A stretch of 28,701 nucleotides of DNA from a virus. Within the stretch, counting starts at the first letter, position 1. Each line of letters opens with the position of its first letter. The notes below the pieces were generated by a model. It had not been told where the DNA came from. It saw only the letters and a program-made list of their open reading frames with translations, and made no database searches. The translations under genes were made by a program, and so were the position numbers. This document shows positions 1 to 28,701 of the stretch, piece after piece. The stretch is from the IMG/VR virus record IMGVR_UViG_3300021964_000372, positions 1 to 28,701 of that record; one strand, 5' to 3'.

Positions 1-77
1 TCACTTCCCCTGCAGCGAAAAGTATATTTGGACTGGAAATTGTATCATCTAGTTTTGATGGAGAAGTAAATGCGTGA
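1..77 (+). CDS. C-terminal end of an unidentified protein (5' truncated by window edge)
   Basis: An open frame runs in from the left edge (codons starting at position 3) to a TGA at 75-77, giving a 24-residue tail that ends SSSFDGEVNA. Its last 8 bases overlap the ATG of the next small gene, as is usual in this genome. A second frame, starting at position 1, is also open and stops with TAA at 67-69, exactly abutting the same ATG. Its product (ending LYHLVLMEK) looks less like a natural protein end, so the first frame is preferred. The piece is too short to assign a family. Confidence 0.4.
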   Translation, partial: TSPAAKSIFGLEIVSSSFDGEVNA

Positions 78-150
78 ATGGTTTGAAGCTATATTCTTCT
101 CAGTCATTTTTGTTTTAATATTTTATGCAGGGTTTTACCTTGCACTATAA
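70..150 (+). CDS. Tiny single-span membrane protein next to the endolysin, possible holin or lysis accessory
   Basis: This 26-residue ORF begins with ATG at 70 after a good ribosome-binding site (GGAG at 60-63, six bases away). After a short polar start (MREWFEA) the rest is hydrophobic and aromatic (IFFSVIFVLIFYAGFYLAL), enough for one membrane span. It ends 12 bases before the cell-wall hydrolase gene. Phage lysis genes often pair a small membrane protein with the wall enzyme, so a holin-like or lysis-accessory role is an inference from position and hydrophobicity only. At 26 residues it is shorter than typical holins, and the call could be wrong. Confidence 0.45.
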   Translation: MREWFEAIFFSVIFVLIFYAGFYLAL

Positions 151-162
151 TGGAGTTTCACA

Positions 163-603
163 ATGATTATTGAAGCAGTAGTCTGCTTGGCACTCAACAC
201 ATACCACGAGGCAAAGAACCAAAGCCTCGTGGGACAGATTGCAGTTGCACAAGTTGTAATGAATAGAGTTAAAGATTCCAGGTATCCAAACAACATTTGT
301 GATGTTGTTAAGCAGGGCTTGACATACAAATGGAATCCTAAAATTCCTATAAAGAATCAATGCCAATTCAGTTGGTATTGTGATGGCAAAAGTGATAAAG
401 CCAAACAAAAGAAAGCATGGGAACTTGCTTTGCAAGTTGCTAATGGTGTTTACTATGGCAACCTAGACGATTTTGTCGAGGGAGCAACTCACTACCATGC
501 TCACTATGTCCAACCTAGTTGGGCAGAAACTAAGACCTATATAACAAGAATTGATGACCATATATTTTATAGATGGGATATCAATACAACTAAAAGGAAA
601 TAA
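163..603 (+). CDS. Cell-wall hydrolase, SleB/CwlJ family (Hydrolase_2), likely endolysin
   Basis: The 146-residue product matches the SleB/CwlJ-type hydrolase fold (Pfam Hydrolase_2), which cleaves the glycan strands of peptidoglycan. The family signature is visible: CLALNTYHEA near residues 8-17 with the presumed catalytic Glu16, then GQIAVAQVVMNRV (24-36), a YP..ICDVV segment (41-49) and the CQFSWYCDG block (67-75). The length fits the single domain; there is no signal peptide and no separate wall-binding domain. It would act on the host wall at lysis and would need a holin or another export route. It follows the tiny membrane protein and is followed after one base by the next gene. Family assignment is firm; the endolysin role is inferred from context. 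Confidence 0.85.
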   Translation: MIIEAVVCLALNTYHEAKNQSLVGQIAVAQVVMNRVKDSRYPNNICDVVKQGLTYKWNPKIPIKNQCQFSWYCDGKSDKAKQKKAWELALQVANGVYYGNLDDFVEGATHYHAHYVQPSWAETKTYITRIDDHIFYRWDINTTKRK

Positions 604-604
604 A

Positions 605-892
605 ATGGGAACATTTGATATAAATAAGTTTGATATTCGCAAACGGGAATATGATAACAAATACGTAATCTGGGCGAAAAAACGTCACGTTCACAGTGAT
701 GGCAAATTGCCTGACACTTTCAACGGCATACCTATTGTCGTTGTTGGTTCACATCATGAAGCCGTTGACTTCTTAAACAAAGCTCAACAACACGCTGACA
801 ACTACCAAAAGGTTGCCAGTAAATATGGTGTGCCTGATGATGATGTTGAACGTTTTGTGTTAGGAGATTCCCATGTCCAAGTTCACACGTAA
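605..892 (+). CDS. Conserved-looking small protein of unknown function
   Basis: This encodes 95 residues from the ATG at 605, which has an AAGGA site six bases upstream. An in-frame ATG at 551 lies deep inside the hydrolase gene and has no such site, so the later start is preferred. The protein is hydrophilic and rich in His, Asp and Lys, with a compact middle (GIPIVVVGSHHEAVDFLNKA) that suggests a beta-strand followed by a helix. There is no membrane segment, no cysteine pair and no motif I recognise. It sits between the hydrolase and another small gene in the same short operon. Confidence 0.7.
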   Translation: MGTFDINKFDIRKREYDNKYVIWAKKRHVHSDGKLPDTFNGIPIVVVGSHHEAVDFLNKAQQHADNYQKVASKYGVPDDDVERFVLGDSHVQVHT

Positions 893-1046
893 ACACTATG
901 AGGAGATTGCCAAGATAATTGGCAACTCCAATATATCTGATGCAGATGTTACTTTGCTAACTGGATTTTTTAAAGCAGACAATTCTAAGTTTGATTCTAA
1001 TAGATTCCTGCACGCAATAGCAAAGCACAGAGATTCACACCTGTAG
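873..1046 (+). CDS. Small unknown phage protein (57 residues)
   Basis: This short gene begins at ATG 873 with TAGGAG seven bases upstream and overlaps the end of the preceding gene by 20 bases in another frame. The product starts MSKFTRKHYEEIAKII and ends RFLHAIAKHRDSHL. It reads as a small helical protein with the plan (M)xKFTRKxY ... F..D...FD..RFL that I associate with small uncharacterised proteins of marine phages; that resemblance is from memory and gives no function. It is the last gene before the terminator at 1078-1111. Confidence 0.65.
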   Translation: MSKFTRKHYEEIAKIIGNSNISDADVTLLTGFFKADNSKFDSNRFLHAIAKHRDSHL

Positions 1047-1077
1047 CTAATTCACAGCTATTCACACTCACTACCCT

Positions 1078-1111
1078 AGCCCTATCTTGTTTGCACAAGG
1101 TGGGGCTTTTT
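1078..1111 (+). terminator. Rho-independent terminator after the lysis-like gene set
   Basis: AGCCCTATCTTGT (1078-1090) pairs with ACAAGGTGGGGCT (1095-1107) as a continuous 13-bp stem, counting two G-U wobbles, around a TTGC loop. A run of five T (1107-1111) follows. It closes the + strand gene set that ends at 1046. The 3' half of the hairpin lies inside a putative promoter for the next genes. Confidence 0.85.
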
Positions 1112-1119
1112 GCTATTAT
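1087..1119 (+). promoter_or_regulatory. Putative sigma-70-type promoter, copy 1 of a repeated design
   Basis: TTGCAC (1091-1096) stands 17 bases upstream of TATTAT (1114-1119), which has an extended -10 TG at 1111-1112. The -35 lies inside the 12-mer TTGTTTGCACAA (1087-1098). The same 12-mer recurs at exactly the same distance (27 bases) from the -10 of the promoter at 1756-1788. It would serve the zinc-ribbon gene at 1153. The -35 is only 3/6 against consensus. Confidence 0.5.
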
Positions 1120-1152
1120 TAAGAATAATCAATAATAACGAGGAAGGAAAAT

Positions 1153-1401
1153 ATGTTTTATGAATGTAAAAAATGTGGGGATAATGTCCCGAGCAAAAGA
1201 AAGGCTGTGGCAAAGTTCTTCGCTGATTACTGTATTACTTGTGCTTCTCTTATGGATTCTAGTATCAAAGCTACTTTCGCTTTAGTACCAACTCACAAAG
1301 GAGCATATCAACCAGCTACAAATAAAAAACAATTATATGACATGACTTGTAGCCCAAAAAACTTTGACTATAACCTATCGGAGGCTTTAAATGGCAAATA
1401 G
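1153..1401 (+). CDS. Small zinc-ribbon protein of unknown function
   Basis: The 82-residue product opens with two cysteine pairs, Cys5-x2-Cys8 and Cys27-x2-Cys30. This is the classic arrangement of a small zinc ribbon, with a lysine-rich stretch between the pairs (KRKAVAK). The remainder is polar and lacks a recognised domain. The start is supported by GAGGAAGGA just upstream. The gene is first after the terminator and the putative promoter at 1087-1119, and it overlaps the next gene by 11 bases. Nucleic-acid or protein binding is a plausible inference from the zinc site, with early host-takeover genes as a parallel, but nothing here shows the target. Confidence 0.7.
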   Translation: MFYECKKCGDNVPSKRKAVAKFFADYCITCASLMDSSIKATFALVPTHKGAYQPATNKKQLYDMTCSPKNFDYNLSEALNGK

Positions 1402-1744
1402 AACTTTATTTGGTAAATCAACCAAACCAGAAAATGCGTATGCAACATACAGAGTAGATAATCCTAGTAATGGTATGTACTTTGAATGGCGTGTACTTAA
1501 GACTTATCAATCCAAAGAGAACGAGGATAAAAATCAATATGCTCGTTGGTATTGTGCAGTCAAATCCCCAATGACTCACGACCAGTGGGAATATGGCGAC
1601 ACTTATATCAAGGATATAATGTCAGTTAGTCCTAAACTTATTGAGTCTACTGGATTGTGGCGAGAACATTACAATGATGATTTGTTGTATGATGTCGCTG
1701 ACAATCTCAAAAAAGTTGGCTTAAATGTAATTACATTCGATTAG
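1391..1744 (+). CDS. Unknown phage protein, likely conserved in marine phages
   Basis: This encodes 117 residues from an ATG with GGAGG six bases upstream, overlapping the previous gene by 11 bases. The sequence is rich in aromatic residues with blocks such as RTLFGKSTKPENAYATY, FEWRVLKTYQ, ARWYCAVKSPMT and GDTYIKDI. I recall similar blocks in uncharacterised marine phage proteins, with no assigned function. No catalytic motif, membrane span or signal peptide is visible. It is the last gene before the tRNA promoter, and I find no terminator between its stop and that promoter. Confidence 0.7.
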   Translation: MANRTLFGKSTKPENAYATYRVDNPSNGMYFEWRVLKTYQSKENEDKNQYARWYCAVKSPMTHDQWEYGDTYIKDIMSVSPKLIESTGLWREHYNDDLLYDVADNLKKVGLNVITFD

Positions 1745-1755
1745 CCACTATTCAC

Positions 1756-1788
1756 TTGTTTGCACAACTAAGTGCAATTTCGTATAAT
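1756..1788 (+). promoter_or_regulatory. Putative sigma-70-type promoter for tRNA-Trp and the peptidase unit, copy 2
   Basis: TTGCAC (1760-1765), a 17-base spacer and a perfect TATAAT (1783-1788) sit 10 bases upstream of the tRNA gene. The -35 is embedded in TTGTTTGCACAA (1756-1767), identical to the copy at 1087-1098 and equally spaced from its -10. The 12-mer has TTGT/ACAA dyad ends, so it could also be an operator. Confidence 0.65.
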
Positions 1789-1798
1789 TAAAGAAATC

Positions 1799-1872
1799 AG
1801 GAGTTTCGTCTAATGGAAAGACACCAAGTTCCAACCTTGAAGATGTGGGTTCGATTCCTTCAACTCCTGCCA
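1799..1872 (+). tRNA. tRNA-Trp (anticodon CCA), 3' CCA encoded
   Basis: The sequence folds as a 74-base cloverleaf. The acceptor stem AGGAGTT (1799-1805) pairs perfectly with AACTCCT (1862-1868), followed by G73 and an encoded CCA. The D stem is GTCT/AGAC with an AATGGAA loop. The anticodon stem CCAAG/CTTGA encloses the loop TTCCAAC, giving anticodon CCA for the Trp codon UGG. The T loop is TTCGATT on a GTGGG/CCTTC stem. Two imperfections are seen: a C-A pair at the outer end of the anticodon stem and a U-U in the T stem. G73 agrees with bacterial tRNA-Trp identity. It lies 10 bases after a TATAAT and is probably co-transcribed with the genes that follow. Confidence 0.85.
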
Positions 1873-1897
1873 ACCATTAAATAGAAAGGAAAAGCCA

Positions 1898-2314
1898 ATG
1901 CCTAGAGCATTCAATGACTATGAACTTGTTATAGTCAAATACAAAACTCGCTCTGACTACCTAACATTCTTTGGTGAAGTCATGGGCTACAGCGATAAGA
2001 AGTACAATGTTCGTACACTTGCAACAACAGATGGTTATTATAGAGTCAGCAAAGACTTAATTATTAAATGCCATGTGTATGAACTTCGACGAGCTTCACA
2101 AACTGACATTGACGCTATGATATATAAACAAAAATCTGTACTCGGGGGTATCATGAAAGACTTCACATATTATACAGATAATCATTATCGTAATGACAGC
2201 ATGAAGAAAGGTTTAGCATACACATCTTTTGCTTTGCAGAGATTGCTAGACCGAGACTACAAACGACGTTATGTTATCACTAACCCAATAGAAAGGAATC
2301 GCTATGTTTATTAG
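1898..2314 (+). CDS. Unknown protein, first gene of the tRNA/peptidase unit
   Basis: The 138-residue product starts MPRAFNDYELVIV after an AAAGGA site about seven bases away, 25 bases past the tRNA. It is basic and tyrosine- and arginine-rich, especially towards the C terminus (LDRDYKRRYVITNPIERNR). The first 60 residues look like a small beta-rich domain (VIVKYKTRSDYLTFFGEVMGY). I do not recognise a family. The gene overlaps the next by 11 bases, so translation of the two is probably coupled. The positive charge would suit nucleic-acid binding, but this is only a guess. Confidence 0.65.
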   Translation: MPRAFNDYELVIVKYKTRSDYLTFFGEVMGYSDKKYNVRTLATTDGYYRVSKDLIIKCHVYELRRASQTDIDAMIYKQKSVLGGIMKDFTYYTDNHYRNDSMKKGLAYTSFALQRLLDRDYKRRYVITNPIERNRYVY

Positions 2315-2894
2315 TACTGATAAAAAAATCTCCATACACAATGTGGGGCAAGAAATGACAAGACGAGAAGTTTCGACTGGTCATGTATTTCGATACATAC
2401 CGAGTAGTGGGGAAGGCTACTTGTATGCTCATTTAGATGAGTATCATAGTGTTTATTATTCTCTAAAGTTTCCTAGGAATACACCAGTATCTCCTGCAGG
2501 TATGAAAGATAAAGATTCAACTTATCCACTTAACTTCACATCAACACCTGTTCACAGTGGTAGAGTTGAAAACAAAGTTGAGATTGTTGGTCATTTTGAG
2601 TTCAATGTCGAACTCGACCAGACACCTCGACTAGCTACGTTAGGTACAATTAATGATGCACATACTGTTGTATCTTTGCGTGATGATGTTGATGGCAATG
2701 GTTATCCTCATTTGTATTTAGTTCTTGGCAGAACTCACACTGGAAACAGTGCTGACGATGTGCTTTTGATAAAGCTGACGAAAGATATATCCGTTAGTCA
2801 TAGTAAATGGGTTGCTATACAAGAACTGCCCAATTCAACTATGGTTGCCATACGAGGTCTAGCAAATGTCACAGTATATGATGGAGGTGAATGA
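2304..2894 (+). CDS. Unknown protein, beta-rich
   Basis: This encodes 196 residues from ATG 2304, with AAAGGA five bases upstream and an 11-base overlap with the previous gene. The sequence alternates hydrophobic and polar residues with many Gly, Asp and Thr (for example VSLRDDVDGNGYPHLYLVLG), suggesting an all-beta fold. No cysteine pairs, membrane spans or catalytic signature are visible. It ends with ATGA coupling to the large zinc protein downstream. I cannot assign a function. Confidence 0.65.
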   Translation: MFISTDKKISIHNVGQEMTRREVSTGHVFRYIPSSGEGYLYAHLDEYHSVYYSLKFPRNTPVSPAGMKDKDSTYPLNFTSTPVHSGRVENKVEIVGHFEFNVELDQTPRLATLGTINDAHTVVSLRDDVDGNGYPHLYLVLGRTHTGNSADDVLLIKLTKDISVSHSKWVAIQELPNSTMVAIRGLANVTVYDGGE

Positions 2895-4840
2895 TGCCCC
2901 ATCTATTGAAGTCAGATAATTATGCTAATGCAATAGTTCTTACACCTAAGTACATGAAAAAGTTAGCATTAGAAGTGAATGCAGAGATTGACAGACTAGC
3001 AGAAGAATTTAAACTACCTAAAAAACATTTTGCTAAGATGTCTACCGAAGTTCACCCACTTGTTGTGTCTGCAGCTCGTAAGTTTCGTATTCTTGCTAAA
3101 CCAGTTAGTGATTTTGCTAATGAAATACAAACTGCTTATAGAAATGTTCAAGGTATGAATAACTATACTCAAGTAGATGTGAAGTTAACACGACCAGTTA
3201 TTTGGGCAAGTAAAACACCAGAGATAAGTGGTATGCAATGTATTGCTTTTGTAAACTTAGATATACAGTCTGTTAATAATATGCACAACGAGAACCCTTG
3301 GACTCCTAATAATTGTTTAGCAATCTCTAATTCTTTAGAGCAAGATTTACAACATGAAGATAGGAAACAAGCATGGTTACCTTTTTCTCGAGGTCGTAAG
3401 CGATTGAATGTGCGAAAGCCCATGTCGCTTACTCGTGTGTTAGCTAGGTTTGTCAAAATCAATGGCAGTCTCATTGACCCAAAGACTGTGGACAATCTTG
3501 CACAGAAGATGCTTGATGTCTACAAGCCAATGGAGTTGCATGAGGCTAACGACATAGACAGCATGAGAAAGATGTATACTAAATACAGTTCAGATACTCC
3601 TGGTTCTTGTATGGATAGCACTCACGGTTTCTACATGGACAAGCCTGCCCAACCAGTTGATTGGTATGCAAAATGTCCTAACACTCGTGGATATTATGTT
3701 TCTCGTGGGGATACAGTTCTTGCTCGTACCATTGTTAATCTTAATCAAGCAGATAATAAGTGGTACTGGACTAGGATATATTCTACAAGAGATGTGTACA
3801 AGAAAGAACTAGAACAACGTCTTAAAGACCTTGACATCATATATGCCGAATCTTCTAAACAAAGTGAGATTCGTATGAGTGTTAGAGAGGTTACGTTTGA
3901 TATAGACATTGCTTACCACAATGGTAGCGAGACTTGTCCTATACCATACTTTGACTTTCTGCCTGCATCTACAATGTGGATACGAAAACATGATGACGTT
4001 ATTCAATGCTTACTCAGATGCAATGGAGCATCTCCTGAAGGCAAAAACTGGGTAGCTCCCAATCTTACAAGTACTAATGGTGCTCATGTATTTGGAGACT
4101 ATGATGAATATACTGAGTGTTATGAATGCCAAGCAGAAATATATATTGAAGGAGATGATTACATACGAGCAGTTGATGGCAACATATTTTGTTGTTCTGA
4201 CTGTGCTGGTCAAAATTACATAAGATGGCACACATCAGACAACTGTGAGTGGAGAGAATACACTCAGCCACGTGAGCATGGAGGTATCCAATGCTTTCAC
4301 GAGCCTACTGTGTTTAGTAACATTGAAGCTGGTATTCGTTCTGTAGAAGGTGTGTTTATGTATTTTCATCCTTGGGCAGATACAGAAAATGTCATCATGA
4401 GAAGTCGTTGGGCTAATGAACAAGGATGGGGCATGTCAGCAACTACACCTGTGGATGTACGTGCTAAGAATCCCATCACTGGTAATTTTTATCGTGAAGA
4501 AGGAACTGTCAAAGTGTGTTACTTTTCAAATTATCGAACTTGTTTCGGTGGTTACCAAGAACTAACTGCAGGTGGTTTTCAACCTAAGTTCCTATCTATA
4601 CAAGGTAAACGTAAACAATTTGTCAAAGCTGAACCACCAAATGAAAATTTGATAAAAGACTTTGTCAAGATAAACAAATCACGAATATTTAAATTTGATG
4701 TTCGTGGCTATGAAGCTGGGCAGATAACTAATCTATTCGATAATGCCTACATAAACTTCATGGGTACAGATAATGCCTTAAGCTGTGCCGAAACTACCCA
4801 AGGTGTAAACATAAAACAACAAACTAAGGAGGGCATATAA
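2891..4840 (+). CDS. Large unknown protein with a four-cysteine zinc site
   Basis: The product is about 649 residues. Two ATGs are possible (2891 and 2894); GGAGG at 2883-2887 is better spaced for the second. The N-terminal third is basic and helical. Around residues 238-298 there is a block, GSCM..THGFY...PVDWYA.CP... followed by ARTIV and TRIYS, of a kind I recall from other uncharacterised phage proteins. Cys410-x2-Cys413 and Cys435-x2-Cys438 look like a treble-clef or zinc-ribbon site. The C-terminal 200 residues are aromatic-rich and unassigned. It is coupled by TAATG to the metallopeptidase gene after a strong AAGGAGG site, which suggests the two proteins work together or are at least made together. 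No enzymatic motif is evident. Confidence 0.7.
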   Translation: MMPHLLKSDNYANAIVLTPKYMKKLALEVNAEIDRLAEEFKLPKKHFAKMSTEVHPLVVSAARKFRILAKPVSDFANEIQTAYRNVQGMNNYTQVDVKLTRPVIWASKTPEISGMQCIAFVNLDIQSVNNMHNENPWTPNNCLAISNSLEQDLQHEDRKQAWLPFSRGRKRLNVRKPMSLTRVLARFVKINGSLIDPKTVDNLAQKMLDVYKPMELHEANDIDSMRKMYTKYSSDTPGSCMDSTHGFYMDKPAQPVDWYAKCPNTRGYYVSRGDTVLARTIVNLNQADNKWYWTRIYSTRDVYKKELEQRLKDLDIIYAESSKQSEIRMSVREVTFDIDIAYHNGSETCPIPYFDFLPASTMWIRKHDDVIQCLLRCNGASPEGKNWVAPNLTSTNGAHVFGDYDEYTECYECQAEIYIEGDDYIRAVDGNIFCCSDCAGQNYIRWHTSDNCEWREYTQPREHGGIQCFHEPTVFSNIEAGIRSVEGVFMYFHPWADTENVIMRSRWANEQGWGMSATTPVDVRAKNPITGNFYREEGTVKVCYFSNYRTCFGGYQELTAGGFQPKFLSIQGKRKQFVKAEPPNENLIKDFVKINKSRIFKFDVRGYEAGQITNLFDNAYINFMGTDNALSCAETTQGVNIKQQTKEGI

Positions 4841-6309
4841 TGTCTCTATATAATATAAATAACTGGAGAACAGTTGAAGAACCAGAAGTCGAAACAATGA
4901 CTAAGGTAACTCGTGGTAAACAGATGGATAATTTGCTTTACGATTTACTGACCACTGTGTCACCTCACGGCAAAGAGAAATTGATAAGTGATATCATTAT
5001 GAAAGCACTTACAAGTGGCACAACCAAACGTAAGAGAAAATTTGATATGCGTATAGATGTCAAAGGTAATCTTATCATTAAGGTGGGAGACTACAAAAAA
5101 TCTAAAGTCATGTTCAGTTCTCACATGGACACTGTGCAACACAAAGTTCCAGTAGACAAGACTGACTTACGTATCACTGATGATGGCATTGTCTACGCAT
5201 CATATGATACAGACGTACACGAGTATGTGTACAAAGACAAAGTAATAACCAAAGATGAGATTGGGGACTTGGCTGAAGAGTCGGGCTTTAAGTATGCAAA
5301 CTACATTCTCATGGGCAAAAACAGTAGTAAACGTGTTTATGGTTCAGACAATGAGTTTGACGACTGGCAAGCTACTGACATAGTTGTTGATACTCAAACA
5401 CAAGTCAAACCCGTATCAAGTGTACTCGGTGCAGATGACAAACTAGGTTGTTACATTATGTGTAGGCTAATCATGAATGGCACAGATGGTCTGTATGTAT
5501 TCCACATTGGCGAAGAGTGTGGTGGTATCGGCTCAAACTATATTTCTACTCAAACTCCTGAACTTGTTGAGGGTATGAACTATTGTATTGCTTTTGACCG
5601 ATATGAGTATGGACACATTATTACTCATCAAGCTGGTGGTCGTTGTTGTTCAGATGATTTTGTTGCTGGTCTGGCTGGAAAGCTGAATCCTTTGCTCCCT
5701 CCAAAAGAGCAGATGTCTGGCAACAGTGGTGGCTCATTTACTGACTCAGCTAACTACACCAAGCTGATACCAGAGTGTACTAATGTTTCAGTCAGTTACA
5801 AAAGTCAGCACACAAGGCGTGAGAACTTTGACTTAGTATGGTTCAGAGATATTCTTGTTCCTGCTTTGTTGAAGATAACTTGGCATGATTTGCCAGTAGC
5901 CAGAGACCCGAACGAGGTGTCCTCCCCCTACAGTTCGAGTTACCGTTCGAAATACCAAGACTCGTTTTCATTCGACAGGTCATACAAATCGAACAAGAAC
6001 ACGAGGTCTATGGTTTCAACAAGGAGCACTCTCACGAACTCGGAACGTATGAACCAATCTGCAATCGACAGATGCAATCATGTGCTTGACGATAAGTTCG
6101 AGGGATATGACCCAGAGGAAGGTCTGCCACAACACATGAGTTGTAAACAGAAAGTAGACTTTGTTAAATATACTTTCGTTAAAAACAATCTCAATCTTGA
6201 AGATATGGCTGAGATGGTTGTTGATGCAGAAGAAGAAGCAATCAAGAGAACTGAACTTGATACCTATGGATTAGGTTCATCTTATCACTCAGGTTTCTAT
6301 GAGTATTAA
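4840..6309 (+). CDS. Zinc-dependent peptidase/deacylase of the M20/M28/M42 type
   Basis: The product is 489 residues. The core (about 30-345) carries a complete co-catalytic metal site in the order typical of M20/M28/M42 enzymes: His95-x-Asp97 (FSSHMDTV), Asp199/Asp200 (LGADDKLGCY), Glu225-Glu226 (HIGEECGGIGS), Asp253 (AFDRY) and His324 (KSQHTRREN). These enzymes remove N-terminal residues or acyl groups from small peptides in the cytoplasm. A Ser/Tyr/Arg-rich, probably disordered linker follows (about 356-400), then an acidic helical C-terminal domain. There is no signal peptide. It starts by TAATG overlap with the 649-residue gene and ends just before a terminator. The substrate is unknown. 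Such enzymes are unusual in phages, where modifying or trimming host peptides is conceivable. Confidence 0.8.
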   Translation: MSLYNINNWRTVEEPEVETMTKVTRGKQMDNLLYDLLTTVSPHGKEKLISDIIMKALTSGTTKRKRKFDMRIDVKGNLIIKVGDYKKSKVMFSSHMDTVQHKVPVDKTDLRITDDGIVYASYDTDVHEYVYKDKVITKDEIGDLAEESGFKYANYILMGKNSSKRVYGSDNEFDDWQATDIVVDTQTQVKPVSSVLGADDKLGCYIMCRLIMNGTDGLYVFHIGEECGGIGSNYISTQTPELVEGMNYCIAFDRYEYGHIITHQAGGRCCSDDFVAGLAGKLNPLLPPKEQMSGNSGGSFTDSANYTKLIPECTNVSVSYKSQHTRRENFDLVWFRDILVPALLKITWHDLPVARDPNEVSSPYSSSYRSKYQDSFSFDRSYKSNKNTRSMVSTRSTLTNSERMNQSAIDRCNHVLDDKFEGYDPEEGLPQHMSCKQKVDFVKYTFVKNNLNLEDMAEMVVDAEEEAIKRTELDTYGLGSSYHSGFYEY

Positions 6310-6325
6310 TAGTTGCCTCCCCCTG

Positions 6326-6361
6326 CCCCCATTGGCTTTTGTCAGTGGGGGTATTTTTTTT
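6326..6361 (+). terminator. Rho-independent terminator of the tRNA/peptidase unit
   Basis: CCCCCATTG (6326-6334) pairs with CAGTGGGGG (6343-6351) as a 9-bp stem with one wobble and an 8-base loop, followed by TA and eight T (6354-6361). It begins 16 bases after the peptidase stop codon, and its T-run ends just before the next promoter. Confidence 0.9.
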
Positions 6362-6362
6362 A

Positions 6363-6391
6363 TTGACGTAATTTAAAAGCTGTGATATAAG
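6363..6391 (+). promoter_or_regulatory. Strong sigma-70-type promoter for the replication operon
   Basis: TTGACG (6363-6368) and TATAAG (6386-6391) are separated by exactly 17 bases. Each matches five of six consensus bases, and a TG at 6383-6384 gives an extended -10. It lies directly after the terminator T-run and 44 bases before the primase start. It does not contain the TTGTTTGCACAA element of the two upstream promoters. Confidence 0.75.
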
Positions 6392-6405
6392 CGAGAAACT
6401 TGCCG

Positions 6406-6419
6406 AGGGGAAAACCCCT
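6406..6419 (+). other. 5' leader hairpin of the replication mRNA
   Basis: AGGGG (6406-6410) and CCCCT (6415-6419) form a GC-rich 5-bp stem with an AAAA loop. It would lie about 8 bases into the transcript if transcription starts near 6398. The ribosome-binding site GAGAGGA (6421-6427) follows immediately, before ATG 6435. Hairpins at a 5' end can protect mRNA from decay; that role here is an inference. Confidence 0.5.
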
Positions 6420-6434
6420 AGAGAGGAACACAAG

Positions 6435-7202
6435 ATGAATATTAAAGATTTTATACAACAAAATGAACCAATGGACAATACGTCCAACAGAATTAATTGT
6501 CCTGAATGTGGTGGGCGAAATACGTTTACAATTACTAAAGAGTACGGAAAACTTTTATGGAATTGTTATAAAGCTTCCTGCAGAATAAAAGGTGCAAAAG
6601 ATGTAGCTCGAACTAAAGATGACATCAGAAGTTTGGTCAGTTCGCAAAACTATCATTCTATCTATCATCTTGCAGAACATTTCGTTCCAGTTCACAATCA
6701 TTCACAATCTATGGCTTATTTGACTAGGAATAATTGTGTCCACGCTTTGGAAGATAGGCTTGCTAAGATAATGTATGACCCTAAACAAAATCGTACTGTA
6801 TTTATAGTCCAAGACGATTCACAAGTTTACGATGCTATCGGTAGAAGTTTCAGTAATAAAGTTTTGCCTAAATGGTATAGGTATGGCAACTCATCAAAGC
6901 TATTCACTTGTGGTGAACATGACACAGCCATACTTGTGGAAGATGCTGCAAGTGCTTGTGCAGTTTCACAAGTAGCAACTGGTGTGGCACTTTTAGGCAC
7001 TAACTTAAAAGATGCCGACCTCACACCTTTACGTAAATACAAACACGTTCACATCTGCCTGGATGCAGACGCTACCCGCAAGTCGCTTGACATACACAAG
7101 TATTTGTCGTATTTTGTACCTTGTAGTGTAGTTCGTCTTAAAGACGATTTAAAATATTTTGACAAAGAGGAGATTAAGAGATTAGTATGGAACAACAATT
7201 AA
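6435..7202 (+). CDS. DNA primase with N-terminal zinc ribbon and TOPRIM domain
   Basis: The 255-residue product matches the primase half of T7 gp4-type proteins. The N-terminal zinc ribbon has Cys22-x2-Cys25 (CPEC) and Cys44-x4-Cys49 (NCYKASC), used for template recognition. A TOPRIM core follows, with Glu169 (ILVEDAASA; ED replaces the more usual EG) and Asp210-x-Asp212 (CLDADA), which bind the catalytic magnesium ions. It synthesises RNA primers for the lagging strand. It ends 16 bases inside the separate helicase gene, so the two functions that T7 fuses are two proteins here. First gene of the operon behind the promoter at 6363-6391. Confidence 0.85.
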   Translation: MNIKDFIQQNEPMDNTSNRINCPECGGRNTFTITKEYGKLLWNCYKASCRIKGAKDVARTKDDIRSLVSSQNYHSIYHLAEHFVPVHNHSQSMAYLTRNNCVHALEDRLAKIMYDPKQNRTVFIVQDDSQVYDAIGRSFSNKVLPKWYRYGNSSKLFTCGEHDTAILVEDAASACAVSQVATGVALLGTNLKDADLTPLRKYKHVHICLDADATRKSLDIHKYLSYFVPCSVVRLKDDLKYFDKEEIKRLVWNNN

Positions 7203-8398
7203 TTAAACTCCTGATGCACAAAGAATTTTTTGATGCAAACAAGACTCGTGTCATGCGTTCAATGTTTCCTAATGAGTTAACAGACTTATATGATACCATT
7301 GTAAATGGACATGAGAACTACGAAAGGGACTTATCCTCACAAGAAGTGAGAGAGATATATAGAGTCAGTAATCCGACTGCCACTCGTGCAAAACGAGAAG
7401 CTGTGGCTGAGGTATTATATGACATAGAGAATTTACCTACTATAGGTTCTGACGTAGCTACTGATGTATTGAAAAAGATGTGGCAACAGGAGATAGGGCG
7501 TAACATCGCAGATATGGGGCTTGCCATTATGGAAGGCTCACCAGAAAAAATTCATGAAGTAAAAGCCTTGTTAGATAAATCAGAGCAAGGCTTTGTACCA
7601 GAAGATGATGTAACTCCGATTACAACTGACCTAGATGAGTTACTAGAATATGCACAAAATGAAAACTGTTGGGAGTTCAATGTACCGACATTAGGTAAGG
7701 CAGTTCGTGGTGGTAAGGCAGGAGAGTTTATGATTGCTTTTGCCAGACCTGAGATTGGTAAGACTGCTTTCTATGTTTCACTTGTGGCATCACCAAACGG
7801 GTTCTGTTCACAAGGTGCAGATGTTCACATCATCACTAACGAAGAGCCTGCACGTAGAACTATGCTCCGTGCAGTAAGTGCATACACTGGGTTCAGTGAA
7901 GAAGATATATATAAGAATCGTTCACAAGCTAAACAAAAGTTTGCAGACATTGCTCCTAACATAACTATGATTGACAATGTAGATGCATCTATTGAGTGGC
8001 TTAATAAGTATTGTGAAGATAAAAAGCCTGACGTATTGATTGTTGACCAACTAGACAAGGTTGATGTGATGGGGGCTTTTGCAAGGACAGATGAGAAGTT
8101 ACGTAGCATATACACAAAGTTTCGTGAGATATGTAAACGTCATGATTTGTTTGGTATTGGCATCAGTCAAGCTAGTGCTGATGCTGAGGGTAAGACAAGT
8201 GTTACTTATGCTATGATGGAGAACAGTAAGACAGGTAAAGCTGCAGAAGCTGACCTAATCGTAGGCATCGGTAAATCTGATATTACTGACAATACTGATA
8301 AGAAAAGATACTTAACTATATCAAAGAATAAATTAACAGGTTTCCATGGCAAAATCATTTGCAACTTGGACACAGATTTGAGTAGGTATACAGCATGA
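7187..8398 (+). CDS. Replicative DNA helicase, DnaB/T7 gp4-like RecA fold (SF4)
   Basis: The 403-residue product has a helical N-terminal region (about 1-140) and a RecA-type ATPase domain. Walker A is ARPEIGKT (186-193), the catalytic glutamate region is TNEE (217-220), Walker B is VLIVDQLD (283-290), and a SQAS stretch (327-330) fits motif H3. Such hexameric 5'-3' helicases unwind DNA ahead of the polymerase and recruit primase. It overlaps primase by 16 bases and is joined by ATGA to the polymerase gene, so the three replisome genes are translationally linked. No zinc or TOPRIM domain is fused to it. Confidence 0.88.
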   Translation: MEQQLIKLLMHKEFFDANKTRVMRSMFPNELTDLYDTIVNGHENYERDLSSQEVREIYRVSNPTATRAKREAVAEVLYDIENLPTIGSDVATDVLKKMWQQEIGRNIADMGLAIMEGSPEKIHEVKALLDKSEQGFVPEDDVTPITTDLDELLEYAQNENCWEFNVPTLGKAVRGGKAGEFMIAFARPEIGKTAFYVSLVASPNGFCSQGADVHIITNEEPARRTMLRAVSAYTGFSEEDIYKNRSQAKQKFADIAPNITMIDNVDASIEWLNKYCEDKKPDVLIVDQLDKVDVMGAFARTDEKLRSIYTKFREICKRHDLFGIGISQASADAEGKTSVTYAMMENSKTGKAAEADLIVGIGKSDITDNTDKKRYLTISKNKLTGFHGKIICNLDTDLSRYTA

Positions 8399-10539
8399 CA
8401 ATAACGTATTTAGACGTAGAGACTACATTTGTGGTTGATGAGAATAGGAGAACAGACCCATCACCATTTAATGCAAATAATAAATTAGTATCAGTTCAAT
8501 ATTCACATGATAATGGACCGATAGAATTTAAGTGGTTTTATCATAAGGACATGGACGAAATTTCATCTGAAATGACTGTGGGAGAATCATTCAATTTAGT
8601 GCAAGATGTATTAGATAAGACCACTGTACTAATAGGTCACAATATTAAATTTGACTTGGTATGGCTTTGGGAAAGTGGCTTTAATTATGATGGACAAGTG
8701 TACGACACTATGATTGGCGAATATATTTTGATGCGTGGACAGAAGTGGGGCTTGAGTTTAGCTGACTCTTGTATACGCAGGAAAGTAGCTTTAAAGAAGT
8801 CTGACTTGATTCACAATTATATGAAAGATGGTATTGGCTTTGATACTATGCCTATGGACGTAGTCCAGGAGTATGGTGTGGCAGATATTGAATCGACAAA
8901 ACAATTACATCTTGCACAAGAAGAGATTTTTAAAAATTCACATAATTCACCGATGCGAAAGCATTTGGCGTTGATGAATAAGTTTCTTCCTATATTAGCT
9001 GTGATTGAACGCAACGGCATCAAGATTGACTTCACAACTCTTGAGAAAGTTCGTGCCGATTACGAGATTGAACAGAAAGAACTCAAAGCTAAGATGGAAG
9101 ATATATGTCGTGAAGTTATGGGCGATACAAATATAAATTTTGCATCTCCAGAGCAAGTAAGTCAGTTGATTTACTCACGTAAAGTTATTGATAAGAAGAA
9201 GTGGGCTGAAGCATTTAATATAGGTCTTAATGAAAAGGGTAAACCTTTGATGCGACCTCGTATTGGCTTCCCACAATTTGCATCAATGATTAAAGCTATG
9301 ACAACTCGTGTTCACAGAACTAAAGCACAACATTGTCACAAGTGTCATGGTAAAGGCGAGTTCTTCAAAACTAAGAAGGACGGACAGAGATGGAAGAAGG
9401 CTACAAAATGTCCTGCATGTTTTGGTGCAGGTTATATTTATATACCTCTTCCTAAAATTGGTGGACTAACCATGAATCCAAGAGATATTATGGATGTGTC
9501 TGCTAACGGATTTGCTACTGACAAAACAACATTAGTGAGATTACTAGGAATTGCCAAACATAATGGAAATATTAAAGCACAAGAGTTCCTCAAATCTACT
9601 GTAAGGTTAAATGCGGTTGACGTATATTTATCCAGTTTTGTTGGTGGCATTTCTCGTAATACTAGAAGTAATGGTTTATTACATCCAAAGTTCAATCAGT
9701 GTGTTACTAGGACTACTCGCTTGTCTTCTTCTGACCCTAACTTTCAGAATCAGCCAAGAGGTTCTACTTTCCCAGTGAGAGCTGTGGTTGTATCTAGGTT
9801 TGACAATGGCTCTATTCTACAAGCAGATTATAGTCAATTAGAATTTAGGATTGCCGCTCAGTTATGTGGTGATGAAACCATGATTAAGGACATCATGAAC
9901 GGAAGTGATGTTCACAAATATACTGCTTCAATTATATTTAATAAGCCAGAGGCAGAAGTGACTAAAGAAGAACGTACTGATGCAAAAGCACATACCTTTA
10001 AGCCCTTATATGGGGGTACTACTGGTACACCTAATGAGATGGAATACTATAAAGCTTTTGTAGACAAGTACCCAAAACTAGGAAAATGGCATGATACTTT
10101 ACAGACTGAAGCTATATCGAATGGTGTTGTTACTATGTATACCGGTCAGCAATTCGCTTTTCCGGATACTAGACGGCTTTCCAACGGAAATGCGTCAGGA
10201 GCACCGTCTATTAAGAATTATCCTGTCCAAGGTCTTGCAGGTGGTTGCGTTGTGCCGTTGGCACTCATTCACTTGCAAAACGAACTTACAAATAAAAGAG
10301 TTGCGTCTAAGATTATTAATACAGTCCACGACTCGATTGTTTTAGATGTATATCCTGGTGAAGAAGAGGTTGTAGCACGTATGACTTATGATGCTATGAC
10401 TAAAGTAGACAAGCAGTTTGAGGAGCAATACAACGTCAGTTGGCAAGTTCCTTTAGCTGTGGATTTAGAAATAGGTAAAGATTGGTTAAATATGAAAGAA
10501 TATAACTTGACTAACTCTGCCGAATGTAATATAAATTGA
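8395..10539 (+). CDS. polA: Family A DNA polymerase with a DnaJ-like zinc insert (HMO-2011 type)
   Basis: The product is 714 residues. The 3'-5' exonuclease domain has Asp7/Glu9 (YLDVETT), Asp87 (GHNIKFDL) and Tyr160...Asp164 (YGVAD). The polymerase domain has motif A LQADYSQLE (Asp478), motif B R527-x3-K531-x3-F535 ending LYGG, and motif C VHDS (His645-Asp646). Between them, two CxxCxGxG repeats (Cys314/Cys317 and Cys339/Cys342) form half of a DnaJ-type central zinc module. An atypical PolA with such an insert was described for SAR116 phage HMO-2011. Phe535 is at the position of E. coli Pol I Phe762. There is no 5' nuclease domain, as in T7-type polymerases. It replicates the phage genome together with the helicase and primase just upstream. 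Confidence 0.95.
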   Translation: MTITYLDVETTFVVDENRRTDPSPFNANNKLVSVQYSHDNGPIEFKWFYHKDMDEISSEMTVGESFNLVQDVLDKTTVLIGHNIKFDLVWLWESGFNYDGQVYDTMIGEYILMRGQKWGLSLADSCIRRKVALKKSDLIHNYMKDGIGFDTMPMDVVQEYGVADIESTKQLHLAQEEIFKNSHNSPMRKHLALMNKFLPILAVIERNGIKIDFTTLEKVRADYEIEQKELKAKMEDICREVMGDTNINFASPEQVSQLIYSRKVIDKKKWAEAFNIGLNEKGKPLMRPRIGFPQFASMIKAMTTRVHRTKAQHCHKCHGKGEFFKTKKDGQRWKKATKCPACFGAGYIYIPLPKIGGLTMNPRDIMDVSANGFATDKTTLVRLLGIAKHNGNIKAQEFLKSTVRLNAVDVYLSSFVGGISRNTRSNGLLHPKFNQCVTRTTRLSSSDPNFQNQPRGSTFPVRAVVVSRFDNGSILQADYSQLEFRIAAQLCGDETMIKDIMNGSDVHKYTASIIFNKPEAEVTKEERTDAKAHTFKPLYGGTTGTPNEMEYYKAFVDKYPKLGKWHDTLQTEAISNGVVTMYTGQQFAFPDTRRLSNGNASGAPSIKNYPVQGLAGGCVVPLALIHLQNELTNKRVASKIINTVHDSIVLDVYPGEEEVVARMTYDAMTKVDKQFEEQYNVSWQVPLAVDLEIGKDWLNMKEYNLTNSAECNIN

Positions 10540-10568
10540 TTTCCAAACATCAACAAGGAGTGTAAAAT

Positions 10569-11429
10569 ATGGAAACATTACCAGTTGTAAATTCAAATAC
10601 AAATTTTGAAGATATCGCTAAACTAATAGGACAGGAAGAGCCAACAGGTTCTGCCACTAATATGTTCTATCTAAAAATAAACAGAGACCATGAAGACGAT
10701 TCGGGTAATTCACTACCTGCAGGTTCTTGGTCTGTGTCGCTACCTGATAAAACAGTGTATGCAAAAGAGATTGACTTTCAAGTCTTTGTTCAAAGATATC
10801 AGTATCTTCACTATGATGCTGAGGCAAATGAGATGGTCAACAAATCTGTTATGGCTAAGAATTTATATCCACAAACAGAGATACCTGACATGTTAGGTAC
10901 TTTTCGATGTGGTTCAGTTCCTGCCTCTCAGAGAGATACCTTGTCAGCTGATAAGGCTTTACAGCAGAAGGAGATTAAATGTTTTCGTATGCTATTTGGT
11001 AAAGCTACTTTTCTTAATGCAGTTGATGAGACAGGTGCAAAGGTAGAAGATGCAGTAGATGTTCCTATTCTATGGAGAGCAAGAGGTAGTAACTTTATGC
11101 CTATTTCTGTTCCTATGGATGCTTTGACTGCTCAGAAGAAGCCTTTCATATTCTATAAACTACATGCTTCTTTGGATAAGAAGAAGAATGGTGGCTTGGT
11201 TTATTATGTTGGTAAATTTGACAATGCTCCCAAGCTAGTTGATTTTACTCCCGAAGACCAAGATACCTTAGCGTATTTTATGGATTACATAAACGGAGAG
11301 AACACTAAGGTTATTAAGGAATATGATGATTCACTGCGTAAGCAGGGAAGAATGGTAGACCAAGAAGCAACTACTGTGACCTCTGACGACGTTCTAAATG
11401 ATGACTTACCTGAGTCATTAACAGGATGA
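10569..11429 (+). CDS. Unknown protein, candidate single-stranded DNA-binding protein
   Basis: This encodes 286 residues from an ATG with AAGGAG upstream, 29 bases after the polymerase gene. The centre is mixed alpha/beta with no enzyme motif. The last 20 residues are acidic (SDDVLNDDLPESLTG), which resembles the acidic C-terminal tails that phage and bacterial SSBs use to contact partners. Position between DNA polymerase and a recombination-type exonuclease also fits an SSB, as in T7 where gp2.5 neighbours replication genes. This is inference from tail and context only. It is coupled to the exonuclease gene by an ATGA overlap. Confidence 0.55.
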   Translation: METLPVVNSNTNFEDIAKLIGQEEPTGSATNMFYLKINRDHEDDSGNSLPAGSWSVSLPDKTVYAKEIDFQVFVQRYQYLHYDAEANEMVNKSVMAKNLYPQTEIPDMLGTFRCGSVPASQRDTLSADKALQQKEIKCFRMLFGKATFLNAVDETGAKVEDAVDVPILWRARGSNFMPISVPMDALTAQKKPFIFYKLHASLDKKKNGGLVYYVGKFDNAPKLVDFTPEDQDTLAYFMDYINGENTKVIKEYDDSLRKQGRMVDQEATTVTSDDVLNDDLPESLTG

Positions 11430-12313
11430 ATACCAAACAAGCCGCTATCGTTTCGTTCCTTTCAAAGGCGGTTAAAGGGGAGGCAGAAATGCCTCCTCAC
11501 ATTTTGGACGAGTTTGCAGACAACTGCAGACAAGCATTAAATAAACAGTTTAACGAACAACGAGGAGACTTTAGACTACGTATGAGTAACGTAGGTAAAC
11601 CTCTTTGCCAATTACAGATGCAGGCAGAAGGTGTCAAAGAAGATACTCCTACTTATGATTTCAAGATGCGTATGGCAATGGGAGATGTATTAGAGGCTCT
11701 TATGATTGCAGTTATACAAGCATCAGGCATAGAGATAAAAAATACACATGGTAAAGTAACATTACCGATTGATAAAAAAAATTCTATTGAGGGAGAATTT
11801 GATATTGAATTAGACGATGGCATTTACGATATAAAGACTGCATCGCCTTTTGCTTTTGAGAACAAATTCAAACCTGATGATGCGTATGAAAGAATTAAAA
11901 GCTCTGATGCTTTTGGTTATGTTACGCAAGGTCACGGCTATGGTATGGCTAGTGATAAACCATTTAAAGGGTGGATTGCATTAAATAAATCCACTGGCGA
12001 AATAGCGATTGCAGAAGCACAGAACACAACAAAAGAAAAGGAGGAAGTTCATGCTAAGATACAACACGCTTTTAAATCAATATCTAAAGGAAAGTCTTTT
12101 CGAAGGTGTTTCACCGATGTCGAGGAAGTCTTTTATAAGAAACCTACAGGTAATAGGACCTTGGGGATTGAGTGCAGTTATTGTCCCTACAAAACAAACT
12201 GCTGGAAAGACCTCGAGTTCAAAAGACAACTACCAAGCAAAGGAAGAAACCCAAAATGGGTCTGGTACACACACATTACGGAAGAGTGGCGTGCTGATGA
12301 CGCTTCAGTATAA
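11426..12313 (+). CDS. RecB/Cas4-like PD-(D/E)XK exonuclease with predicted Fe-S cluster
   Basis: The 295-residue product has the full RecB-family nuclease signature: GDVLE (86-90), Asp126 (GEFDIEL), Asp135-x-Lys137 (YDIKTAS) and Gln168-x3-Tyr172 (QGHGY). Four cysteines, Cys61 (PLCQ) and Cys250, Cys253 and Cys259 (CSYCPYKTNC), match the split cluster of Cas4/AddB-type nucleases that holds a 4Fe-4S centre. Such enzymes degrade duplex DNA ends and support recombination or recycling of host DNA. It is ATGA-coupled to the candidate SSB, a common pairing of exonuclease with a DNA-binding partner. The last 17 bases overlap the next gene. Confidence 0.85.
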   Translation: MNTKQAAIVSFLSKAVKGEAEMPPHILDEFADNCRQALNKQFNEQRGDFRLRMSNVGKPLCQLQMQAEGVKEDTPTYDFKMRMAMGDVLEALMIAVIQASGIEIKNTHGKVTLPIDKKNSIEGEFDIELDDGIYDIKTASPFAFENKFKPDDAYERIKSSDAFGYVTQGHGYGMASDKPFKGWIALNKSTGEIAIAEAQNTTKEKEEVHAKIQHAFKSISKGKSFRRCFTDVEEVFYKKPTGNRTLGIECSYCPYKTNCWKDLEFKRQLPSKGRNPKWVWYTHITEEWRADDASV

Positions 12314-12560
12314 AGGTACTGATGGTTCTTCTATTGCAAAAATAATTAAACTAAGCAGAGAGAAAGCAAATGCCTTCATCGAAGAACTCAACAACGAAGT
12401 CCCTTTTCCAAGCCTCGAAGCGGAAGGTCAAACAATCACCATCCCAGCGAAAAACATCACCGAAATCCGTATTGAAGAAGAAGATGTCAACGAGGTCAGC
12501 GAAAGCAAAAGGAAGAAAACTTCAAACGTGGGTGGCGGAGAAACTCCTAAATCTACTTAA
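12297..12560 (+). CDS. Small unknown protein, partly overprinted by the next gene
   Basis: The preferred start is ATG 12297 (MTLQYKGTDGSS), 17 bases before the exonuclease stop, giving 87 residues. The frame stays open further upstream, but that part is antisense-like noise within the exonuclease frame. The middle looks like a short beta-type domain (GQTITIPAKNITEIRI) followed by a charged tail. The last 77 bases (12484-12560) also encode the N terminus of the resolvase-like nuclease in another frame. No motif indicates a function. Confidence 0.6.
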   Translation: MTLQYKGTDGSSIAKIIKLSREKANAFIEELNNEVPFPSLEAEGQTITIPAKNITEIRIEEEDVNEVSESKRKKTSNVGGGETPKST

Positions 12561-12834
12561 AAGTGTAACTAACTTGGACATCAAATCCACTCCTATGGGA
12601 GTTAATGGGGCTGATGTCCAATTATCTACAGTCGCATATAAGCAATTTCCGTACAACATTGAGTGTAAGAATACAGAACGAATGACAACTATATATAATT
12701 ATTATGAACAAGCTGTGGGGCATGGAAACTCAGGAGAGCCTCTTCTTATTATAAAAATGAATAGACAAAAGCCTCTAGCTATAGTAGATGCAGAACATTT
12801 TATGGAGAAAGTTACATGTCAGAAAACAAAATAA
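12484..12834 (+). CDS. PD-(D/E)XK nuclease, Holliday-junction-resolvase-like
   Basis: The product is 116 residues from ATG 12484. It opens with the basic helix RSAKAKGRKLQTWVAEKLL and carries GADV (Asp44) and IECKN (Glu60-x-Lys62), the metal-binding D...ExK of this nuclease fold. A Q-rich helix (YYEQA, Gln76) and a strand-turn pattern PLLIIKMNRQKPLAI follow. I know this plan from small phage proteins predicted to be resolvase-like or structure-specific nucleases. A longer frame from 12370 would add a low-complexity Ser/Lys leader and is not preferred. It could resolve branched DNA before packaging. It overlaps both neighbours (77 and 19 bases). Confidence 0.75.
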   Translation: MSTRSAKAKGRKLQTWVAEKLLNLLKSVTNLDIKSTPMGVNGADVQLSTVAYKQFPYNIECKNTERMTTIYNYYEQAVGHGNSGEPLLIIKMNRQKPLAIVDAEHFMEKVTCQKTK

Positions 12835-13067
12835 AATTAAATAAAGGAGATTCTGCTATTATAATCAGACACTTAGACCAAGGTTTTGATGTAGAGATTT
12901 ACCATAGTCATGATAGAAATTTGTTGACAGAAGAAGACACTATGTTTTATGCTCTACTTACAAGGGGCATGGTACATACTGCTATAACGGATACCGACCA
13001 AGTACTCGAAGATGGAAGATTAAGTATAAATGAAGAAACAATAAATTCACAGGTGACATTACATTGA
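12816..13067 (+). CDS. Small unknown protein (83 residues)
   Basis: This starts MSENKIKLNKGDSAIIIRHLDQGFDVEIYHS and has an acidic C-terminal half, with a central helix (DTMFYALLTRGMVHTAI). There is no recognised motif. It overlaps the nuclease gene by 19 bases and is joined to the DUF3310 gene by TGATG. The N-terminal half looks like a three-stranded beta element. Its length and position resemble filler genes of phage replication operons. Confidence 0.65.
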   Translation: MSENKIKLNKGDSAIIIRHLDQGFDVEIYHSHDRNLLTEEDTMFYALLTRGMVHTAITDTDQVLEDGRLSINEETINSQVTLH

Positions 13068-13342
13068 TGAGACACATGGAGTACATGAAGATGAAATTGG
13101 AAGAACAAAAAGATATGGTGAACAGTCCTGCTCACTATAATGACTTTGGCATTGAGTGCATTGATGCTATAGAAGCCGCCACTGGTAGTGAGTTTAAAGC
13201 TTACTTACAAGGTAATATATTGAAATATCTGTGGAGGTATAAATATAAAGGCAAGCCTTTGGAAGACTTGCAGAAAGCCGAGTGGTATTTATCTCGCTTA
13301 ATTACAGTGGTGAAAAATGAGAAAGTCAAAAATAACGATTAG
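13067..13342 (+). CDS. DUF3310 protein (phage nucleotide-metabolism associated)
   Basis: About 91 residues from ATG 13067; later ATGs (13076 and 13085) are possible. The DUF3310 hallmark is clear: VNSPAHYNDFGIECIDAIEAA, then LQGNILKYLWRYKYKG and a final DLQKAEWYLSRLI. In phages this family is often linked with T7 gp1.7-type nucleotide kinases, but the family's own activity is not settled, so only a role near dNTP metabolism is inferred. Location two genes before the ribonucleotide reductase agrees. The stop lies inside the next small gene. Confidence 0.85.
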   Translation: MRHMEYMKMKLEEQKDMVNSPAHYNDFGIECIDAIEAATGSEFKAYLQGNILKYLWRYKYKGKPLEDLQKAEWYLSRLITVVKNEKVKNND

Positions 13343-13484
13343 AGTGTCTGCTGAAGTAGACACCGAAGAGTTCACACTTGACAAGGAAGAACTTCCATAT
13401 ATATTGGAAGATATGCTAACTGACCTATTTCATGAGATAATAGGTATGAAAACAAAAGACATAACTATAAAGGTATTAAGATGA
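13317..13484 (+). CDS. Small unknown protein (55 residues) upstream of the reductase
   Basis: This short gene begins at ATG 13317, overlaps DUF3310 by 26 bases and ends by ATGA overlap with the reductase start, so it is built into the chain of coupled genes. The product reads MRKSKITIRVSAEVDTEEF...LPYILEDMLTDLFHEI and ends DITIKVLR. This predicts strand, helix, strand, a pattern I associate with small phage proteins of unknown role. It has no cysteines and no membrane span. Confidence 0.65.
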   Translation: MRKSKITIRVSAEVDTEEFTLDKEELPYILEDMLTDLFHEIIGMKTKDITIKVLR

Positions 13485-15415
13485 AAAGCAACGTAACTTT
13501 ACCCACGTATTATCAACAATTTATTCACAAATCTAGGTATGCTAGATGGCTTGATGATGAAAATAGAAGAGAAGAATGGAACGAAACTGTAGATAGATAT
13601 GTATCTTACATGAGTTCACATCTTTTGAAGAAGCACAAATATACTATGCCTGAGCAAGTCAAAGAAGAATTATATGATGCTATACTTCACTCTGAAGTTA
13701 TGCCCTCTATGAGAGCTATGATGACATCAGGTAAAGCATTAGAGCGAGATAACACTGCAGGATATAACTGTTCTTATTTGCCAGTAGATGACCCAAAAGC
13801 ATTTGATGAAGCTATGTACATATTAATGTGTGGTACTGGTGTAGGCTTCTCTGTAGAGAGGGACTGCATAAATAAATTACCAGAAGTGCCTGGACTATTG
13901 TTTGATACAGAAGAAACTATTATTGTAAAAGATAGCAAAGAGGGCTGGGCGAAAGCTTTTCGTAAGTTACTAGCTTTATTATGGGCAGGAGAAATACCTA
14001 ATTGGGACTTATCTTTAATTAGACCTGCAGGTGCAAAGCTAAAGATATTTGGTGGTAGGGCATCTGGACCAACTCCGTTAGATAATTTATTTAGGTTCAC
14101 AGTAAAAATATTTAAAGAGGCTAAAGGCAGAAAATTATCTAGCATAGAGTGCCATGACCTTATGTGTAAAGTTGGAGAAGTAGTTGTCTCTGGTGGTGTC
14201 AGACGTTCTGCTATGATTAGTTTGTCTAACTTGTCTGATGGCAGAATGAGACATGCTAAAACTGGTGAATTTTATAAGACTGAGCCTCAAAGACAAATGT
14301 CAAATAATTCAGTAGCTTACACGGATAAGCCAGACTCGTATACATTTATGAGAGAATGGCTTTCACTTGCTGAGTCTGGTACTGGAGAGAGAGGTATGTT
14401 TTATCGTGGGGCGGCTCAAAATAAAGCAGCTGAGAATGGTAGACGAGACTCTAATTATGATTTTGGTACTAATCCATGTAGCGAGATTATATTGCGTCCA
14501 TACCAATTCTGTAACTTGTCTGAGATAATTGTACGTGGTACGGATACTGTTAAAGATTTGGAGAAAAAAGTTCGTTTAGCTACTATAATAGGTACTTTTC
14601 AATCTACACTAACTCACTTTCCATACTTACGTAAGATATGGCATACAAATACTGCAGAAGAGAGGTTGCTTGGCGTGTCCATGACAGGTATAATGGACAA
14701 CGCTATTACTAATGGTAAAGATGCTAAGACTGACTTGAATAAAATTTTAACTAAGCTTAAGCAAGTGGCAGTAGACACTAATAAAGAGTTTGCTGATTCA
14801 CTTGGCATTCCACAGTCAACGGCTATTACTTGCGTAAAGCCATCTGGAACAGTTTCACAACTCACAGATTCTGCGTCTGGTATTCATGCAAGACATAGTC
14901 AGTATTACATACGTACTGTTCGTGGAGATAAGAAAGACCCACTTACACAGTTTATGATGGACCAAAACATACCATGGGAAACTGATGGATGGAGTCAAAG
15001 TAATGCTGTATTTAGCTTTCCTATAAAAGCTCCTGATATGTGTGTGACTAGAGATGATATGTCTGCTATTGAACAATTAGAGTTTTGGAAGGTGTATGCA
15101 ATGCATTGGTGTGAGCACAAGCCATCGGTAACTATATCTGTAGGTAAAGATGAGTGGCTTGATACTGGGGCTTGGATATATAAAAACTTTAATATAGCTT
15201 CGGGCTTGTCTTTCCTGCCAAGAAGTGATATGGTCTATGAACAAGCTCCTTATCAAGATTGTGATGAAGCACACTATAAAGAGTTTTTAACTAAGATGCC
15301 TGAGTTTATTGATTGGACAAAACTTGCTGATTATGAACAAGAAGATAACACTATAGGTAATCAAACATTAGCTTGCACAGCAGATAGCTGTGAAATAGTT
15401 GATATAGTTAATTAG
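13481..15415 (+). CDS. nrdJ: Adenosylcobalamin-dependent (class II) ribonucleotide reductase, monomeric RTPR type
   Basis: The 644-residue product has every key residue of the L. leichmannii-type enzyme. Cys97 (NCSYLP) and Cys344 (QFCNLS) would be the redox pair. Asn331-x-Cys333-x-Glu335 (NPCSE) holds the thiyl-radical cysteine, with the same 11-residue spacing to the second redox cysteine. A C-terminal Cys632-x4-Cys637 pair can shuttle electrons from thioredoxin. It reduces ribonucleotides, in this subclass triphosphates, to deoxyribonucleotides for phage DNA synthesis. No separate radical subunit gene is needed or present. It requires B12 made or taken up by the host. It is somewhat shorter than the bacterial enzyme (about 740 residues) and shows no frameshift. 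Confidence 0.95.
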   Translation: MKSNVTLPTYYQQFIHKSRYARWLDDENRREEWNETVDRYVSYMSSHLLKKHKYTMPEQVKEELYDAILHSEVMPSMRAMMTSGKALERDNTAGYNCSYLPVDDPKAFDEAMYILMCGTGVGFSVERDCINKLPEVPGLLFDTEETIIVKDSKEGWAKAFRKLLALLWAGEIPNWDLSLIRPAGAKLKIFGGRASGPTPLDNLFRFTVKIFKEAKGRKLSSIECHDLMCKVGEVVVSGGVRRSAMISLSNLSDGRMRHAKTGEFYKTEPQRQMSNNSVAYTDKPDSYTFMREWLSLAESGTGERGMFYRGAAQNKAAENGRRDSNYDFGTNPCSEIILRPYQFCNLSEIIVRGTDTVKDLEKKVRLATIIGTFQSTLTHFPYLRKIWHTNTAEERLLGVSMTGIMDNAITNGKDAKTDLNKILTKLKQVAVDTNKEFADSLGIPQSTAITCVKPSGTVSQLTDSASGIHARHSQYYIRTVRGDKKDPLTQFMMDQNIPWETDGWSQSNAVFSFPIKAPDMCVTRDDMSAIEQLEFWKVYAMHWCEHKPSVTISVGKDEWLDTGAWIYKNFNIASGLSFLPRSDMVYEQAPYQDCDEAHYKEFLTKMPEFIDWTKLADYEQEDNTIGNQTLACTADSCEIVDIVN

Positions 15416-15423
15416 GAGATAAT

Positions 15424-15630
15424 ATGGCTACTGTTGACAGATTCTACGTACAAGGTCAGAGAGACTTTTATAGAACAAAGAAAACTAAGTCTATTATACA
15501 TGAGTCTACTAATCCATTCAGCCCCTCTTCGTTTAGGGGAAAAGAATGGTTAAGAGGGTTCAACAAAAGTTACTTTAACAATAAGGAGAAAATAAGTGCG
15601 AGATTTAATAATAAGTGCACTAAAGTCTAA
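15424..15630 (+). CDS. Small basic protein with an Rmf/CrpP-like motif
   Basis: The 68-residue product is strongly basic. Its centre has NPFSPSSFRGKEWLRGFNKSY, of the form NP(F/Y)-x(7-10)-W-x2-G(F/W)-x2-(A/S). This resembles the short pattern of ribosome modulation factor and CrpP-like proteins (in E. coli Rmf, CPYQT....W.GGW..A). Rmf binds ribosomes and promotes their hibernation. If the resemblance is real, the phage protein might bind ribosomes or another nucleic-acid target. It lies between the reductase and a GTG-start gene that overlaps its end by 35 bases. The match is short and from memory, so the family call is tentative. Confidence 0.55.
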   Translation: MATVDRFYVQGQRDFYRTKKTKSIIHESTNPFSPSSFRGKEWLRGFNKSYFNNKEKISARFNNKCTKV

Positions 15631-15841
15631 GCTGATAGGACAGATGAATGGGCATGCCGCTAATATAGAGGTGATGCTTAATAATCCCGTAGGCTTAGGC
15701 GACCACGCTAATTTGATTGATACTGTAGGTAAAGAACTGCAGGCTATGTCAGATGTTAATGGGCAATTAAATACTTTAGTTAGGTATTATGAGCCTCCTA
15801 AAGAACAACAACAACCTCAAGAAACCAAAAAGGATAAATAA
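15596..15841 (+). CDS. Small unknown protein with GTG start
   Basis: The 81-residue product starts at GTG 15596; the choice is decided by a strong AAGGAG seven to eight bases upstream. The sequence MRDLIISALKSKLIGQMNGHAANIEVMLNN... predicts helices and ends in a Gln/Pro/Lys tail (PPKEQQQPQETKKDK). It reads like a short helical hairpin, with no membrane segment. It overlaps the Rmf-like gene by 35 bases and is TAATG-coupled to the next nuclease-like gene. Function unknown. Confidence 0.65.
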   Translation: MRDLIISALKSKLIGQMNGHAANIEVMLNNPVGLGDHANLIDTVGKELQAMSDVNGQLNTLVRYYEPPKEQQQPQETKKDK

Positions 15842-16305
15842 TGGAACCTTCTGTAGCAGACCGCAAGAAATTTGACTTAGACTTACAATATGGAAAAGTA
15901 CGTGAACAACTTGTGGCAGATATGTTGCAGGATAAAAAGATTGAGGTTAAATCCGAACGAGACATATGGCAAAAAAGTGGTAATATTGCCATAGAGTATG
16001 AGTCTTATGGTAAACCATCAGGCATTAAAGCAACAGAATCCGACTACTGGTTTCATAACCTTTGTATTGGTGATGAAGTATATGCCAGTGTTGTCTTTAA
16101 AACTGATGTGCTCAAACGTATCATAGATTCACTAGATTATCTTCGCTCTGTTAAGGGTGGGGATAATCTAGCTTCACGGATGTATTTGTTAAATTTACAA
16201 AAACTATTTTCATCAGATGTTATAAAAGCATTTAAGGAAGGAAACAAAGATGGCAAAAATAGAAAAACCACAGAGTCCAGTGTGGAAGAATGCACAAAGG
16301 TATAG
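15841..16305 (+). CDS. Predicted PD-(D/E)XK-type phage nuclease
   Basis: The product is 154 residues. The first half carries KKIEVKSERDIW (Glu35-x-Lys37, Asp41) and NIAIEYESYGKPSGI followed by TESDYW (Glu66, Asp68). This combination I know from small phage proteins predicted to be PD-(D/E)XK nucleases, some related to resolvase or endonuclease I-like enzymes. The rest is helical. If active it would be the third nuclease of this operon. Substrate unknown. It starts by TAATG overlap, and its end overlaps the next gene by 56 bases. Confidence 0.6.
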   Translation: MEPSVADRKKFDLDLQYGKVREQLVADMLQDKKIEVKSERDIWQKSGNIAIEYESYGKPSGIKATESDYWFHNLCIGDEVYASVVFKTDVLKRIIDSLDYLRSVKGGDNLASRMYLLNLQKLFSSDVIKAFKEGNKDGKNRKTTESSVEECTKV

Positions 16306-16534
16306 GGCTAGATTCTTTGAATCTCGCTTTCCTCTTTGTGGTACGTACTTAGTGTACGTAGTAGAAGGTAGAAAATGGGCGAGAATATCGCAAGGGGATT
16401 TAGTTACTAAGGATAATAGAAGTGCCTTGGCTAGATTTAAGATGAGTATAAAGGACTGGGTTAAACTCCCGTCAAAGGAAAAGTATGACGATAGAGCCGT
16501 GGCAACTGTGGCTACTAATAGCAGTAACAATTAA
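16250..16534 (+). CDS. Small basic unknown protein
   Basis: This encodes 94 residues from ATG 16250 with an AAGGAAGG site upstream, overlapping the preceding gene by 56 bases in another frame. The sequence is basic and aromatic (SPVWKNAQRYRARFFESRFPLCGTYLVYVV) and ends in a low-complexity Ala/Thr/Asn tail. No motif gives a function. Its stop overlaps an AT-rich inverted repeat. Confidence 0.6.
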   Translation: MAKIEKPQSPVWKNAQRYRARFFESRFPLCGTYLVYVVEGRKWARISQGDLVTKDNRSALARFKMSIKDWVKLPSKEKYDDRAVATVATNSSNN

Positions 16535-16558
16535 TACTATAATCAATTTAATAGTATT
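16533..16558. repeat. Perfect 8-bp AT-rich inverted repeat between two small genes
   Basis: AATACTAT (16533-16540) and ATAGTATT (16551-16558) are perfect inverted copies around ten bases. They start on the stop codon of one gene and lie 23 bases before the next. The stem is AT-only apart from one GC pair and has no long T-run, so a protein-binding or mRNA-processing site is as likely as a weak terminator. Confidence 0.4.
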
Positions 16559-16581
16559 CTTTAAAGGAAGAAAAATAAAAG

Positions 16582-16881
16582 ATGTCGATAAAAAAGATTG
16601 AACTTATAAACGATTTAGAACTAGAGCTTTCATTAACCTTAAATGGTATAGGTGCTGTTATAGCACCAGAGAATGAAGACCCTTCCTTTTGTGAATACAC
16701 GTGGGATGAGGTTATTGATACTCTTATAGAGAGTCATACAATAGCTGTTCTTAGAAAGAATGATGTACGTATTAGTGGTAGCAGTAAAGATTTCTTAGTG
16801 AAAGTTGCAAAACAAATGCGTTCACAAGCTCACAAGATAGAGCAGAAGTTAAATAATATGGAAGTTATTGAACACTTTTAA
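16582..16881 (+). CDS. Last + strand gene, small unknown protein
   Basis: The 99-residue product starts MSIKKIELINDLELELSLTLNG; AAAGGAAG lies upstream at a rather long distance. It is helical and mostly acidic, with a basic C-terminal helix (KVAKQMRSQAHKIEQKL). No known motif. Its stop codon TAA (16879-16881) overlaps the stop of the convergent virion operon, so this gene closes the replication operon. Confidence 0.6.
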   Translation: MSIKKIELINDLELELSLTLNGIGAVIAPENEDPSFCEYTWDEVIDTLIESHTIAVLRKNDVRISGSSKDFLVKVAKQMRSQAHKIEQKLNNMEVIEHF

Positions 16882-19800
16882 GTGCCCCCCATCTCTTCTT
16901 CGTTTCGCTCTTCGAAGCTAGGGACTGGCATGTACTGAGAATATAAGTTTATTTCTTTTGCTTCTACTTTTTTCAATAACTCTGCTTTTTCTGCAGCAGT
17001 ATCCCCAAGGTTTATCTCAAGAAATGTATATGGACTATCGTCATCTGGACGAACTATTTTAGGATTTAGCCCTAGTTCTTCCAGGGCTTTCATTTTGTAT
17101 TTGCCGTATTGTAAAGAAAAGCCTAAATTCTTTTGTTTTACATTTCCTTCACTATCTATAGATGGCATTTTGGCTAATACTTCTTCTAATTTTTTATCAC
17201 TTGGCATTCCATATTTTATATAAAAAGGGTTAGTTCTTCTTTCTTTATAGAAAGAAAATGGAGATGCTCCCATCTTTGGTTGAAAATGTTTTATTATATT
17301 AACTCTATTTACTGCATCCATGAAAGCTTGTACTTGTTCTGGCACATCTTCTTTTTTATAACTACGAAACTTAAATAGCCCTGCTACCGCATCAGCCTTG
17401 TTTTTTTTCTGTGTAAATATTTTATATATTTCTTTAGACTTCTCAGGACTAAATAAATCTACTATTTCTTTAAAATTAGAATATTTAGAAAAAGAAGTTG
17501 GGTGATTTCCATCATATTCATTTTTTCTTTTAAAATTATCTATAAAGTATCGCATACTTTCACCACTTTTAGAAAAATCTTCCCTTATAAAATTTCCTAC
17601 TAACGAATCAAGATTAAACTTTTCATTATATGTTAACCAAAATTCTTTAAAGTTGTCAATAAGGTCTTCATCAAAATATTTACTTGGTTTTTCGCCAATT
17701 AAAATCTCTCGAAGATTTCTTCCAATGTCATTTATATCATCTAATACTGGCAAAGAACCAAGAGGACTTCCAGGCTTTTTATATCTTGATGCTAATTCAT
17801 TTAAGTCTTCTGTTACTGCTTTATATAAAAAGTTATCAGTAGAAGATATTTTATCTTTAAAAGAACTTGTAAAATATTCTTTCCACAATTCGGGGTTATC
17901 CACTAAATTATTACTCCAACCTGCTAAATCAGCCATAGTTGGAAATGTATTAAATTGTAATTTGTCAAACCCATCTTGTAATGCTTGTTTTATATTATGT
18001 ATAGTGCTTATTTCAACTAATTTATCAGGACGTTTCTGTAAATTAGCAAATGCTTTATTTGTTATGCCTTGAAACATATCACCATAAGCAAGCTCACGTG
18101 TTGTTTCTAAAAAGTTGTCGTCATCCCCTAAATTGTATGCACGTTCAAATCTTTCCATCTGTTGCTCTGGAGTAAGTATTGCATCTCCTCTAAGGCTCAT
18201 ATTCATATTTTCTAACATATTTTCAGGAGATGAAAATTGAGATTTTTTAAAAGTATCAAATTGTTCTTCGCCTAATCTTTTTACCCTTTTACCTGTGCCC
18301 CAGTTTAATTCTAGTGATTTTAAGGTATCTCTAAGTTCTTTAGGGAAATTACGTGCCATTTGACTACCAGGAGAGTATGCAGCACTACCTCTATATAATT
18401 TATATAATTCCGGTCCGCCTAATTTATCCCATTGTTTAAGGTCTTCAATTAAATTTATAGTACCTGTATCTTTTAGTATACCAATAGCTTCTGCATTGAT
18501 ATCAATAATTCCTGTTTGCCCTACTTCAGAAGGAATATCAGATGGCACTACTTCAAAACTACCAGTTTCATTATTTAACCTTAGTTTAGGTCTAGTCCTA
18601 TAACCAGGCACAGCATCTAATTTAAATTTTTTAACTAGGGCATCATCACTTAATATTAAACTTTGGGCATCAATTTTGGCTAGTGTGTACAAATAATCCA
18701 CCATGGCATCAACTGTAATAGGTTCTCCTGCTTTACCTTTAAACTTACCCTGACTAAATTCCCCAACTCCAGTATTTATATATATGTAAGGTAGCTCTTT
18801 TGCTTCATTAACGACGAAATCAAGAGCAGTTTCAGCAGATTTTGCAACTGAAGGTAAAAACATTTTTGCTCTAATAGCACTACCTTGCTGAGGATTAAAG
18901 CTATTACTTATTGCTACTTGAGAATAAGCATTAACTGAATCTTCTATGGCTTTTAATGCTTTAGTCTCTCCTTTGAGAGCAAGTAATTCTGGAGTATCCC
19001 CTGCATATTCCTTAAACACTGGACCACCTTTTATAAACTCTAAAACTTCATCTATGGTCATTCTATTATTATCTATGCCCCCACGTAGTAGAAGACCATA
19101 ATTGCCACTGTCTTTAATACGTGTTTGTAAAGAAATATTAGGCACAGGAACTAACTGCAATAGAGCATTTAATTTTTGCATTCTTTGTTTAAATGTAAGT
19201 AGTCCTTGTACTTGTGTAAAAGCACGGGACGGGTCTTCTAATTCTTTTGGGAATTGAACTATAAAATCCCCTATGAAATCATCTTCTTCCGTGCCAGATT
19301 TTATACCATAGTTATTAAAACCTGCAGTGCTTTCATCATAAACTGAAGCATCTTCTCCATCTATTGTAATTTTCTCAAGCACTGCTCTTTTGGAAGGGTC
19401 GAGCATATTATTGTTTTCTAAATCTTTTACTTGTCTATAAGTATTGGGAGGTTCCAACAAAGCTTTACTACGCCCAGAACTACTAAATAACTTGTCTGTA
19501 AAATCTTGTGCAGTGTACGGATGAACAGTCCCTGGAGCTAGTTCCTTTAACTCTAAACTCCTTACATGTCCATACAAAGGTTCTAATCCTTCTTCCCCAA
19601 CAACTTGGGGGTGTTTATAAGTTTTGGATAAACTGTAAGGACTCGTTACACCTTTTGCTTTTAGTCCAACTCCTTCTTCAGAAAAGGCAACTCTAAATGC
19701 TGGTAGCCCCCTCTTATATCCTGAACTAGCAAATCCAGTTTTCTCAGGGTAGTTGTCAAAATATGTAGCTACATTTGTAGCATAAAAAGGGCTTTTCTTT

Positions 19801-20849
19801 GTTTGAGTTATATTAAGACCACTCAAATCTTCTGGTATCATTAAGTCTTTTACCCGTAAGATAGGTAAATTTTTAGGATTTCCTTTTGCAAGTGCTTCTT
19901 TTATAACTTTACTATTATCAGGTAAATTAGTATCAAACTCCGGCAGTTTAATTTTTACATCCGCCCCATCATTTATAAATTCTCCAATATCACTGTCATC
20001 TTTTTGAAGAAAATCAAACTTTTTATTCACTGGTTGAATTTTAAATCTATCTTTTATGTTTACGCCTTTTATCTCTAAGGCATCTTTAAGAAGAGCTTTA
20101 CCAGTTTCATCACTGCTTTGTTGTATTTTTGCAGCAATACTTTTAGTTAAATAAGCGTCAGGGTCAATCCCTTTCATACCTTTCAAGTTAAACCCAAAGC
20201 CTGAGCCTAAAGAACCTGCAGGTTTTGCTAATGGATTGGAGAATTGTGCCATACCAGCAAAACGTAAAGCCCCTCCCACTGTAGGGGCAGTTTCACTTGG
20301 TCCAGTTAAACTGAAGAAGGGCAAGTTTCTTGGGTCGGTGGGTTTATCAGGGGGGGATGCAATAGGACCATCGGTTAGCCCTGGGGGGGATATTGGTGTG
20401 AAATCAGTATTGTTTAAAGATTTTAATAATTCTCTAGGACTCATTATTCCTAAATTAGGAGAAGGCTTATTTGATAAAGCGGCTTTGTAGTCTTCTTTTT
20501 GTTGGGCAATATCTAATTTTTCAGCTATAAGTTTATCTTTTATAGCTGTGGTGCTTTGTTTATATATGCCAGGAAATATAGGAAGTTTTTCATTATAGTC
20601 CAAAGATAGTCTGGGACTATATGACTCTTCTAAAATATTTTTAACAATACTAAGAGAGCCTGCATCTTTCTGTTTCTTAATCGCAGCGTTACGTCGCTTG
20701 ACAAAACCTTTAATATCTTCTTCAGTTAGTTTTAACTCATCTTCGGTTCGGTCAGCTTCGCCTGCTCCTGAGTAGTACATAATGTCAGATATGCCTGTTA
20801 AATTCTTTTGAATATTCTGAAGAGGGCTGCCTGGCTTAAATTCAACCAT
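16878..20849 (-). CDS. Very large probable virion protein (1323 residues), possible internal/ejection protein
   Basis: The 1323-residue product is the last and largest of the - strand operon and starts by TAATG overlap with the previous gene. It is soluble-looking, Lys/Asn/Asp/Leu-rich and mostly helical, with a Pro-rich stretch near residues 150-185 (DFTPISPPGLTDGPIASPP). I see no transglycosylase, protease or polymerase motif. Its size and terminal position resemble T7 gp16 (1318 residues), the last internal virion protein ejected into the host. That parallel is based on size and order only. The frame is intact throughout. Confidence 0.65.
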   Translation of the reverse strand: MVEFKPGSPLQNIQKNLTGISDIMYYSGAGEADRTEDELKLTEEDIKGFVKRRNAAIKKQKDAGSLSIVKNILEESYSPRLSLDYNEKLPIFPGIYKQSTTAIKDKLIAEKLDIAQQKEDYKAALSNKPSPNLGIMSPRELLKSLNNTDFTPISPPGLTDGPIASPPDKPTDPRNLPFFSLTGPSETAPTVGGALRFAGMAQFSNPLAKPAGSLGSGFGFNLKGMKGIDPDAYLTKSIAAKIQQSSDETGKALLKDALEIKGVNIKDRFKIQPVNKKFDFLQKDDSDIGEFINDGADVKIKLPEFDTNLPDNSKVIKEALAKGNPKNLPILRVKDLMIPEDLSGLNITQTKKSPFYATNVATYFDNYPEKTGFASSGYKRGLPAFRVAFSEEGVGLKAKGVTSPYSLSKTYKHPQVVGEEGLEPLYGHVRSLELKELAPGTVHPYTAQDFTDKLFSSSGRSKALLEPPNTYRQVKDLENNNMLDPSKRAVLEKITIDGEDASVYDESTAGFNNYGIKSGTEEDDFIGDFIVQFPKELEDPSRAFTQVQGLLTFKQRMQKLNALLQLVPVPNISLQTRIKDSGNYGLLLRGGIDNNRMTIDEVLEFIKGGPVFKEYAGDTPELLALKGETKALKAIEDSVNAYSQVAISNSFNPQQGSAIRAKMFLPSVAKSAETALDFVVNEAKELPYIYINTGVGEFSQGKFKGKAGEPITVDAMVDYLYTLAKIDAQSLILSDDALVKKFKLDAVPGYRTRPKLRLNNETGSFEVVPSDIPSEVGQTGIIDINAEAIGILKDTGTINLIEDLKQWDKLGGPELYKLYRGSAAYSPGSQMARNFPKELRDTLKSLELNWGTGKRVKRLGEEQFDTFKKSQFSSPENMLENMNMSLRGDAILTPEQQMERFERAYNLGDDDNFLETTRELAYGDMFQGITNKAFANLQKRPDKLVEISTIHNIKQALQDGFDKLQFNTFPTMADLAGWSNNLVDNPELWKEYFTSSFKDKISSTDNFLYKAVTEDLNELASRYKKPGSPLGSLPVLDDINDIGRNLREILIGEKPSKYFDEDLIDNFKEFWLTYNEKFNLDSLVGNFIREDFSKSGESMRYFIDNFKRKNEYDGNHPTSFSKYSNFKEIVDLFSPEKSKEIYKIFTQKKNKADAVAGLFKFRSYKKEDVPEQVQAFMDAVNRVNIIKHFQPKMGASPFSFYKERRTNPFYIKYGMPSDKKLEEVLAKMPSIDSEGNVKQKNLGFSLQYGKYKMKALEELGLNPKIVRPDDDSPYTFLEINLGDTAAEKAELLKKVEAKEINLYSQYMPVPSFEERNEEEMGGT

Positions 20850-23800
20850 TATTGTACCTGTAGTGTTTGGGTTTGTTCTCTTAAACTTTTTATAGTTTTA
20901 TATAGTTCAGGGGTATTTTTCATCATTTGGTCTGTCTGGGTAGATTCGGGGCTACGTTGAGTGCCTACAACAAATCCAGTAATTATGTTACCTATTGCTC
21001 CTGCTCCTGTGAAGTATCTTAGTAATTTTTTAGATTGGGGCTGTGGTTTTCCTATCCCAGTCATAGCATCCGAGAATGCTTTGTTAGCAAATAACTTAGC
21101 CACTCTTCCTTGAGCACTTAATCTTGCCATACCAGATATAAATTTTGCTGGGTCTAACGTAAACATATTACCAATAATTTGTGCACCTGCTAACGCTGAA
21201 CCAGCATCTGCACCAGCAGTTTGTATTACACTAACATAGTTTTGCATTCCTGCTAATAACTTCTTGTCTTCACCAGTTAATATTTTATTAAATATTCCAG
21301 AGCCTTCTAATTTTGTTATAAGCTGATTTAATGTAGAAGGGTCAATTACAGTGTCTCCTACTTGGGAATACGCACTATTTTTATCAACTGTTTTATATAC
21401 ACCACTTTGTTTAGAAAACACATAATCAAGCAATCCTGCCCTCATATTCGCTATCTCAGATTTTTGTTGAGATTTCGGTAGCTTGCTTACTATGTCCATC
21501 ATAGTATCAACTGTTTTAGTTAAATCTAATTCGTTTCCTTTAGCTACAATATTATCAAATACAGTTTTTAACTCTGTATTCTTAATACGTGACCCTAGAG
21601 CTAACTGCGAAGCTACATCAGCACTCTCAAGTTTGGCGATTGTTTCTAAATCTTTAAGTATAGATGCTTTGTTTACTCCCAAACTCTGTAATTCTCTTGG
21701 GCTATATGATTCAATATATTTTTTTATATCTGCCGCAGAATCAATCTTAACCCCGCTGACATCTGCCGCACCTTTTAATTTATTACTTATAACATCAGCA
21801 AAAGCTATTTTTATTCTAGACATAGGACCAATAGGTGTATTTCTTCCTTTGAAATTCTTTAATATATAATCTTCTTGGAATGCTATATTACTAAGAGTCT
21901 TTTGTACAGGTTGCTTTCTACCTCCTGACCCAGGAGATATACCTATAGCTTCTGGTATAGTTGTACCCTCATCTCCAGTCTTGGCAGCTATTCTAGCTTG
22001 CAGTTGAGTGCTTGTTTCTGTTACGTCAAATGTCTTTTTGTAAAATGCATTAGCACTTGCTATTAGTTCTTTTAATCCAGTTATAGCAGGTTTGTTCTTA
22101 GGCGTAATTGGATTTGCTATTTCTTCTAATAAAGCAGTTCGTAATCCTTGAGTAAATGATGCTAATTGTGAATTAGCTGCTGTGCCTACGTCTTTGCCAA
22201 ATACTCCTTTTGACATCTGCCCTAATAATACGGCATAGCCATGTAATAGCTGGGCAGGGGTTTTTATTTGTATATCATTAGTTTCTAAATACTTTGCATA
22301 CTCAGGATGCTTACTCTTTAATTTTATTACGGCTTTCTCTACACCTTTCGCTGTAAGCACTCTAGTGTTACCACTAAGAGCACCTAAGTCCATTAAATCT
22401 GCTATTATGGAGTCTACTCTTGGTTCTCCTGTAACTCTAGGAGTAATACCAGCTTCAATAGGACTTCCTGCAGTTTGTTTACTAACAGGTACAGTAGTTT
22501 TTACCTCTCTGTTTACAAGTAAGCCTCGTATTTTCTCTAAATTAAATGAACTGTTACCTATTTTATCAAAGATATCTTTATACATACCCCTGGATTCAGT
22601 CATACGTAAATCAAAAAATAAATCTTCTAATTCATTTAATTTTACGCCTAATCCTTCAAAATCTACAACAGTCTTACCTTCTTTTATATTTTTAAGCATA
22701 GTGCCCATGCTTGACATAGCAGACCTAAATTGAGAGAAGTTGCCTGCTCCTATATTACCTCTAAACTCTTTAAGGTAATTAACAGCACTCTGCATTTGTG
22801 AACGAAGCACTTTAGGTATAATTACAGAAGTTTGTTCAGCTAATGATGCTAACCTAGATATCTTTTTATCCATAGTTCTTTGAGGAAGAATAGTGGGAAC
22901 TAATCCTTTTTTATCTGCAAAATCTTCTGCCTTGATTGCAGACTGATAAATGTTAGTATCGTCAGGAGTAAAATTTTCTCTTACCCTAGATAAGGAACCT
23001 TTTAACTTATCTATTAGTGCTAGTGGAAATGATATGGCTGTACCAAATATACCACGTAATTCTTGATTAAATTCTTCCTGGGATATGTCTGCTTTTTTAC
23101 CAATTAATTTTTTAAATGCTTCCCCTATTTTTGGGTCAGTTACTATTTTTTTTACATTTTCTACAAAAGAACCAAACTCTTCAGCATCCTCTCCTCGCAA
23201 CCCAAGCTGCTCTTGTATGAATTGCCTACCTCTTTCTGCACCTTTGTTTAAAGTGTACAGCATGTACCCTAGTCCTGCTACTGCAACTACAGGGGCAGCT
23301 ACAGCTCCTGCAAAAGGAATCAAAGAAGCTAAAGATGTTAGTGCTGTTGTTGTTAATATAGATGTTCCAACTGCAGCAGAGTCAGATACCACTTCATATC
23401 CTAACATAGGAAAATACTTTTGTATGTAATCAAGAGTATTTTGTGTCGGACTTGTGAATGGTGTAAAACTGCCATCTGGTTTCTTCAGACTTACATAATA
23501 TTTATCTTGAAAAAACGCAGCATCTTTATCTTCAATAACTTTATAGTTACCTTCTCCTACTCTTTCTTGCATAGCTCTTTTGAATTGGTCTACATTATCT
23601 ACAAAACCTAAAGTAGCTAACCCATCAAAGCCTAGTATATTAGACACTTCGTCGTTGTTCATCTCAAAAGTGCCCCCCATATCAGTAGCAACTTTTGATA
23701 TGCGGTCAATTCGTGCAGCGTCCATTTTTTCTTTATTGCGTTGAACAGCATCAGTGTCCATAGTTTTCATTTCAAATGGTTCAGCATCTCCTCCGATACC

Positions 23801-23953
23801 GAAGGGAAGTTCAAAGGGACCAACGTAAGGTTCGTTGAATATGGGTTCTAGGTCTGGCTTTTCTTCAGTAACTGCGGTTCCTGGAGGAATCTGAGCCGTA
23901 GTTCCCATTTGGTTCTGTAGACTTTTTATAGTTTTATCTAATTCATTATCCAT
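20849..23953 (-). CDS. Large probable virion protein with hydrophobic segment (1034 residues)
   Basis: The 1034-residue product is TAATG-coupled on both sides. After an acidic, Pro-rich N terminus, residues about 196-235 form a long hydrophobic Ala/Val/Gly-rich hairpin-like segment (LIPFAGAVAAPVVAVAGLGY). The next 700 residues are helical, and a second hydrophobic Gly-rich patch (GAGAIGNIITGFVV) lies near residue 1000. Proteins that are stored in the capsid and cross the host envelope during ejection often have such hydrophobic parts, so an internal virion role comparable to T7 gp15 is plausible. No enzyme motif was seen. Confidence 0.65.
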   Translation of the reverse strand: MDNELDKTIKSLQNQMGTTAQIPPGTAVTEEKPDLEPIFNEPYVGPFELPFGIGGDAEPFEMKTMDTDAVQRNKEKMDAARIDRISKVATDMGGTFEMNNDEVSNILGFDGLATLGFVDNVDQFKRAMQERVGEGNYKVIEDKDAAFFQDKYYVSLKKPDGSFTPFTSPTQNTLDYIQKYFPMLGYEVVSDSAAVGTSILTTTALTSLASLIPFAGAVAAPVVAVAGLGYMLYTLNKGAERGRQFIQEQLGLRGEDAEEFGSFVENVKKIVTDPKIGEAFKKLIGKKADISQEEFNQELRGIFGTAISFPLALIDKLKGSLSRVRENFTPDDTNIYQSAIKAEDFADKKGLVPTILPQRTMDKKISRLASLAEQTSVIIPKVLRSQMQSAVNYLKEFRGNIGAGNFSQFRSAMSSMGTMLKNIKEGKTVVDFEGLGVKLNELEDLFFDLRMTESRGMYKDIFDKIGNSSFNLEKIRGLLVNREVKTTVPVSKQTAGSPIEAGITPRVTGEPRVDSIIADLMDLGALSGNTRVLTAKGVEKAVIKLKSKHPEYAKYLETNDIQIKTPAQLLHGYAVLLGQMSKGVFGKDVGTAANSQLASFTQGLRTALLEEIANPITPKNKPAITGLKELIASANAFYKKTFDVTETSTQLQARIAAKTGDEGTTIPEAIGISPGSGGRKQPVQKTLSNIAFQEDYILKNFKGRNTPIGPMSRIKIAFADVISNKLKGAADVSGVKIDSAADIKKYIESYSPRELQSLGVNKASILKDLETIAKLESADVASQLALGSRIKNTELKTVFDNIVAKGNELDLTKTVDTMMDIVSKLPKSQQKSEIANMRAGLLDYVFSKQSGVYKTVDKNSAYSQVGDTVIDPSTLNQLITKLEGSGIFNKILTGEDKKLLAGMQNYVSVIQTAGADAGSALAGAQIIGNMFTLDPAKFISGMARLSAQGRVAKLFANKAFSDAMTGIGKPQPQSKKLLRYFTGAGAIGNIITGFVVGTQRSPESTQTDQMMKNTPELYKTIKSLREQTQTLQVQ

Positions 23954-25503
23954 TATGTTCTACTACCACTTGCTTGAACTAGGAAAGGATTAGCTGTTGC
24001 TCTCTTTTTATAATCATCTAAACTTTTGTAGCGAGGGTCGAGAGATGCTTGATACGCTGCAACAGAGTTTTTAGCCAGTATCATAGCTTGAGCAACTTGC
24101 CTCTGCATTGTTGGGTCTGTTGAAGAAACATCTAATTGTTGAGATTTTACTAATTCATCAAATACCATTTTTGCTACTGAAGGTTTATTAATTGCTAGGA
24201 CATCATCTTCTCCTACCTCTATTATTTTCATACCTCCAGGTTTACCAGCACCTGTATTAATAGCAAAAGAACTAGCCATAGATGTTACAAATTGCCTTTC
24301 TAGTCCTGTTATAGCAGCCATTGCACGTGTACTACCTACAGTTGGGTCATTTAGTATACCTAAATATTGTTCAATTAATAATTTATCTTGGTCAGATATT
24401 CTAGGGTCTTTAAATATAGCATCTTTTGCACCTTTAAAGAATAGTATAGCACTCTGTAAAGAATCTTGCAACTCTCCACCACCGAGTGCATCAGCTAGTG
24501 GTTTGGCTCCTACCATATCACTAAAGTCTGTAAGCTTCATTCTTAAATTTCCAACGAAGTTAAATGCATTAGGATACTTAGCTAAAGTTTTTCTTATCTT
24601 ACCAACTCTTTCAAGGTTGCCATAGTTTGTTTTTATTAACTCTTGGTTTTCTCTCTCTATTTCTGCACTTGGAGCAGCTAATTTACCATCTATAACTCTA
24701 TCTATAGTAGTATATTTAGGTCCTTCAGGAGTATAAATAATTGTTCCATACTCTCCTTTACTGCCTTTTACAGGAGGATTTAAAACTGCTTGTTCTGCTA
24801 ATGCCCTGAGTTCCGTTTCAGATTTATTTTCATTCCCTGGCTGAGAACGTATGACATTCATCATACTACTTAATTTTTGTTGGAACATGCTACCTCCTGA
24901 AGGAGGACCTGATATTCCTTTGGCTAATGCTTCTGGGGTTGCTCTTTGAGTTACATTTAGCTCTGGCATATCAAATGTGTTAGATAATACTTTTTTAACT
25001 TGGTCTACGGGTAAGTTACTTCTTTGAGCAAACATCTCGACCACTTGGTCTGGAGAATAAAACTTAAATAAATTTTTAAATGAGTTAAATACAGAATCAT
25101 TAGATGCATTTTTAGGAGCTATATCTACAGATTCTACTTTAGTAACTTCGGGAGTTGGTCCTGCAGATAATTTGTCTACATCAACTTTTGTCACAGGTAT
25201 ATTATTATTGTAAGATGATAACATATTTGTGACTATCTTACTAGCTTTGTCCACACTTTTGTTACTTATCTTGTAAGCTTGTTCTGCAATACCTACATCT
25301 ACATTAAATGATTCAGCTATAGTTCTTATTTTATCCATATCTGACAATGCTGCTTTTTGCTTCTCTTGTATAGAACCTGCTTTAGCGTTATACAACTTAC
25401 CTATATTATCCATACGTGCAACAGCATCTTGCATAGGAGCTTCTAATCCCTGTTGTAGTACAGGTAGTGCCCCTCTCATTATACCACCTAGTGTTATTCC
25501 CAT
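23953..25503 (-). CDS. Probable virion protein (516 residues), function unknown
   Basis: The 516-residue product starts MGITLGGIMRGALPVLQQG by TAATG overlap with the preceding gene. It is helical and Ala/Lys/Asn-rich, with a Pro-containing linker (about 100-135). Residues 345-470 form a well-ordered looking helical domain (LSIVG-type turns absent, ALGGGELQDSLQSAILFFKGAKDAIF present). No membrane span and no cysteine motif. By operon position it belongs with the 1034- and 1323-residue proteins as one assembly, but its precise role cannot be read from the sequence. Confidence 0.6.
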   Translation of the reverse strand: MGITLGGIMRGALPVLQQGLEAPMQDAVARMDNIGKLYNAKAGSIQEKQKAALSDMDKIRTIAESFNVDVGIAEQAYKISNKSVDKASKIVTNMLSSYNNNIPVTKVDVDKLSAGPTPEVTKVESVDIAPKNASNDSVFNSFKNLFKFYSPDQVVEMFAQRSNLPVDQVKKVLSNTFDMPELNVTQRATPEALAKGISGPPSGGSMFQQKLSSMMNVIRSQPGNENKSETELRALAEQAVLNPPVKGSKGEYGTIIYTPEGPKYTTIDRVIDGKLAAPSAEIERENQELIKTNYGNLERVGKIRKTLAKYPNAFNFVGNLRMKLTDFSDMVGAKPLADALGGGELQDSLQSAILFFKGAKDAIFKDPRISDQDKLLIEQYLGILNDPTVGSTRAMAAITGLERQFVTSMASSFAINTGAGKPGGMKIIEVGEDDVLAINKPSVAKMVFDELVKSQQLDVSSTDPTMQRQVAQAMILAKNSVAAYQASLDPRYKSLDDYKKRATANPFLVQASGSRT

Positions 25504-26054
25504 TACATAGCTCCTTGTCTAGCCATTAGTCCTTGAGGCTGTTCCATAGGAAGCTCCTCTGTAGCATCTTCTTTCATTCTATCTGAGAAGCCTTTCATAG
25601 ACTCCGTTTCAAAATCAACTTTATCTTTCTTAAACTGTGCTATTTGTTGTAATCCTTTATCAATCATAGAATCTTGATTTTTTATAACTTTATAATCTAC
25701 TTCAGCTTGTTCAGCTAAATGCATAATTAACATAGTTAAATCTTCTCCAACTAATATAGCTGTATCAGGAGTCATAAGTCCCTCTGAAAACCCTGCAAGT
25801 AATAAAGAATCTACAATAGTAGCAATAGGTATCTGTGCATCAACTAAACTTAATAGTTTATCTGCCATAGCATCTTCTTCAAACTTATCCATAAAATAAT
25901 CCATGACTTCATCAGGAGTATTTAACATTGCAGGTTTATCCCACGGATAGATACCTGGGGTTTTAGTTAAAGATTGTCCTGGGATAGCAGTATCGAACGA
26001 AGAGCGTTCTTTACCACTAGGAAGTTTCATAGTGTCGTTTAATTGAATATCCAT
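25503..26054 (-). CDS. Probable small virion-associated protein (183 residues)
   Basis: The 183-residue acidic product has a helical core. Residues about 65-120 (IPIATIVDSLLLAGFSEGLM...VGEDLTMLIMHLAEQAEV) are hydrophobic enough for helical packing but not a clear membrane span, followed by a charged coiled stretch. Its size and place ahead of the larger proteins recall T7 gp14 (196 residues), although no sequence match is claimed. It ends with TAATG coupling to the 516-residue gene and follows its upstream neighbour after two bases. Confidence 0.55.
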   Translation of the reverse strand: MDIQLNDTMKLPSGKERSSFDTAIPGQSLTKTPGIYPWDKPAMLNTPDEVMDYFMDKFEEDAMADKLLSLVDAQIPIATIVDSLLLAGFSEGLMTPDTAILVGEDLTMLIMHLAEQAEVDYKVIKNQDSMIDKGLQQIAQFKKDKVDFETESMKGFSDRMKEDATEELPMEQPQGLMARQGAM

Positions 26055-26056
26055 TG

Positions 26057-26320
26057 TTATGCCTTAGATGTTAGTAGACCTAGTTGTTTTTTGAGGATAG
26101 AGTTATATATGCTTTGAGGTCCGTACGCTCCTGTGTTTACAGCAGCAGGTTTAGATTTTTGTCCATAGTAGCTAGACCTTCTTCTTTGAGGTCTGCCAAA
26201 TTTTTCATATATATTTACGTCTGGTGGAGCTTTTAGTGCAGATTGTTGTGGAAGTTGACTTTTACCTCCAAACTTACTCATTACTAAATTAGTAGCTATT
26301 GGTGCTATAAGACTCATCAT
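26057..26320 (-). CDS. Small basic protein in the virion operon (87 residues)
   Basis: The 87-residue product starts MMSLIAPIATNLVMSKFGGK; ATG ATG gives two start choices, with AGGA upstream. The N terminus is mildly hydrophobic. The centre has a basic patch (RPQRRRSSYYGQK) and the end is a short amphipathic helix. It is encoded between the repeat protein and the 183-residue protein. Unknown, possibly a minor virion component or DNA-contacting peptide. Confidence 0.55.
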   Translation of the reverse strand: MMSLIAPIATNLVMSKFGGKSQLPQQSALKAPPDVNIYEKFGRPQRRRSSYYGQKSKPAAVNTGAYGPQSIYNSILKKQLGLLTSKA

Positions 26321-26331
26321 GTTTAGTTTTC

Positions 26332-28086
26332 CTAGCTTCTGTTGATTGCTGCAATACCTAAAGCAGATATAAAGCCCCCTATAGCATTAGATGATTTCTC
26401 ATCTAAGTATTGATTGTATAAATCGGAAGTAACGTCTGCGTCTAGTATTGCCATAGCATAGTTAAATGCTCTGTCTTGGGAGTTTTCTGCAGAAGTATAT
26501 GCATAATCTGCTTCATCTCTATATTGTTGCCAAATATTATTTAGTGCAGTATTTGATATGTTAAGATAATTAGCTGCATTTAATTGATTAGCTGCGTTAA
26601 CAGCAGCAGTATTAGCTGTGTTTACATTTCTACGCCACGTAGCATTAGATTGTGCAATCTCTATAGCATTTTTTGTATTGAACTGCTCTCTGCTGTTTAA
26701 CATTGTAGCACGGAATTGATTCAACGCATTCGCTTGTCCTGCGTTAAACTGTTGTTGTGCATTAAACTGGCTTGAGTTTAGCTTATTGATATCTGCAGTC
26801 AAAGACTCAAAAAACTGATTGACTTGGTTTTGACTTGTGGCATTAAAGTTTTGAGCAGCATTTTGTGCAGCTTGGTCTGATAATAAAGACTGCATTTTTG
26901 CTTGCTGGTTCAACACTTCTGTCTGCTGTGAATTAGTCAAGTTGGACATATCCATTTGTAAAAAGCCTTGAGCATTTAGAACCATAGCCTGTTGTCTATT
27001 ATTGAGATTTGCCATATCCATTTGGGCAAAAGTTGCAGCATTGGATAAAGCAGTTGCTTGTGAGTTATTTAAGTTTTGAAGATTGATTGTTTCCATAACC
27101 TTCGCATTAGCAAACACACGTTGTTGCTCTTGAGTAAAGTTCACGTTAGCGGCTTCAGCATATTTTTCAGCGTTGAGGATATTTGCTTGCTGTTGGTTGG
27201 AGAGTGTTTGTCCAGCTAGAGCGGCTTGAACTTGCATCTTTGCAAGAGCAGTTTGTTGTCTATTGGAAGTATTAGCCAATGACACATTTAAGTTATTCTG
27301 AGTATTTGTTAAGTTAGCCTGCTGTTGATTGTCCATTATCTTTACAGCAGTTTGATAATATGTCTGAGCGTCAGCTGTTGCTATCGGTATAGAAGCTTCC
27401 AATGCAGCTTGTGTTATAGCTGCTCCTGCCATTGATGATGCAGCGAGTCCTCTTTGAGCCATTTGTGCAGTTGCATTACGAATTATTCCAGCAGCCCATG
27501 AAGGTACTTGACCATTGTCAAACTGTTGAGATATACGAGATAATTGTCCTTGTACAGTCATATCATCTGTGACTGTCATGGTTGCACCTTGTACATTACT
27601 TACAAAGTCTGATTGTGCCGCTGTGGTGTCACCTAAAAACGCTGTGTCTGCAACAGCTCCAGATACAACTTCTGGTGCAGTTACGGCTCTTAATGCAGTA
27701 TCCGCCTGACTGATTTGTCCCTGTGCAGTTCCCTGTTGAGCTTGAGCTTGTGCTCCTGTAGATACTGTGCCTTGGGCAGCAGTTGCTTGTGCATCTTGAG
27801 ATAATGTGCCAGTTTGGGCAGTTGCAGTGGGTGTTGTTGTTCCTACTAGACTAGGGTCTACAGTAGCCGCAGGAGATACAGTAGGAGCCGCTGCTAACGC
27901 AGTTTGGGCTTGGGATATAGGTACATCAGGTGTTCCTTGAAGAGCGTACGCTTCTGGAGATACTTCTTCTCCTGGTTGTATATTCTGTGATTGAGGAGCA
28001 TATTGTCCCTGGGCAGGCATTACAGGATTAGTAACCTGTTTACCCATGTACTCATCTACATTTTCATTAGTGGTTGTTTCTGCCAT
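26332..28086 (-). CDS. Q/N/A-rich probable virion protein with exact 22-residue repeats
   Basis: The product is 584 residues. Residues 1-170 are low complexity (Ala, Gln, Thr, Pro; probably disordered). Residues about 192-245 carry VPSWAAGIIRNATAQMAQRGLAASS-type sequence, broken by Ala-rich helix (the motif RGLAASSMAGAA is at 212-223), which I recall from structural proteins of other marine podophages. Residues 273-404 are six consecutive units of exactly 22 residues. The remainder is helical and Asn/Gln-rich. The composition and 22-residue (two times 11) period point to a long right-handed alpha-helical coiled coil, as in a fibre, tail tube lining or capsid-internal rod. No enzymatic motif. 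Confidence 0.65.
   Translation of the reverse strand: MAETTTNENVDEYMGKQVTNPVMPAQGQYAPQSQNIQPGEEVSPEAYALQGTPDVPISQAQTALAAAPTVSPAATVDPSLVGTTTPTATAQTGTLSQDAQATAAQGTVSTGAQAQAQQGTAQGQISQADTALRAVTAPEVVSGAVADTAFLGDTTAAQSDFVSNVQGATMTVTDDMTVQGQLSRISQQFDNGQVPSWAAGIIRNATAQMAQRGLAASSMAGAAITQAALEASIPIATADAQTYYQTAVKIMDNQQQANLTNTQNNLNVSLANTSNRQQTALAKMQVQAALAGQTLSNQQQANILNAEKYAEAANVNFTQEQQRVFANAKVMETINLQNLNNSQATALSNAATFAQMDMANLNNRQQAMVLNAQGFLQMDMSNLTNSQQTEVLNQQAKMQSLLSDQAAQNAAQNFNATSQNQVNQFFESLTADINKLNSSQFNAQQQFNAGQANALNQFRATMLNSREQFNTKNAIEIAQSNATWRRNVNTANTAAVNAANQLNAANYLNISNTALNNIWQQYRDEADYAYTSAENSQDRAFNYAMAILDADVTSDLYNQYLDEKSSNAIGGFISALGIAAINRS
26875..27270 (-). repeat. Six tandem 22-codon repeats within the 584-residue gene
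   Basis: Units start at residues 273, 295, 317, 339, 361 and 383 with no insertions or deletions. The pattern is L-x-N-x-Q-Q-x3-L-N-A-x6-M-x3-N, best seen in units beginning LNNRQQAMVLNAQ and LTNSQQTEVLNQQ. Diverged continuations lie on both sides (around residues 252 and 405). The DNA itself has diverged, so the repeat is visible at protein level only. Confidence 0.8.
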
Positions 28087-28098
28087 ACTCTATTCCTA

Positions 28099-28293
28099 TT
28101 ACTTCATCACTATTGCGACAACCAAAGCTACCACCCCAAGCGTACCCACCATGGACATAGCTTCTATTCGCCACATTCTTTTGTCTAAAGTTTCTAGCTT
28201 ATCATTGACTGCTTGGTATCGGATGGCACACTCTTTTTCGTGAGCATCCAATTCCATTTGTACTTTTAACTCAGGCTGCATTTTCATCTGCAT
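28099..28293 (-). CDS. Small coiled-coil protein with C-terminal membrane span, XhlA/holin-like
   Basis: About 64 residues from ATG 28293, which has AGAGGA upstream; an in-frame GTG at 28317 has no such site, and an ATG at 28281 is also possible. A charged heptad-like helix (YQAVNDKLETLDKRMWRIEAM) is followed by one membrane span (VGTLGVVALVVAIVMK) at the C terminus. This is the layout of hemolysin XhlA-like phage proteins, some of which help lysis, and of small holin-type proteins. The assignment rests on layout, not on a sequence match. It overlaps the end of the preceding gene. Confidence 0.55.
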   Translation of the reverse strand: MQMKMQPELKVQMELDAHEKECAIRYQAVNDKLETLDKRMWRIEAMSMVGTLGVVALVVAIVMK

Positions 28294-28504
28294 CGTCTGT
28301 AGATTCCTCTTCTTCACCTTTGACTGATTGTATCAATGAGTTTGTAAAAGCATTTTGAGCTACAGTAATCTGGTCTAGTTGAAACTTCAGATTAGCTGCT
28401 TTAGCCTGTAAGTCTTTTATCTGATTGATAAAATAGTTTTGGTCTTGAGATAAGTCATCAGTCTTATACTCTTTACCATCAATAGTGATTACGTTATCAG
28501 CCAT
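28271..28504 (-). CDS. Small coiled-coil protein, DUF6447-like
   Basis: The product is 77 residues from ATG 28504, which shares a base with the upstream stop (TAATG); an in-frame TTG slightly upstream is less likely. The N terminus NVITIDGKEYKTDDLS is a beta hairpin, followed by a coiled-coil helix (INQIKDLQAKAANLKFQLDQ) and a strongly acidic tail (EEEESTDDADENAA). This plan resembles small marine phage proteins I recall as DUF6447, of unknown function. Encoded among late genes, so perhaps a virion or assembly accessory. Confidence 0.6.
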   Translation of the reverse strand: MADNVITIDGKEYKTDDLSQDQNYFINQIKDLQAKAANLKFQLDQITVAQNAFTNSLIQSVKGEEEESTDDADENAA

Positions 28505-28701
28505 TACCAAGTTACTCCACTTGCTGTTGTTGGGTTAGCCATTGCATCTATCTGACTAGCTATTCCTGCTTCTATTGATGTCACTTCGTCTGCACCAAGT
28601 GCATCTTTAGCCCAGCCTATTGCTTGTGTCTCTGTGATATCTGCGTATGGTGTTGGTGTACCTACAAGTGTTACAACGACTGTGCCATAAGCTGACCCTG
28701 T
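28504..28701 (-). CDS. C-terminal part of an unknown late protein (5' truncated by window edge)
   Basis: The frame is open from the right edge to a TAA at 28506-28504 and gives 65 residues. It starts with beta-like sequence (YGTVVVTLVGTPTPYADI), then QAIGWAKDALGADEV and a Thr/Ala-rich end closing in GVTW. The frame is coupled by TAATG to the next gene and has coding-like composition. The start lies beyond the window. No family is assigned. Confidence 0.65.
   Translation of the reverse strand, partial: TGSAYGTVVVTLVGTPTPYADITETQAIGWAKDALGADEVTSIEAGIASQIDAMANPTTASGVTW

Follow-up and report, generated by a model that had tools for sequence, protein, structure and literature searches.

Whether a metallopeptidase gene and the large gene directly upstream of it work together in a phage, and to what end, was the question raised by an early locus of the viral record IMGVR_UViG_3300021964_000372, of which a stretch of 28,701 nucleotides (the window) was analysed. 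The phage was recognised as an HMO-2011-type podophage from its family A polymerase with a DnaJ CXXCXGXG insertion and its primase-helicase-polymerase gene order. At the locus, a sigma70-like promoter is followed by a tRNA-Trp gene, four ORFs encoding proteins of 138, 196, 649, and 489 aa (1898–2314, 2304–2894, 2891–4840, and 4840–6309, respectively, all on the plus strand and all overlapping or abutting), and a strong terminator. The first-pass annotation had described these elements as a self-contained unit, and all of them were recovered. Judged from sequence comparison, however, the widely conserved unit is the two large genes alone, while the remaining elements, namely the promoter, the tRNA, and both small genes, are features of a marine subgroup.

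The promoter (TTTGCA-18-TATAAT, 1759–1788, plus strand, 10/12 consensus matches) was kept only in the closest relatives, being identical in two of them (L002 and L005) and carrying one change in the −10 hexamer in a third (L004). The tRNA-Trp gene (1799–1872, plus strand, anticodon CCA, 3' CCA encoded) is likewise accessory, being present in close relatives only. As other loci carrying the genes had no tRNA, or a tRNA-Glu further upstream, the tRNA-Trp was ruled out as a component of the mechanism. The 138-aa ORF and the 196-aa ORF, the latter directly 5' of the 649-aa gene, were present in the marine HMO-2011-type subgroup. Homology of these small genes to PHROG 6167 of Autographiviridae was considered and set aside, the alignments looking different by eye.

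Gene order strongly supports a link between the 649-aa and 489-aa genes. The 649-aa protein is referred to here as the SCM protein after its invariant Ser-Cys-Met motif. Of 82 testable viral loci, which were mostly fetched via the peptidase, 81 had an SCM homologue near the peptidase, in most cases as its immediate neighbour. In a six-frame check, one eligible viral locus (L116) was without an SCM homologue upstream of the peptidase, and the background rate of the SCM string was 3 in 221 other ORFs of at least 300 aa. The partnership proposed earlier was thus borne out, with homologues of the two proteins lying close together. Moreover, the record counts of the two genes in cultured phages agreed (Klebsiella, 231/230; Vibrio, 42/42; Escherichia, 10/10; Shigella, 4/4). 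The distance matrices of the two proteins were correlated with r = 0.91 (permutation maximum, 0.14), a value that partly reflects shared phage ancestry.

The arrangement of the pair varied among phages. The order was peptidase-SCM in Cellulophaga phi38:1 and, again reversed, in a 634-kb phage; Thermus TSP4 carried an SCM-peptidase-SCM triad, and a Mesorhizobium genome contained two SCM/peptidase pairs. Giant phages had 7–15 SCM places versus 4–5 peptidase places, so the two proteins need not work one to one. As the cassette is common to Klebsiella, Vibrio, marine HMO-2011-type, crAss-like, Thermus, and 634-kb phages, a general function in host takeover or counter-defence is likely, and its recurrence in many unrelated phages points to a widespread phage system. 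Gene context was set aside as a guide to function because the neighbours in other phages were heterogeneous, replication genes being only modestly recurrent. Existing annotations treat the two genes as separate at best, calling one "peptidase" and the other "hypothetical", and recognising the pair makes the question of function directly testable in cultured laboratory phages; Escherichia phage Minorna and Thermus phage G20c are tractable carriers. In the literature searched, the pairing and the SCM fold appear to be undescribed, the closest ideas being a study of Rac (PMC7552054) and remarks on phage GNATs and peptidases (PMC7824862).

The 489-aa protein (4840–6309) was assigned to PHROG 4191 and to clan MH (M28/M42/PepT-like). 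Its metal ligands, H95, D97, D199, E225/E226, D253, and H324 (codons within 5122–5811, plus strand), were invariant in 14 homologues. These residues complete the co-catalytic clan MH pattern (H-x-D, D, E-E, D, H) and align with the motifs of peptidase T and TET enzymes, in agreement with the earlier claim that all metal ligands are present. The PHROG 4191 "peptidase" profile was matched with E = 1.2e-61, best over residues 189–419. The Pfam M42 score of the protein was 22.3 bits, below the cut-off of 23.2, and the Pfam M28 score of its homologue in phage Gaspode was 29.1, above the cut-off of 21.3. The peptidase profile also matched peptidase T and M42 structures, and the best NCBIfam match was [LysW]-lysine hydrolase (6e-7). 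Although the HxD, GADD, EE, and H motifs align with those of peptidase T, M42 TET aminopeptidases, and [LysW]-lysine hydrolase, the 489-aa protein scored far under the cut-offs of these families, and the 71 residues between D253 and H324 leave no room for a large M20-type lid domain. Most MH-clan enzymes are exopeptidases, which argues against a virion maturation protease.

The closest counterparts were the PHROG 4191 peptidases of Autographiviridae (PhiM1_10 and those of Drulisvirus and Maculvirus), which belong to the same family by profile, have the same metal ligands, occupy the same place before the primase-helicase-polymerase genes, and have the same upstream partner. However, the protein studied here is longer (489 vs. 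about 330–370 aa), with an insertion ahead of the LGADD motif and an extended C-terminus, the latter found in the marine subgroup. A complete peptidase of this class had been thought unexpected in a lytic phage; this view was contradicted by approximately 364–375 cultured phage records carrying it, mostly lytic Autographiviridae, many of whose copies are already annotated as "peptidase", "Zn-peptidase", or "M28". PhiM1-like phages carry the peptidase as a conserved early gene, which the literature only names (PMC6115819).

The 649-aa protein (2891–4840) is a homologue of the Autographiviridae protein encoded upstream of the peptidase. Its SCM motif (residues 239–241, at 3605–3613, plus strand) was found in 55/55 homologues, which were gathered partly by the motif itself. 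Ten residues, S, C, Y, R, and D among them, were invariant throughout this set and are of an enzyme-like kind. The Cys4 site noted in the first-pass annotation (C410, C413, C434, and C438; 4118–4204, plus strand) was also conserved, C410 and C438 in 55/55 homologues, C413 in 54/55, and C434 in 47/55. This zinc-ribbon-like site weakly resembled the zinc sites of L24e and LIM proteins. A LysW-like carrier was considered and rejected, as the Pfam match had an E-value of only 0.57; the [LysW]-lysine hydrolase match of the peptidase was left as a coincidence.

A single-protein search with the SCM protein retrieved four close loci. Profile comparison linked it to PHROG 13313/6980 (hhalign probability 94%, E = 9e-8), which is labelled as function unknown and lies upstream of the Autographiviridae peptidase. 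The SCM-P-Y-R-Y / PYxD / Cys4 core is common to both, whereas the N-terminal region is unrelated or too divergent to align and the overall identity is low. The 649-aa protein has the features of the SCM family, namely SCM, Y, R, PYxD, Cys4, and adjacency to the peptidase. With dN/dS values of 0.17–0.30, the SCM protein and the peptidase are under purifying selection.

The SCM protein had been described as having no known function, and structure prediction now offers a partial answer, with a GNAT-like fold in the models of two SCM proteins. AlphaFold models were made of the 649-aa protein and, separately, of a 429-aa homologue (pLDDT 90.8), approximately 14% identical to each other. All 50 PDB matches listed for the former, and all among the matches listed for the latter, were GNAT-fold enzymes. 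The matches were weak, the best having E-values of 5e-3 and 1.4e-2 and none falling below 1e-3, with TM-scores by target length mostly of 0.2–0.5. The models therefore weakly suggest that the core has a GNAT-like, acyl- or aminoacyl-transferase-like fold. No GNAT match by sequence profile was found in Pfam, NCBIfam, or PDB sequences. The acyl-CoA pyrophosphate loop, [RQ]xxGx[GA] after beta4, was absent, the pattern occurring anywhere nearby in 3/55 and 4/43 rows, and the SCM protein may therefore be non-enzymatic or use another donor. The fold predicted in the two models weakly resembles that of the GNAT superfamily (RimI, AAC, PCAF, FemX, and A-PGS), but the SCM protein differs from it in lacking the CoA loop and detectable sequence similarity, and in having a fused Cys4 site and its own invariant SCM motif.

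The reading preferred here, with a probability of about 40%, is that the pair forms a two-enzyme module acting before replication in host takeover, in which the substrates modified by a GNAT-like transferase are also those that the peptidase trims or de-modifies. Both genes would be expressed before replication as a conserved phage module, a timing that we infer. The SCM protein, a predicted GNAT-like transferase with a zinc site and without the usual CoA loop, would probably move an acyl or aminoacyl group onto amines of proteins or peptides from the host (or the phage). The MH-clan metallopeptidase would act on the same substrates by N-terminal trimming or removal of the added group, and selected host proteins would be rewired or inactivated. 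Of the roles suggested earlier, the best fit is trimming or de-modification in partnership with a modifier. A partial parallel is phiKMV Rac, a podophage GNAT-type protein, which triggers cleavage of a host protein, RNAP alpha (PMC7552054). However, Rac possesses a pocket for acetyl-CoA and is believed to act together with proteases of the host, whereas the SCM protein is without the CoA loop and is accompanied by a peptidase of the phage itself.

Counter-defence is a doubtful alternative, in which the pair would neutralise a host defence whose effector, be it a peptide, a modified protein, or some aminoacylated product, would be capped by the transferase or degraded by the peptidase. Protection against microcin C by MccE, a GNAT, and MccF, a peptidase, is a precedent. 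The dN and dS of the block formed by the 138-aa, 196-aa, and SCM genes were well above those of the flanking replication genes, which suggests fast allelic exchange. The expanded SCM copy number in giant phages and the patchy presence of the pair among related phages (it was not in the first 12–13 kb of HTVC033P, HMO-2011, and CRP-1) also agree with such a role. However, nearly all Drulisvirus-type phages carry the pair, more in the manner of a core early function; PADLOC profiles gave no significant match (E 0.04–0.06 only), and no known defence was indicated.

A broader claim, that SCM proteins are a new GNAT-derived enzyme class without the CoA loop which, with the peptidase, performs phage-wide reversible protein or peptide (amino)acylation and is expanded in giant phages (7–15 SCM places), is unlikely. 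Quite unlikely, too, is a special form of the two-enzyme module, in which aminoacyl-tRNA would be the donor from which the SCM protein, like FemX, A-PGS, and Leu/Phe-transferase, adds an amino acid to a protein or peptide, and the peptidase would remove it as an aminopeptidase. M28/M42 enzymes are mostly aminopeptidases, FemX and A-PGS were among the structure matches of the models, the missing CoA loop agrees, and tRNA genes lie nearby in several marine loci. However, conservation of the pair does not extend to these tRNA genes, and FemX stands among many other GNAT types matched.

Peptide scavenging, in which the peptidase would digest host peptides to supply phage synthesis with amino acids, the SCM protein being a zinc adaptor or regulator, is judged just as improbable. 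PepT/M42-like peptidases typically digest small peptides, and the 489-aa protein matches such families, but this reading leaves the near-obligate pairing and the ten invariant SCM residues unexplained. Modification of phage DNA or tRNA is very unlikely; here, the SCM protein would act, aided by its zinc site, as the GNAT-fold Mom does on adenine, and the peptidase would trim an amino-acid adduct. The predicted fold with its fused zinc site, the replication genes adjoining the pair in several groups, and the Mom precedent in jumbo phages (PMC7824862) are consistent with it, but base-modification partner genes were not recognised beside the pair and the neighbours elsewhere are heterogeneous. 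Virion maturation with a scaffold is highly improbable, as both genes occupy the early region ahead of the primase in the studied phage and in Autographiviridae, away from structural genes, even though many phage peptidases mature virions (PMC7824862).

The 3' boundary of the locus was more widely kept among relatives than its promoter. The intrinsic terminator (6324–6361, plus strand) consists of a 13-bp stem (6324–6353) and T8, with −23.7 kcal/mol and z = −4.6, and 0 shuffled sequences were equally stable. The pairing of the stem was preserved in relatives by changes in both arms (ATTGG/TCAGT to ATCGG/TCGGT). Two bases past the T tract, a promoter-like element of the primase-helicase-polymerase genes (TTGACG-17-TATAAG, 6363–6391, plus strand) was located, as the first-pass annotation had proposed; an automatic promoter scan had passed over it on account of the G at position six of the −10 hexamer. 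Across nine loci, the TTGAC of this element was invariant and the −10 hexamer was variable.

The region at 1756-6361 had been described in the first-pass annotation as a self-contained unit, and all of its parts were confirmed. The promoter (1759-1788) and tRNA-Trp (1799-1872) were followed by four overlapping or abutting ORFs of 138, 196, 649, and 489 aa and a terminator (6324-6361), and the promoter of the primase operon, TTGACG-17-TATAAG, began at 6363. DNA alignments of relatives showed that the terminator stem persisted although both arms had changed, and that the primase operon promoter kept its -35 core. In six relatives (L013, L014, L015, L032, L044, and L055), tRNA-Glu(ttc) replaced tRNA-Trp upstream of the same operon. 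Upstream of the unit, 1153-1401 encodes an 82-aa DksA/TraR-like zinc-finger protein, which was kept in marine relatives with sequence there.

The 649-aa protein (2891-4840; with its homologues, the SCM proteins) and the 489-aa peptidase (4840-6309) had been proposed as a pair. The peptidase had 1.6 kb or more of upstream sequence in 81 viral loci, some of them near-duplicates. Of these, 76 carried an ORF of at least 300 aa with the SCM string on the same strand within three ORFs upstream, mostly overlapping the peptidase or within 20 bases of it. A six-frame search with SCM profiles recovered L063, L064, L084, and L093, plus L109 from outside the original set; thus, an SCM homologue lay near the peptidase, mostly right beside it, in 81 of 82 viral loci, with L116 as the sole exception. 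The string occurred in only 3 of 221 other ORFs of at least 300 aa, of which two (L061 and L093) matched SCM profiles and the third (L095), an ORF with an open end, pairs with the peptidase at that locus. Profile scanning found both families in 120 loci and the peptidase alone in 23, many of which end at a contig edge; the absence of SCM-only loci is biased, as loci were mostly fetched through peptidase searches. The two proteins had nearly equal record counts in cultured phages (Klebsiella 231/230, Vibrio 42/42, Escherichia 10/10, and Shigella 4/4). Giant phages had more SCM places (7-15 per genome) than peptidase places (4-5).

Gene order was not fixed. The peptidase preceded the SCM gene in a 634-kb phage and in the crAss-like Cellulophaga phage phi38:1, where gp038 is the peptidase and gp037 matches the giant-phage SCM protein, and SCM genes flanked the peptidase on both sides in Thermus phage TSP4 (L148:2386-5543). 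As adjacency was kept through rearrangement, there is strong evidence that the two proteins function jointly. The SCM expansion was seen in giant phages of 634-735 kb (LR745206, LR756501-LR756504; L141:19863-22256), and Mesorhizobium sp. STM 4661 carried two pairs (L124:1-6651), possibly in a prophage.

The 489-aa protein matched the phage 'peptidase' family PHROG 4191 (E 1.2e-61), and its profile matched PDB structures of peptidase T and of M42 TET aminopeptidases. The full metal-ligand set was verified, with H95, D97, D199, E225/E226, D253, and H324 invariant in 14 homologues, including those of Autographiviridae. The view that such an enzyme is unexpected in a lytic phage did not hold: 364 cultured phage records matched the window protein and 375 matched a homologue, in both cases mostly from Klebsiella, Pectobacterium, and Vibrio phages. 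Only 20 loci were found in bacterial and archaeal genomes (84,980 species) by a search detecting homologues that bear one of two conserved stretches; therefore, this is essentially a phage family. In PhiM1-like phages, the peptidase is among six conserved early genes (PMC6115819).

Family searches with the 649-aa protein gave no recognised family. However, it was homologous over its core (hhalign probability 94%, E 9e-8) to PHROGs 13313 and 6980, functionally unannotated proteins encoded directly upstream of the Autographiviridae peptidase. Both share P255, Y259, R279, Y297, PYxD, a Cys4 site, and an invariant Ser-Cys-Met motif; the invariance of this motif, unlike that of the others, is somewhat circular because homologues were collected partly by that string. 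At L084:3148-4713, the SCM gene was split into two neighbouring open frames ahead of a peptidase gene that was intact; the cause may be a premature stop, read-through, or an error in assembly.

The 649-aa protein was modelled with AlphaFold2 from 55 sequences (mean pLDDT 79, rising above 90 in the core), and the model was compared with the PDB using Foldseek. Every match listed was an enzyme of GNAT fold, among them PCAF, RimI, aminoglycoside acetyltransferases, and FemX; E was 5e-3 at best, probability reached 1.0, and TM normalised by target was mostly 0.2-0.5. The model of a 429-aa homologue, approximately 14% identical (pLDDT 90.8), again matched GNAT-fold structures (best E 1.4e-2). In the viral structure library, an SCM-type protein from Pectobacterium phage Nobby and further uncharacterised phage proteins came first, followed by GNATs. 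Sequence searches with the SCM protein gave no GNAT match. It is the agreement between the models that argues for a GNAT-like fold; the scores alone do not. As the acyl-CoA loop [RQ]xxGx[GA] is absent from SCM proteins, a plain acetyl-CoA enzyme is unlikely.

Compared with L004, L005, and L007, the 138-, 196-, and 649-aa genes (1898-4840) showed dS approximately two to three times that of neighbouring replication genes, with a smaller excess for L007. Their dN/dS was 0.20-0.34, against 0.02-0.15 for replication genes and an intermediate 0.17-0.24 for the peptidase, so that purifying selection acts on all of them. Cassette-like exchange of the block appears likely, and its evolution resembles that of host-contacting genes.

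The best-supported account is that the SCM protein would modify, and the peptidase act on, a common substrate early in infection. The analysis shows that the genes are paired, that the peptidase has its metal site, that enzyme-like residues are conserved, that selection is purifying, and that the SCM model is GNAT-like; chemistry, substrate, and timing are inferred. The GNAT protein Rac of phiKMV, which triggers cleavage of the alpha subunit of host RNA polymerase (PMC7552054), offers a precedent in part, a result that led other authors to propose host proteins as phage peptidase targets (PMC7824862). The rivals to this modifier-plus-peptidase account are counter-defence, reversible aminoacylation, nucleic-acid modification, peptide scavenging, and virion maturation. 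The window copy is a new member of catalogued but uncharacterised families. A search of open-access published papers gave no description of the two genes as a phage-wide, order-independent pair that includes a GNAT-like zinc protein.

The family A DNA polymerase (8395-10539) carries the DnaJ CXXCXGXG zinc insertion that HMO-2011-type phages also have, and was 37-47% identical to the polymerases of HTVC033P (46.8%), CRP phages, and HMO-2011. Neither the SCM nor the peptidase profile matched within the first 12-13 kb of cultured HTVC033P, HMO-2011, and CRP-1; therefore, this lineage carries the pair as an accessory trait. The 28,701 bases comprise the complete virus record, which is probably a fragment of a larger genome; related isolates have genomes of about 53-55 kb. 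At its left end, 163-603 encodes a cell wall hydrolase (Hydrolase_2, E 1e-26), likely a lysis gene.
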